Made by a program: the position numbers and the translations under genes
Assembly (NCBI RefSeq): GCF_002196705.1
Contig: NZ_NADJ01000011.1
Coordinates: forward strand, 1 to 57,598
Length of the DNA: 57,598 nucleotides
Origin: Desulfosporosinus sp. FKB
Lineage (GTDB): Bacteria; Bacillota; Desulfitobacteriia; Desulfitobacteriales; Desulfitobacteriaceae
Reading direction: 5' to 3'
In this document: piece by piece, positions 1-57,598 of the stretch
How positions within the stretch are numbered: the stretch's first letter is position 1
Layout: every line of letters begins with the position of its first letter
Notes under the pieces: model-generated
The model's database searches: none
Seen by the model: only the letters and a program-made list of their open reading frames with translations
What the model was told of the DNA's origin: nothing

Positions 1-106
1 AATGCTTGATAAAGCTTGTTAAACAGTAAAATTCCAATGGAATTGTCTGAGTTAAGATGCAAGAACTCAAACTGGTGACCAAGTTTCCGCCGGGAAATAA
101 CTCCTA

Positions 107-697
107 TCAGGGTGCGAAACTTAAATAACTACTATCACCATAATAAACCTTAGAACCATCGTTGCAATCATTTGTTTCTGAATTTTTTAAATTAAACATG
201 TTTTTATTAATAATATCAAATATCTTATATGTTAAAAGCACCCTACATTTAGATGGACAACAACCTTTATCATATGTGTAATACGTATATGACCCACTTT
301 GATCTGGTATAACTACAGCTAAAACTGCGTTTGTCTTACTCGTTACTGACTGACCACTACTATTTACTCTTGACACTTCTTTTAATGAATATGAAATTTC
401 TCTTGGAATCCATTGGTCTTTATCAGCTTTCAAAGCATCTCTCATATTTTTAGAAATCATTATGATTGTTAAAGTACTATCATATATCCTATTTTTCAAC
501 TTTTCCCAAATGGTTTCGTCACTTAACAGTGAAAGATCTTCTCCATCAGACTCCCCCTTATAAACGTGGTCAGAACTATCGATTGTATCTTCAATTTTGT
601 CAACATAATCTCTAACTGTACAACCATTAGAACTATCTGTAATATTGTACACATCATCGTCTGCATATTTATAAGATATAAATATCTTACGTCCCAT
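107..697 (-). CDS. thsB: TIR-domain protein ThsB of a type I Thoeris anti-phage system
   Basis: In Thoeris, ThsB detects infection and its TIR domain converts NAD+ into a cyclic ADP-ribose isomer that switches on ThsA. The 196-residue product opens with a TIR first strand (FISYKYAD, residues 6-13). It has the segment WIPREISYSL with Glu100 as the likely catalytic glutamate, in the DUF1863/MTH538-like TIR style. Length fits the family. The start is ATG at 697 behind an AAGGGGGA ribosome site, 13 bp after the thsA stop, so the two genes are co-transcribed. The assignment rests on the TIR features plus the adjacent, very recognisable ThsA. Which phage signal it senses cannot be read from the sequence. 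The coding sequence is AT-rich compared with the cobalamin genes further right, which fits acquired defence DNA. Confidence 0.85.
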   Translation of the reverse strand: MGRKIFISYKYADDDVYNITDSSNGCTVRDYVDKIEDTIDSSDHVYKGESDGEDLSLLSDETIWEKLKNRIYDSTLTIIMISKNMRDALKADKDQWIPREISYSLKEVSRVNSSGQSVTSKTNAVLAVVIPDQSGSYTYYTYDKGCCPSKCRVLLTYKIFDIINKNMFNLKNSETNDCNDGSKVYYGDSSYLSFAP

Positions 698-710
698 CCA
701 ATAATCCCCC

Positions 711-2135
711 TTATAACTTGTTAATTATATTAATAATGGCTTTAATAATTTCCAAGTCTGGAATATTGGAATCTCCTAGAAGTTTGTACAATGATTTTAG
801 CTCCGGCCTCAGAATATATGATTCAAAATTATCTAATACTTTTTGCCATAATTGTTGAGCGGCGAAACCCGTAACTCCAACCGGGATAGGTATCGTACCA
901 TTTTTCACAGAAATCTCAAATTCTTCAAACATACCATTCGCTAGGATCACATTACCATTGTCATCAAACTTGTTACCAAATATAAAAATGGCTACTCCTA
1001 CGTTAGTTAACATGCTTTCCCGATGCTTAGTCCATAACTCAGTCAAAGGGGTCGTTCCAACGGTTATCTGTGGAAATGGCCTCGCCTTCAATCGCTTTTC
1101 AGGCTTTCCTAAACCTTTTGAATATATTTCCTCTAAAGCACCCGAAATAACACAACTACCAACCCCTAATCCAAATCCAGTAACTAAATCGTTACCATTG
1201 TTAATAATTGCTTTGCTTAAGTTAGATGCAAATAAAAATACTCTCTGCTGTCCCCATGTCCCAAAATCTGAAGCACTAGCAGATATAAAGATATTTTTGC
1301 GTTTAAGCATTAATTGCACTTGAAATAAAATTTCAGTTACTTCAGAGTACTCGTTAACTAAAAGAGGTTTTATACAATAACGTTTTAAATCCCTAACTCT
1401 GAGATCCTGTTTAGTCTGTGCATATATGTACTCGCTATCAGTTTCAAATTCCTCGCGTAATACTCTTTTCATAAAGCAATAATGTGGTCTTTGGTTCTCA
1501 CCCAATAATATCCGGATACGGCTAAGGATGTATCCCAAATTTGGATCATCAAAACTAAATCCAATAAACAGGAATGTTTTTGATACCAAATCACCTTGTA
1601 AGGCGGTAGTAAATAGCTGCCTTTTTAGGTTGTATCCCTCATAATCATCTTTGGTTAAAACTGCGTCGTTAGGGAAGATAACATCACCATGCATTTTATA
1701 TACTACTGCATCGCTATTAGGCATTGTTACGGCTAGATTCTCTACTGTTCTTTTGACATCAGGTCTTTTTCCTAAAACTTTAAGGGACTCCTCTATCAAG
1801 CTATCATAATTCGTTGTCCAGTAAGTCTTAATATGTAGTCTGGATAAAATCTCGTGGTTCTTAGTAATAGCACAATCCTTTGTAAACTCGTCTAAGAGGA
1901 CTTGATTTATCTTACCTCGACCACCATTCTCGTTAACGTGATATTGTGCAATCGCAATCAAATCGCTCTCTTTTTCTACATCTAGATTAAGGTCTAAAGC
2001 AACATCTCTTAATAGCTCTTTCCAGTTCACATAGCCAGCTGGTTTAGAAAGTCCTGCACCAGCAAAAATTGCTGCATTCGATTCCTCTATTGCACGAGAA
2101 TAAGTCCTTATAAATTCTTGAATAGATTGGTCCAC
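711..2135 (-). CDS. thsA: Thoeris effector ThsA, SIR2-SLOG NAD+ hydrolase
   Basis: ThsA is the effector of type I Thoeris: its C-terminal SLOG domain binds the cyclic ADP-ribose signal from ThsB and its N-terminal SIR2 domain then destroys NAD+, halting the infected cell. The 474-residue length matches known ThsA proteins (about 476). SIR2 motifs are visible: AAIFAGAGLS (about 21-30), YWTTNYDSLIE with the catalytic Asn, VYKMHGDV with the catalytic His, and FLFIGFSFDDPNL. The SLOG part starts near residue 281 (IFISASASDF) and carries the nucleotide loop SGFGLGVGSCVISG. All key residues are present, so the protein looks functional. The start is GTG at 2135 with GGAG 9 bases upstream. It is followed directly by thsB and separated from the SEFIR gene upstream by a perfect-stem terminator, giving a two-gene operon. 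Confidence 0.93.
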   Translation of the reverse strand: MDQSIQEFIRTYSRAIEESNAAIFAGAGLSKPAGYVNWKELLRDVALDLNLDVEKESDLIAIAQYHVNENGGRGKINQVLLDEFTKDCAITKNHEILSRLHIKTYWTTNYDSLIEESLKVLGKRPDVKRTVENLAVTMPNSDAVVYKMHGDVIFPNDAVLTKDDYEGYNLKRQLFTTALQGDLVSKTFLFIGFSFDDPNLGYILSRIRILLGENQRPHYCFMKRVLREEFETDSEYIYAQTKQDLRVRDLKRYCIKPLLVNEYSEVTEILFQVQLMLKRKNIFISASASDFGTWGQQRVFLFASNLSKAIINNGNDLVTGFGLGVGSCVISGALEEIYSKGLGKPEKRLKARPFPQITVGTTPLTELWTKHRESMLTNVGVAIFIFGNKFDDNGNVILANGMFEEFEISVKNGTIPIPVGVTGFAAQQLWQKVLDNFESYILRPELKSLYKLLGDSNIPDLEIIKAIINIINKL

Positions 2136-2225
2136 TTATTCCAACTCCAAACTTTCTCTATTATTCACTATACATTCCTCATTTTTCCTTCACTTCCTTC
2201 TCGATAGCAAAATTAATTTTAAAAA

Positions 2226-2260
2226 ACCAAAAATGCTAGATTATCAAATAATCTAGCATT
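2226..2260 (-). terminator. Intrinsic terminator between the SEFIR gene and thsAB
   Basis: Perfect 13-bp inverted repeat (arms 2232-2244 and 2248-2260, 3-base loop) followed on the minus strand by five T residues. It lies 71 bp after the SEFIR stop and 91 bp before the thsA start, so thsAB must have its own promoter in the short gap. Confidence 0.8.
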
Positions 2261-2330
2261 GCCTATACATGTTTTTCATCACAAATATTTTTAAAAGTAC
2301 AATGTGAATAACTTTTATTATCATCTAATA

Positions 2331-4028
2331 TTAAAAGTCATATTTCTCTATCAATTCGACCTTATTCATTTTTTCGATTAGGCTCTTTAATAAATTCTTT
2401 ACAAATATGAAGTCCTCATGGCAAATCTTATAGGAGCTATTACTATCTGTAAATACCATTAAACACCTTAAAAAATCATCAGCTTTTGAACAATTATAAT
2501 TATTATTGTTTATGTAACTTTCAAATTTATTAGTGTATAAATAATCACGTATGGCCCCCGCTACTACGTGAGGCTGTTCTTTAAGGTTTAATCCGTCCAT
2601 GCTTAGTTTTGACGTAATATAATTAAAATCTTTACTTGGAAATTCTTTTTCCAAGCAATAAGCTAATGCATCTCGTAAGTTCTTAAGTTCTTCAAATGTA
2701 ACACTAGCTTTAGATCTCATATAAAAGTATTGCATTTTCGAAATAATATCTTCTTCATTTCTACTAATAGAATCTAAAACTGTTGTTATATCAATATGGT
2801 TTTTTTTACAAACGAAAGGTATAAAATCATAAATCATCCAATCCCGAGCTGTTCGAATTCCCCACGTATCTCTTCTATTTATTTTGCAAGGATTTCCAAA
2901 ATTTGAGTTCAAAATATCACTTATTTTTATGAAAATAACAACATCATCCGAATTAATATTATCACTCTTTACGGCATAAAAACTAGCATGTTCCCCAGGG
3001 TTATAATTATTATTATTGGAAACTACCGGTGAAAAAACGTGAACATATCCACCGTTCTTTTGGAAGATATGCCACTCTGTTTTCCCATTATCCCAGTCAT
3101 AATAATTAGAGGTTTCAAGCATTTTATACCAAAATGATCTTTTTACGGTTACAATACTGAATGAATAATCATTTCTAAATGTATCAAAGGAATGTGTTTC
3201 AAATCTTGCTTCAAACTCAATTACCCTTTTACAGTATTTTTCCATATTTTCTCTTAACTCATTAATTAATTTTTTATAATATTTTGTATTTAACTCAAGC
3301 GAGAAATATTTGCAATTGAACATAATTTTATCTTCTTGCAATATATCATCAGCTTTTACTTCTCCTCTTGCTAAGGTCTTAAAAATATGCATTACCTGTT
3401 GATGTTCCAATGTAATTTTTGTGCCTTTATAAGTTAAACAAAGACTTACTCGAACAGGAATTTCTTCAAAGCTAAATAAGATACCAAAATCCATATTACT
3501 TTTCCCATCAAAATCACTTCTTTGGCTATATGTTTCAATAGAATTTTGAGCAGTATTATCTTGGCATAATATTTTACTCTTCATAGCATTGAGAGCACTA
3601 TTATAAATTTTATCGGAAGACATATCTATATAATCTAAATTTTTTAAATACCCTGGTATGTTTTTGCCATCTTTTTCTTTTACGCGCAAAATTGGAATTA
3701 TACATTTATATCCTTCGTGCTTTCTCATCATTATGTACTCTGTTTCAATTTCAACGCCACTTCTAACGGTAATTCCAGTTCCATCGTCTTTCTTATTTGC
3801 CTTGTAGACATAAGACGGAGTCAAAATAACGATAATAAAATCTGAGTTAAGTATGTTGTCAACAATAAACCTATCTTTATTCTGTGTCCCATCCCCAAAT
3901 TCACGTTGGTCTAAAATCACATTAAAACGCTCTTCACTTAACAAATCATTTTTTAACTTGTTAACCCATTCCTTATTACCAGCTTCCTCCCAACTATAGC
4001 TAATAAATATATTTATTCTTTTATCCAT
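2331..4028 (-). CDS. SEFIR/TIR-like domain protein with large C-terminal domain of unknown function
   Basis: 565-residue protein. Residues 1-160 form a SEFIR domain, a relative of TIR: IFISYSWE (7-14), the EWVNKLKNDLL helix, FNVILDQREFGDG (35-47), DFIIVILTPSY (63-73) and GVEIETEYIM (91-100). Single-gene SEFIR proteins have been reported as anti-phage systems, and TIR-family domains commonly consume or modify NAD+. Residues about 175-565 match nothing I recognise. They include a beta-rich stretch, a segment with repeated Asn around VVSNNNNYNPGEH, and a helical C-terminus; this part is the likely sensor or second effector. The start is ATG at 4028 with GGAGGAG 7 bases upstream. It is transcribed in the same direction as thsAB but behind its own terminator. 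It could be an independent defence gene or an accessory sensor for the neighbouring ThsA; the sequence does not decide. Confidence 0.75.
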   Translation of the reverse strand: MDKRINIFISYSWEEAGNKEWVNKLKNDLLSEERFNVILDQREFGDGTQNKDRFIVDNILNSDFIIVILTPSYVYKANKKDDGTGITVRSGVEIETEYIMMRKHEGYKCIIPILRVKEKDGKNIPGYLKNLDYIDMSSDKIYNSALNAMKSKILCQDNTAQNSIETYSQRSDFDGKSNMDFGILFSFEEIPVRVSLCLTYKGTKITLEHQQVMHIFKTLARGEVKADDILQEDKIMFNCKYFSLELNTKYYKKLINELRENMEKYCKRVIEFEARFETHSFDTFRNDYSFSIVTVKRSFWYKMLETSNYYDWDNGKTEWHIFQKNGGYVHVFSPVVSNNNNYNPGEHASFYAVKSDNINSDDVVIFIKISDILNSNFGNPCKINRRDTWGIRTARDWMIYDFIPFVCKKNHIDITTVLDSISRNEEDIISKMQYFYMRSKASVTFEELKNLRDALAYCLEKEFPSKDFNYITSKLSMDGLNLKEQPHVVAGAIRDYLYTNKFESYINNNNYNCSKADDFLRCLMVFTDSNSSYKICHEDFIFVKNLLKSLIEKMNKVELIEKYDF

Positions 4029-4204
4029 TTAAATCTCCTCCGAAATGTAAGCAAAATTCCAGGCTATACAGTTCATCTAACTGAAATCTTTTGCTTTCTC
4101 AAGCCCCCTAAAGATAACTCACCCTAAATATTCAGCATTTTTGTAGAAATTCCTTCTAAGATATTGGGTTAAAATCCCTCTTTTCTCAGTCGAATAAATA
4201 TCAA

Positions 4205-4355
4205 ACGCCAGACCCTCCATCAAAATATGGAACAATCTGGCGATTCTTAGCCCTAACTGTTTTCTATATTCATAACAGTCTCAAGGGTAGTCCTATTCAA
4301 TTGTTACACAATTTATACCCTATTTCTGAAAGCCGCTCTACAAGCGGCTTTCAGA
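4205..4355. repeat. Two hairpins in the gap between the SEFIR gene and the Spo0E-like gene
   Basis: The 4029-4469 gap has no gene I can support. It contains a stem built from CGCCAGA and TCTGGCG (4205-4242) and a perfect 13-bp stem with a 5-base loop (arms 4325-4337 and 4343-4355, core AAGCCGCT/AGCGGCTT). Neither is followed by a clear T run, so they could be weak terminators or remains of mobile-element ends. Confidence 0.5.
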
Positions 4356-4469
4356 CTGTGAGTTTTCTTAAACAAACAACGGTCTCCACGTGGTGTGTTC
4401 ATGGGTACATGTTCCCAAAATAACGTTTTCTTGCCCCGAGCACAATAATCGAAGACCACTTTATCTCAA

Positions 4470-4643
4470 TTATCTGTCCTCCATTATCCTCGTAAGTATT
4501 CCTTGATATCTATCTAAGGCGGTATGTAATTCGTGGCATGCTGCTACTGTTTCAGGATCAGTAAAGGAATTATTCTTTTGTACTTCGATGGTGCTTGAAC
4601 GCAATTCTTTGATTTGGTTTGTAATTCTATCCAATTCAGACAC
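4470..4643 (-). CDS. Spo0E-like sporulation regulatory protein (aspartyl-phosphate phosphatase family)
   Basis: Small helical-hairpin protein of the Spo0E family, whose members remove phosphate from Spo0A and so delay sporulation. The product has an N-terminal helix (LDRITNQIKELRSS), a loop with SFTDPETV, and a second helix (CHELHTALDRYQ) in place of the usual SQELD signature. The fold and length fit (57 residues), but the signature motif is degenerate, so phosphatase activity is uncertain. I prefer the GTG start at 4643 over the ATG at 4661 because the GGGGAGGG ribosome site lies between them, 8 bases before the GTG. It stands alone among decayed genes. The family is restricted to endospore formers, which supports the guess about the organism. 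Confidence 0.65.
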   Translation of the reverse strand: MSELDRITNQIKELRSSTIEVQKNNSFTDPETVAACHELHTALDRYQGILTRIMEDR

Positions 4644-4803
4644 GTATATATCCCTCCCCATTAATCATTAATTAGTATTTCCATAGATGATACAAAAATC
4701 AGGACTACCAAATAGCCCTTTTGTGGGGCCGTTTTTCCTGCCCCCTCACGTGTGTTGTGTGGGAAAAGGGACGGATCGAATCTAAAATGAACATCTATAC
4801 ACT

Positions 4804-4838
4804 AAAATGCAACTAAAACTATTGGCCAGTTGCATTTT
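4804..4838. terminator. Terminator-like hairpin
   Basis: Perfect 11-bp inverted repeat (AAAATGCAACT at 4804-4814 and AGTTGCATTTT at 4828-4838). There is a short T run on the plus strand and an A run that would serve the minus strand. It may end transcription entering from the right. Confidence 0.5.
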
Positions 4839-4910
4839 CCTTATCGATTGTTAATCCTTTGATTATACACGTCGACCGGTATTCTAACTGTTATCTTAGT
4901 GTTACACCTT

Positions 4911-4952
4911 AAATTCCATCATAAGCTTTTTGCAAAGCTTATGATGGAATTT
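4911..4952. repeat. Perfect 19-bp stem, 4-base loop hairpin
   Basis: Arms 4911-4929 and 4934-4952 are exact reverse complements around the loop TTGC. It sits about 90 bp beyond the end of the broken VOC gene on the minus strand. It could be that gene's terminator (bidirectional, T-rich on both sides) or an end of a lost mobile element. Confidence 0.65.
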
Positions 4953-5041
4953 CTTCATTTTCAGGAACGCCTCTGTCACTCGCTGTAATTGTTCTCTGTC
5001 ACCAAATTTCATCATCTCATCCATTATCGCAGGTACAATTT

Positions 5042-5737
5042 ACCACGATACTCCAAACTTGTCCTTAACCCAACCGCAATGCTCAGCCTCAGGTACAGCA
5101 GAGAGCTTGTCCCAGAAGTAATCAATCTCCTTCTGGTCCTTACAGTTTATCATGAGTGAAAATGCCTCATTAAAGCCAAAATCTACATCAAAGCCGTTGT
5201 CCATCGCAGAAAAAGCAATACCGTTCAGTTTAAAGGCAGTATAGTTTATTTTTGCCTTTGGTGACTCTGCCTCTCCTTCTTTGTATCTGCTGATTGTCCC
5301 TATTTCTGATTTTTCAAAAACCCAGTGTAGTACCTTACAGCTTCTTCAGCTTTCCCGCATGATTCATCTGAGAAAAGCAAGTTGGGTATAAATCTTTTGA
5401 ACGCTTTGTCCATGATCGGTAAGCATTAACTGCCAGGATTAACCGTACCGGTCCTGTACCCAACTATACCGCTTACTAAAGGGGTATTCACATCTTCTAT
5501 TGAGTAGCAAGCGACCATCAAGGAAATAGATGGGTTGAATTTGAAGAAAGGGCCAGCACTAATCGCCTTAAATTGCTGTCCGGCTAACTCAAAACTTACA
5601 CTTTCCGCGTCACCTGATGGGGTGTTTTCCATAACTGTTACATCCAATATTTTCGATTGGTCAAATAAACTGGTATAATACAGGGCCGCTTCTTTGGCCT
5701 CCGTGTCGTACCATAAATGCGGAACAATTTTTTGCAT
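5042..5737 (-). pseudogene. Broken tandem-domain VOC/PhnB-like (glyoxalase superfamily) gene
   Basis: Two halves of a VOC-family protein of the PhnB / 3-demethylubiquinone methyltransferase-like group. The N-terminal half (5426-5737, MQKIVPHLWYDTEAKEAALY to LMVACYSIEDVN) stops early in an unrelated tail. The second half starts at ATG 5413 (KAFKRFIPNLLFSD, GKAEEAVRYYT). It needs a frameshift after about 30 codons to read on through EIGTISRYKEGEAESPKAK, SLMINCKDQKEIDYFWDKL and AEHCGWVKDKFGVSW to the stop at 5042. Intact relatives are about 280 residues with both domains joined, so this is one decayed gene with an internal deletion and at least one frameshift. The exact frameshift position is inferred from the reading frames. 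The ribosome site AAGGAGGA precedes the original ATG at 5737. Confidence 0.75.
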
Positions 5738-5882
5738 AACAAGCTCCTCCTTAACACTACTTAATTGGATCTTATGGAGTTCATTGCACTGGGGACTACT
5801 GGTAACAAATGAGGTAAGTGGAACTCAACTTGTTACGTTTATCAGAAGAATGCGTCTTGTCATGATTTCTAAATGTTTTATT

Positions 5883-6080
5883 TTAAATTATTCCATTCTT
5901 CTTAAGACAATACCAAATGTTAATTACTAATGCGACACTAGTTACTATAGTTATTTCTAAAATTAAAGGAATAGTTATTGGAGTAGAACGCTTTTTAACC
6001 ACGTAAAGTATAATACTATCATTTAACGCAATAACGAGGACCCCTCTGATTATTAGCTCTGTAAATATACTCATTAACAT
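5883..6080 (-). CDS. Small hydrophobic membrane protein of unknown function
   Basis: About 65 residues with two likely membrane segments (roughly 5-28, ELIIRGVLVIALNDSIILYVV, and 37-58, TIPLILEITIVTSVALVINIW) split by a short basic loop KKRSTP. A very strong AAAAAGGAGG site lies 4 bases before the ATG at 6080 and 10 bases before a second in-frame ATG at 6074, so the true start may be either. I do not recognise the family. It stands alone between the VOC remnant and the DUF4256 gene. Confidence 0.5.
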   Translation of the reverse strand: MLMSIFTELIIRGVLVIALNDSIILYVVKKRSTPITIPLILEITIVTSVALVINIWYCLKKNGII

Positions 6081-6172
6081 CAAACCTCCTTTTTGATAAA
6101 TGAATACATTTGAAGAAAAGGAGACATTATGCGGAGTTTAAACGCGCGCTTTATAGGAGCAACTCTTCTAGG

Positions 6173-6709
6173 TTACATCCTTAGCGAGCCACGAAAACCC
6201 CTGCCAGCATAGTAGCATTCTGCTCCATTGTGGCACACAAACACGGTGTCATAACAACGATCACAAAAGATGGCTCCGCCGAGTTTTCTAATATTAGCAG
6301 GGGTCTTTACCCAGCTCGATGATTTCGTATCAAATTTCCCAAGTTTCTGTAGATCCTGGTATTGTTCTTCTGTTAAAAGTTCAATGCCCATGGCAGCAGC
6401 CATATCAAGAGCGTTATTTTCTGGTTTATGTTCTTTCCTTAACTCCAGCGCTTCACGGTCATAACAAATACTTCTGCGGCCTTTAGGACTTTCCGCTGAA
6501 CAATCATAAAAAATGTATTCGTCCGTCGTTTCATCAAAACCAACAACATCCGGTTCACCACCGGTTCTTTCCATTTCATTCAGTGCCCACAGTTTTTCTG
6601 GATTAGCTTCCAACTTTGCTTGAATTTTAGTCCATTCAAGACCTTTATGGCGGTTCATGTTTTTCTCAAAACGGGCTTGCAATGCTCCAAATAATTCTAT
6701 GGTTTCCAT
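6173..6709 (-). CDS. DUF4256 family protein
   Basis: 178-residue soluble protein matching the DUF4256 family of scattered Firmicutes and Actinobacteria; its biochemical role is unknown. Recognisable parts are FEKNMNRHKGLEW near the N-terminus, WALNEMERTGGEPDVV, EYIFYDCSAESPKGRRSICY, AAMGIELLTEEQY, and the C-terminal FCDRCYDTVFVCHNGAECYY. The last segment carries a CxxC and further Cys/His residues that could bind a metal. Full length for the family. The ATG at 6709 has GGGAGA 8 bases upstream. It appears intact although its neighbours are decayed. Confidence 0.75.
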   Translation of the reverse strand: METIELFGALQARFEKNMNRHKGLEWTKIQAKLEANPEKLWALNEMERTGGEPDVVGFDETTDEYIFYDCSAESPKGRRSICYDREALELRKEHKPENNALDMAAAMGIELLTEEQYQDLQKLGKFDTKSSSWVKTPANIRKLGGAIFCDRCYDTVFVCHNGAECYYAGRGFRGSLRM

Positions 6710-6928
6710 AGTTAGTTCTCCCTTATAGGTTCTCTATGTGCTTTGATAAAACCATTGTTCTTCTAATCTATTATCCAAATAATTTCTAAATTCAATTCGC
6801 ATTTTCCGACATACTCCTAAGGTTCAAAGTAACGGAGTTTCATAATTCTGATGCAAAAACCGTAAAAAAATGTTTCCCCACACTACTCTTGCAGTACAGA
6901 GAAACACATGATTTTTTGACCAAGACCA

Positions 6929-7201
6929 CTATATATAGTGGCTACACCACTTGGTTTTTCCATATTTAGTGTTGTGTTTTCTTTCGAGGCGAACGATGCT
7001 CTCAACGTGCTGCGTCCACGGCAAAATATCAGCCCCATAAAGTATAACGAAATAATCTCCACCATCTTTCACTACTCCACATCTCTCGGTTGCCGGTTGC
7101 CGATAGTTTTTAAACTTTTGAATATATGTGATTCTACACTCTATAATGCCCTTCCTATTACCTATATCAATCTTAAAAACTTTTAGTAATTTTATCGGCA
7201 A
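6929..7201 (-). CDS. Uncertain small hypothetical protein, possibly a gene remnant
   Basis: A 90-codon frame beginning with TTG that reads through TERCGVVKDGGDYFVILYGAD and VESIVRLERKHNTKYG. The composition is protein-like, but there is no convincing ribosome site, and overlapping frames of similar length exist on both strands (6883-7065 minus, 6938-7186 plus). I do not recognise it. It may be a fragment of a larger gene lost during decay of this accessory region. Confidence 0.25.
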   Translation of the reverse strand: MPIKLLKVFKIDIGNRKGIIECRITYIQKFKNYRQPATERCGVVKDGGDYFVILYGADILPWTQHVESIVRLERKHNTKYGKTKWCSHYI

Positions 7202-7437
7202 CTTTTCGAGTTAATTTAGTTAGAGCTAGGGTTGTATAAAGAGACCTTTGTTAAACCTTTTAATTTCCACAAGATGGGTCTCTACACGAAAAGGGGGGTG
7301 CATTTTTAAATAATTTATATGCAGAAATAGAAATAGCACCGCACAAAACGATGCTTAAACAACCTATAAACGCCGAAAAGCCCAGCAATGCTGGACTTCG
7401 TATGTTCAAAAATTGTATCAATTATTGAGTACTCATT

Positions 7438-7451
7438 TGGTGGAAGCGAGG
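7438..7451 (-). repeat. Perfect copy of the ssrA 3' end (candidate attachment site)
   Basis: The 14 bases TGGTGGAAGCGAGG are identical and in the same orientation as 12053-12066, the 3' end of the tmRNA gene with its encoded CCA. Such duplication is the usual trace of integration at a tRNA or tmRNA 3' end. The surrounding bases do not fold as a tRNA. The gap 7202-7947 otherwise holds a short reading frame at 7489-7581, a hairpin near 7376-7395 and a terminator at 7743-7773. Confidence 0.6.
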
Positions 7452-7488
7452 CATACCCACCCAAACCCACGCTTCTTAATTTGGAAAA

Positions 7489-7581
7489 CTACTCGATTTC
7501 GAGTCCTGCTGACGCTACCAACACGCTAAAGCCGCTTATATCAAGCACTTGACGTTTACTTATAGATCCTAGTCCATTCGA
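7489..7581 (-). pseudogene. C-terminal scrap of a reading frame beside the att copy, possibly integrase
   Basis: A 30-codon open stretch with no start (ending SGFSVLVASAGLEIE then TAG), preceded by an in-frame stop. Its end lies 37 bp from the ssrA-like att copy, where integrase genes of ssrA elements often end. The integrase identity is an inference from position and is not supported by catalytic motifs. Confidence 0.3.
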
Positions 7582-7742
7582 TTACCTAAATTGAGTATAA
7601 CGCCAAATACTTTTCATCGTCAATTTTAGCTTGAGCCAAAAAAAACACTTAACAAAAAACAAATATGAAACTGTAATTCCCATATATCATGATGAGGCAA
7701 TCATTTGAACTAATACACCCCAAAACTAAATACTTTCTGCCC

Positions 7743-7773
7743 AAAAAGTCCCTTGGCGTTACCAAGGGACTTT
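7743..7773 (-). terminator. Terminator after the 7948-8370 gene
   Basis: Perfect 12-bp stem (7745-7756 and 7762-7773, AAAGTCCCTTGG/CCAAGGGACTTT) followed by T5 on the minus strand, 175 bp after the stop of the upstream gene. Confidence 0.75.
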
Positions 7774-7947
7774 AGCTCACCTATTTATTCTGTGGATTAT
7801 ATTAGTTAGAGATTAATTAATTAATTAATCAATCTATCAATAGTCAATTGTCACCAACCTCGAGTGTAGTGACTAGGGTAAACGCTATACCAGAGGCATT
7901 CCTAAGTGGAATGACATTACCAGCTGGAAAACTGTTCCTGTTATTCC

Positions 7948-8370
7948 TTAAGGAACTATTTGACTAATTTCTGCCGGTACCAAGCGATGAGCTGCGACCA
8001 AATCCCCAGCAGCATCTATTCCCCAGACGGAGATCTCTACACCAGGGGCGATGGCGAGCAGGCCGAAGTCGATGGTGAACTGAAATTCAAGTTCATCTAA
8101 GTCCGCAAAATCGATTTCTTTAAATACATCCGGGCTAACCCCAGTTGGATTCAAAATAAACTGTTTGAGGACATACAGTGTAGTCACATGCGGGTTCTGT
8201 GGCGTTCCCGAAGGCACTGGCGCTCCAGTAATGAAAAACCCATTAATTGTAATTATAACAGGTAATATACTATCATTTTTGACTGCTATTATAATCTGTT
8301 TAGTTGGTCTAATTCCACTTGAGTTCATTGGATTTTCAATCACTCCGGTAGTTAATTGTAGAATAGCCAT
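7948..8370 (-). CDS. Hypothetical beta-rich protein, intact member of a tandem pair
   Basis: 140-residue protein starting MAILQLTTGVIENPMNSSG. It alternates hydrophobic beta-like strands (IIIAVKNDS, VIITINGFF, LEFQFTIDFG, VEISVWGIDAAG) with Pro/Gly turns. There is no signal peptide, membrane segment or cysteine. A broken paralogue lies directly upstream (8413-8640). I do not recognise a named family; the look is of a small structural or spore-surface-type protein, which is only an impression. I chose ATG 8370 because AAGGAG lies 8 bases before it; the ATG at 8379 overlaps that site. A good terminator follows at 7743-7773. Confidence 0.55.
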   Translation of the reverse strand: MAILQLTTGVIENPMNSSGIRPTKQIIIAVKNDSILPVIITINGFFITGAPVPSGTPQNPHVTTLYVLKQFILNPTGVSPDVFKEIDFADLDELEFQFTIDFGLLAIAPGVEISVWGIDAAGDLVAAHRLVPAEISQIVP

Positions 8371-8412
8371 TAAACACATCTCCTTCCATAAGTAGTTTTT
8401 TAGGATTGTCTA

Positions 8413-8640
8413 TTAATTGGTTAACCGCTTCAACTTCAACTCGATGAGCCGTATTAAGGTTCCCAATTGCATCTTTTCCCCAAGTCGAAACTTTGTACAT
8501 GACTTTATGATTCCGCTACGGAAAAATCCTTTAATTTGAATTGTTCCGTTAATGATATTATCGTTAGATATCTTTACCGTAAACGTTGAACTTGGTCTTT
8601 CGTCTACACCTGCAGCGTTTTCTAACAAATTCGTTAACCT
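8413..8640 (-). pseudogene. Broken paralogue of the 7948-8370 gene
   Basis: The first part reads ERPSSTFTVKISNDNIINGT then IQIKGFF, aligning with RPTKQIIIAVKNDSILPVII and NGFF of the neighbour. After GIIKS the frame is wrong. In another frame the minus strand reads YKVSTWGKDAIGNLNTAHRV, which aligns with VEISVWGIDAAGDLVAAHRL. About 55 residues in between are missing. So this is a duplicate with an internal deletion and frameshift. Confidence 0.6.
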
Positions 8641-9107
8641 CCGAGTGTTACTTTATACTATGTAACTTGTACACTTTGTGTTACTTTCCACTATTTTCTT
8701 ATTAACACATAATAAAGAAATACCATGCTCATTTTCTAGAAATGTTTTTATCGGCGTAGTTAATAATTGTTACGCATATTGCAACGAAAAATAAATCCCA
8801 GGCAGTTAAAGACTAGGACTGTATTCGAACGAGATTTACCGCCAGAAACGTTTTTGATTCGTAAGCGTCAAACCAGTTGACGTATTAACAAATATCGACT
8901 CGTATCAAGCGATTACAGAAACTCCTCGTCACTGATGTCAACGACATCCAGAAACTGTGATTACTTTGGTGATTCGCGGGAATATACGCGCTACTTTTAT
9001 CTTTCCTCCCCTCACTTTCGCTAAATATTTACAAGAATATTCCTTTTTTGCGTCGAAGTTGATAATTGTTTAGACAAGCCAATCCATACAGTAAGGAGAT
9101 GAAATCA

Positions 9108-9365
9108 ATGATTTTGATAGGCAGCAATCTGTCCGATCCAATTGAGCAAGATGAAAAAGGAAAACATGTTTATAAACAGTATTGTCATAATATCAATATC
9201 TGTAAATCCTATGGGGAAATCAGTTTTGCATGTTTAGCAGGAGCTAACGCGAATACTAGGTGCTCATTAGGGGAAAAGATGCGGATAAGAGTATTGAATG
9301 ACTCTACCCAAACGCTACTTACAAGCCAAAGAAACCGAAACCTGAGAAACCAGATTAAGTCGTAA
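9108..9365 (+). CDS. Small hypothetical protein
   Basis: 85-residue frame starting at ATG 9108, with AAGGAG (9093-9098) 9 bases upstream. It is soluble and mixed in charge, with several cysteines in the middle (YCHNINICKSYGEISFACL). I do not recognise it. It is one of few plus-strand genes here and converges on the 9355-9615 gene, overlapping its end by 11 bp. The 8641-9107 gap before it shows no gene I can support. Confidence 0.4.
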   Translation: MILIGSNLSDPIEQDEKGKHVYKQYCHNINICKSYGEISFACLAGANANTRCSLGEKMRIRVLNDSTQTLLTSQRNRNLRNQIKS

Positions 9366-9615
9366 ATTTAGACTGCATGATAATTAGTTCAGCACTTTTT
9401 AATATCGAGATTGCTTCGTTGACGGTAAGTTGTTCTTGGCAGAGAACGCTTACAAAATTTGAAGCAATCTCTTCTTTTTTCTTGTTTATATCCTGCAGGA
9501 TCCTCATACGGTTTTCAGGTACATCCTTCGCAGTGAATTTTTCCTCCATATCTCGAATTGTTTCATGCCCTTTTTTCCAATCTCTTTCACCTTCTTTCAA
9601 TACCAACGTTTTCAC
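9355..9615 (-). CDS. Small helical hypothetical protein, second gene of a pair
   Basis: 86 residues, largely helical and charged (ERDWKKGHETIRDMEEKF, ILQDINKKKEEIASNFV, LTVNEAISILKSAELII). It starts with GTG at 9615, three bases after the stop of the upstream gene, so it depends on translation of that gene; no separate ribosome site is evident. Family unknown. The pair lies inside the candidate ssrA island and has the size and style of phage or plasmid accessory genes. Confidence 0.45.
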   Translation of the reverse strand: MKTLVLKEGERDWKKGHETIRDMEEKFTAKDVPENRMRILQDINKKKEEIASNFVSVLCQEQLTVNEAISILKSAELIIMQSKFTT

Positions 9616-9618
9616 AAA

Positions 9619-9891
9619 CTAGGAGAATTTCGAAAATACCTTTTCCAACTCTGCTCCCAATAGCAGTCCCCATTTTGCCGACATTTTTTCAAGTTCTCCA
9701 TCAGTTTTGATAATATTAATCCTGACTTCTCCATCCAGAATGTCGCAAATATCGGCTGATGCACTGATATGGTAGGTAGCCTCTTTGGACTGTTTCCCTT
9801 TAGACCAAGCAACAATTGTGCTAACGCCATTTTTAGCGTTGTCCATTTCCTGTTTGGTTGGGTAGAGATGTAACGTTAATCCGGTTAACAT
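9619..9891 (-). CDS. Small hypothetical protein, first gene of a pair
   Basis: 90 residues starting MLTGLTLHLYPTKQEMDNAK and containing VSTIVAWSKGKQSKEATYHI, CDILDGEVRINIIKTDGE and LLLGAELEKVFSKFS. It has an excellent ribosome site (AAAAAGGAGGG, 5 bases before the ATG at 9891). I do not recognise the family. It is directly followed by the 9355-9615 gene. Confidence 0.5.
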   Translation of the reverse strand: MLTGLTLHLYPTKQEMDNAKNGVSTIVAWSKGKQSKEATYHISASADICDILDGEVRINIIKTDGELEKMSAKWGLLLGAELEKVFSKFS

Positions 9892-9944
9892 TTTATCCCT
9901 CCTTTTTAACTTTCACTTAACCAACTTCGCTGCAAAACTATTGA

Positions 9945-10349
9945 GCTGCCCTTACACCACTTAAAGAAAAAATTGCCACTCTTGATTCTAAGATAAACAA
10001 CTGGATCGATGCTATTTGGGATGGTATTCTTGATCGAAATATCTTGGCGGCAAAAATAAAAGAAGCCAATGAAAAGAAGGACTTCCTTACTTCTCAATTG
10101 GCTCAAATTGAAGTTATCCAGCGAACTCCAGAAATTGATGATGAGGCGATTATAAAAGTCCTGGAAAATAGAAAAACCAGCCTTTTATCTGACAATCCAA
10201 AAGATCAAAAGACCGTCATTCAAGAATATGTTGATACTATTAAGGTCTTCTTTTTCTCTGAAGATAAAAAGCTTAATATTAACATTAAAGTCAAGTTCGA
10301 TATGTTAGGTGTGCCATTGGTCAGATTGTCGAAAAGTCACAATAATTAA
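9945..10349 (+). pseudogene. C-terminal fragment of a large serine recombinase
   Basis: The plus-strand frame is open from a TGA at 9942 to the stop after LVRLSKSHNN. It reads LKEKIATLDSKINNWIDAIW, ILAAKIKEANEKKDFLTSQL, DDEAIIKVLENRK and the ending VDTIKVFFFSEDKKLNINIK. This is the coiled-coil and C-terminal part of phage- or transposon-type large serine recombinases. The catalytic N-terminal domain and the recombinase zinc domain are missing and there is no start with a ribosome site, so it is a remnant. It lies within the candidate ssrA island, next to the IS1182 copy that may have truncated it. Confidence 0.7.
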
Positions 10350-10416
10350 CCATATAATGTATAAATATGATATAATATCCAAATAAGCTCGATTTCATCT
10401 GAAAAAGGGTAGTTCT

Positions 10417-11954
10417 ATGGGATTTATTCGCGGAGAAAGTCGGAACCAGATGCATCTCTATCCAATAACTCTAGAAGAACTTGTAGACGAAAATAACCCT
10501 GTTCGAGTCATTGATGCCTTCGTCAACCAACTTACCATGGACGAATTAAAATTTCTTAGGACCACACCAGCGAACACCGGTAGACCTCCCTACGATCCCA
10601 AGGACCTACTCAAACTTTACATATACGGCTATTTTAACCGCATCCGTTCCAGCCGCAGACTGATGATCGAATGCCGACGCAATATTGAGCTTTTCTATCT
10701 GCTCAACCGCTTAACCCCTGATTTCCGAACCATTGCCGACTTCCGCAAAAACAATGCCAAGGCTATTAAACATGTCTTTAAGGCCTTCGTCAAAGTATGT
10801 ATTGACCTGAAACTCTACGAGCGCGAACTCGTTGCCGTAGATGGTTCGAAATTCCGGGCAGTTAATGGGCGCAAGAAAATGTATAACGAAGAAATTTTAA
10901 CTATGAAACTCCTGCGAATTGAGGAGAACATTACCAACTACCTGAACGAACTTGATCATGCTGATCAGCATGATCAGAAACCATCCGGTTATACATCCGA
11001 AGAAATTAAACAGAAGTTAGCCGAACTGAAACAGCGTAAAGAAACGTATCAAGGCTATTTGACGGAATTGAAGGAAACTGGTGAAACGCAGCTTCTGACC
11101 ACAGACCCCCAGTCAAGAATGATGAGAACCAAAGACGGTTTTGCTTGTTGCTATAACGTCCAGACCGCAGTTGATCAAACCAGTCATCTAATTGCTGAGT
11201 ATGAAGTCACGAACTCCTGCAACGATTACAACAGCCTCACTACGATGGCCCAACAAAGTAAGGATATTCTGCAGGTTGAAACCATTCATGTCGCAGCTGA
11301 TAAGGGCTACGATTACAGAGCAAGAGCGCAGGTCCAAGAAGCCTCAGGATATTGGGCGCTGCCTTAAGGCAGGAGTTTTGCCCACATTTTACGAACATAC
11401 GATTCTTGATATTGAAGTTCAGGAGCAGAACCAGGTCAGTTGCTTTGCCCGTAATTCCGATGATACGGTTACTTGTCCGATGGGTAATACGTTAACCAAA
11501 GTACGCAGCCATAAAGGAGGTAGTGCTAGTTACCAGAACCGTTTGGCCTGCCGAAAATGTCCCAATCGCTGCACGTCGAGGAGAGATTACATGGTCGTTA
11601 GATATGGACCCACCACGAAGTATGCACCGGTTCTGATGTATGGCACAGCGACGGGCAGTTGCAGGTGTACCCGGCTTCAGAAACGCCCTACAATACCTTC
11701 TCGGCTCTAAAACGACGGAGCAAAAAGAAAGTGGTTTTACATATACGCGACGACATACCGACTCAAAAGCTGCGATTATGCTCTCAGAGCATCCCTTTGG
11801 GACGGTTAAATGGTACCACGGAGCCCACTATCTTCTATGTAAGGACATAGAAAAAGCCACAGGCAAGCTGGGGCTAAATTTTCTTGCGTATAATTTAAAA
11901 AGAGCCATTAACATGGTAGGAACTGAGAAATTAGTAGCTGCAATGAAGGCCTAA
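10417..11954 (+). pseudogene. IS1182-family transposase, frameshifted
   Basis: The transposase of an IS1182-type insertion sequence (DDE superfamily). The first 316 codons are intact (start MGFIRGESRNQMHLYPITLE, then the N-terminal DUF772-like part and the first catalytic Asp in LVAVDGSKFRAVN). The frame ends at 11367 after EASGYWALP. The protein continues in frame 2 from about 11340 (IGRCLKAGVLPTFYEHTILD to KYAPVLMYG), then returns to frame 1 for SETPYNTFSALKRRSKKKVV, and ends in frame 3 (LSEHPFGTVKWYHGAHYLLC) at 11954. At least three shifts mean the copy is dead. The typical Glu-containing C-terminal block EHPFGTVKWYHG is kept. A terminator follows. I could not fix the element's terminal repeats. 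Confidence 0.85.
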
Positions 11955-11967
11955 GGGCCTTCTTTTT
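11945..11967 (+). terminator. Terminator of the IS1182 transposase
   Basis: GAAGGCC / GGCCTTC stem with a 4-base loop followed by T5 on the plus strand, overlapping the transposase stop codon. Confidence 0.75.
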
Positions 11968-12017
11968 ATGTTTTTTGGTTAAAAAATCAGGCTCAAAAAG
12001 CCTCTATAAAAACAGTT

Positions 12018-12045
12018 AAACCCGCATGAATAGCGGGTTTTTAGA
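12018..12045. terminator. Terminator next to the ssrA 3' end
   Basis: AAACCCGC / GCGGGTTT stem (12018-12025 and 12033-12040), 13 bp beyond the tmRNA 3' end. The T run is better on the plus strand (TTTTT), so it can stop readthrough from the IS; on the minus strand it would end the ssrA transcript less efficiently. Confidence 0.6.
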
Positions 12046-12052
12046 CAAATTA

Positions 12053-12403
12053 TGGTGGAAGCGAGGGGAATTGCACCCCTGTATCGAAGAGCGGCCACAA
12101 AAGCGTCTACGCGTGTATCCTTTATTTTAAATTTCGCCACTCATGACTCCTAAAGGCAAGGATTCATTTCAGGCTAGCTCGATGATCTTAGCTAATGTCT
12201 CCGAGCATTGACATTAGAGCGTCCTACTAATTTGACACCCTGACCCTTCACCGTAGGTCAGAAGGAAGGATGCTAGCGGCACTTAGGCAGCTAGAGCGAA
12301 ATTATCTTCGTTAACTATTTGTGTCCACCGTTTAACGAGACCAGGTGGAATCTCGACGCGCAACCTTTGCTATCGCTTCCCCGAGCGAGTCTAAAACGCC
12401 CCC
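12053..12403 (-). ncRNA. ssrA: Transfer-messenger RNA (tmRNA)
   Basis: tmRNA frees stalled ribosomes and tags the nascent peptide for proteolysis. The 5' end GGGGGCG (12403-12397) pairs with CGCTTCC at the 3' end, followed by ACCA; the third pair is the G-U needed for alanine charging. A T-arm-like GGGGTGCAATTCCCC precedes the 3' end. The tag reading frame on the minus strand (12312-12283) encodes NEDNFALAA then TAA; with the charged alanine the tag is ANEDNFALAA. AAC as the resume codon is inferred by aligning the preceding AATAGTT with other tmRNAs. Length 351 nt is normal. The 3' terminal 14 bases recur at 7438-7451. Confidence 0.95.
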
Positions 12404-12422
12404 GTTTGAATATTACTTGCAC

Positions 12423-12450
12423 AGTATAACACATTATAACTTAATTCCAA
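12423..12450 (-). promoter_or_regulatory. Likely sigma-A promoter of ssrA
   Basis: On the minus strand TTGGAA (12450-12445) and TATACT (12428-12423) are 16 bases apart, about 20 bases upstream of the mature 5' end. The precursor would be trimmed by RNase P. The rest of the gap up to cobD (to 12675) is AT-rich with no recognisable feature. Confidence 0.5.
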
Positions 12451-12675
12451 GCTGAAGATTTATGGTTTTAAAACGTTTTTATACCAATTAAACCATTTCA
12501 TTTGAAATTCTACTTTTAACATTAACTTTAAACTCTATAAATTTTGATATTAAATAAACAAGCATTAAAGATTAAGGATTAATCCCAATTACATGAAGAA
12601 TCCTGTAAATAAAACATGTTTCCAGTTTCCCAACCATTATTGAATTGAGAACGAACCTTAGGTAGATTACTTTAA

Positions 12676-13764
12676 CTATAGATAGAAACCTTTAAGAGCT
12701 TCAATCAATTTCTGCATGGCTGAGATATCCTTAATGGCAACTCTCATAAAATCCCCCTTCAAACCGGTAAAATTGCGGCAATCACGTACAAGAATTCCTC
12801 TCTTCCCAAGATAAGGGATTAATTTGGAAATGGAAGAGTCTAGAACCTCAATCAAAGCAAAATTCGCTGTAGTGGGATAAATCCTTAGATAAGGAAAACA
12901 AGCCGCTTCAAATTCGTGATAAAAATAGGATCGGCTTTCTTCGATCTTATTTCGTACATCTTGAGAATATGTAAGATCCTCAAGCGCTGAAATCCCGGCT
13001 TTTTGAGCAAGGGCATTAACCGACCACGGATCGCGAAATCCTTCAAATTGGGCTAACAGTGATCGATCAGCAAAAGCAGCCCCTAAACGCAATCCGGGGA
13101 TACTGTAGAACTTCGTTAAGGAATATAAAACAATGAGATGTTGATATTTGGTTAAATAAGTGCGAGCTGACGTATACTGTCCAGATGGTAAAAAATCAAA
13201 AAAGGACTCATCGAAGAGAATTTTACAATCCATCACTGCGCACAGCTTAAGAATTTGTTCAAAGGAATCCTGTTGTAAGACAGTACCGGTAGGATTATGA
13301 GGAGAACATAGAAATAAAAGATCACAGTCCTTTAACGTTTCGGACCATTGTTCTTTAGTTAAATGGCAGCCGTTCCAGCCCTCTGCTCCCAAAGTGATAT
13401 AACACACCTCAGCTCCCACCGATCGAGCTGCTCGTTCGTATTCACTAAAGGTTGGCAGCGGGATAACTACTTTGCGGGGTTTTAGGGCATTCACGATGGT
13501 AAAGATTAATTCCCCGGCACCGTTACCGACCATTATTTCCTCAAGAGGCAGACGTGTATGACTTGCAAGAGCTGTTCTCAAGGCCAGACATTCGGGATCA
13601 GGATAGCTTACAATTTCCTTTAGACCTTCTTCTAGTGACTCCCATACTCTTTGTGGAGGTCCGAAAGGATTAATATTTGCCGACAAATCTATAAAGTCAT
13701 GTAAGCCATAGTTTTCCTGAGCTTTTCTAAGATTACCGCCGTGCACGATGATGTCACCCCGCAT
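12676..13764 (-). CDS. cobD: L-threonine-O-3-phosphate decarboxylase CobD
   Basis: PLP enzyme that makes (R)-1-amino-2-propanol phosphate, the linker attached to cobyric acid. The 362-residue product is a class I/II aminotransferase-fold protein with HGGNLRKA at the N-terminus, DLSANINPFGPP, SPHNPTGTV (154-162), FDESFFDF and the PLP lysine Lys218 in SLTKFYSIPGLRLG. Histidinol-phosphate aminotransferase is the close relative, but the HGG N-terminus and cobalamin-operon context settle it. It overlaps the upstream pduX-like gene by 11 bp, the product of which supplies its substrate. It is the last gene of the operon; no clear terminator follows before ssrA. Confidence 0.93.
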   Translation of the reverse strand: MRGDIIVHGGNLRKAQENYGLHDFIDLSANINPFGPPQRVWESLEEGLKEIVSYPDPECLALRTALASHTRLPLEEIMVGNGAGELIFTIVNALKPRKVVIPLPTFSEYERAARSVGAEVCYITLGAEGWNGCHLTKEQWSETLKDCDLLFLCSPHNPTGTVLQQDSFEQILKLCAVMDCKILFDESFFDFLPSGQYTSARTYLTKYQHLIVLYSLTKFYSIPGLRLGAAFADRSLLAQFEGFRDPWSVNALAQKAGISALEDLTYSQDVRNKIEESRSYFYHEFEAACFPYLRIYPTTANFALIEVLDSSISKLIPYLGKRGILVRDCRNFTGLKGDFMRVAIKDISAMQKLIEALKGFYL

Positions 13765-14671
13765 TTTCTGTATACTTTAGATTCTTGGTTATAATTCCTC
13801 CAGGATGGCTGTTAAAGACATCGAGATAAACAGGATTGAATCGTTGCTGAACTTCACGCTGCAGATGGCTGCGAAGTACCCGTTCAACGGATTCCGAGGC
13901 TGGGAAAATTCCGGCCAGCAACGTTCCGCTGTGAGCTGTTACCACGCCTAAGCCACCGTTTTGCAGAACCCAATCAAGAAACGGTTTAAATTGAGGTTTA
14001 GGATTTATCTCAAGATTGCATTGAGCACTTATTGTCCCAGATGCAGCTAATTTTTCGATATCCCCCTGCTCAATTCCTTCCAAAGCTAATTTGTAGGCTC
14101 TTTGAATCGTACCTTCAAAACGACGGTAATGTTCTCCGAGTCCCGGGCGGGCATTAAAGGCTTTAGTATCGATTGAACCGCCCCAATCCAGAGCTAAAAA
14201 CAAAGCGGGTATGGAAGATCCCAGAAAGCGATAGTTATGTCTTTGAACATGTTCAAGGGCAGTAATTCCGGGAAACATCACACTGTCACTTGGCTCTATG
14301 CGTAGAGCTAATTTCATCACTTGCTCAGGAGCAGGATTTTGATCTAAAGCCAATAAAAGTGCTGCGGCAGCAGCTGAAATATCGGCCGTTGAACTGGCCA
14401 TTCCTTTCCCTTCCGGAAGCTGCTGAAGAAATTCGACTTGCCCACCTAACGTTTTCAAGCCCAAATCTTCCTTGAGCAATTCCAATACCTGAAGAACTTT
14501 CGTTTTTTGTATAGGGAGATCCCATTGGCCGCTAAGCGGGTTAAGGGTCACTTTGATCTCCGCAAAGCGATCGATGGGACAATCGACAAGAAATGGGACT
14601 CCACCGTGAGCCCCTTGTACCCATTCCCCGCATGTTCCCGGACACCGGGCTAAACCGACCGAGAAATTCAT
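13754..14671 (-). CDS. pduX: L-threonine kinase, PduX-type GHMP kinase
   Basis: GHMP-family kinase expected to phosphorylate L-threonine for CobD. At 305 residues it has the PduX-like N-terminus ARCPGTCGEWVQGAHGG, the GHMP ATP loop LPEGKGMASSTADISAA (about 104-120), and a C-terminal VVTAHSGTLLAGIFP-type motif 3. The start ATG overlaps the cobO stop by one base (TAATG) with GGGGGA upstream, so the pair is translationally coupled. The product is used by the next gene, cobD. The specific threonine substrate is inferred from family and position. Confidence 0.85.
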   Translation of the reverse strand: MNFSVGLARCPGTCGEWVQGAHGGVPFLVDCPIDRFAEIKVTLNPLSGQWDLPIQKTKVLQVLELLKEDLGLKTLGGQVEFLQQLPEGKGMASSTADISAAAAALLLALDQNPAPEQVMKLALRIEPSDSVMFPGITALEHVQRHNYRFLGSSIPALFLALDWGGSIDTKAFNARPGLGEHYRRFEGTIQRAYKLALEGIEQGDIEKLAASGTISAQCNLEINPKPQFKPFLDWVLQNGGLGVVTAHSGTLLAGIFPASESVERVLRSHLQREVQQRFNPVYLDVFNSHPGGIITKNLKYTENAG

Positions 14672-15228
14672 TAATATTCAATCCCCCTACGACTGTGTAC
14701 CCCTTGAGCGAAAGGATGTTTAATTGAGTTTAAGTCCCACCAGGAATCTACCCAAGGTTCTATTGCTTCGGGCATTCCCCTGCCGGTTAGAATCCAGCGC
14801 ATATGAGTGTTAGCTGAAAGAAGTTCCTGCAGTCGATTTAAGCTTAGAAAACCTTTATTCAGAGCATGACTGACTTCATCTAAAATAATGAGGTCATAGC
14901 AATTACTTTTAGCTTCTTTAATGACATAATCGCAGGCCATATTGACAAGTTCATTGGCGATCTCCGGGTCGCGATTTTGGCGAAAGCATTCACCACATCC
15001 CGTACAATGCTTCAATCCGGTGCGAATCATTCCCGACCAACGACATCCTACACCGAACTGAACAAGGGGAATCCCCAACCGATTCAGAGCCATAAGCTCG
15101 CCGCTATACGTACTCCCCTTTAGAAATTGCACCATGAGAACCTTTTTACCTTCGGAATTGGCTAATAATGCGTCCCCGATCGCTGATGTAGTTTTTCCTT
15201 TGCCCTGACCCGTGTAGACTGTAATCAT
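14671..15228 (-). CDS. cobO: Corrinoid adenosyltransferase CobO/BtuR type
   Basis: Transfers the 5'-deoxyadenosyl group of ATP to reduced cobalt in corrinoids. 185 residues from ATG 15228 (MITVYTGQGKGKTTSAIGDA); the P-loop GQGKGKTT occupies residues 7-14. Then come VLMVQFLKG, the DLIILDEVSHALNKGFL Walker B region and WILTGRGMP, all normal for CobA/CobO. There are extra cysteines in HCTGCGECFRQ. The GGAGGGG site 9 bases upstream supports this start over the in-frame ATG at 15237, which would overlap the cbiA stop. Co-transcribed with cbiA upstream and the threonine kinase downstream. Confidence 0.93.
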   Translation of the reverse strand: MITVYTGQGKGKTTSAIGDALLANSEGKKVLMVQFLKGSTYSGELMALNRLGIPLVQFGVGCRWSGMIRTGLKHCTGCGECFRQNRDPEIANELVNMACDYVIKEAKSNCYDLIILDEVSHALNKGFLSLNRLQELLSANTHMRWILTGRGMPEAIEPWVDSWWDLNSIKHPFAQGVHSRRGIEY

Positions 15229-15233
15229 TTTAA

Positions 15234-16724
15234 TCATCCCCTCCGTTGAGAGGTAAACCAATGCTGCATTAATTCAGGTTGTCCGGCAAAGTTGAGATGA
15301 AGGTAAGAAGCCACAAGATTGTCCCGCACATATCCCTCTAGGCGATCTGGTTGTTCTCCTTTAAACAGTTCGTAAACCGTCGGAACTTCTGATTCGTAGG
15401 TAACTCGTGAGTAATGGAATTCATGACCCTGCACCACGGTTCCCCTGGGTCCAAGAAAATTATCTTCTCTGAAAACGCCTCTGCGATAACCTATACCTTG
15501 CAAGCGTTTCGTCATTTCTGCTTTCATGGGAATGAGACCGGCCATAGGGAGTTCTGTTCCTTCAAAACTTGTGATCGATTTCCCCAGGTACATATAGCCG
15601 CCGCATTCCGCATAAATGGGTTTCCCGCTTGCCGCAAAGCCGCGCAGGGAGTCAAGAAAGGGAATATTATCACTCAACTCTTGGAGATGCAGCTCGGGAA
15701 AACCACCTCCGAGAAAGATTCCATCCAGGTCGTCCGGCAGAGCCTGATCATGCAATGGGCTAAAGGGCATAAGAGAACAGTTCAGGCCTTCGGCAAGGTC
15801 CAAAGCATCCTGGTAATAAAATAAGAAAGCCTCATCCCAAGCTAACCCTAAACGAAATTTATGGTCGGATACCTTCAGGTCCAAGTGACCCTTACGATTT
15901 GCGTATCCAGATTCACCCTGATCCGGATTACTATTCTTAATCGTGCCGATATGGTTTAAGGCATCGATACCGCGATTAAAGCCAAAGGATAAATTATCAT
16001 TGTAATTGTTAATGTCAGCTTGAGTGGTATCTGGAAAATCAGGAGCCTGCAGCATGATTTTTTCGATCTGCTCAAGATCAAGGTACTTTTGCATAAATTC
16101 GGAGAGGGACTCAATGAATCCTTCCAGCAAGCCACCTTCTCCAACGGGAATTAATCCCAAATGCCGCTCAGGCAGGTGAAGTGACGTTTCTTTCGGCAGG
16201 ACTCCGAGTACAGGGATTTCAAGTTCTAAAAGGGCCTCTCGGATTATTTTTTCCTGGGCTGGTGACTTAACGCGATTTAGAATGACACCTTGAAGACTCA
16301 CCTCAGGATCATAGGTTTTGAATCCATGCACCAAAGCTGCTGCGCTTCGGGACATGGAAGAAGCATCAATAATCAGTATTATCGGAGCTTTGAGGAGCTT
16401 TGCCACATCGGCGGTACTGCCAAAACCGGCAGTTCCGCTCATACCGTCGAACATTCCCATGACACCTTCGATCACTGCCCAGCGTTCCTGAGAACTTTGC
16501 AGGAAAATCGAAGGCAGACGGTCTCCCAGCAGCCAGCGGTCAAGATTGCGTGATGGTCTCCCGGTCGCAGCCGCATGATAACTGGGATCAATATAATCGG
16601 GGCCGACCTTATACCCTTGAATCGGACGCTGGCGTTTATTTAACGCTGCCATTAATCCTGTAGCCAGAGTAGTTTTGCCCACTCCGCTGTGTGTACCTGC
16701 CAGGACTATGCGAGGAATCTTCAC
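15234..16724 (-). CDS. cbiA: Cobyrinic acid a,c-diamide synthase CbiA (CobB)
   Basis: ATP- and glutamine-dependent amidation of the a and c side chains of cobyrinic acid. 496 residues: the N-terminal dethiobiotin-synthetase-like domain has the P-loop GTHSGVGKTT (10-19) and YKVGPDYIDP. The C-terminal class I amidotransferase domain has the nucleophile Cys374 in YAECGGYMYLG and the His in GHEFHYS. A less conserved Asn/Asp/Gly-rich linker at about 232-285 joins the domains and is longer than usual. It starts 19 bp after cbiB with a GGGGGCGA-like site. All catalytic residues are present. Confidence 0.93.
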   Translation of the reverse strand: MKIPRIVLAGTHSGVGKTTLATGLMAALNKRQRPIQGYKVGPDYIDPSYHAAATGRPSRNLDRWLLGDRLPSIFLQSSQERWAVIEGVMGMFDGMSGTAGFGSTADVAKLLKAPIILIIDASSMSRSAAALVHGFKTYDPEVSLQGVILNRVKSPAQEKIIREALLELEIPVLGVLPKETSLHLPERHLGLIPVGEGGLLEGFIESLSEFMQKYLDLEQIEKIMLQAPDFPDTTQADINNYNDNLSFGFNRGIDALNHIGTIKNSNPDQGESGYANRKGHLDLKVSDHKFRLGLAWDEAFLFYYQDALDLAEGLNCSLMPFSPLHDQALPDDLDGIFLGGGFPELHLQELSDNIPFLDSLRGFAASGKPIYAECGGYMYLGKSITSFEGTELPMAGLIPMKAEMTKRLQGIGYRRGVFREDNFLGPRGTVVQGHEFHYSRVTYESEVPTVYELFKGEQPDRLEGYVRDNLVASYLHLNFAGQPELMQHWFTSQRRG

Positions 16725-16743
16725 GATGTCGCCCCCTTCTAAA

Positions 16744-17703
16744 TTAACGTAACCAATAAACTAAACCCAGTGCCGGAAGCAAGGACAGCCAAGTCGCAGA
16801 TCTGATAAGCTTTTGACAAAGGATAATGTCTTTGAAGTTCGAATCATGCAAGACATCTCCCATTTCTGCCCGGTGGTGCGGGCGGCCGTGATAGATATTG
16901 ATACCGCCAAGCTGTACTCCCAATAATCCGGCTACAATGCTTTCCGGATTTCCGCCATTAGGGCTCGGATGGCCTGAGGCATCTCGCTGCCAAATTTTAT
17001 AGGCCCGTCTGACGGGAAGTCTCTGGAACCATCCCGCTAAGAGCAGGAAGAATACAGATAAACGTGCCGGGATATAATTGGCCCAATCATCCGTACGGGC
17101 AGAAAACCAGCCGAAATCTTCATGCTGTTCATTGCGATAACCAACCATAGAATCCAAGGTACTGACCGCTTTAAAAGCCATTGCCAGAGGAGCCCCTCCC
17201 AGTGCCGCGTAAAAAAGCGGCGAGAGAATCCCATCCACGAAGTTTTCAGCCAATGTTTCCAGCGTACCCCGGACTATGTCTTTTTCGCTGAGATTGGATG
17301 TATCACGGCTGACAAACCAAGAAAGTTTGACTCGTGCCTCTTCTATCTTGCCTTGTTCTAAAGGGCTTAGAACACTTTGTCCCGCATCTGGGAGAGATTT
17401 GCCGGCCAGTGTTGTAAAAATAAAATAGGCACTGATAACGAAACCCAGCAGAGGATGGATTACCTTTGCTCCATAAATAATGACCCATGTCACCAGGTAG
17501 CTCCCGCTTACAACTAAAACTGTGAGCAAAACGCCTTTTTTCCGCCTAGAGTTTCCTGGCCCATGATTAAGCCTTCCTTCTAAAAAGGCTATAATTTTGC
17601 CGATCAACACCACCGGATGAGGCCAGTTTGGCGGGTCACCAATCATTTGATCACAAACAAATCCGAGAAAAACCGTCAGCGTTAGATAAGGAATTTCTGT
17701 CAT
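16744..17703 (-). CDS. cbiB: Adenosylcobinamide-phosphate synthase CbiB
   Basis: Integral membrane enzyme that joins aminopropanol (phosphate) to adenosylcobyric acid. About 319 residues, starting MTEIPYLTLTVFLGFVCDQM, with the conserved DQMIGDPPNWPHPVVLIGK near the N-terminus, several membrane segments, and GNPESIVAGLLGVQLGG and Y-RPHHRAEMG in the C-terminal half. I place the start at 17703 (AGGAG 7 bases before); ATG 17706 is an alternative, and a longer frame to 17745 would overlap cbiP. It acts on CbiP and CobD products, both encoded in this operon. Confidence 0.92.
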   Translation of the reverse strand: MTEIPYLTLTVFLGFVCDQMIGDPPNWPHPVVLIGKIIAFLEGRLNHGPGNSRRKKGVLLTVLVVSGSYLVTWVIIYGAKVIHPLLGFVISAYFIFTTLAGKSLPDAGQSVLSPLEQGKIEEARVKLSWFVSRDTSNLSEKDIVRGTLETLAENFVDGILSPLFYAALGGAPLAMAFKAVSTLDSMVGYRNEQHEDFGWFSARTDDWANYIPARLSVFFLLLAGWFQRLPVRRAYKIWQRDASGHPSPNGGNPESIVAGLLGVQLGGINIYHGRPHHRAEMGDVLHDSNFKDIILCQKLIRSATWLSLLPALGLVYWLR

Positions 17704-17713
17704 CATCCTTCTC

Positions 17714-19282
17714 CTAGCTATTTCCTTTAGGGGATGATTGCTCAACTGGTGTCAATCCCATAATCCTGCGAATACGTTCAAGATCAACGCTTTGACGTAC
17801 CAGATCCGCTAATTCATTAAAGGCCGATTCCCTCAGGGCCGCCTGAGACTGAGTTGCTGCGCAGGGGCGCGTGCGGTCTTTGCGCTGCCAAAGCCAATTC
17901 AGAAGAGACGTTCTTAAATGATCATTGTCAAAGATCCCGTGTAAATATGTTCCGTACCCATTCCCTGACTGTAATCCGTCATCATATGATACCCCGTTAG
18001 ATGTTAACTCAAAAAGCGCTTCCTGACCTTCATCGGATATGGAACGTCCCATATGAATCTCATAACCTGCCACGGACTCTCCGGTACAGCCTTGAAAAAA
18101 GCTCCTTGTTGATTGGATGTTCCCTTTACTTTGGACCGTATGTTTTTGAGGATAAAATTCGGTGACCATAGGAAGAATTCCCAGTCCGGGCACCTCTTCC
18201 AAATCAGATTCCGTATGGAGAGGGTCCTTCACCAAACGCCCCATCATTTGGTAGCCTCCACAGATCCCGATGATGGGAAGATCCTCTTGCCAATCCTTAT
18301 AGATCTGATTTCCCAGGCCGCTTTCGTGTAAAAAGCGCAAATCTGCGAGGGTGTTTTTACTGCCGGGAATAATAATTAAATCCGGGTGGCCTAAATTGCT
18401 AAGTTCCGTAACATAGCGGACGGAAACATCAGGCTCGTCCTGCAAAGCATCAAAATCAGTAAAGTTAGAAATATAAGGCAAGCGGATAACTGCCATATCC
18501 AGCTGATCAGCAGTGGACATGGCAGGCATTTCAGCCGCCTCACTGATGGCTACGGAATCTTCATCTGGAATGCGTATTTTAAAATAAGGAACAACACCTA
18601 CTACAGGTATCCCTGTTCGTTCTTCAATAAAATCTAAGGCCGGCTGAAGAAGAGCCAGTTCCCCCCGAAATTTATTGAAGATAATTCCCTTAATCAAAGC
18701 CCGTTCTTCTGGTTCTATTAATTCTAAGGTCCCCACCACAGAGGCCAAAGCTCCGCCGCGGTCTATATCAGCTACCAGCAGGACAGGGGCTTTCGCCTCC
18801 ATGGCTACGCGCATGTTCACGATATCATTGGATTTAAGGTTTACTTCCGCCGGGCTTCCTGCCCCTTCGATGACAACGATTTCATAGTCATTGAGCAATT
18901 CATGCAGAGCTTTTTGGGCATGCGGCCAAGTCAAACGCTGGTATTCCCCGTGATAGCGCAGAGCTGTCACATTCCCTTGGGATACTCCCATAATGACAAC
19001 TTGAGAACCTTTGGGTCCGCTGGGTTTCAATAAAATCGGATTCATGCGCACATCGGGATCGACTCCAGCCGCTTGGGCCTGAACCACCTGCGCCCGGCCC
19101 ATTTCCCCCCCAGCTGCGGTGACAAAGGAATTAAGCGCCATATTTTGGGCTTTAAAGGGACTCACCCGATAACCTTCTTGATAAAAGATCCGGCAGAAAG
19201 CAGCCGCCAACACGCTTTTTCCCACACTGGAGGAGGTTCCTTGGACCATGAGCCTGGCCGCTGTTTGTTTCTCTGAAGACAT
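17714..19282 (-). CDS. cbiP: Cobyric acid synthase CbiP (CobQ)
   Basis: Amidates the b, d, e and g positions of adenosylcobyrinic a,c-diamide. 522 residues with the synthetase P-loop QGTSSSVGKS (14-23), FKAQNMALNSFVT, VIEGAGSPAEVNL, and the class I glutamine amidotransferase domain with Cys341 in IIGICGGYQMMG and the later motif GYEIHMGRS. Full length. It is separated from cbiC upstream by a 163-bp gap holding a palindromic repeat (19321-19428), the only long gap in the operon. The start at 19282 has GAGGGTGAGGA upstream. Confidence 0.95.
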   Translation of the reverse strand: MSSEKQTAARLMVQGTSSSVGKSVLAAAFCRIFYQEGYRVSPFKAQNMALNSFVTAAGGEMGRAQVVQAQAAGVDPDVRMNPILLKPSGPKGSQVVIMGVSQGNVTALRYHGEYQRLTWPHAQKALHELLNDYEIVVIEGAGSPAEVNLKSNDIVNMRVAMEAKAPVLLVADIDRGGALASVVGTLELIEPEERALIKGIIFNKFRGELALLQPALDFIEERTGIPVVGVVPYFKIRIPDEDSVAISEAAEMPAMSTADQLDMAVIRLPYISNFTDFDALQDEPDVSVRYVTELSNLGHPDLIIIPGSKNTLADLRFLHESGLGNQIYKDWQEDLPIIGICGGYQMMGRLVKDPLHTESDLEEVPGLGILPMVTEFYPQKHTVQSKGNIQSTRSFFQGCTGESVAGYEIHMGRSISDEGQEALFELTSNGVSYDDGLQSGNGYGTYLHGIFDNDHLRTSLLNWLWQRKDRTRPCAATQSQAALRESAFNELADLVRQSVDLERIRRIMGLTPVEQSSPKGNS

Positions 19283-19320
19283 ATCCTCACCCTCTTTCTA
19301 AGGTGGTGTTTATCTAATCG

Positions 19321-19428
19321 TAAGACTCCCGCTTCTACAAGTGGGAGTGGTTCCCATACCTTACTTCGGTGGGGCTGGAGTCCCCCACCGAAGCCCCGAT
19401 GTTCAGCTTTAGCTGAACGAGTTCACTT
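19321..19428 (-). repeat. IS200/IS605-like palindromic repeat, copy R1
   Basis: One end has CTCGTTCAGCTAAAGCTGAA (GTTCAGCT hairpin) followed by CATCGGGGC; the other has a CTCCCACTT..AAGCGGGAG hairpin followed by TCTTA. The middle is a 13-bp hairpin formed by CTTCGGTGGGG and its complement. Such end hairpins are typical of IS200/IS605 ends and their small derivatives. Lies inside the cobalamin operon between cbiC and cbiP. Confidence 0.7.
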
Positions 19429-19445
19429 CACGTTATCTCATTTAC

Positions 19446-20072
19446 CTACCGCAAAGCTGTATAAATTAAGGCATTAACCACGGTTGCCGCCAGGGGGCTT
19501 CCCCCGCGGGTTCCGAGAACAGTGATTGAAGGGATTTCCTGGTGCTGCCAAAGCAAATCTTTAGATTCCTTAGCACCGACAAAGCCGACTGGAATGCCAA
19601 TGATTAAAGCTGGACGCGTTTCGGGATCCTCGGCTAGACGAAGGACCTCCAACAGGGCTGTAGGGGCATTGCCGATAGCAACTATAGCCCCCTGCAATCG
19701 TTCGGGATGCATCCGAAAGGCGGTCATAGAACGAGTGATTCCCCATTCTTTGGCTTGTTGGGGAATTTCCGGTGCATTTAGATAACACTCTACGCTTCCG
19801 CCTAAAGATTTGAGTTTCTCTTTAGCTATGCCGGCGCGTACCATTTCCACATCCGTGATAACCCTCGCTCCGTTTTTCAGAGCTTGCAGCCCGCAATCAA
19901 TGGCTTGGGGATGGATGGCAATAACCTGTTCCAACGATGGATCTCCACTGGTATGAATTAATCGTTCGACGACGGGATACTCTTTTTCCGGCCAAGTGCG
20001 GGTAAGACCGGAGCGAATGATACTCATGCTTTTTGCTTCAATTTGTTGGGGATCCAAAATAAACTCTGTCAT
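19446..20072 (-). CDS. cbiC: Cobalt-precorrin-8 methylmutase CbiC
   Basis: Moves the C11 methyl group to C12, giving cobyrinic acid. 208 residues with the family landmarks: FILDPQQIEAKSMSII at the N-terminus, RLIHTSGDPSL with the catalytic His, GARVITDVEMVRAGI, SMTAFR, AIVAIGNAPTALLEV, GIPVGFVGAKESKDLL and TVLGTRGGSPLAATVVNALI. Its start overlaps the cbiX stop by 4 bp. Downstream lies repeat R1 rather than the usual tight junction. Confidence 0.95.
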   Translation of the reverse strand: MTEFILDPQQIEAKSMSIIRSGLTRTWPEKEYPVVERLIHTSGDPSLEQVIAIHPQAIDCGLQALKNGARVITDVEMVRAGIAKEKLKSLGGSVECYLNAPEIPQQAKEWGITRSMTAFRMHPERLQGAIVAIGNAPTALLEVLRLAEDPETRPALIIGIPVGFVGAKESKDLLWQHQEIPSITVLGTRGGSPLAATVVNALIYTALR

Positions 20073-20434
20073 CCCATAGCCTCCTTGATGCGTTCAGAGG
20101 CCAAGCCGGCAATACCGTCATCTGCTCCTAATTCTCTGGTATAGACGATCTCTACATCAGGATGTTGTTCGCGAAGTTCGCGAAGTTCTTCGTGAATATC
20201 GACGGTGACATGAATCCCGCGAAAGAGAAACAGCGGCATGATAATAATTCGGGAGGCACCTTCCTTGATTTTTTCCGCCACGGCTTCAGGAAGACTGGGC
20301 TTATCGTGAGCCATATATGCTGGCGTAACGTGTTGGCCAAGTAATGAGCTTACTTTTTCAGCAACTACTAAAAGACCTTGATTCGCCTCAGCACGTCGGC
20401 TTCCATGTCCTAAAAGAATGATCTCAGTTTTCAT
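20069..20434 (-). CDS. cbiX: Sirohydrochlorin cobaltochelatase, short form CbiX
   Basis: Inserts cobalt into sirohydrochlorin to enter the early-cobalt pathway. At 121 residues this is the short, single-domain CbiX that works as a dimer. The metal-binding His10 is in LLGHGSRRAEANQG and His75 in FRGIHVTVDI, with IIIMPLFLFRG before it. 4-bp overlaps with cbiC and cbiJ. Ferrochelatase-type SirB is the closest alternative, but the operon makes cobalt the likely metal. Confidence 0.93.
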   Translation of the reverse strand: MKTEIILLGHGSRRAEANQGLLVVAEKVSSLLGQHVTPAYMAHDKPSLPEAVAEKIKEGASRIIIMPLFLFRGIHVTVDIHEELRELREQHPDVEIVYTRELGADDGIAGLASERIKEAMG

Positions 20435-21213
20435 AAGAGTTCCTCCATTTGTTTAAGAAATTGCGGTATTGAATGAGCCACTATTATTTGCATATCTGGA
20501 TTATTTAAGTTCGCCGGCGGCCGCTTTAATAAGACTAAAGGAATATTCAGCCTGCGGCAGGCATGTACTTTTTCCAAGGTTCCTCCAACTTTGCCGCTTT
20601 CCTTAGTAACCACAACGTCGATCTTCAACTGTTGGAACATGGCTTCGTCCCAGGCTTGAGAAAACGGCCCTTGAGCAGCAATGATCTGATTGGGCTTGAA
20701 TCCTAAGTTTTCACAGCGTGTTAAAACTTGAGACGTCGGCAAGACACGAATAAAAAGGTTTTTGTCGTTAAGGCAGGACTGCGCCCTCCACTCCGGCAAG
20801 GAATTGCTCCCGGTGGTAAGTAAGATGCGTTCCCCCAGGTCAGCGGCCTTTTGAGCCGCATCTGGGACATCCTCGGCCCAATGAATCAAAGGATGGTCCT
20901 CAAGTTCCAGGGGTAAACGCTCCCAGCGCAGATAGGGTATTTTTAGTTCAGAACAAACGAATTGGGCCGTTTCCTTGACTTGTATGGCATAAGGATGGGT
21001 AGCATCAACGAGGGCTGAATAAGATCCCCTTCGCAGAAGGTCTTTAAGCTGGTTGGCATTTATTGCTCCAGAACGGGCGTCCAGCCCGGATTCTGCTGCT
21101 AAATCTGCGCCGTAAGCAGTTAGTGTCGATACTAAAACCTCATGTCCCCGAGTCTTTAAGGTTTCAGCCAGGTTACGTCCATCCTCCGTTCCTGCCAGGA
21201 GAAAAAGCTTCAC
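20431..21213 (-). CDS. cbiJ: Cobalt-precorrin-6A reductase CbiJ
   Basis: NAD(P)H-dependent reduction of the macrocycle. 260 residues with the N-terminal LFLLAGTEDGRNLAETL nucleotide-binding start, VSTLTAYGADLA, LVDATHPYAIQVK, ILLTTGSNSLPEW, IIAAQGPFSQAWDEA and VVTKESGKVGGTLEKV, all standard for CbiJ/CobK. 4-bp overlaps with both neighbours. Confidence 0.94.
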   Translation of the reverse strand: MKLFLLAGTEDGRNLAETLKTRGHEVLVSTLTAYGADLAAESGLDARSGAINANQLKDLLRRGSYSALVDATHPYAIQVKETAQFVCSELKIPYLRWERLPLELEDHPLIHWAEDVPDAAQKAADLGERILLTTGSNSLPEWRAQSCLNDKNLFIRVLPTSQVLTRCENLGFKPNQIIAAQGPFSQAWDEAMFQQLKIDVVVTKESGKVGGTLEKVHACRRLNIPLVLLKRPPANLNNPDMQIIVAHSIPQFLKQMEELL

Positions 21214-22034
21214 AGTTTATAACCTCGAGGAGTAACCATGTAAGGTCCCACAATACGGGTTTGAGAGTTTCCAACGATAACCGTCGTCAGCATATCGATG
21301 GGATGACTGGTAAATTCACCAAGATTCGTAATCAGGACACTGGATTCGTCACCTCGTAAGGCTTCTCGAACAAGGCCGACCGGAGTATCCGGTCGGCGAT
21401 ATTGCAGAAGGATTTCCCGGACTGTTTCAATGTGTTGAGTACGGCCTTGACTTTTCGGATTATAAATTGCAAAAATGAAATCCCCTTCAGCGGCTAAACG
21501 AACTCGTTTTTCAATAACTTCCCATGGAGTAAGCAAATCACTTAAACTGATTACGGCAAAATCATGCATTAACGGTGCACCAAGCATGGAGGCTGCAGCC
21601 GAGGCCGCCGTAACTCCTGGGATAATCTCCAGAGGCAGGTCCAAAAGCCCAGCCTGTTCCATACATTCAATGATAATTCCGGCCATCCCGTAGACTCCGG
21701 CATCACCGCTGCTTACAACGGCAACGCGATGTCCTTCTCCCGCTAAGCGAATCGCTTCCCGGCAGCGATCGATTTCCTGCCGCATACCTGTGGCGACGAC
21801 TTGCTGATGGGTTAAGAAAGGACGAATTAACTCAATGTAAGTTTTATAACCTACAATGTATTCAACCTCGTTTAGTACGGATTGAACCCGTGCTGTCATG
21901 TGCTCGGGGTCTCCGGGGCCAAGTCCCACGACATAGAGCTTGCTGTGCTGATTGCCACCGTGACTCCCTGTCCCTTGGTCTTGGGTAGAATCAGGTGCCC
22001 CATGTGTGCTCCCAGGATACTCGCTGCTTCGCAT
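21210..22034 (-). CDS. cbiH: Cobalt-precorrin-3 C17-methyltransferase CbiH
   Basis: S-adenosylmethionine-dependent methylation at C17 with ring contraction. SAM-dependent tetrapyrrole methylase fold: LYVVGLGPGDPEHMTAR, VVSSGDAGVYGMAG, IIPGVTAASAAASMLGAPL, DFAVISLSDLLTPW, FAIYNPKSQGR, MLTTVIVGNSQTR. The core begins near residue 33; the first 30 or so residues (MRSSEYPGSTHGAPDSTQDQ and following) are low in hydrophobics and encoded wholly within cbiG. The ATG at 22034 is the only standard start I find in this frame before the core, so the long overlap may be real. Confidence 0.92.
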   Translation of the reverse strand: MRSSEYPGSTHGAPDSTQDQGTGSHGGNQHSKLYVVGLGPGDPEHMTARVQSVLNEVEYIVGYKTYIELIRPFLTHQQVVATGMRQEIDRCREAIRLAGEGHRVAVVSSGDAGVYGMAGIIIECMEQAGLLDLPLEIIPGVTAASAAASMLGAPLMHDFAVISLSDLLTPWEVIEKRVRLAAEGDFIFAIYNPKSQGRTQHIETVREILLQYRRPDTPVGLVREALRGDESSVLITNLGEFTSHPIDMLTTVIVGNSQTRIVGPYMVTPRGYKL

Positions 22035-23107
22035 ACTCCGTCCACTCCTATCTTTTCTTTTACAAAGTTTGAGCGCGTTAAATTTTCTTGGCTATTTACT
22101 GCTTGAAGTTCATCAGCTGAAAAGGTCCGAAAGGGAACCCCGAGAGATTTCGCCGCTTCCTGCAAACCTGCTTCATCAGCTTTTAAATCGATGCTATAAA
22201 GACCGGATATGGCCTTTAATGAGGCCCCAATTTGTTCCAGAGCTGAGGTAATCCCATCCAAAACCACGTTACTGGAAATTCCCCGACGACACCCGACCCC
22301 CACACTTAAGACCGGAGGGATTAGATAAATGCAATCTTTTTTAGTATTGCCGGAGGGAAAGGCATCAATAATTACATTTGGGTTAGTTTGCAATTCATGA
22401 AGATTTATTTCTTGAGATACATTGGTGCTCTTAGTGCTCTTAGTACTCTTAATATCTTTAGGGTTACCCGATCCGATTATGGATTTGGCAAATCTTCTTG
22501 TACAATCCATAAAACGATAGTGAGGATCATCCAACCAACGTTGATCAATAGAAAAATCATCTGGTTTAAGTACGTTAAGATACCCTTGTTCCAAAAGTAA
22601 CCGATTAACGGCGGGCAAATGGTCAACAGGTTCAACCTTCCAGCCAAACCTTCGGGCATATTCATCAGGTGCCGTAATTCCCCGGCCGTCTGTGGCCGTG
22701 GTAATAACCGCTTGGGCTTGGAGATGCTTAGCGATTTCCCTCGCCCAGGCGTTCGCTCCCCCTAAATGACCGGAAAGCAAAGGAATTACGAAATTTCCTG
22801 CCTCGTCCAAAACCAGTACAGCGGGGTCCCGGTCCTTCCGATCAATGAGTGAGGCGATCTGCCGGACCACAATGCCCGAGGCCATGATGAAGATAAGTAC
22901 TGAACACTCCTGCCATAAGGTTGGGACAAGATCACCTAAACGCTGAAAGGGTTGTAAAGGGATAGCCTTTGGGATTTTTCCGGCGCCGGCTGAGAGAGCT
23001 TTTGCATGAAGACAGAAGGTCGGTATAGCTGAACCGGGAAGATTCTCCCCAATGCGCAAGGCCGTTGCCAAACCTCGATCTGTTAAAGCCAGTATCCCTA
23101 TCTTCAC
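21896..23107 (-). CDS. cbiG: Cobalt-precorrin-5A hydrolase CbiG
   Basis: Opens the lactone ring and releases acetaldehyde during ring contraction. 403 residues: the N-terminal domain has ILALTDRGLATALRIGENLP, IFIMASGIVVRQIASLIDRK, PAVLVLDEAGNFVIPLLSGH and GGANAWAREIAKHL. The C-terminal domain has LSVGVGCRRGISSNVVLDGI and the helix to SLGVPFRTFSADEL. The middle is enlarged by a low-complexity linker with KSTKSTKST, coded by three 9-bp tandem repeats. Overlaps cbiF by 4 bp and cbiH by 139 bp. Confidence 0.94.
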   Translation of the reverse strand: MKIGILALTDRGLATALRIGENLPGSAIPTFCLHAKALSAGAGKIPKAIPLQPFQRLGDLVPTLWQECSVLIFIMASGIVVRQIASLIDRKDRDPAVLVLDEAGNFVIPLLSGHLGGANAWAREIAKHLQAQAVITTATDGRGITAPDEYARRFGWKVEPVDHLPAVNRLLLEQGYLNVLKPDDFSIDQRWLDDPHYRFMDCTRRFAKSIIGSGNPKDIKSTKSTKSTNVSQEINLHELQTNPNVIIDAFPSGNTKKDCIYLIPPVLSVGVGCRRGISSNVVLDGITSALEQIGASLKAISGLYSIDLKADEAGLQEAAKSLGVPFRTFSADELQAVNSQENLTRSNFVKEKIGVDGVCEAASILGAHMGHLILPKTKGQGVTVAISTASSMSWDLAPETPST

Positions 23108-23892
23108 GTCTCTTTTCCCTGTCTGAATTCATGAGTAAACGTTGGGTCATAAAGCTTAGAACGGGCATATCCTCCTGCCGGATCCAGGAAATCTCCCACA
23201 AGGATTTGAGCCTGTTTGCGGATTCCGGCAGCCTTCACTTTATCGGCAATGGTTTCCAAAGTTCCAACGACAATTTCTTCATCCGGCCAGGTGGCTTTAG
23301 CAACTACAGCAATAGGAGTGGAGGCAGGGTATCCTCCCTCAAGTAAGGCTTCAACAACAGACCCCATATCTTGTACACTTAGAAAAATCGCCATGCTGGA
23401 TTGGTGCTGCGCTAAAAGGGTTAAGGCTTCCCGCTCCGGTACGGGTGTCCGTCCGGCCAAACGAGTAAGAATCAAGGTTTGACTGATATCCGGCAAGGTG
23501 AACTCCCGTTTGACCGCCGCAGCAGCGGCAAAAACTGAGCTGACTCCCGGAACCACAGAATAAGAAATTTCCTCTTGGTCTAAGCGATCGAATTGTTCCT
23601 TGATTGCGCCGTACATGCTGGGGTCTCCCGTATGGAGACGGACAATAGTTTCTCCTTTTTTTGTTCCTTCGATCATTAAAGCGATCACCTCTTCCAGAGT
23701 CAAAGAGGCGCTGTCGTGACAAGGAGTTCCCGGCCGGCAGAGCTTAAGCAAATCCGGGTTGACTAAAGATCCGGCGTAAATGACCCGATCTGCTCTCTCC
23801 AAGGCTCGGGACCCTTTGATGGTGATCAGTTCCGGATCTCCCGGACCTGCACCTACAAAGATAACTACTCCCTTTGGTTTATTTTCGCTCAC
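23104..23892 (-). CDS. cbiF: Cobalt-precorrin-4 C11-methyltransferase CbiF
   Basis: Adds the C11 methyl group. 262 residues; the tetrapyrrole methylase motifs VIFVGAGPGDPELITIKG, DRVIYAGSLVNPDLL, VRLHTGDPSMYGAIKEQ, YSVVPGVSSVFAAAAA and TLILTRLAGRTPVPE are textbook CbiF/CobM. The start overlaps the cbiL end by 14 bp. A few residues beyond the usual C-terminus (YDPTFTHEFRQGKET) are normal for the family. Confidence 0.96.
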   Translation of the reverse strand: MSENKPKGVVIFVGAGPGDPELITIKGSRALERADRVIYAGSLVNPDLLKLCRPGTPCHDSASLTLEEVIALMIEGTKKGETIVRLHTGDPSMYGAIKEQFDRLDQEEISYSVVPGVSSVFAAAAAVKREFTLPDISQTLILTRLAGRTPVPEREALTLLAQHQSSMAIFLSVQDMGSVVEALLEGGYPASTPIAVVAKATWPDEEIVVGTLETIADKVKAAGIRKQAQILVGDFLDPAGGYARSKLYDPTFTHEFRQGKET

Positions 23893-24610
23893 CGTTTTCC
23901 CTCCCTAATAAATCCTTTTTGACCAAGAGCAGGCTAAGGTAATCGATTTTATTGGCTTGAAAATCTTCCGGCTTTGGTTCCCAGCAGATTTGCTCTCCGG
24001 TCTGACCTAAACGTGTAAGCAAAACGGCTTTTCGGTCTCGCTCTCGCAGAAGGTTGAGAATTTCCGGAAGCCTGCGCGAAACTTTCATCAAAACCAAATT
24101 GGGAAAATCAAGATATTGGTCAACGTCTTCCGTACTCGGCAGGACCACTAAGGGCTCATCTCCCGTAGCAAGCGGCAAATTGATTTTCGCGGCCGCAGCT
24201 GCCATAGCTGTAATACCAGGAACAGTAGTAATTAATTCAGAAGGTAATTGCTCTTGAAGAAGGTTCAGCAGGTAACTGTAAGTACTATATAAGGAAGAAT
24301 CACCTAACGTAATGAAGGCAATAGATTTGCCTTGCTTCAGCTCCTGTAAGAGCATTTCTGCTCCGTCTCGCCAGGCCTTGGCTAAAACCTGCTGATCGGA
24401 CGTCATGGGCATTTCCAGTTCCAGCAAACACACATTAGCCGGGCAGTGGACTTTGGCAATGTCCCAGGCAACGCTTTCTCTTTCCATTTTTGATTTTGGA
24501 ATAGCCACCAAATCTACCGTTTGCAGGACATCGACAGCTTGCAGAGTTAGAAGGCGAGGATCTCCCGGTCCGACTCCGACTCCATAAAATTTGCCCCATG
24601 TTGTTGTCAT
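23879..24610 (-). CDS. cbiL: Cobalt-precorrin-2 C20-methyltransferase CbiL
   Basis: First methylation after cobalt insertion, at C20. 243 residues with GKFYGVGVGPGDPRLLTLQA, VAIPKSKMERES, VAWDIA, IAFITLGDSSLYSTYSYLLN, TTVPGITAMAAAAAKINLPL and FPNLVLMKVSRRLPEI. These separate it from the other methylases of the operon. It overlaps cbiET by 4 bp and cbiF by 14 bp. Confidence 0.95.
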   Translation of the reverse strand: MTTTWGKFYGVGVGPGDPRLLTLQAVDVLQTVDLVAIPKSKMERESVAWDIAKVHCPANVCLLELEMPMTSDQQVLAKAWRDGAEMLLQELKQGKSIAFITLGDSSLYSTYSYLLNLLQEQLPSELITTVPGITAMAAAAAKINLPLATGDEPLVVLPSTEDVDQYLDFPNLVLMKVSRRLPEILNLLRERDRKAVLLTRLGQTGEQICWEPKPEDFQANKIDYLSLLLVKKDLLGRENGERK

Positions 24611-25848
24611 GATCTTACCCCTTTTCGTGCAGATAGTATAAAGACAGGATTTAAGGCTTGGGCCATATGCAGATTATGAACGGGCTGCCAGCGGACAGCT
24701 TGAAGAGAAACAATATCAATATCCTGATAGTCCAGTTCTGAAAGTAATTTTACCCCCTGAGACATAGTTTCAAGGGTGACGGCTGTAATGACGATCCTGC
24801 CACCTTCAAGAAGCGGCACGTTTACTAAAATATCCTCCAGCCGCCCTTTACTTCCCCCAATGATACAGACATTAACCGGTGGAAGTTCCGGAAAAACATC
24901 GGGTGCGCTTCCGGGAATCAATTGCAGATTTGAAACGCCAAACTTCTGCTGATTAGCAAGAATCAAGGCTTGAGCTTCGGGATTATGCTCAATAGCATAG
25001 ACAACTCCCTCCGGGACTAAGCCAGCAGCTTCAATACTAATACTTCCAGTACCCGCCCCGATATCAACAATACTGTCGGATCTGGAGATTTGAGCTTTGG
25101 CGATAACTTGAACTCGGATCTCTGACTTGGTCATAGGAACGTTGCCCCGCAAAAATTCCTGATCCGGTATTCCTATTCGTCCTTCGAAGACAGAAGCAGC
25201 TGATTTCTTAGAATCATCGCCTGTTGCCTGCACAATCTCCGGATGCAAAATAAGAATTGCATTCTTCAAGGAGGCAGCTTCTTGAGCCAAATGATTGGCA
25301 TCCATAGTTTGCCATAGCTCTTCGGGGTAAGCCAACGCATTCCCCACTGAAATATTCGGATTTTGTCCAAGATCAATATAAAATTGGGCGATTCTTTGCG
25401 GAGTGTTCATTCCTCCGGTTAATACTCCCGTCAGACGTCTTATTTGGGTAGGAAGTACTGATAAATCTCGTCCGTGGACACTGACAAAATCAGCCTCTTG
25501 CCAAGGGAGTCCTGCTCGGGCAAAGGCAAATTGAAGAGAACTGATTCCGGGATAGACATCGATTTGCTCTCCGGGAAATTCTTTTTTTAGTCTGGGCAAA
25601 AGGCTGAAAAAACCTGGATCACCCGAGACAAGAACTCCTATATCTTTCTTATCTAATAAGGCCGTTCTAATGACCTCAAGGCTGGCCTTAAGGTCTCCCG
25701 TTAAACAGTGTTGACCACCCAAGAAATCAGGAAAAAGCTTGAGAGCTCTGGATCCTCCAATTAAATCATCACAGTTCATAGCCAGATCTATAACGGCTGG
25801 AGGCAGCCATTCTGTTCTTCCGGGCCCGATTCCGATTACCTTCAACAT
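24607..25848 (-). CDS. cbiET: Fused cobalt-precorrin-7 C5-methyltransferase / C15 decarboxylating methyltransferase CbiET
   Basis: Bifunctional enzyme. Residues 1 to about 200 are CbiE (KVIGIGPGRTEWLPPAVIDL, DDLIGGSRALKLF, VLVSGDPGFFSLLPRLKK, YPGISSLQFAFARAGLPW). Residues about 210-413 are CbiT, a Rossmann methylase with GIPDQEFLRGNVPMTKSEIR, SIVDIGAGTGSISIEAAGLV and CIIGGSKGRLEDIL. 413 residues equals the fused CobL-like length. It is the first gene of the operon, 67 bp after the riboswitch terminator, so its expression is directly gated by adenosylcobalamin. Confidence 0.95.
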   Translation of the reverse strand: MLKVIGIGPGRTEWLPPAVIDLAMNCDDLIGGSRALKLFPDFLGGQHCLTGDLKASLEVIRTALLDKKDIGVLVSGDPGFFSLLPRLKKEFPGEQIDVYPGISSLQFAFARAGLPWQEADFVSVHGRDLSVLPTQIRRLTGVLTGGMNTPQRIAQFYIDLGQNPNISVGNALAYPEELWQTMDANHLAQEAASLKNAILILHPEIVQATGDDSKKSAASVFEGRIGIPDQEFLRGNVPMTKSEIRVQVIAKAQISRSDSIVDIGAGTGSISIEAAGLVPEGVVYAIEHNPEAQALILANQQKFGVSNLQLIPGSAPDVFPELPPVNVCIIGGSKGRLEDILVNVPLLEGGRIVITAVTLETMSQGVKLLSELDYQDIDIVSLQAVRWQPVHNLHMAQALNPVFILSARKGVRS

Positions 25849-25914
25849 TAATTTCCCTTCTTCCGTGGTTGACTAACGTTTTGCCAAAACCTTACTTGGA
25901 ACTTTGTGACAATT

Positions 25915-25935
25915 AAAAAAGAGCCTGAGCGGCTC
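25915..25935 (-). terminator. Riboswitch expression-platform terminator of the cbi operon
   Basis: Minus-strand stem GAGCC / GGCTC with a 5-base loop, followed by six T residues, between the B12 aptamer and cbiET. This indicates transcriptional control: bound cofactor favours the terminator. Confidence 0.8.
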
Positions 25936-25959
25936 GTATGGTTTATCCTTTAATAAACA

Positions 25960-26155
25960 CACACATCTCCTATCGCTCGTAGGTCTGTGAATTACTTAAG
26001 GAAGGTTTTCTGGCTTCAAATCATCATTCTCTTCCTATGTTTACAACAGATAAAGCAATGGAAGAAAACTCCTTGTTCACAGTGGCGGGACCGCGCCGGA
26101 TTATCACCGGCTTCCCCTTATAGATCCTCGTTGACTGAGGAGCCTTAAGTATTTT
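25960..26155 (-). promoter_or_regulatory. Adenosylcobalamin riboswitch of the cbi operon
   Basis: Contains the conserved B12-box core GCCACTGTG (26086-26078 on the minus strand). It also has the CCGGTGATAATCCGGCGCGG part with its hairpin at the 5' side and GAAGCCAGAAAACCTTCC near the 3' side, followed by a CACAGACCTA../TAGG..TGTG stem. A TATAAT at 26190-26185 about 30 bases upstream is a plausible -10 box; I see no clear -35. Controls the 14-gene operon down to cobD. Edges are approximate. Confidence 0.93.
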
Positions 26156-26483
26156 TATAAAATTATAAGCCTAAATGACGTTTCATTATATCATCTGAAT
26201 ATCTGAGTATTCTATAAGTATTAACAAAATTCCTCTTTTCAAAAAAATTTAAATTAAATCTTCACTTTTATTGATTAATACTATTTTATAGCTTATTTCT
26301 TAATTAGGCAATGTTAAGCAATTTGTTTTAAGCAATTCATGATATTTGGTAAATATTCTATAAAGATTATATAATCATTTTAACCATTTATGTTATATTA
26401 TACCACAAGGCATTTGACACTTCGCTGTCTATTAAAGAATAAGATATTTTGCATAGAGTGCAAAGAAAGGAGTTTTTGATAAG

Positions 26484-26906
26484 ATGCCCGAAGGTAAAAA
26501 AACTGCGAGTATCGCCTCCGTCGCCATTGCGGCGCTAGTTGGCGGAGTGGCCGGCGCCGTTGTTGGTTTAATGGTCTCTCCGAAGAGCGGGGAAGCATTA
26601 CGTAAAGATATTCAAACAAAAGCAGAAAATCTTGCCGAGCAAGTTCAAGACTGCACAGTTCACCAAGCAGAGGCTTTAAAAGAAACGGGCTCAAACCTGC
26701 TCGATAAGGGAAAGAAAATTAAAGAAGATCTTCAAGTCCTCTGGCAGGATTTAAAACCCAAAAAATTAAATTCCATTGACATCGCTAGTTCTTCTGCGGT
26801 TGATATCCAGGCGGACTCAGAATCCGAGCCTGAAGTTGTTACGTACTCATCTGAATCTCCAACTGTTGAAACCCCAATTCAAGATGATATTGATACACTG
26901 CCCTAG
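26484..26906 (+). CDS. YtxH-domain protein
   Basis: 140 residues. One N-terminal glycine-rich membrane segment (SIASVAIAALVGGVAGAVVG then LMVSPKSGEALRKDI) is the YtxH signature; a charged, helical stretch with KLNSIDIASS and an acidic tail follow. YtxH proteins are small membrane-anchored proteins linked to general stress in Bacillus; molecular role unknown. Plus-strand gene, divergent from the cbi operon. AAAGGAG lies about 11 bases before the ATG; a TTGACA at 26414-26419 may be its -35 box. Followed by a strong bidirectional terminator. Confidence 0.8.
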   Translation: MPEGKKTASIASVAIAALVGGVAGAVVGLMVSPKSGEALRKDIQTKAENLAEQVQDCTVHQAEALKETGSNLLDKGKKIKEDLQVLWQDLKPKKLNSIDIASSSAVDIQADSESEPEVVTYSSESPTVETPIQDDIDTLP

Positions 26907-26943
26907 AATACACGAATCCTTTACCTAGATTCCATAATAATCA

Positions 26944-26981
26944 AGAAGCCCTAAAATCGAGCATTCGATTTTAGGGCTTCT
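26944..26981. terminator. Bidirectional terminator between ytxH-like gene and cbiD
   Basis: Perfect 17-bp stem (26944-26960 and 26965-26981, AGAAGCCCTAAAATCGA and its complement) with loop GCAT. It separates the convergent ytxH-like gene and the cbiD transcript. Confidence 0.8.
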
Positions 26982-26984
26982 CTT

Positions 26985-27062
26985 AGTGAACTCGTTCAGC
27001 TAAAGCTGAACATCAGGACTAAGGTATAGAAACCACTCCCACTTGCAGAAGTGGGAGTCTTA
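26985..27062 (+). repeat. IS200/IS605-like palindromic repeat, copy R2 (short)
   Basis: Starts AGTGAACTCGTTCAGCTAAA, lacks the central hairpin of R1, and ends with the CTCCCACTT..AAGTGGGAG hairpin and TCTTA. It lies right after the bidirectional terminator and downstream of cbiD. Confidence 0.7.
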
Positions 27063-27091
27063 TTAAAACAAACGTATTTACTATCAGGCCT

Positions 27092-28222
27092 TTAAGCCTT
27101 ACCGACGCTCCATTTCCAATGTTGTTTTTCAACGATCTCTTGAGCATTCATATCCCAACCCACGGGCTGACCATTTAATAAGGTCATGATGGCTCCCACT
27201 CGAAGACGGCCAAACGTAAAAGCTTGTGCCCGTTCGCTGGCCAAATAAGCTAAATGATGCAGCAATGCTTGGTGACCTAGGTTTAAAAGTTCTATAGCAG
27301 CTCCCTCAGTTGTAGGGAACTCTGCCAGTGCTCTTAAGGTTTCGGTCTTAATTCCGGAGAGCGCGGCATGAGCCAGTAAAATTTCAGTCCGCGCATCAGC
27401 CACACGATTATGAGTGTGGAAGATACCTCCCGAAACTTTAATCAATTTGCCGATATGGCCCACTAAAACGACGTCTTCAATACCCCGGTAAACAGCTTCT
27501 TCCAAAAGAAAACCGACGAAATTGCTCATTTGAATAACAGCTTCTGTGGGAACATCAAAACCTTCTGTCGCCACACGAAATCCATAATGTCCCGGAGTTA
27601 AAACAATTGCTTTATGTCCGTAGGCCACTGCTTGGTCCAATTCCGGTAAAATCGAGGTTTTGAAGGCTTCTTCAGACATGGGACGAACAATCCCACTGGT
27701 TCCCAGAATTGAAATCCCGCCCACAATACCCAGACGGGGGTTTAAGGTATGTTTAGCAGTCTCTTCGCCTCTCGGAACTTCAATGGTGATTTCAAGTTCT
27801 TCCTGGGGAAAAGCCTCCCGTACTGCTTCACGTATCATTCGTCTGGGGACCGAGTTGATAGCCTTTTCACCTACAGGTTGATCCAAGCCTTTTTTAGTGA
27901 CAGTGCCCACGCCTTGTCCACCCCGAATATGAACCTCGCCTTGAGTCGAAAGCTTGCGCACGAGGACACGAATCTCTAAGCCGTCCGTAATATCGGCATC
28001 ATCTCCGCCATCCTTGATAATACTTGCAGCTGCCCTTGAATTCTCAAGGTTTCCGGAATGGATCGGCATCCCTAAACGAGCTTGATTGGGCAATGGTATT
28101 TCGATTCGTTCCGGCAAGCAATCTCCGCGCAGGAGAAGACAAGCTGCTTTGGCAGCACCTGCAGCACAGCTGCCTGTTGTATATCCCTCGCGCCAAGTAT
28201 GTCGATCTTTATTTCGCGCCAT
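27092..28222 (-). CDS. cbiD: Cobalt-precorrin-5B C1-methyltransferase CbiD
   Basis: Methylates C1, the one ring methylase missing from the main operon. 376 residues: REGYTTGSCAAGAAKAA at the N-terminus, IPLPNQARLGMPIH, IKDGGDDADITDGLEI, IRGGQGVGTVTKKGLDQPVG, GGISILGTSGIVRPMSEEA, VLTPGHYGFRVA, LVGHIGKLIKVSGGIFHTHN. It lies after the ECF genes, 310 bp from ecfT. That gap (28223-28532) is AT-rich and I see no clear signal in it, so cbiD may be read from the second riboswitch unit or from its own promoter. Confidence 0.95.
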   Translation of the reverse strand: MARNKDRHTWREGYTTGSCAAGAAKAACLLLRGDCLPERIEIPLPNQARLGMPIHSGNLENSRAAASIIKDGGDDADITDGLEIRVLVRKLSTQGEVHIRGGQGVGTVTKKGLDQPVGEKAINSVPRRMIREAVREAFPQEELEITIEVPRGEETAKHTLNPRLGIVGGISILGTSGIVRPMSEEAFKTSILPELDQAVAYGHKAIVLTPGHYGFRVATEGFDVPTEAVIQMSNFVGFLLEEAVYRGIEDVVLVGHIGKLIKVSGGIFHTHNRVADARTEILLAHAALSGIKTETLRALAEFPTTEGAAIELLNLGHQALLHHLAYLASERAQAFTFGRLRVGAIMTLLNGQPVGWDMNAQEIVEKQHWKWSVGKA

Positions 28223-28532
28223 AGTTATCTCCTGTTAGCAATTATTAGAATCTCATTCAGAGAGTTATCATCACTCTGCACTTTTTTACGTCACGTTCTG
28301 AGAAATTATTGTTCTAGTCCGAAAAAATAATTATAAAATTTGTCGTCATAGAAGTATTCTAATAATCGTTATTTTAATTTAGCAAATACTTATCCTAAAG
28401 TATAAATGATAATATTTGTCAGTTCAATACTGCTATTCAAGCGGACAAACATTTCCTATATTCAGCACTAGGTTATAGCTAAACGTTCTGTAAGGATTTT
28501 TATTTGCCTATAATCAAAAAAACCTTAAATTA

Positions 28533-29345
28533 TTATAAGAGTCCAAGCCGCAATTTGAAACGCAAAAATAAACATAAAAAAGATAAGAAAATAATAACAG
28601 TGAGTGCCCAAAAATCTCTTGCTGCAATGGCTTTGTCAAGCTTCACCGTCCAAACCCGAGATAAACCGTACCCTCTGTTCAGCATAGCCATAGATAGGGA
28701 ATTAGCCATTATTATTGAGTTGATAAACAAAGGGATCATAATGGGAATATAGGAACGAATTGAACCTATAATTCCTTTTCCGTGCAGATTCATTCCCCGT
28801 GCCATTTGAGCCTCTAGAATAAGGGATCTTTTTTTATCTAAGGTCGGAATAAAGCGCAGCGCTGTCGTCAATATCATAGATACTTCGGCAGGAACCTTTA
28901 TCCACTGAAAAAATTGGGTAAAATCCTCAAGGGACGTTGTGAAGGTTAAGATTGAAGAAGCAATTAATAAACTCCATATTCGAAGCAGAAAGGTCGTCCC
29001 CATTAAAAATCCTCCGACAGTAGCCCCTAAGTGTTTCCCCGGAAATAGATAAAAGAGAATTTTCCGATTGGAAAGATGGTCAAAGTGCTGAGGTGAATAA
29101 GAAAAACCTGTGATCAGGATGATGGAAATAACAATTGGCAGCAGAGGGATGATAAGGCCAGTAATCTTTCGCAGCGGGATATTTATCGCCAAGGCTAAAA
29201 AGGCTGTAGCAGAGATAATTGCCAGCTGATAAATTGGATTTTGGAACAGGAAAGACAGAATGATGATTACTAAAAAACCCAGCATCTTGCTTCGTACATC
29301 TAACCGATGAATTAAGGTATTTTCCGAGGAAGAGGCTACCAACAT
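28533..29345 (-). CDS. ecfT: ECF transporter transmembrane (T) component EcfT
   Basis: Energy-coupling protein that links the substrate-binding S component to the ATPases. 270 residues with about five or six membrane segments (LGFLVIIILSFLFQNPIYQL, LIIPLLPIVISIILITGFSY and more) and the coupling-helix motif LEAQMARGMNLHG, the Ala-Arg-Gly signature of EcfT. It overlaps ecfA by 10 bp. The genes upstream point to a cobamide-related substrate. Confidence 0.9.
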   Translation of the reverse strand: MLVASSSENTLIHRLDVRSKMLGFLVIIILSFLFQNPIYQLAIISATAFLALAINIPLRKITGLIIPLLPIVISIILITGFSYSPQHFDHLSNRKILFYLFPGKHLGATVGGFLMGTTFLLRIWSLLIASSILTFTTSLEDFTQFFQWIKVPAEVSMILTTALRFIPTLDKKRSLILEAQMARGMNLHGKGIIGSIRSYIPIMIPLFINSIIMANSLSMAMLNRGYGLSRVWTVKLDKAIAARDFWALTVIIFLSFLCLFLRFKLRLGLL

Positions 29346-31141
29346 TTTGTTATATCCCCTCTTTCGAACAGTGCCGTGAATTCTTCCGGATGGAGTAATG
29401 TCTCTGAAAATCCGACGTCACTCAAGCAGGCGGAAAGGCGGCAGAGCTGCGGAGGAATAATGGAGGCATCTGCTAATATCTTTTCTTGAGCAAAGACTTC
29501 GCGAGGATGTCCATCAAGGAGAACACTGCCTTCTTTCAAGACGATAACCCGTTGGGCATACTGAGCTACAAGATCCATGTCATGACTTACCATAATTATC
29601 GTCGTACCCCCTTGATGAAGTTGGTTTATCAACCTCATCATGGCCTGAACACCAGAATAATCTGCACCGGTTGTCGGTTCGTCAACAATTAGGATTCGAG
29701 GTTTCAGCACTAAGATTGAGGCTACGGCAATCATCTGCCTTTCCCCTTTTCCCAGGGTAAAGGGATGAACATGACGATAATCCTCTAAGCCGGTTTCCTT
29801 GAGGACCTGATTGAGCTGTTCTTTGATTTCCGCCGTCGTTAAACCGGTATTTTTTAAACCGTATTCTATTTCTTTCTCAACGGTGGTGGAAAAAATTTGA
29901 TGGTCCGGATTTTGGAAAACATAACCGATGGTTCTTGCCAAATGAGCGGTATCATACTTTTGCGTACTCATTCCGTGGACACATACTTCTCCGCTTGTCG
30001 GTTTTAACAAGCCATTTAAATGTTTCGCTAAGGTCGTTTTACCGGCCCCGTTTTGGCCAATCAGGGCGACAAAATCGCCGCTGTCTATTGTTAAATTGAT
30101 TCCTTGGAGAATAGGGTTTCCCGATTGATATTGATAAAACAAGTCCTTGATTTCGATGGCTTTTTCCTCAGGAAATTGATGGTCTTTCCGATCGTGCTGT
30201 TTCGGCTGAAGAGGAAAATGCATTACGGCATTAGCAGACTGTGTAGGACTAGATAACAGCTTTTTCAAAAGACGTGCCGCTGACGGGAGATCTAAGGGAA
30301 TTTCGTCAATGGCTATCCATCCTTTTTCATATAAGTTCCACCCTACAAGACTAACAGGCAAGGGTTTTATGCCATACTGCTGCAATAAAGGAATGTCGCG
30401 AAAGAGCTGAGTTGGTTCACCACGCCAAACCAGTTGTCCCTGATTTAATACGATTATCTCATCCGCCCTGTTGATCACTTCTTCACTGGAATGTTCCGCC
30501 AATAAGATGGTTAAAGCCCTTTTTCGGCGCAAGTCGTCGAGGGTTGCGTAGATCTCCAAGCGCCCTGCAGGATCAAGTTCTGATGTCGGTTCATCAAGTA
30601 CCAAGATTTCGGGTTCCATGGCCAGGACTCCCGCAATGGCTAAACGTTGTTTCTCACCCCCGGATAATTCCTCGGTCAAACGCTGGTTGTATCCTTTGAG
30701 CCGAACTTTTTCTAAGGAACGATCAACTCGGTCTTGGATTTCTTCTAAGGGAACAGAAATATTGCGGGGGCCAAAGGCCGTATCTTCTTCCACAGTACGG
30801 CCGAGAATTTGTGTTTCCGGATCTTGGAGGACAAGGCCCAATATTGTGGACATAAGTTGGACAGGTGTTTTTCTCACGTTTCTGCCTGCCACTTTAACCT
30901 CGCCGGTTAATTCTCCCTCGAAAAGCTGAGGTATCAGTCCGTTGAGACAGAGACTCAAGGTTGTTTTCCCAGCTCCGGCAGCTCCCATCAGGACAATGAA
31001 CTGTCCTTTGTTTAGGCTAAGGTTAAGACCGCGCAAACTTGGTTCGAGAGAATTTGGATATTGATAGGAAACATTATTGAGTTCAATGGCTTTGTCATTT
31101 TCGTCGTTAATACGATCTCTTGCTGTTGTTTTGATTACCAT
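29336..31141 (-). CDS. Double ATPase subunit of the ECF transporter (EcfA1-EcfA2 fusion)
   Basis: 601 residues carrying two ABC ATPase domains in one chain. Domain 1 has GAAGAGKTT, LQDPETQILGRTVEEDTAFG, LSGGEKQRLAIA and ILVLDEPTSELDP. Domain 2 starts near 330 with GQNGAGKTT, VFQNPDHQIFSTTVEKEIEY, the altered signature LGKGERQMIAVA and ILIVDEPTTGADY. Most ECF modules use two separate ATPases; fused forms occur in YkoD-type systems. It works with EcfT and the S component encoded on either side. Confidence 0.9.
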   Translation of the reverse strand: MVIKTTARDRINDENDKAIELNNVSYQYPNSLEPSLRGLNLSLNKGQFIVLMGAAGAGKTTLSLCLNGLIPQLFEGELTGEVKVAGRNVRKTPVQLMSTILGLVLQDPETQILGRTVEEDTAFGPRNISVPLEEIQDRVDRSLEKVRLKGYNQRLTEELSGGEKQRLAIAGVLAMEPEILVLDEPTSELDPAGRLEIYATLDDLRRKRALTILLAEHSSEEVINRADEIIVLNQGQLVWRGEPTQLFRDIPLLQQYGIKPLPVSLVGWNLYEKGWIAIDEIPLDLPSAARLLKKLLSSPTQSANAVMHFPLQPKQHDRKDHQFPEEKAIEIKDLFYQYQSGNPILQGINLTIDSGDFVALIGQNGAGKTTLAKHLNGLLKPTSGEVCVHGMSTQKYDTAHLARTIGYVFQNPDHQIFSTTVEKEIEYGLKNTGLTTAEIKEQLNQVLKETGLEDYRHVHPFTLGKGERQMIAVASILVLKPRILIVDEPTTGADYSGVQAMMRLINQLHQGGTTIIMVSHDMDLVAQYAQRVIVLKEGSVLLDGHPREVFAQEKILADASIIPPQLCRLSACLSDVGFSETLLHPEEFTALFERGDITKCW

Positions 31142-31168
31142 TGTTTCTTCAGTTTCCTCCTTACGAGC

Positions 31169-31684
31169 CTAAATGAGCCGCGTCCCTTTGATTGCTTTAT
31201 AGGCTACTGCCGAAATAATGACATTAAGAGCTGAACCGATGACGAGAAAGGGCAGAACCCCAAGAACCCCTCCCATTCCCATAATCGGCAGCATCGCAAA
31301 GGAGGATACAACTCCATTGAGGATTATACCTGCTATGGCTGCCGGAATAAGGCCGAATGTTTTATTCACCCAACGATAAACTACGGCCCATAAAGCCATT
31401 TGCACAGCAATATAAATATGAACAGGGATTGTCAACGGGAACCCAACAACAGCCGATGTTAATAAATGGCCAAAAGCAATGACCACTGCTCCCTCAATCC
31501 CACCAAAGGCAATAGCACAGAAAAAACCAGGCGCCGAATCCATACCGATAGTTCCCACTGGACTGGGAATCTTAATCAGTGCCCCCACATAACTCAAGGC
31601 CAGAAAAATAGCCATAATAGAAAGCCGTTTGACATTCCAGGCGGACAGCTTGACGTCCTTAGTTTCTGCGTTAATTTGACTCAT
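31169..31684 (-). CDS. cblT: ECF transporter S component, CblT-like (probable alpha-ribazole transporter)
   Basis: 171-residue membrane protein with about six segments. The sequence LIKIPSPVGTIGMDSAPGFF, then GHLLTSAVVGFPLTIPVHIY, resembles the VGS-ALDSAP and GH-x-S-A-x-GxPLxP-H pattern I associate with CblT, the alpha-ribazole uptake component known from Listeria and Geobacillus. Its operon has a B12 riboswitch, a CblS-like kinase and a complete EcfAA'T module. The ligand is inferred from those neighbours; a related cobamide precursor is possible. Start ATG 31684 after GGAGGAAAAA. Confidence 0.65.
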   Translation of the reverse strand: MSQINAETKDVKLSAWNVKRLSIMAIFLALSYVGALIKIPSPVGTIGMDSAPGFFCAIAFGGIEGAVVIAFGHLLTSAVVGFPLTIPVHIYIAVQMALWAVVYRWVNKTFGLIPAAIAGIILNGVVSSFAMLPIMGMGGVLGVLPFLVIGSALNVIISAVAYKAIKGTRLI

Positions 31685-31787
31685 CGAGTTTTTCCTCCCT
31701 ATACTTCTTTATACTTTATACTTTTACTCTTTTACTTTTTTACGAAAAACAATTTTCATCCTACTCTGTGAACTGAAACAGTTCATG

Positions 31788-31822
31788 AGTGAACTCGTTC
31801 ATCTAAAGCTGAACATCGGGGC
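31788..31822 (+). repeat. IS200/IS605-like palindromic repeat, partial copy R3
   Basis: Only the AGTGAACTCGTTCATCTAAA...CATCGGGGC end remains, with one base change in the hairpin. It lies in the gap between the S component and the CblS-like gene, within the riboswitch-controlled unit. Confidence 0.55.
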
Positions 31823-31882
31823 CATTGATATGCTCTAATACCTCATGTCCCTTTGGACATAGCATTCATATTTCTTTTACAC

Positions 31883-32674
31883 TTATATCATCTTACCAAT
31901 TTTAACCATCATTAATTGATTTTGGTTTGAAGAAATAAAATCTTTTGTCATAGCTGAAGATGCCGAGAATACGAGACATGTCGACGGCCCGGCGGATTTA
32001 CTCAAGTCTAAACCGCAGGATTGATCAATCTGCAATTGCCGCTTAGCGTTTGAGGCAAGCTGCTGGGCTTCTGTTAAAATCCCTTTTGAGCCCACAGGAA
32101 TAATGTCATGGATTCCTGGAGATGCCAAGAGTTTTCTTATCTCCTTGATCTGTACTATTTCCGGGTCCTCTGGATTGCTAAGTTCAGAGCCAACTTTCGG
32201 CAAACCTAAGCAATATACTTCATCTCCGGCTTGTGAAGTTCCAATACGCAGCTGATCTTTGGCAACGGTACCAATAACACTGATACCAAGCCCAGTCTGC
32301 TGGGTTGGTATATTTTTCTCGGTGCTTACTGCCATGGAGAGGGAAAGACCGGCACATGCTAATTCCTCTTTCACCCCCTTTAATATTTCATCACCTGCTG
32401 GATCGGGTTCGTTAGAAATGGCAACAGTCATAATTTGAGGTTCTGCCCCCACAGCTAAGACTTCCAATAAGGCAACCCTCGTTGTCATTCTACCTGTAAC
32501 CTGCCAAGATACTTTAACGACATCGAAATCTTTCAGTCCAATTGCTCCACAGGAATCACAAGATGCAATAAGATATTGTTCCGGATTAATTAAAACAGCT
32601 TCAATATCCCGCCCCTGATACCCCAACTCTTTATTCAACTCCTTTCCCTTAACAAACAAAAAGTTCACAGTCAT
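31883..32674 (-). CDS. cblS: PurM/AIR-synthase-superfamily protein, CblS-like (probable alpha-ribazole kinase)
   Basis: 263 residues with a PurM-like ATP-binding fold: YLIASCDSCGAIGLKDFDVV (Asp-rich strand), RVALLEVLAVGAEPQIMTVA, ISNEPDPAG and DEVYCLGLPKVGSEL. It is shorter than true AIR synthase (about 345) and lacks its usual N-terminus, resembling CblS, which phosphorylates alpha-ribazole for lower-loop assembly. It sits directly downstream of a B12 riboswitch and upstream of a CblT-like transporter, the known CblS partner. The ribosome site GGCGG is weak, which suits control at translation initiation by the riboswitch. Confidence 0.65.
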   Translation of the reverse strand: MTVNFLFVKGKELNKELGYQGRDIEAVLINPEQYLIASCDSCGAIGLKDFDVVKVSWQVTGRMTTRVALLEVLAVGAEPQIMTVAISNEPDPAGDEILKGVKEELACAGLSLSMAVSTEKNIPTQQTGLGISVIGTVAKDQLRIGTSQAGDEVYCLGLPKVGSELSNPEDPEIVQIKEIRKLLASPGIHDIIPVGSKGILTEAQQLASNAKRQLQIDQSCGLDLSKSAGPSTCLVFSASSAMTKDFISSNQNQLMMVKIGKMI

Positions 32675-32734
32675 AAATCCGCCTTAAAAGACAGAAATTT
32701 GACCATGAACTTTGCCTTGATTCATGTTCTACAT

Positions 32735-32886
32735 TATAGGCAGGTCTCCTGACTTAGAATCAACGACTTATACGCCTTCCCGGCTTCCCAGTGGCTTAAG
32801 TATAAATCTCCTCGTTTACAGTGGTGGGTCCGTCTGGGATTCTCACCCAGTTCCCTATTCTCCCTTATTAAGGGCACCTATTATGT
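32735..32886 (-). promoter_or_regulatory. Adenosylcobalamin riboswitch of the cblS-cblT-ecf unit
   Basis: Near-consensus aptamer on the minus strand. It has AATAGGTGCC at the 5' end, GGGAACTGGGTGAGAATCCC, CAGACGGACCCACCACTGTA, AAGCCACTGGGAAGCCGGGA and GTCAGGAGACCTGCCTATAA at the 3' end. No T-tailed hairpin lies between it and the cblS start; a CATGAA/TTCATG hairpin does, so translational control is more likely. Confidence 0.96.
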
Positions 32887-32954
32887 CTTTAATTAATCGT
32901 ATTTTAATCCATAGAGGTTCAGATTACAAGAGTTTTTTGAATCTTCGACCTAAC

Positions 32955-32990
32955 AAAAAACCCCAATATCTCAGCAGTGAAATATCAGGG
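32955..32990 (-). terminator. Terminator of the micro-ORF pair, just upstream of the riboswitch
   Basis: Minus-strand stem CCCTGATAT / ATATTGGGG (with G-U pairs) and a T6 tail. It closes the transcript of the two small ORFs 58 bp after the second one. Confidence 0.7.
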
Positions 32991-33047
32991 CTTTCTATCT
33001 TTGAAAATTCAATTGTAATATCTCTAGCAACAGAATGCGTTTCACCA

Positions 33048-33164
33048 TTAGCTAATTACCGCCAAAGTAGACCAATACTCCTTCGATTGCGTAATGTCTC
33101 CATTTGCTGATTTCTTAACATCAAGTACAACGGTTTTTTTACCTATTTCATTTTTGGCCATCAT
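33048..33164 (-). CDS. Unannotated 38-residue peptide gene
   Basis: ATG at 33164 (a second ATG at 33161) with AAAGGA 7 bases upstream. The product begins MMAKNEIGKKTVVLDVKKSA and ends SKEYWSTLAVIS; it has a basic first half and a Tyr-Trp pair near the hydrophobic C-terminus. There is no signal peptide and no known family. It follows another micro-ORF by 63 bp and is followed by a terminator, so the two look like a small independent transcript. Confidence 0.5.
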   Translation of the reverse strand: MMAKNEIGKKTVVLDVKKSANGDITQSKEYWSTLAVIS

Positions 33165-33227
33165 TTTCACGTCCTTTCTGGATTAATTTTGAAAACTGTA
33201 AGCCTATTGCGTTTTTCCATGGCCATT

Positions 33228-33323
33228 TTATTTCGCAGAGTTATTGGTTAATGTTTTATTAGATTCTTTAACTTCAGCGTATACAGGACAACCCATAACG
33301 TACATTAATAATTGTTTTTTCAT
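33228..33323 (-). CDS. Unannotated 31-residue peptide gene
   Basis: ATG at 33323 with a near-perfect AAAAAGGAGGTG site 7 bases upstream. The product begins MKKQLLMYVMGCPVYAEVKE and ends NKTLTNNSAK; it has a short basic-hydrophobic start, a single Cys12 and a polar tail. This could be a secreted or modified peptide precursor, but no processing enzyme is adjacent. The ribosome site is stronger than for most genes here, which argues for real translation. Confidence 0.5.
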   Translation of the reverse strand: MKKQLLMYVMGCPVYAEVKESNKTLTNNSAK

Positions 33324-33603
33324 TAGATGACACCTCCTTTTTAAGGGCATGTTGGCAGGTAAAACATTTCAAACTTCCCTTTAATTTGCAATCCTTTCAT
33401 CTCCTGGTTTCTGTAATTATTTTACGTCAATTTAACTTATAAGTAAAATATATAATCGGAATATCTATCATGACTTTATGAGATATTAAACCCCATGTGC
33501 ACTCATATACATGTCAACAATTCCTTCTATAAACACCTAAATATCAGCCTTTGAAAAATACTTTTTGACAGCGAATCAATAGTAGTGTAAATAGCCTTAT
33601 GAT

Positions 33604-33652
33604 CAGCAGGAAGCGATCGTTTTCCTTATAGGAAAATAATCGCTTCCTGCTG
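33604..33652. repeat. Long hairpin downstream of the flavin reductase gene
   Basis: 14-bp perfect outer stem (CAGCAGGAAGCGAT at 33604-33617 and its complement at 33639-33652) with an inner TTTTCC/GGAAAA stem. It begins 5 bp after the gene's stop and has no T tail, so it more likely stabilises the mRNA end or is a repeat. The remainder of 33324-33656 shows nothing I can support. Confidence 0.6.
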
Positions 33653-33656
33653 AGCG

Positions 33657-34475
33657 TTAGCTCCTATATTGATTTCTAATCAGAGCTAATTCTTTACGCC
33701 TCTTGACAAATTCTTGCACTTGGTCTTTCAGCCAGACTTGAAAATGTTCCTTCAAAAAATCTTTTGTAAAGCGGCTGCCGGAAGGACCAAACTCCCAATG
33801 CAAGGAATTCCCCTGATCCGAGGGCAAGATCGTCGCTTCTTGGCCACAAAAAGGACATAGAGCGTGATTGGAAGCAGGGAATTTCCAGAGATCAGACCAA
33901 CAGGTAGGACATCGTCCGGTTTCCGGCTGATGAGGATTGCCGAACAAGGATTGTCCGAGAGCCTTAATTCGTTCTTTGCCCTCAGGATCAACTAAGGCTT
34001 CGCCAGGAAGAGCACCGATAAACATATGGGCATCTTTAACGTTCAACCCCAAAAAGCGTGCATAAGTGATAAGGGCAGAAAGGGTATACCCTTCCCAACC
34101 TTTTATTCCAGCTGTCCCGATAATTACGCATGGCTTTCCCCAAATCTGATCAATCTGTTGAGCTAGAGCGATAATCCGGTCTCCAAAAAGTTTTGTGATT
34201 CCTGCGGGACCCAAAGCGTAGCAGGGCGATGAAAAAATAATTCCATCGGCTTCTTTGATCCGTTCAAATAAGGAATATAAATCATCGTCCAAGGGGCAGC
34301 GCTTATCCTGGCCTAAGCAGGCATAACAAGCTTTACACGGCAGCAGCTTTAACTCTGTCAACTTTACAAGATCCAGCTGCACTTCCTCTCCCATGGAAGC
34401 AGCGGCTTCTTTAATAAGTATTTCCCCATTGGCTAATTTTCTCTGGGAAGCAACAATTCCTAATACTTTTCTCAA
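33657..34475 (-). CDS. NADPH-dependent FMN reductase-like flavoprotein with cysteine motifs
   Basis: 272 residues with a flavodoxin-like fold: VLGIVASQRKLANGEIL at the start, then the iron-sulfur-flavoprotein style cluster CKACYACLGQDKRC (about 47-60), DADGIIFSSPCYALGPAGI-like FMN contacts and GKPCVIIGTAGIKGWEGY. The C-terminal part adds a zinc ribbon (CPTCWSDLWKFPASNHALCPFC). Such proteins carry electrons from NAD(P)H or ferredoxin; the substrate is unknown. It is monocistronic with a GGAG-like site before ATG 34475. Confidence 0.75.
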   Translation of the reverse strand: MRKVLGIVASQRKLANGEILIKEAAASMGEEVQLDLVKLTELKLLPCKACYACLGQDKRCPLDDDLYSLFERIKEADGIIFSSPCYALGPAGITKLFGDRIIALAQQIDQIWGKPCVIIGTAGIKGWEGYTLSALITYARFLGLNVKDAHMFIGALPGEALVDPEGKERIKALGQSLFGNPHQPETGRCPTCWSDLWKFPASNHALCPFCGQEATILPSDQGNSLHWEFGPSGSRFTKDFLKEHFQVWLKDQVQEFVKRRKELALIRNQYRS

Positions 34476-34647
34476 TCTGATCTTCTCCTTTTTATCGTCA
34501 TATTTTTTAATTATCTATCAAATCAAGCTATGTACTAAATTATACCATCAATATATTCTTATTACTGTCTTACAAGTAAATGGATTCATTAAAACTTGGA
34601 TTCTGGAGAATCTAATAGGGAATTAAATTTAAGGAGGAATAGCCCAT

Positions 34648-34815
34648 ATGAATGTTAAAAAAATGCCTCAACCTAATAACGGAATTAAATGTGTTGTTAA
34701 CACCTGTCATTATTATGGTACAGGAGATCATTGCCATGCCGAGAAAATCGAAGTTCAATCCCCCGATGCCACAACTACCGAAATGACAGACTGCGCTACC
34801 TTCCTTCCCGAATAA
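34648..34815 (+). CDS. DUF1540 small cysteine-rich protein
   Basis: 55 residues starting MNVKKMPQPNNGIKCVVNTC. It has the DUF1540 pattern CVVNTCHYY, HCHAEKIEV and DCATF, i.e. four spaced cysteines likely binding a metal. Common in spore-forming Firmicutes; role unknown. AAGGAGG is 10 bases before ATG 34648 and a strong terminator follows. Plus strand, divergent from the reductase gene. Confidence 0.85.
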   Translation: MNVKKMPQPNNGIKCVVNTCHYYGTGDHCHAEKIEVQSPDATTTEMTDCATFLPE

Positions 34816-34852
34816 AACTCAGTAAATTTTTTACCATGATTTTATCATAAAT

Positions 34853-34899
34853 AAAAAAGTCTAAGGCTAGTTTTATGAAAACAAGCCTTAGACTTTTTT
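34853..34899. terminator. Terminator of the DUF1540 gene
   Basis: 16-bp perfect stem (34853-34868 and 34884-34899, core GTCTAAGGCT/AGCCTTAGAC) with T6 on the plus strand. Confidence 0.85.
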
Positions 34900-35052
34900 A
34901 TTTTTCTTAAGGGGATCCCGCAGCAAAAGCAGATATCCCATATTTTAGACTTTTACCGTCTTTGTCACATCTTTACATCCTGATGAATATTAAAGTGAGA
35001 GATTAGATTTTTTATGTCAAAGAGACTCCATAAAGGAAAAGGAGGAAATCTT

Positions 35053-35244
35053 ATGTCGAGACGCTTGTATAGATCGAGTCAAGATCGGCAGCTTGGCGGC
35101 GTATGCGGCGGAATAGCTGAATACTTAGATTTGGATCCCAGTCTTGTTAGGATAGGTGCTTTACTTCTTCTCTTAGTGGGTGGAACAGGTTTTTTGGCCT
35201 ATCTTGTGGCCTGGTTCATAATACCAAGTGACAAAAATATCTAA
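35053..35244 (+). CDS. PspC-domain membrane protein
   Basis: 63 residues: MSRRLYRSSQDRQLGGVCGG then IAEYLDLDPSLVRI, followed by one long hydrophobic span (GALLLLLVGGTGFLAYLVAW) and IIPSD. This is the complete PspC fold, linked to membrane stress. ATG 35053 has AAAGGAGGAAA upstream; the in-frame ATG at 35014 lacks a site. A weak hairpin near 35288-35325 may terminate it. Confidence 0.88.
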   Translation: MSRRLYRSSQDRQLGGVCGGIAEYLDLDPSLVRIGALLLLLVGGTGFLAYLVAWFIIPSDKNI

Positions 35245-35331
35245 ATAGTACTCCGCTTTTGAATTAATAACATATCTGTTCAAGTGAATAAAAATTGCCA
35301 GGAAATTTTCCCAGCTATTTTTATCCATTTT

Positions 35332-35499
35332 TAAGACCTCCACTTCTATAAGTGGGGGGGCCTTCGTTAACTTCAGGTGGGGTAGAGTCCTCCTTCGCCG
35401 CTAAGTATCCCTATTGGGAAAGGCGGCTCGGCAATAATGTCCACTGGACATTATTGTATCTGAAGCCCCGATGTTCAGCTTTAGCTGAACGAGTTCACT
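35332..35499 (-). repeat. IS200/IS605-like palindromic repeat, long copy R4
   Basis: Same end hairpins as R1, with a longer middle that includes a second palindrome ATAATGTCCA/TGGACATTAT and AGCCGCCTTTCCCAATAGGG. Nearly identical to R5. Its AGTGAACTCG end overlaps the TAG stop of the ABC transporter gene at 35498-35500. Confidence 0.75.
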
Positions 35500-37249
35500 A
35501 TTCTTCTTTTTCTTTATTCCCATGCTGCAGAATAAACATCTTGTAATATAAACCTTCTTGAGCCAAGAGTTCAGCATGAGTCCCCCTCTCTACAATTTTA
35601 CCATGGTGGAGGACTAAGATAAGATCGGCATCCTGAATCGTTGAAAGCCGATGGGCAATAGCGATGGTTGTTCGTCCCTGGCGCATCTTTCCTAAAGCGT
35701 TTTGGATGGCCTCTTCTGTTTCTGTATCCACGTTTGCTGTAGCTTCATCTAAAACGAGGATCTTGGGATTACCGGCAATGGTCCGAGCAAAACAGATAAG
35801 TTGACGCTGTCCGCTGGATAAGGTTGCCCCCCGTTCACCCATCGGCTCTTGAAGTCCCTGGGGCAGCCTTCCAATAAAGCTGTCGGCTTGAACGAAAGAA
35901 ACAGCGTCTCGAACTTCTGTTTCTTTAATTTCCGATCTGGAAAGAGCAATATTACTGGAAATAGTACCAACGAATAAAAAGGGATCTTGAGCTACAAGTC
36001 CTACTTTTGACCTTAGCTCCTGATCAGAGAGCTGAGATAAAGAAATTCCGTCGATGAGAATTTCTCCGTGAGTAACCGGATAGAACCGCATGAGCAGATT
36101 GGCGACGGTACTCTTGCCGCTGCCCGTATGCCCGACTAAAGCGACTGTTTGCCCCGGGTAGGCAGTAAAACTGATTGATTTTAAGGCCATTGCTCCCTTG
36201 GCGTCCTGATCATAAGAGAAACTGACATTTTTAAATTCTATCTTTCCTTGACTTATGGCAGGTGAATCCAGCGCGGTGACCTTCGAGGTGATTCGTTGAT
36301 CATCCAATAATTCAAAAACCCGCTCAGCAGCAACTAAAGATTGTTGAAATTGAGACAAGCGCTGCATCATCATATTGACAGGTTCAAAGAAACGGTCCAG
36401 GTAGTTGATAAAAGCGTACAGTACCCCTATTTCAATTGGTCCCGTCAACGATTGGAACCCAAAATAATTTAAAACAATGATTAGGGCCAAGGTATAGATC
36501 AGGTCAACAGCCGGACGAACAAACAGGCTTTCTAAACGGATGTTAGCCATTGCTTCCCGATAGTAATTGTTGTTGATGGTCTGAAACTCCTGACGAAAGC
36601 GTTTCTCCTGACGCATTGCCTGGATAATAGACATTCCCTGTATGGATTCATTCAGTTTGGCATTGAGATGACTAAGTTCTTTGCGTAATCTTCGGTAAAC
36701 CTTGGTACTAACTTTGCGGTAAGAAATCATGAGGATGATAATAATAGGAAGCAGGATCAGACAAAAAGAGGCCAGACGAACATCTAAGTAAAACATAGCC
36801 ACAAAAACGCCAAGCATAAACACCACATTCTGGACAAAAGCAGCCAAAACCCCCACAAACAGCTCTTTAATGGCTTCCGTATCATTGGTTATGCGGGAAA
36901 TTAAGGCACCGGCCGGAGTTTTGTCAAAAACCCTAAATTCCAGATGTTGTACATGACTGAAAACATCAATTCGCAGCTGCTGAACTATTTTGAGAGCAAT
37001 TTCATTAAAACTGACTAATTGACGATAGTGTAATAGTGCCGACAGTATGTTCAAGCCGAGATAACTTGAGGCTAAGATGATTAGTGCACCTCGATTGAAG
37101 GAACGCGGCACTAAGTACTGATCGAGAAAAATCTTAACCAAAACAGGACCGATGACATCCGAAAAGGTAGCAAGAATCAGAAGGGAAGAAGCAAACGTTA
37201 AAGCCTTTTTATGGGGGACAAGATAGTTAAGCAAGCGTCGAATCACCAT
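35498..37249 (-). CDS. ABC exporter half-transporter, second subunit of a heterodimer
   Basis: 583 residues from ATG 37249 (MVIRRLLNYLVPHKKALTFA) with a GAGGGGGCGG site 9 bases upstream. A six-helix type IV exporter membrane domain (to about 320) precedes an ATPase with ALVGHTGSGKSTVANLL, QDPFLFVGTISSNIAL, LSSGQRQLICFARTI and ILVLDEATANVDTETE (catalytic Glu present). It pairs with the 37251-39005 gene in the style of BmrC/BmrD or YheH/YheI multidrug exporters. Its stop codon comes from the edge of repeat R4, so the last residues may have been altered. Confidence 0.88.
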   Translation of the reverse strand: MVIRRLLNYLVPHKKALTFASSLLILATFSDVIGPVLVKIFLDQYLVPRSFNRGALIILASSYLGLNILSALLHYRQLVSFNEIALKIVQQLRIDVFSHVQHLEFRVFDKTPAGALISRITNDTEAIKELFVGVLAAFVQNVVFMLGVFVAMFYLDVRLASFCLILLPIIIILMISYRKVSTKVYRRLRKELSHLNAKLNESIQGMSIIQAMRQEKRFRQEFQTINNNYYREAMANIRLESLFVRPAVDLIYTLALIIVLNYFGFQSLTGPIEIGVLYAFINYLDRFFEPVNMMMQRLSQFQQSLVAAERVFELLDDQRITSKVTALDSPAISQGKIEFKNVSFSYDQDAKGAMALKSISFTAYPGQTVALVGHTGSGKSTVANLLMRFYPVTHGEILIDGISLSQLSDQELRSKVGLVAQDPFLFVGTISSNIALSRSEIKETEVRDAVSFVQADSFIGRLPQGLQEPMGERGATLSSGQRQLICFARTIAGNPKILVLDEATANVDTETEEAIQNALGKMRQGRTTIAIAHRLSTIQDADLILVLHHGKIVERGTHAELLAQEGLYYKMFILQHGNKEKEE

Positions 37250-37250
37250 C

Positions 37251-39005
37251 TTAATGTTCCGCCCCCTCTTCAAGCAAGGATTCCAGCTGCTGTCTTCGAT
37301 AGGTGGCAGCATACCAGCCATTGAGTGACATCAGTTCCGAATGACAACCTTGTTCGCTGATTTGTCCGTCTTTAAGCACGATGATTAGGTCTGCTTCTTC
37401 GACAGCGCTAAGACGATGAGACGATATAAACGTGGTTTTTTGAGCCCGCTTTTTGCGCAGACTCTCTAAAATTGACTTTTCTGTTTTCGCATCAACAGCT
37501 GATAAAGAGTCATCCAAAATAAGAATTTCCGGTTCCAACAGAAGTGCTCTGGCAATAGAGATCCTCTGCTTTTGCCCGCCGGAAAGGGTAACCCCTCTGT
37601 CCCCAACCAAAGTATTATAACCCTCCGGAAAACTCAGAATATCTTCGTGGATGTCGGCAATTCCCGCCGCATTATAGATTTCCTCTAAAGAGGCCTCCTG
37701 TTTTCCCAGGGCAATATTTTCAACAATGGTACTCGAGAAAAGGAAATGGTCTTGAGGTACATAGCCGATCTTACTGCGTAACGATTGGAGAGTTACATCA
37801 TAAACTGAAGTCCCTCCAAGTTGAAGATCTCCATCATTAAGGTCAAATTCGCGCAGAAGAAGCCGCAGGAACGTTGTTTTCCCGCTCCCGGTTTTACCGA
37901 CAATTCCCAGAGTTTGGCCCTGACGTACCTGAACACTAATGTTTTGCAAAATGGGTGTTTTTCCTCCGGGATAGGTAAATGAAGCTTTGTCAAAAGTGAC
38001 GTCACCATTGTCGAATCGGTCAAGAGCTCCATCCTTTTCATTTATCTTCTGGTTAATCTTTAATAAGGTATCGACTCGATCATAGGACGCTCTGCCCCGT
38101 TCAAGGATATTAAACAACCAGCCAAAAGCGAGCATAGGCCAGATAAATTGACCTAAATAGATCGTAAACTGAGTAAGCTGTCCGAAGGTTAATCTTCCAT
38201 TAATTACGTCAATTGAGCCAAAAATAAGAGCCAGAAAAAAGGAAATCCCGATAATCAGCTGGATTGTCGGATCAAAAAGTGCATCCACTTTGGCAACAGC
38301 AATGTTCTTCTCTACCACATCCTCAGATAAGCTGCGAAAGGCATCTAATTCTGCCTCTTCTTCTCCGAAGGCTTTGACAACTCTCATGCCGTTAATGTTT
38401 TCCAGCACTTTATCATTAAGATCGGAAAAGGCGGCTTGGGCTCGATGAAATCTCTCATGGAGCATTGTCCCATAACGACTCGTAGACCAAGCCATTAACG
38501 GCATGGGCAAAAGCGTAATCAGCGTGAGTTTCCAACTGATAAATAGCGCCATTGATAAAATCACTAATCCGCCGGTCGTTAAAGAATCCACCAGAGTCAA
38601 TACCCCCATGCCGGCAGTCATTTCAACGGCTTGGATGTCATTGGTCGCATGAGCCATTAAATCACCGGTTCGCTGCTTTTGATAAAACTGCGGGGACATA
38701 AGGGTAAAGTGATCAAAAAGTTGCTTTCTCAGCAGCCTGCTTAAACGGCTTGCTGCCCCGAAAATCATTAAACGCCAGGAAAAGCGCAAAGCATAGACTG
38801 CCAGACCAGTCCCTATAAGCAACAACGTCCAATGAAGCAGCGATATTGTCGTTAGGACTCCGCGGCTGATTTCATCAATAATAACTCGAACTACATAAGG
38901 AGGAAATAAATTAAGAAAGGCGACGAGGACTAGGACAACTATCCCTGATATGTAGCTTTTTTTCTCTAGCTTAAAAAACCACATGAGATCTTTAAAAAGA
39001 AGCAT
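37251..39005 (-). CDS. ABC exporter half-transporter, first subunit of a heterodimer
   Basis: 584 residues from ATG 39005 (MLLFKDLMWFFKLEKKSYIS; AGAGGAG 5 bases upstream). The membrane domain is followed by an ATPase with GIVGKTGSGKTTFLRLL, YVPQDHFLFSSTIVENIALG, LSGGQKQRISIARAL and ILILDDSLSAVDAKTE. Asp replaces the catalytic Glu after Walker B, the mark of the degenerate site in heterodimeric exporters; the partner keeps Glu. The two genes are one base apart. Drug or lipid export is likely; the substrate is unknown. Confidence 0.88.
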   Translation of the reverse strand: MLLFKDLMWFFKLEKKSYISGIVVLVLVAFLNLFPPYVVRVIIDEISRGVLTTISLLHWTLLLIGTGLAVYALRFSWRLMIFGAASRLSRLLRKQLFDHFTLMSPQFYQKQRTGDLMAHATNDIQAVEMTAGMGVLTLVDSLTTGGLVILSMALFISWKLTLITLLPMPLMAWSTSRYGTMLHERFHRAQAAFSDLNDKVLENINGMRVVKAFGEEEAELDAFRSLSEDVVEKNIAVAKVDALFDPTIQLIIGISFFLALIFGSIDVINGRLTFGQLTQFTIYLGQFIWPMLAFGWLFNILERGRASYDRVDTLLKINQKINEKDGALDRFDNGDVTFDKASFTYPGGKTPILQNISVQVRQGQTLGIVGKTGSGKTTFLRLLLREFDLNDGDLQLGGTSVYDVTLQSLRSKIGYVPQDHFLFSSTIVENIALGKQEASLEEIYNAAGIADIHEDILSFPEGYNTLVGDRGVTLSGGQKQRISIARALLLEPEILILDDSLSAVDAKTEKSILESLRKKRAQKTTFISSHRLSAVEEADLIIVLKDGQISEQGCHSELMSLNGWYAATYRRQQLESLLEEGAEH

Positions 39006-39160
39006 ATAATCTCCTCTCATAATTTTAAACTGATAACTGACTGACCGCAAAGAGATGACAGTTTAAGGGGAAAGCTTAAGATAAACTAATGTCAGATCTC
39101 TAAAATTATAGCATATTAAGGATCGTCTGTTCTTATTTTAAGAGCTAGAAATAGATCTCA

Positions 39161-39194
39161 AATAATAAGAGCCTCTCATTCAAAGAATGAGAGG
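39161..39194. terminator. Terminator of the SsuABC-like operon
   Basis: 10-bp stem CCTCTCATTC / GAATGAGAGG with a 3-base loop (39172-39194) and T-rich flanks on both strands, 87 bp beyond the permease stop. Confidence 0.65.
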
Positions 39195-39281
39195 TTTAGT
39201 TTTATCCTGGTTACTAAACTGATGATGCCTTACATGGCAGATTTGTGTGAATACGCTCGGCCCATCGTCACAAATTCTAAG

Positions 39282-40055
39282 TTAGTTACGATTATTGACA
39301 TGCTGCCAACGGCATAAAAAAGTCTCCAGCAAATCAACAATGATAAATAAGCCAACCCCGAGGAAAGCCATCATAATGATCCCGGCAAACATTTCATCTG
39401 GTGCCGCCCGGCTCCAGGCATCCATAATAAAATACCCCAGCCCCTTTGTCGTAGCAAAGGATTCGGCAAAAAACAGTACGGCGATCGCTGTTCCCATACT
39501 GAGACGCATTGAGGTCAGAACATCCGGTAAACTTGCAGGCAAGAGCACATAACGATAGATTTGCCCCCGGTTACCTCCCAGCGAACGCAGGGAGGAAATT
39601 GTTTCGGATGGTATTTTGCGGACGGCATCCCGTGTCGTTACAAGAATCTGAAAAAAGACGATCAGAGTAATGAGAAAAATCTTTGATTGGTCTCCCAAGC
39701 CTAGAAGTAAAAGAATTAGAGGAAGAAAGACAATTTTAGGGATTGGATATAGAAGGTAAATTAAAGGCGCCAAAAAACGGTCAATCTTCTTCTCAAATCC
39801 CATCATCAAACCGAGGGGCAGTCCCAAACACAGGGAAATTAAGGTCGAAGCCAGAACTCGGTAAGTACTAATCCAAAGGTGTGCCCCGAGGTCTCCGTGC
39901 AATAGGCGCAGCGTTGCTCTAATGGCTGCGCCTGGTGTTGGTAAAAGTGGTGTCTTAAGAACCCAGGCACCATACTGCCAAAGTGCCAGCAGAAATAACC
40001 CGGCTCCGAAATAACCCAAAAGTTGTTTTTGAACTATATCCTGGCCTTGCTTCAT
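39282..40055 (-). CDS. ABC importer permease, SsuC/TauC-like
   Basis: 257 residues, about six membrane segments, with the EAA loop SLRSLGGNRGQIYRYVLLPA and SLPDVLTSMRLSMGTAIAVL typical of NitT/TauT-family permeases. Overlaps the ATPase gene by 4 bp. Third gene of a substrate-binding / ATPase / permease operon. The substrate may be an organosulfur compound or another small anion or vitamin precursor; the sequence does not decide. Confidence 0.88.
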   Translation of the reverse strand: MKQGQDIVQKQLLGYFGAGLFLLALWQYGAWVLKTPLLPTPGAAIRATLRLLHGDLGAHLWISTYRVLASTLISLCLGLPLGLMMGFEKKIDRFLAPLIYLLYPIPKIVFLPLILLLLGLGDQSKIFLITLIVFFQILVTTRDAVRKIPSETISSLRSLGGNRGQIYRYVLLPASLPDVLTSMRLSMGTAIAVLFFAESFATTKGLGYFIMDAWSRAAPDEMFAGIIMMAFLGVGLFIIVDLLETFLCRWQHVNNRN

Positions 40056-40807
40056 TCTGCCGTTCCTCCTTCTAAGAGAGAACGGATGTAGGTTGCCTTT
40101 TGAAAAAACTCGGAGGTTTGCCGGTAACCCTTTTGTCCAACTAAAGGATTAGGAATTTCTCCTACTATTTCTGTTGGACGGCCATTTTTAAGCACTAAGA
40201 TACGACTCCCTAGATAAACAGCCTCCTCAATACTATGAGTGACCAAAACTGTTGTCAGCCTTTCTTCCTGCCAGATTTCCAGTAAAAGTTCCTGCAGGCG
40301 CTCACGAGTAAGGGCGTCAAGGGCAGATAATGGTTCGTCCATCAAGAGCAGATCGGGTTTAAGAGTTAAGGCCCTTGCTAAAGCCACTCTCTGTTTTTGT
40401 CCGCCGCTTAATTGACTGGGAAAATGATGGCGGACATCTGCCAGCCCCATTTTGTGAATTATTTCATCGACCAGGCTCTGATAGACTCTTTGAGGTTGAT
40501 GTCGTACCTTCAAACCAAGTCGAACGTTTTGTTCAACATTGAGCCAGGGAAAAAGGCCATACTCTTGAAGAATAATGGCGGTCTGCTGGCGTGTCTTTTT
40601 TAAGGGTTCTCCGCCAATTGTAATCTCTCCCCCCGTCGGTCGTAATAATCCCGAGAGAAGATAGAGCAGAGTACTTTTTCCGCAGCCAGAAGGGCCGATA
40701 AGGACAAGACTTTCACCAGTCTCAATGGTTAAGTTAAAATCACTATAAATCTTTACCGATGTTGTTCCTTGAACATAGGCAAGATTACAATTCGTCACTT
40801 CAATCAC
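40052..40807 (-). CDS. ABC importer ATPase, SsuB/TauB-like
   Basis: 251 residues: Walker A GPSGCGKSTLLYLLSGLLRP, Q-loop ILQEYGLFPWLNVEQNV, signature LSGGQKQRVALARAL, Walker B LLLMDEPLSALDAL and the switch His in VLVTHSIEEAVYLG. Standard for the NitT/TauT family. It starts 15 bp after the binding-protein stop and overlaps the permease. Confidence 0.92.
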   Translation of the reverse strand: MIEVTNCNLAYVQGTTSVKIYSDFNLTIETGESLVLIGPSGCGKSTLLYLLSGLLRPTGGEITIGGEPLKKTRQQTAIILQEYGLFPWLNVEQNVRLGLKVRHQPQRVYQSLVDEIIHKMGLADVRHHFPSQLSGGQKQRVALARALTLKPDLLLMDEPLSALDALTRERLQELLLEIWQEERLTTVLVTHSIEEAVYLGSRILVLKNGRPTEIVGEIPNPLVGQKGYRQTSEFFQKATYIRSLLEGGTAE

Positions 40808-40822
40808 GGGCTGTGTTTCTCC

Positions 40823-41809
40823 TTATTCTTTAGGCACGAGGGTATTATCAACTAAATCGTTATAACTGTACGCTTGAGGGATCAGCTTCTTGTCTTCCAT
40901 CCATTTCATGACACTATCTATTTCTTCTTGAGTAGGCAACTGCAGCTTAGAAAAAGTTGGTGTTTTGTAGCTCTGTTGAATAGCGGCAGGAACCTGAGCT
41001 TTTTCTAAAAACAGACTTCGGTATTGCTCAGGATGACTGCTTAAAGCTTGTCCGGCTGAGCCATAGACACGAACGGCAGCCTTTATACCCTCAGGATTAT
41101 CCTGAATGCTTTTCGTGCGGAACAAAAGCACCGTTTGAGATATATTGCGATAGGTATCATCTGCAATTAAGTGCGCTCCCTTGGCCTGAGCCAAAGAAGC
41201 CAAGGGATCAGGCAGGCAAGCGGCATTAATTTGATCGGAAAGCAGCATATCCAGACGTACAGGCATTTTAGGAATGGACATCTTCTTGACATCACTTAGT
41301 TGTACACTTTTGTCCTTGAGCATCTGATCACTGACATAATCAATAATAGAGTTTTCTGAGATTCCCAAGGTAGCTCCTTTTAAGCCTTGAAGGTCACGAA
41401 TATTGGATTTGGGTGACGACAAAATGGCAAAGCGCCCTTCTTGCGGGGTGGCACCAAGACCGATCGTCGCTATTTTTACATCAGTTCCGATTTTTTTGAG
41501 CAAGGCAACTGCGACCAGATCTGCGACTTCACCATCAATCTGGCCTGCCTGCAAGGCTGTATCGCGTTCAACGGCGCTGGAGAAGCTAACCAATTGGACT
41601 TGAACCCCTTCTTTTGCAAAAAGTCCATCTTTTTCAGCCACATAGAAAGGAAGATTATCTTCAATCGGCAGCACACCGATTTTTACAGGAGTACTTGTCT
41701 TCGCTGATGGTTGTTTTGTTGTCGGCGATGCAGTTCCACACCCGGAGGCAATTAAGGCTAACCCTAGAAGAAATGGAATGACTTTAAACCATAAACTGCT
41801 TTTTTTCAT
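40823..41809 (-). CDS. ABC importer substrate-binding lipoprotein, SsuA/NMT1-like
   Basis: 328 residues with a lipoprotein signal (lipobox LIASGCG, acylated Cys24), then PVKIGVLPIEDNLPFYVAEK and DGLFAKEGVQVQLVSFSSAV, the classic start of the NMT1/SsuA periplasmic-binding fold. Later QINAACLPDPLASLAQAKGA fits ligand hinge regions. First gene of the importer operon. No riboswitch is visible in the 119-bp gap upstream, so the ligand stays open. Confidence 0.88.
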   Translation of the reverse strand: MKKSSLWFKVIPFLLGLALIASGCGTASPTTKQPSAKTSTPVKIGVLPIEDNLPFYVAEKDGLFAKEGVQVQLVSFSSAVERDTALQAGQIDGEVADLVAVALLKKIGTDVKIATIGLGATPQEGRFAILSSPKSNIRDLQGLKGATLGISENSIIDYVSDQMLKDKSVQLSDVKKMSIPKMPVRLDMLLSDQINAACLPDPLASLAQAKGAHLIADDTYRNISQTVLLFRTKSIQDNPEGIKAAVRVYGSAGQALSSHPEQYRSLFLEKAQVPAAIQQSYKTPTFSKLQLPTQEEIDSVMKWMEDKKLIPQAYSYNDLVDNTLVPKE

Positions 41810-41928
41810 ACGTTCTCTACACTCCTCAAGTTAAGGCTCTATTTATAATTCTTTATATAGATTTCTAGTGAACAATTTCTATTTATCTGCTATTAAGTCC
41901 AAAGAATTAGCTCCTTTTCCTAATATCT

Positions 41929-43074
41929 TTAGCCTTTCACTTTTAAATCTTTAGTTCTAAAACTAGTGGCTTTAATAATCTCCAGAACAAAACACGTAGT
42001 TCTTACCAGGTCTTCTTCCCTGATGTACTCATCTGTTGTATGAAGTTTTTCCATACCAGTAGATAATACAAGACAGGGAACACCGTAGTTATTATAATTG
42101 TTTGCGTCGCTGCCTCCTCCGGTGGCAATAAATTCCGGAGTAAGTCCGGCTGCTTCCGCTGCTTTGGCCGCTAAAACAGCGATTGCTGATTCTTTAGCCA
42201 GCTTAAACGGCGTATATAATCGTTGAACCTTGATTTCTGACTCAGCCCCCATCTCCTTCGCTGAATTTTGAAAGATTGCGCAGATTTCTGCAGTCAGACG
42301 CTCAAGTTTATTTAAGTCACGACTCCTTGATTCACAAACGACCTCGGCATTTTCAGCTACAATGTTTGTCGCTATACCGCCTTGAATAGTACCAACATTC
42401 GAAGTTGTCTCCCCGTCAAGACGTCCCCAGGAAATTTTGGCTATGGCCTTAGACGCAGCTAAAATAGCGTTAATTCCTTCTTCAGGAACAATTCCGGCAT
42501 GGGACGCTCTGCCTTTAATAGAGACATTAATTCTGTCCTGACCAGGAGCTTCAAGAATGATTTTCCCGGGTGTTCCCCCGGAATCCAAGACAAAGCCTAA
42601 ATCTGCTTTCAGATTTGAGGCGTCAAGGTTCTTGGAACCATTAAGGCCGCCTTCCTCGGCAATATTAAAGATTACTTGGATATCACCGTGAGGAAGGTTT
42701 TCCTCCTTAATGACTCTTAGAGCCTCTAAAATTGGTACAAGGCCGGATTTATCATCTGCCCCTAAAATTGTTGCTCCGGCGGAGCCTATTATTCCTTCCT
42801 TCTGAAGAGGTTCAATGTTTTGACAGGGTTGTACCGTATCCATATGAGCAGATAGTAATAGAGTTGGGGCTTCCGGAAGATTACCTTTTAAATAGCCTAA
42901 GATATTTCCGCAGTTGCCGCCAATTGCCTCCCCTGCCTGGTCTTCGCTCACTTCCAAGCCTAAACCACTTAGGCGCTCTTTAAGGATGTCAGCTATTTTT
43001 CTTTCCTGACGCGTTGGCGACTCAATTTTTACTAATTCCAGAAATTCAGCTATCAATCGTTGACGATTGGGCAT
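41929..43074 (-). CDS. M20-family metallopeptidase, PepT-like
   Basis: 381 residues with the M20 metal ligands in order: SAHMDTV (His77, Asp79), ILGADDKSG (Asp107), FNIAEEGGLNGS (Glu140/141, catalytic and metal), and LHTTDEYI near the C-terminus. The dimerisation domain includes INVSIKGRASHAGIVPEEGI. PepT/PepT2-type tripeptidase is the best fit; other di- or tripeptidases are possible. Monocistronic. Confidence 0.85.
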   Translation of the reverse strand: MPNRQRLIAEFLELVKIESPTRQERKIADILKERLSGLGLEVSEDQAGEAIGGNCGNILGYLKGNLPEAPTLLLSAHMDTVQPCQNIEPLQKEGIIGSAGATILGADDKSGLVPILEALRVIKEENLPHGDIQVIFNIAEEGGLNGSKNLDASNLKADLGFVLDSGGTPGKIILEAPGQDRINVSIKGRASHAGIVPEEGINAILAASKAIAKISWGRLDGETTSNVGTIQGGIATNIVAENAEVVCESRSRDLNKLERLTAEICAIFQNSAKEMGAESEIKVQRLYTPFKLAKESAIAVLAAKAAEAAGLTPEFIATGGGSDANNYNNYGVPCLVLSTGMEKLHTTDEYIREEDLVRTTCFVLEIIKATSFRTKDLKVKG

Positions 43075-43265
43075 TTAACATTTCCCTCTCTTTAATAGAT
43101 TTGTTGATAGGATCTTTGTCGAATTATTGCTTGCTCTAGTTTCGCAAACATATTTATCTATTATTCAACAATTCTAGTTCAATTCCTTCTAAATCCTTGG
43201 GCTAATCAAGAGAGCTAAATCTATTCGGCAATTTAACACTACAAAAGCTGATCCCGCAAAGAAAA

Positions 43266-43305
43266 CTAGGCAGCCGTCAAACCTCTGGAGCAGACGGCTG
43301 CCTAG
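43266..43305 (-). terminator. Terminator-like hairpin between the SLH protein gene and the M20 gene
   Basis: Perfect 13-bp stem (CTAGGCAGCCGTC at 43266-43278 and its complement at 43293-43305) followed by TTTTCTTT on the minus strand. Confidence 0.7.
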
Positions 43306-43339
43306 TCACTTATACTTAGAAAGGATACAACGCAAGTTT

Positions 43340-43470
43340 TTACTCAGCATATGGATGATAAATTCGATTACCCTGAGGTTTGGCGGAGCTCCCGCGCAAG
43401 CGAGTGAACAAGCCTTGAAATGCTGAGTGAACGATGTGGGAGAAGCTGCCCGACTCGAGCGCCCCCTTTA
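43340..43470. other. Structured intergenic sequence of unknown nature
   Basis: Within the 43075-43503 gap. It has a GC-richer stretch with a GGTTTG/CAAGCC stem enclosing the palindromic GCGGAGCTCCCGC, two GAGTGAAC copies (43411-43418 and 43425-43432) and CTCAGCAT/ATGCTGAG pairing (43353-43360 and 43420-43427). It resembles neither SRP RNA nor RNase P RNA; a vague likeness to 6S RNA was not enough to call it. It could be a chromosomal repeat or a small RNA. Confidence 0.35.
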
Positions 43471-43503
43471 ATAGTTATACCGCATCAGTCACATAGGGCC
43501 TGA

Positions 43504-45732
43504 TTAATTGCGCCAAGTCAGAGCTCTGAACAGATCAGCGGCAGCTTCAGCACGGCTTACACCTTCGCTGGGAACAAAATTCTGACCCTTAACGTTAACA
43601 ATTCCGGTACTCGTGGCCACAGCAACATAGCCTAAAGCATCAGAGGATATGTCCGACGCATCCTGGTAATTTACCTGATAAATATTTTTTAATTCCGCGA
43701 ATTTATTAAGCTGGAGATAGCGCAGAAGAAGTTTGCATAATAGTTCGCGGCTGACATGATCCCCCGACTGCAGGTTTTCATTTAACCAGCCTTGTTCTTT
43801 GGCTTGGGTCAGAATATCAGTGTCAGACAAGGAGGTATTGCCCCATACCCCATTACGGCTTAAATACATAGCCCTTAAGAGTGAACCGAGAGTCATCTTG
43901 TCATTGGGTTTAAAACTATTTCCATAATCATTGAATAAGCCTGCTTCTCCGAGGGCCGCAATTTCTTGCTCACCTTCAACTCCTGATATGTCGTTAAAGA
44001 TGTAAGGCTTTGGTCCTTTATCAATGGGTCGGCCTTGAAAATCGAGCAGTTCTCCGCTCTTGGCATCAAGAACATTCGACGTCTGAGTACTCTGATCCTC
44101 TGCCTTAGGAAGATATACTAAGCGCACATCTCCAGGAATCCCATTAGAATAAATTCGCACATAGGTCAACATCATGGGGCGCAGAGTCAAAAAATCTTGA
44201 ACTGCTTGATCTTTACTTAATGATCCTGTCGTATCCGGGAAATCAAGTTCTGACCAGTTCAAATCGTAATTAACAATGGTCCCGTCAGTAGGTTCTACAG
44301 TAACAGTCATGACATTATTGGGGAAATCAACTCCGTTGACGATACGATGGTAGGTGAAATTGTTCGCATTATCAATTAGAACGACTTTTGTAAGCTGATC
44401 ACTATTGTTGTCCGTATCAAAAGTTACTTGACTAAAACGGCTTGGCTGAACTTTTTTAAGAAAATCCTCAGCTGTTTTTTGCATGGCTGCAGGGTCAAGT
44501 TTGGATTCGCTTTTTTCTGTGGGTTGATAACCACGATTAAAACTTAATAATTCTCCCGTTGCAGCATCGATTCTGGCGCTCATATATTGAGCTTTGCCCT
44601 CAGAGTTTTCCGGGTTGGGGTTGAACCAATCAAAACTCCAAACACTATTGTTTCCGTTTCGCCAGTCGGTGCTTAAGTTAGCACTTCGCAGAGTTAAATT
44701 ATCCGGAATACTAAGCCAACGTTTTACATCTGCAATAGCTTCATCCTGCTTAATGAGTTTCGCGGTCTTATCTACCTCTTGCTGTTCCTGAGGTGTCAAA
44801 CTCTGTGAACTATCAGAAGCAGAACCAGCACTACTAGCTTTGTCTCCCATGCCGCCGTTCATTGAGTTCTGAGCAATCCACTCACCGGAATTCAGCTTAA
44901 GAGGTTCACCTGTCAGGGCATCAATCGCTCCACCGCTTGGGCTGATTAATTGATAAACAAGTTTTGCATCTTGCTTTTGTCCAATTGTCGGAATTCGCCA
45001 GGGTGCGGGCAGCCAATATTGAAGTTTAAAATAAGGCGATGAGGCGAAAGCTTCGTTCGCTTGAGTTTCACTAATCACATTTTTATTCTCCGGGAAGTTA
45101 ACATCACTCCAATTGAGGTTGTAGGAAATGATGTGTCCGTCACTGCCGGAAACTTGAATGTCTACACCATTGCCCGCAAAAGGAACATCCTTAACTAATC
45201 GCTGATAATGAAACATATAGGTGACCGGTCCGTAATTATTAAGAGGTATAACCTCCTGGTCATTGGTCATTTCTTTAGTCTCTTCGGCCCGTTCTCCCAA
45301 GAGCCGGCTCAAAAGCGAATCGCAGATTTTTTGGGCCTCTGCTTTGGAAACTTTCGGAAGGCCAGAACTTGACGCCGAGTCATCATTTTTCCAATAATTA
45401 ACACTTAAAATATCCCCATTAACAGCATTTACCTCGGCTGAAAAATCTCCTCCTTTATCCGCATTATTCCAATGAAGGGACCAAGATTGTCGATCGTCAT
45501 TGGTGCTGTAATTAGATGTAAAGCTTGATAAATCACTTGGTATGTCAAAATTCGCTTTTACAATCTGAAGAGCTTTTTCCAGGGTGATTTTAGGCGATGT
45601 CACTTCAGTGGAAACGGTTGTAGTCAAAGATTCGGAAGTCTTTTCAGCTGCAAAAACCGGAAACGAATACATTTGGAATATAAAAGCAATCGTCACAACC
45701 CCTGCCAATGCTTTTTTATAGTTTTTTACCAT
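43504..45732 (-). CDS. Secreted YcdB/YcdC (PepSY-like) repeat protein with C-terminal SLH region
   Basis: 742 residues: signal peptide (YKKALAGVVTIAFIFQMYSF, PVFAA), then two copies of a PepSY-like YcdB/YcdC unit. The units share WSLHWNN/WSFDWFNP, VNAVNGDILSVNYW/IDAATGELLSFNRG, YMFHYQRLVKDVPFAGNGV/YHRIVNGVDFPNNVM and IISYNLNWSDVNFP/IVNYDLNWSELDFP. S-layer homology segments at the C-terminus (FNDISGVEGEQEIAALGEAG, ASDISSDALGYVAVATSTGI, GVSRAEAAADLFRAL) would attach it to the cell wall. Probably a surface protein that modulates proteases; exact role unknown. Confidence 0.82.
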   Translation of the reverse strand: MVKNYKKALAGVVTIAFIFQMYSFPVFAAEKTSESLTTTVSTEVTSPKITLEKALQIVKANFDIPSDLSSFTSNYSTNDDRQSWSLHWNNADKGGDFSAEVNAVNGDILSVNYWKNDDSASSSGLPKVSKAEAQKICDSLLSRLLGERAEETKEMTNDQEVIPLNNYGPVTYMFHYQRLVKDVPFAGNGVDIQVSGSDGHIISYNLNWSDVNFPENKNVISETQANEAFASSPYFKLQYWLPAPWRIPTIGQKQDAKLVYQLISPSGGAIDALTGEPLKLNSGEWIAQNSMNGGMGDKASSAGSASDSSQSLTPQEQQEVDKTAKLIKQDEAIADVKRWLSIPDNLTLRSANLSTDWRNGNNSVWSFDWFNPNPENSEGKAQYMSARIDAATGELLSFNRGYQPTEKSESKLDPAAMQKTAEDFLKKVQPSRFSQVTFDTDNNSDQLTKVVLIDNANNFTYHRIVNGVDFPNNVMTVTVEPTDGTIVNYDLNWSELDFPDTTGSLSKDQAVQDFLTLRPMMLTYVRIYSNGIPGDVRLVYLPKAEDQSTQTSNVLDAKSGELLDFQGRPIDKGPKPYIFNDISGVEGEQEIAALGEAGLFNDYGNSFKPNDKMTLGSLLRAMYLSRNGVWGNTSLSDTDILTQAKEQGWLNENLQSGDHVSRELLCKLLLRYLQLNKFAELKNIYQVNYQDASDISSDALGYVAVATSTGIVNVKGQNFVPSEGVSRAEAAADLFRALTWRN

Positions 45733-45946
45733 CCTTATTCCTACCTTTCTTCAGTTCTCTTAAAATTAAATTGATTGCCCCCTTTGCAAATAATTTTTCA
45801 TAACTAGCAATTGTTTTTAGATCAAACCAGTACCTGCTCGGATAAAAGCATGTTTCATATCCTTTATTATAAAATATAGAAAGTTGCAACATCCGTTTTT
45901 CTGACAGAAAATTTTCCGACACTAATTTACAATAATCGCATTGCAT
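45716..45946 (-). CDS. Possible small protein upstream of the SLH gene
   Basis: 76 codons beginning MQCDYCKLVSENFLSEKRML, with a CxxC at 3-6 and a basic C-terminus. AGGA lies 8 bases before ATG 45946, and the end overlaps the SLH gene start by 17 bp, which would allow translational coupling. No family recognised. It could also be just the leader of the SLH gene. Confidence 0.35.
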   Translation of the reverse strand: MQCDYCKLVSENFLSEKRMLQLSIFYNKGYETCFYPSRYWFDLKTIASYEKLFAKGAINLILRELKKGRNKDGKKL

Positions 45947-46114
45947 ATTTATTCCTAAACTAAATTTTTTCTTTATAATTCATCTAAAATAATTAAATCC
46001 TTTTTGAACTTTACCTCTGATAGAAATGCTTCTTAAAAACAGGTGCATCAATTGCCGATTTTCAAGTTGGCAATTGATTACCTGATTCTGCTAAAAATTA
46101 TTAAATAATTTTTA

Positions 46115-46160
46115 TAAAAATAGGCAGCAACAATCTAAGTTTGATCATTACTGCCTATGA
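46115..46160 (-). terminator. Terminator of the carbonic anhydrase gene
   Basis: Minus-strand stem ATAGGCAG / CTGCCTAT (46121-46158) followed by TTTTTATAAAAA, about 50 bp after the stop. The rest of 45947-46210 is AT-rich. Confidence 0.65.
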
Positions 46161-46210
46161 TATGAATTATTCTTTAATTCAGCTTTATAGTATTTTCTTG
46201 AAGACATACC

Positions 46211-46966
46211 TTAACTCAATATTGCTACTCCTCCTTCGTCCAAGTCATACTTCGAACCGATAATTTGAAGCTGTTTTTTCTCGAGCGCTTCTTTTAAGAT
46301 TGGACTCTTTTTAAGATCTTGAACAGAGCTCTGAATATTCAAGTTCACACATTGTTCGATCAATGGGTTTCCCGCTAGGTTCTCTGACTTTGCTTGAATA
46401 ACAGAGGGGATAATTTTAGCAATCACAGCAGAAATGCTTCCCTTCGTTTCTCCTCCTTCTACGGCAGCTGTGACCGCCCCGCAGCTTTCATGACCAAGCA
46501 CGACGACTAAAGGTACCTTTAGATGTTCAACGGCATATTCAACGCTCCCCAGTTCAACCGGTGTTATGACATTTCCTGCCACGCGAATGACGAATAAATC
46601 ACCCAGAGCTTGATCAAATAACATTTCTGGAGGGACTCTTGAATCAGAGCAGCTGACAATCACAGCAAAGGGGTGCTGCCCATTCCGCAATAAGTCAGTG
46701 CGTCTGGTTATACTAATATCTTTATTTAACACCGTTCCTGATTTAAAGCGCTGGTTTCCTTCCAGAAGAAGCTCCATTGCTGCTTCTGGAGTGGTAACCT
46801 TTTCCTTTCGCTGATAAACTGGAATTCCAGAGGTTGCTTGAACGGAAGCACTGTTCGTGTCGGCTGAAGGAATCGCAGGCGTTGGAAATGATGACCGATG
46901 ACATCCGCTTAGAAGAATCAGCAGACCTAACAGGGTTACGCAGATATAGGAAGATGACCGGTTCAT
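46211..46966 (-). CDS. Lipoprotein beta-class carbonic anhydrase
   Basis: Interconverts CO2 and bicarbonate. 251 residues: lipoprotein signal with lipobox LLSGC (Cys22), a Ser/Pro-rich spacer, then the beta-CA core with zinc ligands Cys106 and Asp108 and Arg110 in CSDSR, His159 and Cys162 in GHESCGA, and VIRVAGNVITPVELGSVEY. The full catalytic set is present. Location outside the membrane is unusual for this mainly cytoplasmic class and suggests a role in CO2/bicarbonate handling at the cell surface. Confidence 0.9.
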   Translation of the reverse strand: MNRSSSYICVTLLGLLILLSGCHRSSFPTPAIPSADTNSASVQATSGIPVYQRKEKVTTPEAAMELLLEGNQRFKSGTVLNKDISITRRTDLLRNGQHPFAVIVSCSDSRVPPEMLFDQALGDLFVIRVAGNVITPVELGSVEYAVEHLKVPLVVVLGHESCGAVTAAVEGGETKGSISAVIAKIIPSVIQAKSENLAGNPLIEQCVNLNIQSSVQDLKKSPILKEALEKKQLQIIGSKYDLDEGGVAILS

Positions 46967-47094
46967 GAGAATCTCTCCTTAATCTTAGATAATTTTCTAT
47001 CTCCAGTGTAACCCAAATAAGCCTGGTACTAATCAGTATTAAGTAACTATTAAAGGGGTAATACTGAAAGAAAATCTCGAATTATATATATGGA

Positions 47095-47164
47095 TTGCAA
47101 ACAAAAATATACCCTATAGATTGGCCTACACAGCGTCTTTTCTGTGTCCAACTACAGGGTATAG
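47095..47164 (-). terminator. Terminator after the 47297-47617 gene
   Basis: Long imperfect stem: ATACCCTATAGATTGG near 47110 pairs with CCAACTACAGGGTAT near 47160, with an ACACAG/CTGTGT inner part. It is followed by TTTTTG on the minus strand. The 46967-47296 gap otherwise shows nothing. Confidence 0.6.
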
Positions 47165-47296
47165 CTTAATATTTCTGTTCCTTATTTATTCTACCCTTTT
47201 AAACTGGTCAGGCAGTTAAAATGAGAACACTTTTGATTCCGCCGCCAGATCGATTAGTTTGCCGGCGGTTGACAAGGATTGGGAGATCAAATAATC

Positions 47297-47617
47297 TTAT
47301 GCATCCTCCGCCTCTTTGGTCGGGCAAGTCTTGCTGAGATCTATTTCTGCAGTTATTTCTTTCCAATCAGCTTCTTTAATGTTGATGGATTCCAGTAAAA
47401 GTATTAGATCTGATCTGCCAAAATAAGCTGGATTTCCTTGAGGGTCGAGTGTCATAAGGACAACCGGCATACCAGGAAATACGGGAAGCATAGCTTTAAT
47501 AATCATAATCGCATTATCTGAGTCACGGAAGATGGGGCGTTGAACCGAAATCACCGCTATAGTTTTACCTTGTTCTGTCACGACAGCTGCTTCAAATTTA
47601 CTTTCCAAGTCATTCAT
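47297..47617 (-). CDS. Conserved hypothetical protein
   Basis: 106 residues, soluble, beginning MNDLESKFEAAVVTEQGKTI, with alternating strands and helices (AVISVQRPIF, AIMIIKAMLPVFPGMPVVLM, ILLLESINIKEADWKEITAE). An AGGAGATGA site precedes ATG 47617. No named family recognised. It lies between repeat R5 and the carbonic anhydrase and has its own terminator. Confidence 0.6.
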   Translation of the reverse strand: MNDLESKFEAAVVTEQGKTIAVISVQRPIFRDSDNAIMIIKAMLPVFPGMPVVLMTLDPQGNPAYFGRSDLILLLESINIKEADWKEITAEIDLSKTCPTKEAEDA

Positions 47618-47665
47618 CTCCTAATTCTTATGTTGAAGATCAGTGTAAATTTCAATATCTGTAAC

Positions 47666-47837
47666 AGTGAACTCGTTCAGCTAAAGCTGAACATCGGGGC
47701 TTCAGATACAATAATGTCCAGTGGACATTATTGCCGAGCCGCCTTTCCCAATAGGGATACTTAGCGGCGTAGGAGGACTCTACCCCACCTGAAGTTTACG
47801 AAGGACCCACCCCCACTTATAGAAGTGAGGGTCTTAA
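47666..47837 (+). repeat. IS200/IS605-like palindromic repeat, long copy R5
   Basis: Almost identical to R4 in inverted orientation: AGTGAACTCGTTCAGCTAAA start, CATCGGGGCTTC, the ATAATGTCCA/TGGACATTAT palindrome, AGCCGCCTTTCCCAATAGGG, and a final CCCACTTATAGAAGTGAGGG hairpin with TCTTA. Lies between purL and the hypothetical gene. No transposase is present. Confidence 0.75.
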
Positions 47838-47996
47838 AAACCGGATAAATTATACCCTAAGAAATCGACTAAGCATATGTCTTCGACATACAATTCTGAA
47901 ACCCTGCAAAAGAAACGCTTTCTCAAAATATTACTGTATATCGTCCTGCCTTACCTTACCCATTTCAGTGGATTTGCCTGTGGAAATACTTGAGAT

Positions 47997-50900
47997 TTAT
48001 CCTCTAAAATAATTCACACCACCGGCAAAAATCGGCTGATATTTGTCTCCCGGAATATTAAGTGCCACTCCATGACCCGTTCTTTCAGAATGAGCCATCT
48101 TACCTAAGATTCTTCCATCGGGACTGGTAATTCCTTCGATAGCCTCGTAAGAACCATTTGGATTATACTCAATGCGGTTACTCGGGTCACCATTGAAATC
48201 CACGTACTGGGTCGCAATTTGTCCATTGGCTTCCAACGTCTCAATGACCTTTGGACTGGCAACGAAACGCCCTTCTCCATGGGATACAGGGATTGTATGA
48301 ATATCACCAAGGGAAACCCCGCTAAACCACGGCGATAAAACGGAAACAATTTTGGTTTGAACCATACAGGAAACATGCCGGCCAATCTTATTGTAAGTCA
48401 GAGTCGGCGCTTCCGGGGTTAAATCTATAATTTCTCCGTAAGGTACTAAGCCTAGCTTGATCAACGCTTGGAAGCCATTACAAATTCCCAGCATAAGTCC
48501 GTCGCGCTTGTTTAAAAGCTCCGAAACCGCCTCTTTAATCCGAGGGTTTCTGAACATTGTGGCAATAAATTTACCGGAACCGTCGGGTTCATCCCCAGCG
48601 CTGAAACCACCTGCCAGCATGACGATCTGGGCTTGACCAATCTTTCTCGTCAATTCCGAGATGGACTGTTCTACGTCGGAAGGCGTTAAATTGCGGATAA
48701 TTAGGGTTTCTACAGCTGCTCCAGCTTTCTCAAAGGCTCTTGCTGAGTCATATTCACAGTTGGTACCGGGAAAAACAGGGATCAAGACTTTCGGTCTGGC
48801 AATTTTTAAGGATGGTTTTTGCGTATTGCGTGAATTAAAATGTATTGATCTTGGTTCAGGCATGATTCCAGTCCGAGTAGGAAAGATTTTCTCCAAAGGT
48901 TGTTCCCAGGCCTGTTGGGCTTCTTCTATCGCAAGAGAAACCCCATTAACTGTAAGCATCGGATTATCTTGGGTTGTCCCGAGGAATTCATAGTCAACAT
49001 CCCCAAAGATCTGATCCAATTCAATGGAGTCTTGAATTTCTAGAATGAGTGATCCGTAATCAGCGCTAAAGAGTCTCTGGAAGTCCATTGGTTCAGTAAT
49101 CGTTAACCCTATGCGATTCCCGAAGGACATTTTACTGACAGCAGCAGCAAGCCCGCCCATGCCGACGGTGTGTGAAGCTAAGACGTGTCCCGCTTGGATT
49201 AGTTCTGAGACTTTACGATAGTTTTCAGCAAGCTGTTCAAAGTTAGGAATTTCTTGGTCATCGCGCAGGCAAGAAATTAAGACTACTTTGCTGCCAGCTT
49301 TTTTGAACTCTTGGGATACCACCTTGTCCACATCAAGAACATTAACGGCAAAAGCTACTAAGGTGGGCGGTACATTTAAATCCATGAAAGTCCCTGACAT
49401 ACTGTCTTTCCCGCCGATAGCCGGTATTTGAAGTTTTTTCTGAGCATAAAACCCACCCAACAAAGCACTAAAGGGTTTTCCCCATTTTTCCGGATCAGAA
49501 CCAAGTTTTTCAAAATACTCTTGAAGGGTTAAACGAACGTTACGATAGTCTCCTCCTAAGGTGACGATTTTAGAAACAGCATGAACAACTGCATAGAGAG
49601 CTCCGTGGAATGGACTCCATTTGGCCAGCTGTGGATTATAGCCATAGGTCATTACTGTGGCAGCCTTTGTATCACCGCTCTGCATCGGAAGTTTGGCAAC
49701 CATTCCCTCAGCAGGTGTCGCCTGGTATTTTCCGCCTAAAGGCATTAGCACCGTCGACATACCAATGCTGCTGTCAAACCTCTCCACGAGACCTTTCTGG
49801 CTGCATACATTCAGATCCTGTAAGTTCGTAAGCCATGCCCTGACAAGCAGATTGGCATCCTTCGTCTCAGTGTTTAAGGAACTAAGTGCAGCGGGCAACG
49901 TTTTAAAGTAATTGCTGGATGACTCCGGCAGATTCACTCGCACTTTAGTCGTTTGTTTAATACCATTGGTATTCAAAAACTCTCTGCTCAAATCAACGAT
50001 GGTCTCACCTCTCCAAGACATTTTAAGTCTTGGGTTAGAACTCACATGTGCTACTAAGGTCGCTTCTAAGTTCTCCTCCCGAGCCAAGGCAATAAAGGGT
50101 TCTAAATTTTCCGAACTGATGACGACAGCCATACGTTCTTGAGATTCAGAAATCGCCAGTTCTGTACCATCCAGTCCTTCATATTTTTTCGGAACAGCGT
50201 CGAGATTAATCTCTAAACCCTCAGTTAATTCTCCAATAGCGACAGAAACTCCGCCTGCTCCGAAATCGTTGCAGCGTTTGATCATCGTACTAACCTCCGG
50301 CTTACGGAACAAGCGCTGAATCTTACGTTCCGTAGGAGGATTTCCTTTTTGAACCTCTGCCCCGCAGGTTAACAAAGACTCCGAGGTATGCTCTTTAGAC
50401 GAACCCGTCGCCCCGCCGCATCCGTCACGGCCGGTTCTTCCGCCGACCAGAACGACAACATCCCCCGGTTGTGGAACCTCTCGAACCACATTTTTGCGGG
50501 GAGCCGCAGCAATAACTGCTCCGACTTCCATCCGTTTCGCCATAAAACCTTCATCATAGACTTCGGCAACTTGTCCTGTTGCCAGCCCTATTTGATTGCC
50601 GTAAGAGCTATAACCGGCGGCCGCGCCCTGCGTAATTTTTCGCTGAGGCAATTTCCCCTCTAAGGTATCTTCCAGTTTGCCTCTGGGATTGCCGCTTCCT
50701 GTGACGCGCATTGCCTGGTAGACATAGGTCCTGCCTGACAGTGGATCGCGAATAGCTCCTCCCAAGCAAGTTGCCGCGCCCCCGAACGGTTCTATTTCTG
50801 TAGGATGATTATGAGTTTCATTTTTAAACATGACCAGCCACTCTTCAGACTGGCCATCATGGTCTAAGTTAACAACTATACTGCAGGCATTGATCTCCTC

Positions 50901-51803
50901 CGATTCATCGAGATCAGTAAGCAGCCCCTTCTTTTTCAATTCTTTCATTCCTATAACCGCCAGGTCCATAAGGCAGATATCCCGATGGTCTGTGTTTTCA
51001 GCATAGACGAAATCCCGAGATGCAAGATAGTCTTGATAGGAATTAAGAAGAGGGTCGGAAAAGTCACCTGAAGGGATGATAACTTCTTCTATTTTGGTAT
51101 TAAAGGTAGTATGGCGGCAATGGTCTGACCAGTATGTGTCAATGACTCGAATTTCCGTAAGCGTTGGATTCCGCTTCTCGGTGTCACGGAAATAGGACTG
51201 ACAAAACATCAGATCCTCAAAACTCATAGCTAAACCCGCTTCATGAAAAAATTTCCTCAGGTCCTCCGGTGATTTTCGCATAAAATCAGAAATCACCTCT
51301 ACGTTAGGCGGTAGGACGGATTCAAATTCCAGAGAATTGGGCTTAGCTAAAGAGGCTTCCCGGGATTCCACCGGATTGATGCAATAATGTTTAATGGCTT
51401 GGAAATCTTCTTCTGTTATCGAGCCTGTTAAAATAATAACTTTTGCGGAAGCAATCGCCGGCCGTTCTTTCTGCGTAAGAATTTGAAGACATTGAGCAGC
51501 TGAATCCGCCCGCTGATCATATTGACCAGGGAGGTATTCCATGGCAAAAACTCTGTCTTGAGCCGAAATATCCAGACGTTCATTGTAAATTGAATCAAGA
51601 GGCGGCTCAGCAAAAATAATTGAGTGGGATTTTTGATATTCTTCATCGGTAATTCCGGAAATATCGTAGCGATTGATAATCCGTACACCTGACAAAGAAT
51701 TGATGCCTAAGTTTTCGCGCAGTTCGCTTAATAATCCTTGAGCCTCGATATCATAGCCGGGTTTTTTTTCAACGTAAATCCTCTTGACAGTTTGTGATTC
51801 CAT
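47997..51803 (-). CDS. purL: Phosphoribosylformylglycinamidine synthase, single-chain PurL
   Basis: Fourth step of purine synthesis: converts FGAR, glutamine and ATP to FGAM. 1268 residues from ATG 51803 (GGAGGTAAGT upstream), the large form with all parts in one chain. It has an N-terminal PurS-like part, the linker with IDTYWSDHCRHTTF, two PurM-like ATP-binding halves (ETHNHPTEIEPFGGAATCLG, GGRTGRDGCGGATGSS, IGGKDSMSGTF) and a C-terminal glutaminase with the Cys nucleophile in MLGICNGFQALIKLG and His in HGEGRF. Many Firmicutes split this into PurS, PurQ and PurL. It stands alone, without other pur genes in the window. Confidence 0.96.
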   Translation of the reverse strand: MESQTVKRIYVEKKPGYDIEAQGLLSELRENLGINSLSGVRIINRYDISGITDEEYQKSHSIIFAEPPLDSIYNERLDISAQDRVFAMEYLPGQYDQRADSAAQCLQILTQKERPAIASAKVIILTGSITEEDFQAIKHYCINPVESREASLAKPNSLEFESVLPPNVEVISDFMRKSPEDLRKFFHEAGLAMSFEDLMFCQSYFRDTEKRNPTLTEIRVIDTYWSDHCRHTTFNTKIEEVIIPSGDFSDPLLNSYQDYLASRDFVYAENTDHRDICLMDLAVIGMKELKKKGLLTDLDESEEINACSIVVNLDHDGQSEEWLVMFKNETHNHPTEIEPFGGAATCLGGAIRDPLSGRTYVYQAMRVTGSGNPRGKLEDTLEGKLPQRKITQGAAAGYSSYGNQIGLATGQVAEVYDEGFMAKRMEVGAVIAAAPRKNVVREVPQPGDVVVLVGGRTGRDGCGGATGSSKEHTSESLLTCGAEVQKGNPPTERKIQRLFRKPEVSTMIKRCNDFGAGGVSVAIGELTEGLEINLDAVPKKYEGLDGTELAISESQERMAVVISSENLEPFIALAREENLEATLVAHVSSNPRLKMSWRGETIVDLSREFLNTNGIKQTTKVRVNLPESSSNYFKTLPAALSSLNTETKDANLLVRAWLTNLQDLNVCSQKGLVERFDSSIGMSTVLMPLGGKYQATPAEGMVAKLPMQSGDTKAATVMTYGYNPQLAKWSPFHGALYAVVHAVSKIVTLGGDYRNVRLTLQEYFEKLGSDPEKWGKPFSALLGGFYAQKKLQIPAIGGKDSMSGTFMDLNVPPTLVAFAVNVLDVDKVVSQEFKKAGSKVVLISCLRDDQEIPNFEQLAENYRKVSELIQAGHVLASHTVGMGGLAAAVSKMSFGNRIGLTITEPMDFQRLFSADYGSLILEIQDSIELDQIFGDVDYEFLGTTQDNPMLTVNGVSLAIEEAQQAWEQPLEKIFPTRTGIMPEPRSIHFNSRNTQKPSLKIARPKVLIPVFPGTNCEYDSARAFEKAGAAVETLIIRNLTPSDVEQSISELTRKIGQAQIVMLAGGFSAGDEPDGSGKFIATMFRNPRIKEAVSELLNKRDGLMLGICNGFQALIKLGLVPYGEIIDLTPEAPTLTYNKIGRHVSCMVQTKIVSVLSPWFSGVSLGDIHTIPVSHGEGRFVASPKVIETLEANGQIATQYVDFNGDPSNRIEYNPNGSYEAIEGITSPDGRILGKMAHSERTGHGVALNIPGDKYQPIFAGGVNYFRG

Positions 51804-51845
51804 ACTTACCTCCAACCTGCATTTGCCTTGAAATAGACTTAATTG

Positions 51846-51888
51846 CTAAAAAATATTTTTAAGGCCATAGCGCTTTGTCTATGACCTC
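51846..51888 (-). promoter_or_regulatory. Hairpin in the purL leader
   Basis: Minus-strand stem GGTCATAG / CTATGGCC (51886-51863) followed by TTAAAAATATTTTTT, 43 bp before the purL start. It looks like an attenuator or leader terminator. Confidence 0.5.
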
Positions 51889-51963
51889 GTTGCCAAGTAT
51901 TTCTCACTTAATCGTGTCAAAAATTGTTATAGCTTTGCTTGCATAATACCATGATTCGAAGAG

Positions 51964-52037
51964 AAATAAAAGTCACTCCTTGAAGTGGCAACTTTGAGAA
52001 AAGTGTGACTCATTCCTTTCGGCACCCTCATTGAGTC
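51964..52037 (-). promoter_or_regulatory. Alternative hairpins upstream of purL
   Basis: GACTCA (52037-52032) can pair with TGAGTC (52012-52007). The overlapping AGTCAC (52010-52005) can instead pair with GTGACT (51976-51971), followed by TTTTATTT. The two stems exclude each other, like an antiterminator/terminator pair. No known riboswitch class was recognised. Confidence 0.4.
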
Positions 52038-52070
52038 CCAAATTTTGCTTGCCTAGTCATTAAGTGAATA

Positions 52071-52112
52071 AAGGCGTTCTCACTTACTATACTAGTGAAG
52101 CAAGAACGCCTT
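52071..52112 (-). terminator. Terminator of the C_GCAxxG_C_C gene
   Basis: Perfect 10-bp stem AAGGCGTTCT / AGAACGCCTT (52071-52080 and 52103-52112) extended by CTTCAC/GTGAG, with a weak T tail on the minus strand. Confidence 0.6.
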
Positions 52113-52201
52113 CGGTCATTTGCACACGCTTTGGATTTTTAGAGTTAAGTTTTACTCAACCCCCGACTATTTGGTTTAGGCTTTTGCCTCAGGGAAAGCT
52201 G

Positions 52202-52651
52202 TTATTTCTTCTCTAATGTCAGCTTTTTTTCTAAAATGAACTCCATCAGAAGTTTGGCAGTTCCTCCCGTTAGTTTTAAACAATGCCTTAAATGCTCCGG
52301 GGAATCAAAATCGTGGGGATTTAAAACTCGACAACAGGTTCCTCCAAATTGGTCGGAAAAACGGTCATGGAATTCATGAGCGAGATTATAGAGCGGTTCC
52401 CGATCTTGTTGAGGATTGATGCGTCCTTGGTAAAGCCCCAAAACCATAACCGAACTTGTCAAGGCACCACACATGCAGCCGGCATGCCCCAGGCCACCTC
52501 CAAACCCAGTTGCCATTTGCAAACTCTCGGAGTTCAGGGGGTTATTAAGCAGCTCGTTGAAGGTATGAAGAATTGACTCTGAACAATTAAGTCCTTCTTT
52601 GAATTTGTTTCCAGCTCGCGAACGAGCCTCTAAAGCCATATCATCGTTCAT
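52202..52651 (-). CDS. C_GCAxxG_C_C family protein, probable redox protein
   Basis: 149 residues carrying the family's cysteine pattern: LNCSESIL, CMCGALTSSV (the GCxxG-like core), GTCCRVL and HCLKLTGG. Members are thought to be redox-active or metal-binding proteins of anaerobes; no reaction is established. Rich in Gly around GFGGGLGHAGCMCG. Start ATG 52651 with GGAGG 8 bases upstream. Monocistronic. Confidence 0.88.
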   Translation of the reverse strand: MNDDMALEARSRAGNKFKEGLNCSESILHTFNELLNNPLNSESLQMATGFGGGLGHAGCMCGALTSSVMVLGLYQGRINPQQDREPLYNLAHEFHDRFSDQFGGTCCRVLNPHDFDSPEHLRHCLKLTGGTAKLLMEFILEKKLTLEKK

Positions 52652-52825
52652 AGGTAACCTCCTTAGCGTAACTTAATCTAATTAGAGCTTACCTAATAGT
52701 TCTAGATATATCTTAATATTCCTACTATTCGGTTTAAAAAAATTCTCTGGGTACGTATGGAAAATAGAAACATTCAGTTTTTTTCACGATCCTAAGGTAC
52801 TCCCTTGCGATGAAGGGCTGATAGT

Positions 52826-52867
52826 AAAAAAACGACAGTAACGAGGGTAAATCGTTACGGTCGTTTT
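52826..52867 (-). terminator. Terminator of the Toprim gene
   Basis: Stem AACGACAGTAACGA / TCGTTACGGTCGTT with one mismatch, followed by T7 on the minus strand. Confidence 0.8.
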
Positions 52868-52882
52868 ATCTTACGCTTTAAG

Positions 52883-53227
52883 CTAATTATCCTCCAAGTC
52901 CTCCGGGGACTTTACTATAAAGTGGGCACCCTCAAGAATCTGGGCTAGTACATGATAGGGAGTTGTTGCAACTTCACGGTACATCCTATGGGTATATAAG
53001 TGGCGCACATTGGGAAAGTCCTGTTTAAATAAACGCCTGACTTTGTCCCCTGAATAATCTGCGTCCAACAGAACAAAGACCTCATCCTCACCATACTCAG
53101 AGAATAATTCTTCCAATTTATCCTCACCTATGGTGCCATAGGTACATGCTATTTCTACAGGTTCATCCAGAATTTGTTGTAACCGCTGCTTGTCTGTTTT
53201 TCCTTCAACAATAATCACTTTGCCCAT
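52883..53227 (-). CDS. Small Toprim-domain protein
   Basis: 114 residues, essentially one Toprim domain: KVIIVEGKTDKQRLQQIL (catalytic Glu) and VFVLLDADYSGDKVRRLFK (DxD). This is the metal-binding core shared by RNase M5, primases and OLD nucleases. Too short for any of these full enzymes; stand-alone Toprim proteins are common in Firmicutes and their substrate is unknown. Start ATG 53227. Confidence 0.85.
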   Translation of the reverse strand: MGKVIIVEGKTDKQRLQQILDEPVEIACTYGTIGEDKLEELFSEYGEDEVFVLLDADYSGDKVRRLFKQDFPNVRHLYTHRMYREVATTPYHVLAQILEGAHFIVKSPEDLEDN

Positions 53228-53308
53228 GAATCCACCTTAACTTTCCTATCTTGATTTTTGACTTTTGATCTAGCGTCTGCGCTTTGTTCAGGAAATATTC
53301 CGCAGAAC

Positions 53309-55258
53309 TCAGTCGACCAGCGAGGAGGAGAGAAATTGAAGGGGAATCTTTATAGTTACCTGAGTACCTTGCTTCAATTCGCTCTGGATTTCAATCTCGC
53401 CCTCCAGCAATTCGATTATGGCTTTAGCTATTGCTAAACCAAGTCCTGTCCCTTTACTGTTTCGTGATTGATCTCCTTTGTAAAAGCGTTCCCAGATGTG
53501 CGGCATTTGATTTGCAGCAATGCCATACCCTTCATCTTTTATCCGGAGTATCAAAGCATCCTTGCCCTCCAGATTGGCCGCAATGTAAACACAGCTATTA
53601 TTGGGGGAATGAGTGATAGCATTGTCTAGGAAAATAATGATGAGCTGGCGTAATCGATTGTAGTCTCCTAGAAAAGGAGGGACTTCTTCTGCCATTGAAT
53701 AGCTTAATTCAATAGATTTTTTAGCGGCAAGAGTTTGCAGGTTTTTAATGGTATCTTCAAGCAGGCTTGGAAAATGAATTACTTCTTGGCTTATCGATAT
53801 TTTCCCTGATTGAAGCTGAGAAAGTTCCAGAAGATCTTTAACCAATCGTTCTAAGCCATGAGTTTCCTGGAGCATTTTGTGGTAAGTATGCTGAAAATCC
53901 TCTCGCGAATCCAGGGTTCCATCGACCATTGCTTCCAGGTACCCTCGAATGACTGTCAAAGGAGTACGAAATTCATGGGATACATTAGCAACGAAATCTC
54001 GGCGCAATTGTTCAAGACGCTCATTTTCGCTGATATCCTGAACTGAGGCAACACACCCTGTAATGGTATCATGCTTATCAATTATGGGAGAAATCGTAAA
54101 TCGCAGTACCTTATCCGACCAATTGCGGAGAATCTGCAAAGTTTCCTTGGTTTTCATCACTTGATCCATCTTAGGTTTAATCTCTAACTCCTGCAGATCT
54201 CTGTCAACATCATCTAAGGAATATGGGGCGTTCCTATTCATGATGGCTGCGAGAGCAAAATTAATACTTACAGGCTCGAGATTACAATTAAATGCGATAA
54301 TTCCTTCAGAAATGCTGGCTATAATATCTTTGAGTTTTCCCTTTTCCTGAAATAGTTGGTTAATCGTTGAACCAAGTTCTTTCGCCAAAAGATCGAGAGA
54401 ATTCCCAAGCTGACCTATTTCATCGTCTCGTTTGATGCCTGTCTTTGCCTGATAATTCCCCTTAGTAATTTCAAGAGCCGTCCGGTTCATTGCTTTGAGA
54501 GGACGAGTAAAAAGAATAGAGTACATGACTCCCAAAGCAGCTGCTAATAGAAGCGCTGCTAATAGACTGACAGCTAGAATACTGACTGCCTTGTCTAAAA
54601 CACTGGTGACCCCTGTTACAGGAGTATGTAAAAGAACTGCCCCTATGACTTTATGCTCATGATTAAAAATTGGAACGCCAATGGTAATCGTAGCTTCGTG
54701 ATACAGTCCGCTAAAACTTTCACTGGTAGATTCCTGGCCTCGAAGTACATCCTGAATTACTCTCTCGGCTTCTGCAGGCAGCGGACCTGGATTCGTCAAA
54801 ATGCCTTGTCCGGCTCCGCTTCCCATAGGTCCCCCCTGTCTTGCTCCATAGCCAAATCCCCGGCCTTGTCCCATACCTTGACCTTGCAGGCTGCCGGAAA
54901 TTACGGTAGGGTTCCCTTTGTTATCCGTAATCCAAACCTTGGACTCAGTGATGGTGTCCAGAGAACGAAGATAACCACCAAAACCTCTCAGAGGATTGTT
55001 CGGACCCGCTGTCTTACCATCAGAATCGTCCATTACCTCATCTGCTGTAGCTGCGATACTCCTCGCACTCGTAAGCATTGTTTCTTCTCGACTCTCAAAG
55101 GCATATTGCTTAAAAAGCTGCATAAATAGGGCACCAATGGTAATCATACAAATAGTGATTATTACGATAACACTTAAGGCCAATTTTACGGCCAGTTTGT
55201 TTTTAATTAAATTAATGATTTTGTCAGTGATTCTGAGACTCGAACTTATAACCAACAC
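53309..55258 (-). CDS. Membrane sensor histidine kinase with Gly-rich extracellular domain
   Basis: 649 residues: membrane segment about 25-50, an extracellular sensor about 50-222, membrane segment about 223-250, HAMP (251-300), a PAS-like region (about 305-410), HisKA with His428 in DFVANVSHEFRTPLTVIRGY, and HATPase_c with IFLDNAITHSP, DEGYGIAANQM and KGTGLGLAIAKAI. The sensor contains a Gly/Met/Arg-rich insert (residues about 125-152, with QGQGMGQGRGFGYG). It starts with GTG (55258) or TTG (55255), overlapping the regulator gene by 35 bp. Confidence 0.9.
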   Translation of the reverse strand: MLVISSSLRITDKIINLIKNKLAVKLALSVIVIITICMITIGALFMQLFKQYAFESREETMLTSARSIAATADEVMDDSDGKTAGPNNPLRGFGGYLRSLDTITESKVWITDNKGNPTVISGSLQGQGMGQGRGFGYGARQGGPMGSGAGQGILTNPGPLPAEAERVIQDVLRGQESTSESFSGLYHEATITIGVPIFNHEHKVIGAVLLHTPVTGVTSVLDKAVSILAVSLLAALLLAAALGVMYSILFTRPLKAMNRTALEITKGNYQAKTGIKRDDEIGQLGNSLDLLAKELGSTINQLFQEKGKLKDIIASISEGIIAFNCNLEPVSINFALAAIMNRNAPYSLDDVDRDLQELEIKPKMDQVMKTKETLQILRNWSDKVLRFTISPIIDKHDTITGCVASVQDISENERLEQLRRDFVANVSHEFRTPLTVIRGYLEAMVDGTLDSREDFQHTYHKMLQETHGLERLVKDLLELSQLQSGKISISQEVIHFPSLLEDTIKNLQTLAAKKSIELSYSMAEEVPPFLGDYNRLRQLIIIFLDNAITHSPNNSCVYIAANLEGKDALILRIKDEGYGIAANQMPHIWERFYKGDQSRNSKGTGLGLAIAKAIIELLEGEIEIQSELKQGTQVTIKIPLQFLSSSLVD

Positions 55259-55916
55259 CCCATATCGTCTTAATATCCCAAGGAAGTTTGGCAGGAATGT
55301 TCATTTTCGATCTTAGTCTTTTAATATGAGTATCTACGGTACGTGCATCGCCAAAATATTCATAGCCCCAAACACTGTTGAGAAGGTTGTCTCTCGAAAA
55401 AACTTTTCCCGGGTTCGAGGCTAAAACCCACAAAAGTTCAAGTTCCTTTTTCGTTAAGGAAACAGACCGTCCTTCAAGTAGTACTTCGTAATCCGAAAGA
55501 TTAATAACAAGCCCAGAGTACCGAATCACGTCGCTGCTTTGTTCCTCCGAAATATCAAGCCTTCTAAGAACGGCCCGGACTCGGGCCATAACTTCACCGG
55601 GGCTGAAAGGCTTGACAATATAGTCATCTGCACCGATATCTAAGCCCATGATTCGATCCCCATCTTCCCCTTTTGCTGTAATCATAATAATAGGCACCGT
55701 TGAATTTTGACGGATTTCCTGACAGACTGTAAAACCATTCTTCTTAGGCATCAGAACATCCAGGAGAATCAGCACGGGTTGATACTCGGCAAATTTCAGG
55801 AGCGTTTCTTCCCCATCACGGGCAACGATCGGGTTATAGCCTTCTTTACTCACATAGGTTTTTAAGATATCGAGGATACCCTCATTATCATCGGCAATTA
55901 AAAGAAACTTCTTCAT
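55224..55916 (-). CDS. OmpR/PhoB-family response regulator
   Basis: 230 residues: receiver domain with ADDNE (acidic pocket), Asp53 in LILLDVLMPKKNG, IIMITAKGED and YIVKPFSPGEVMARV, then a winged-helix DNA-binding domain ending WDIKTIWGVGYKFE. It forms an operon with the kinase downstream. Four similar boxes upstream (55965-56031) are probably its operators, implying autoregulation and control of the divergent DUF2680 gene. Confidence 0.95.
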   Translation of the reverse strand: MKKFLLIADDNEGILDILKTYVSKEGYNPIVARDGEETLLKFAEYQPVLILLDVLMPKKNGFTVCQEIRQNSTVPIIMITAKGEDGDRIMGLDIGADDYIVKPFSPGEVMARVRAVLRRLDISEEQSSDVIRYSGLVINLSDYEVLLEGRSVSLTKKELELLWVLASNPGKVFSRDNLLNSVWGYEYFGDARTVDTHIKRLRSKMNIPAKLPWDIKTIWGVGYKFESQNH

Positions 55917-55964
55917 AATATCCCCCCTACTCCATATTTATTTTACCATTAATTCGTTTCATGA

Positions 55965-56031
55965 TTGTGACAGATTTGTGGCACACTTAATGTCAAAACG
56001 GGTTCAAAGTTTTGCCATAATTTTGCCACAA
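55965..56031. promoter_or_regulatory. Four TTRTGRCA boxes in the divergent gap, probable response-regulator operators
   Basis: Plus strand: TTGTGACA (55965-55972) and TTGTGGCA (55976-55983), 11 bp apart. Minus strand: TTGTGGCA (56031-56024) and TTATGGCA (56020-56013), also 11 bp apart. Tandem repeats with an 11-bp step suit OmpR-family dimers. One pair faces each gene. Confidence 0.7.
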
Positions 56032-56080
56032 TTTATTTGTAAGCTAAAGCTGTAATAAATCATTGAAAGGATGTGGATTG

Positions 56081-56521
56081 ATGAAAATCTACAAAAAGCT
56101 TGCAGTTTCCCTAACTGTGTTGGGAATGTTGGGGATTGCCGGGACAGCTTATGCCGCTGTAAATCAGACACCTGCGGACATAACGGCAAGTGTCACGGGA
56201 CAATCAATCACTGCTGTCAATCAAGAAAGAGCTTCAGGTAAAACTTATGGGACTATTGCTAAAGAAGCCGGAAAGTTGAAAGAATTTCAAGCTCAAATGT
56301 TAGAACAAAAAAAGGCCATACTTGATCAAAGAGTTAATGATGGCCAATTAACCCAACAACAGGCGGATCAAATTTATACAGCAATAAAAAGCAATCAAGC
56401 CTTATGTGATGGAACCGGCAATTGTTCCGGACTCATGGGCGGACAAAGTATGGGACGTGGCACAGGAAATCGAATGGGTAGCGGTAAGGGAATGGGTTGC
56501 AGGCTTGGTTTATATCCTTAA
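56081..56521 (+). CDS. Secreted DUF2680 protein
   Basis: 146 residues: signal peptide (KIYKKLAVSLTVLGMLGIAG, TAYAA), a helical DUF2680 region (SGKTYGTIAKEAGKLKEFQ, MLEQKKAILDQRVNDGQLTQ, QQADQIYTAIKSNQ) and a Cys- and Gly/Met-rich tail (LCDGTGNCSGLMGGQSMGRG). ATG 56081 has AAAGGATG upstream; the longer frame from 56063 would break the signal. It is divergent from the two-component system and probably its target. The tail composition resembles the kinase sensor insert. Confidence 0.82.
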   Translation: MKIYKKLAVSLTVLGMLGIAGTAYAAVNQTPADITASVTGQSITAVNQERASGKTYGTIAKEAGKLKEFQAQMLEQKKAILDQRVNDGQLTQQQADQIYTAIKSNQALCDGTGNCSGLMGGQSMGRGTGNRMGSGKGMGCRLGLYP

Positions 56522-56542
56522 ACGGTTTACACGTTAATATTG

Positions 56543-56580
56543 ACGCTGTCTGAAGACCAATCAGGCAGCGTTTATTATTT
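56543..56580 (+). terminator. Terminator of the DUF2680 gene
   Basis: Stem ACGCTGTCTG / CAGGCAGCGT (56543-56552, 56562-56571, one mismatch) followed by TTATTATTT on the plus strand. Confidence 0.7.
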
Positions 56581-56618
56581 GGAAAATATACAATTGACGA
56601 ACCTGTGTGTTCATAACT

Positions 56619-56945
56619 TCATTCTTTTCTCAAAACTTCTTTAGGTGGCTCAATTTCATTGGCAATTGTATGTTCAGTAAGTTCAGATAATATTTTTACC
56701 TTTTTATTTATTAATGGTCTCATACAATTTGGTACATGTTCCTGATGTGCTCTGTGAATTGCTACACATTCTTTACAGTTTCCATGATAACGACATGCCT
56801 TTTTACATGGACAATGGTCCTTATCTTTAAATTCTTCACGAAATTCCGAAGCAAACTCTTCCTGCAATCGCAATCCTTCTTTTCTGTCACCACGATGAAA
56901 TGCCTTCATTGCTTCTATTTCTTTTGGATTATTGTCAATAATCAT
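56619..56945 (-). CDS. Cysteine-rich small protein of unknown function
   Basis: 108 residues. Helical, charged N-terminus (EIEAMKAFHRGDRKEGLRLQ), a Cys/His-rich middle CPCKKACRYHGNCKECVAIH plus HVPNCM with six cysteines suited to a metal site, and a helical tail. The CRxHGxCxxCxxxH pattern recurs in small clostridial proteins without known function. A GGGAG-type site precedes ATG 56945. Confidence 0.6.
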   Translation of the reverse strand: MIIDNNPKEIEAMKAFHRGDRKEGLRLQEEFASEFREEFKDKDHCPCKKACRYHGNCKECVAIHRAHQEHVPNCMRPLINKKVKILSELTEHTIANEIEPPKEVLRKE

Positions 56946-57109
56946 AATTAAAATATTCTCCCTTCAAATAACTATTTATTGAGTTGTTCACATCATCCAT
57001 ATGTCATATATGCAGTCCCTTCCGTATACATCAAATTCCTTGTCTCGGCACATTTCTAAAAATATTGCTTTTCCATGGTGAAAGGGCACCTTTGGTTAGG
57101 TTAGGTTAG

Positions 57110-57262
57110 GTAAGGTCATCCCGCAGCTTTGGCTGTTGAGGGTTCCTATTTGTCCAACTCTCTTCGCGGTTAACACGCAATCTCACCAACACTCCCCACT
57201 TCGCCAGGTAGGCCGGAGGAATTTCACCTCTAGCCTCCTACAGAACCGTGCGAAGGAGAAAC
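57110..57262 (-). mobile_element. Possible remnant of a group II intron 3' region
   Basis: The minus strand reads CGCACGGTTCTGTAGGAGGC, followed by TAGAGGTGAAATTCCTCCGG and CCTACC. This type of sequence is commonly found beside the reverse-transcriptase gene of group II introns. No reverse transcriptase is present. Identification is by recollection of such boundaries and is weak. The 56946-57109 stretch shows only a short GGTTA repeat near 57094. Confidence 0.25.
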
Positions 57263-57303
57263 CGTTATTATATGCCTTTGGCTTTCTACTTTTTTGCTTT
57301 GGC

Positions 57304-57598
57304 TTGATACTATATTTTTTCTTTCATAATCCTTTAACAAGAAAGCCACAACAGTATGAGCCAGCAAGAGTTATTGATAGTTACAAAAATATACCTGTTT
57401 ATTATAATGGGCAAGACTACACCGCAAGTCACGGTGAGAATTTTAGCCCTGATGGTTATTATTACGGTCTTAAATGGCAATGTGTTGAATTTGTGAAGCG
57501 ATTTTACTATGACGTAAAACACGTTAAAATGCCAGATGGTTTTGGTAACGCTAAAGATTTTTATGCCTCTTCTGTGTCTCAAGGTTTCCTAAATGAAC
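57304..57598 (+). CDS. CHAP-domain amidase/endopeptidase, cut by the window end
   Basis: The plus-strand frame reads YEPARVIDSYKNIPVYYNGQ, then GYYYGLKWQCVEFVKRFYYD, the CHAP core with the catalytic Cys in WQCVEF, and continues past 57598. CHAP proteins cleave peptidoglycan or glutathionylspermidine-type amides. Before it the same frame is open and hydrophobic (FGLILYFFF), like a membrane anchor. The frame runs on upstream beyond 57241 with no clear ribosome site; TTG 57304 is only a placeholder, and the true start may have been lost to the adjoining mobile sequence. Confidence 0.65.
   Translation, partial: MILYFFFHNPLTRKPQQYEPARVIDSYKNIPVYYNGQDYTASHGENFSPDGYYYGLKWQCVEFVKRFYYDVKHVKMPDGFGNAKDFYASSVSQGFLNE

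Follow-up and report, generated by a model that had tools for sequence, protein, structure and literature searches.

The TTRTGRCA boxes that lie between a two-component operon and a divergent DUF2680 gene very probably represent back-to-back operators of the adjacent OmpR/PhoB-type response regulator, which would activate both its own operon and the DUF2680 gene. The unit sequence, the spacing, the promoter geometry and the linkage to the regulator and to DUF2680 are established at the level of sequence comparison; that the adjacent regulator is the binding protein and acts as an activator is inferred. The window, which is the whole stretch of DNA that was analyzed, spans bases 1 to 57,598 of contig C3 from a genome of 5.12 Mb. 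The features of the locus are as follows.

53309..55258, minus strand: sensor histidine kinase gene P0002 (Pfam HAMP, HisKA and HATPase_c), start codon uncertain
55224..55916, minus strand: response regulator gene P0001 (PF00072 receiver and PF00486 Trans_reg_C winged helix), OmpR/PhoB family
55940..55948, minus strand: probable extended -10 element for the regulator gene, TGG-TAAAAT (sequence, and TAnnnT at equal offset in relatives)
55965..55983, minus strand: regulator operator, two 11-bp-phased units (sequence, and conservation in orthologues)
55965-55972, plus strand: box 1, TTGTGACA
55976-55983, plus strand: box 2, TTGTGGCA
55991..56034, plus strand: DUF2680 operator, four 11-bp units (sequence, and comparison with relatives)
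56013-56020, minus strand: box 3, TTATGGCA
56024-56031, minus strand: box 4, TTGTGGCA
56040..56045, plus strand: probable -10 of the DUF2680 promoter, TAAGCT (equal offset in 20 of 24 promoters)
56081..56521, plus strand: DUF2680 gene P0003, 146 aa (PF10925 match, alignment and model)
56542..56572, plus strand: terminator-like hairpin 3' of the DUF2680 gene (1 site versus 0.7 expected by chance; weak alone)

The start of the kinase gene overlaps the regulator gene, and the genes for a Toprim-domain protein and a C_GCAxxG_C_C protein are found downstream of the kinase gene. The domain composition of the regulator is that of the OmpR/PhoB family, with scores of 93.3 bits for PF00072 and 98.9 bits for PF00486, both above cut-off. 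The nearest solved chains are those of RegX3 and MtrA, and the closest named relative, from Desulfosporosinus acididurans M1, is 93% identical in a search that may omit the window's own records. No NCBIfam cut-off was reached by the regulator or the kinase among the best 25 of 99 and 91 families, respectively. A tmRNA gene and two cobalamin riboswitches are also present in the window, all on the minus strand (12053-12403, 25983-26162 and 32722-32896).

Anatomy of the two operators

A sequence-only reading of this DNA had described a symmetric array of four TTRTGRCA boxes at 55965-56031. The four boxes are present and had been exactly placed, and the box starts are separated by 11 bp within each pair, as claimed. 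Single TTRTGRCA boxes are common, with 15 in the window versus 7.7 expected. The exact pair TTRTGRCA-N3-TTRTGRCA appears twice in the window, versus 0 in 100 shuffles, and twice in the whole 5.12 Mb genome; both copies are those of the array, and the genome scan that had been suggested for this pair returned no further exact site in the same genome. Since the consensus TTRTGRCA was derived from these same four boxes, the independent evidence is their conservation in relatives. Weak pair sites with no more than two mismatches number 38 in the genome versus 42 with the reversed pattern, which is no excess, and a large regulon was not found in this genome. The sole site with one mismatch (C12:7219) is located inside coding frames.

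The symmetric four-box arrangement was abandoned because the units number two on the regulator side and four, all in a single phase, on the DUF2680 side. The unit, read toward the gene, is TG(N)CA and is repeated every 11 bp. The DUF2680-side units are TGTCA at 55991, GTTCA at 56002, TGCCA at 56013 and TGCCA at 56024, of which the first two had been overlooked. These outer two units are present in many relatives, not in all.

The regulator operator, read toward the regulator, is TGCCACAA-ATC-TGTCACAA. A search of 29 genomes of the genus provided 23 regulator loci in 22 genomes at 70-100% identity, the paralogues being at most 52% identical. The promoter could be assessed at 22 of the 23 loci; L034, which has Ns, was left out. 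Of these 22 promoters, 21 have an unaltered second unit, TGNCACAA (the exception is L041), and TGNCA is found at the first unit in 17, with departures in L016, L018, L019, L022 and L024. The two-unit element ends 45-56 bp 5' of the regulator start codon in the 22 orthologous promoters, and every one of them has a TAnnnT hexamer exactly 27 nt from the first base of the second unit. The operator contains 1.57 bits per column versus 0.29 in the 25 upstream columns, in an alignment that is anchored on the operator and favours it. Many of these promoters also carry a TG dinucleotide one base ahead of the hexamer, and together the two elements may constitute an extended -10.

The rough consensus of the DUF2680 operator is TGACATAnTTnrTTCAAACTTTTGnCATAnTTTTGnCACA, which corresponds to four 11-bp-phased units, the second of which is usually a TTCA variant. 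Only the last two units are clear in the remote DUF2680 copies L089, L090, L093, L094, L095, L099 and L100. In 20 of 24 DUF2680 promoters, the hexamer exactly 16 nt after the last TG agrees with TATAAT at 4 or more of its 6 positions; the next-best offset reached 9 of the 24. The window's own hexamer at +16, TAAGCT, is a weak match to TATAAT and falls outside the good ones. The 24 promoters remained of 34 rows once L016, whose last unit is degenerate, and L048-L050, from another genus, had been removed together with L123 (a 4Fe-4S target), L009, L010 and L011 (other DUF2680 types) and L097 and L056 (G005). With the -10 located 16 nt after the last unit, this unit stands at the -35 position. 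The last operator unit occupies the -35 position in activator promoters of the OmpR/PhoB family.

Occurrence of the operator in relatives

The linkage of the DUF2680 operator to the DUF2680 gene was assessed in the regulator loci of the genus. The count of a second operator was limited to positions beyond 80 bp, past the regulator operator; as TGNCA reads alike on both strands, an unrestricted count picked up the regulator operator itself (9 of 10 versus 3 of 13, p 0.0028). Cut-offs of 4, 3 and 2 mismatches were viewed together. A divergent operator was found in 10, 9 and 8 of the 10 loci with a divergent DUF2680 gene, respectively, versus 1 of the 13 loci without one at each cut-off, and the corresponding Fisher p values of 9.6e-6, 1.1e-4 and 0.0007 are only a guide, since the genus loci are related and the test overstates their independence. 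The single exception among the 13 is L030, where the operator precedes an ABC-transporter operon (ABC_tran, MacB/FtsX) that is followed by two DUF2680 genes on the same strand. In this case, which is that of G005 (L097, C410), the MacB/FtsX-like ABC operon and the two DUF2680 genes occupy the place opposite the regulator that DUF2680 has elsewhere, and the operator is kept.

A further 15 DUF2680 genes of the same type, all non-divergent, were chosen by a weak match to model positions about 8-45. The last two units of the operator were identified with no more than 3 mismatches before 13 of these genes, 49-69 bp 5' of the start; one of the 13, in G014, is co-oriented with the regulator gene beside it. 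The operator is lacking for the gene of G012, which has lost its start, and for that of G005, the ABC-operon case. The best kinase match in G012, besides paralogues of 30% identity, is a 159-aa frame that corresponds to residues 113-255.

DUF2680 genes of another type in seven genomes served as a control; no close match precedes them, the best sites differing at 6-8 of 21 positions, a level that 8-87% of shuffles attained. The other-type genes of G004, G006, G007, G009, G011, G022 and G028 have two-unit matches with 3-4 mismatches at best, a level attained by 3-25% of shuffles, and in five further loci the other-type gene was not found by the pattern. The other-type gene on contig C8 of the window's own genome (L010) is preceded by a weak two-unit element (3 mismatches, 3% of shuffles), and a comparable element is present in G005 (2 mismatches, 0.2% of shuffles). 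Several loci were counted against the proposal. The regulator orthologues at L046 and L047 (G029 and G030, same family) have neither a divergent DUF2680 gene nor paired boxes; at L048-L050 (another genus of the same family) the divergent DUF2680 gene is kept with a weaker element of 5 mismatches; and G011 has the regulator operator, with neither of its two DUF2680 matches resembling this type.

DNA scans were made with a 28-bp pattern. In the genus, 19 sites were detected in 15 of the 29 genomes and none with the reversed control. Nine of these sites are located before a DUF2680 gene that adjoins the regulator, six before a remote DUF2680 gene and four at an operon for 4Fe-4S membrane proteins. 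Some of the 19 had helped draw the pattern; the 4Fe-4S sites of G008 and G015 had not. The 4Fe-4S operon was directly seen at the sites of G008 (L123), G015 (L113) and G026 (L104/L121), and the fourth site, in G023 at a contig edge, was judged from a shared neighbour gene. Fer4_5 and related domains are found in the operon proteins of L113 and L123, and we take this operon to be NapH-like. It is likely a second target class, judging from the placement of these sites. The sole relative of the 4Fe-4S target in the window's own genome is 37% identical.

Across 73 genomes of the order, the same pattern matched 27 sites, which fall in 22 of these genomes, with 1 control match. With the exception of one site at a contig edge, all of these (26 of 27) precede DUF2680 genes (one a remnant) or the 4Fe-4S membrane operon. 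Eight sites are outside the genus. Three of these in another family (L214-L216) and two in the window's own family are located between the regulator and DUF2680; the others precede a DUF2680 remnant beside the regulator, a remote DUF2680 gene of the same type and a DUF2680 gene of a different type. The divergent regulator-DUF2680 pairs at L214-L216 were found by the DNA pattern alone. The regulator-side pair is present with 2 mismatches at L215 and L216; L214, where the DUF2680 operator is present and no clear regulator operator was found, was counted against the proposal. Also counted against it was G041 (L212), in which the site precedes the different DUF2680 type in a genome that has no regulator match at E 1e-78. 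At L211/L044 (G040 C438), the DUF2680 gene has been cut to a short remnant and a multi-unit operator is kept.

The genome G015 has two operator-bearing targets, yet no regulator orthologue was detected there in the genus protein search. A kinase search of the seven genomes in which no regulator orthologue had been detected identified an orthologue of 60% identity in G015. The regulator gene adjoins this kinase gene with its frame broken in the assembly, and a two-unit element with 2 mismatches precedes it. In G019, which is 79% complete, a kinase match of 61% was obtained with no operator match. Two operator-like sites on contig C22 of G006 (L105, about 1610-1680) combine into a single intergenic inverted repeat where no DUF2680 gene is present, and are probably unrelated to the operator.

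Proposed mechanism and alternative explanations

The OmpR/PhoB direct-repeat geometry that had been proposed from the boxes is supported by the 11-bp-phased units conserved across orthologous promoters, and the proposed recognition sequence for this regulator by the conservation of the operator in regulator promoters. The prediction of co-control with DUF2680 is strengthened in that the operator is tied to DUF2680 beside the regulator, elsewhere and in another family. In the proposed mechanism, the phosphorylated regulator would bind head-to-tail to TGNCA units one helical turn (11 bp) apart. Binding to the two units upstream of its own operon would provide autoregulation. Binding to the four in-phase units upstream of DUF2680, the last of which would replace the -35 element at 16 nt from the -10, would lead to activation.

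The same operators may instead be used by the regulator to repress one or both genes, for example its own promoter, or DUF2680 when the regulator is unphosphorylated. The distance from operator to -10 is greater by one helical turn at the regulator promoter than at the DUF2680 promoter (27 versus 16 nt), and the responses of the two promoters could therefore differ. Repression is nonetheless rather unlikely, given that the last DUF2680 unit occupies the -35 place with no separate conserved -35 in the aligned promoters, which is the layout of an activator, and that the units leave the proposed -10 elements uncovered. A different protein, either a paralogous OmpR-type regulator or another transcription factor, could also bind the operators and control both genes; five other regulators are found in the genome above E 1e-60, with up to 52% identity, and an operator-like site occurs in G041, a genome that lacks close orthologues of the regulator. 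Such a protein appears quite improbable when set against the location of the operator in the regulator's own promoter and the way in which operator-bearing targets track the system. Among the seven genus genomes without a regulator orthologue, operator matches were obtained only in G015, which has the kinase and the frame-broken regulator, and in another family the sites are again positioned between this regulator and DUF2680.

It is hardly credible that the boxes are a chance or structural repeat, such as reiterated -35-like TTGACA/TTGCCA words. Single boxes exceed expectation in the window (15 versus 7.7) and TTGNCA does resemble a -35 element, but the exact pair is absent from 100 shuffles, the phase and the distances are conserved over 22 regulator promoters and 24 DUF2680 promoters, and the DNA scans return the same gene classes. 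Activation of both genes by the adjacent regulator is the preferred explanation. Under this reading, TGNCA repeated every 11 bp is a precise and testable recognition sequence for a regulator that is uncharacterised and occurs across Desulfosporosinus and in parts of the order, and DUF2680 proteins of one type gain a regulatory context. The signal that is sensed could be approached by following the two likely output classes, the DUF2680 proteins and the 4Fe-4S membrane operon.

Kinase ectodomain, DUF2680 protein and comparison with known systems

The extracellular loop of the kinase carries a Gly/Met-rich insert. In an alignment of kinase ectodomains from the window and 24 of the 26 relatives found, the insert appears with variable length in all 25. 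The model of the ectodomain (mean pLDDT 64.7) resembles the sensor domains of WalK and CitA, being nearest to WalK, and the insert is modelled as disordered. The DUF2680 protein matches PF10925 weakly over residues 65-102, with 27.9 bits versus a cut-off of 25. It has a signal-peptide-like start, a helical middle and a Gly/Met-rich tail, and would act extracellularly, close to the kinase. All 21 aligned DUF2680 proteins have a Gly-rich tail that often contains Met; the tail is of low confidence in the model (mean pLDDT 62.7), for which no PDB match was obtained at E below 6. At L048-L050, both the kinase insert and the DUF2680 tail have MM-type sequence instead (whole tails in L049 and L050).

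The upstream regions of 43, then 8, of 80 loci with relatives of the regulator were examined, and the following was observed in Enterococcus. Regulator relatives of 57-58% identity (L162, L163, L173 and L180) have CGACACATA-type boxes within 300 bp upstream. At L163, L173 and L180, a small divergent frame for an exported Met/His-rich protein is accompanied by a Met-rich kinase loop; no frame of 75 aa was found at L162.

The term DUF2680 was found in a single paper of the open literature searched (PMC10440598), where an excerpt applies it as a label to an antitoxin that belongs to a toxin-antitoxin network. Literature searches returned no match that joins DUF2680 with Desulfosporosinus, and nothing on this system appeared among the matches listed for Desulfosporosinus two-component systems and regulons or for YckD.

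The cpxP gene adjoins cpxRA in E. coli. The system in the window resembles CpxRA-CpxP by analogy, with a two-component operon beside the gene for a small, helical, exported protein that probably belongs to the regulon of that operon. CpxP binds the sensor domain of CpxA and inhibits CpxA autophosphorylation, as described in part of a report on that system (PMC4160245). With a fairly low probability, and by analogy, the DUF2680 protein could be a Gram-positive counterpart of CpxP that is secreted, placed under the control of its own sensor and in Gly/Met-rich contact with the kinase outside the cell, possibly through metal (copper-like) or protein-protein interaction; in some species, the 4Fe-4S electron-transfer operon would be an additional output. 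This idea of feedback comes from the Gly/Met-rich composition shared by the kinase loop and the DUF2680 tail, and composition alone proves no contact. Kinship with CpxP was not apparent from the low-confidence model, which gave no PDB fold match.

The Pho box of E. coli PhoB consists of two direct 11-bp repeats (22 bp), each with the 7-bp CTGTCAT and 4 additional bp, according to an excerpt of PMC2648988. The window element directed toward the regulator, TGCCACAAATCTGTCACAA, has the same plan, and the four units on the DUF2680 side are equivalent to two such boxes. The half-site differs, being TGNCAYA in the window and CTGTCAT for PhoB, as do the targets: the window system is predicted to act on the gene for an exported DUF2680 protein, joined in some relatives by the 4Fe-4S operon. 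The regulator has a score of 211.1 bits with the PhoB equivalog model TIGR02154, below the cut-off of 296.2. Linkage to phosphate genes, sampled through phoU, was not found, with phoU on contigs C6 and C32 and the regulator on C3; of the 38 sites with no more than two mismatches, C6 carries none, and about 22 kb separates phoU from the closest one on C32. Membership in the Pho regulon was ruled out by the PhoB model score, the location of phoU on other contigs and the lack of nearby sites.

The yycH and yycI genes stand beside walRK, whereas the Toprim-domain and C_GCAxxG_C_C protein genes follow the kinase gene in the window. The sites of WalR/VicR in Firmicutes are TGTWAH-N5-TGTWAH (PMC4168254). 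By that description, the window operator shares with them the direct repeat, the 11-bp phase and, presumably, an OmpR-family regulator as the binding protein, to which the WalK-like ectodomain model of the kinase can be added; the TGNCA unit has a conserved C where WalR sites have WA. Both proteins fall short of the WalRK equivalog cut-offs, the regulator with 223.5 versus 340 bits for the YycF model and the kinase with 341.2 versus 725 bits for the WalK model. As judged by equivalog models and gene linkage, the window system is neither PhoB nor WalRK; the regulation is of an ordinary kind, in which the site is newly defined and the target belongs to an unstudied family.
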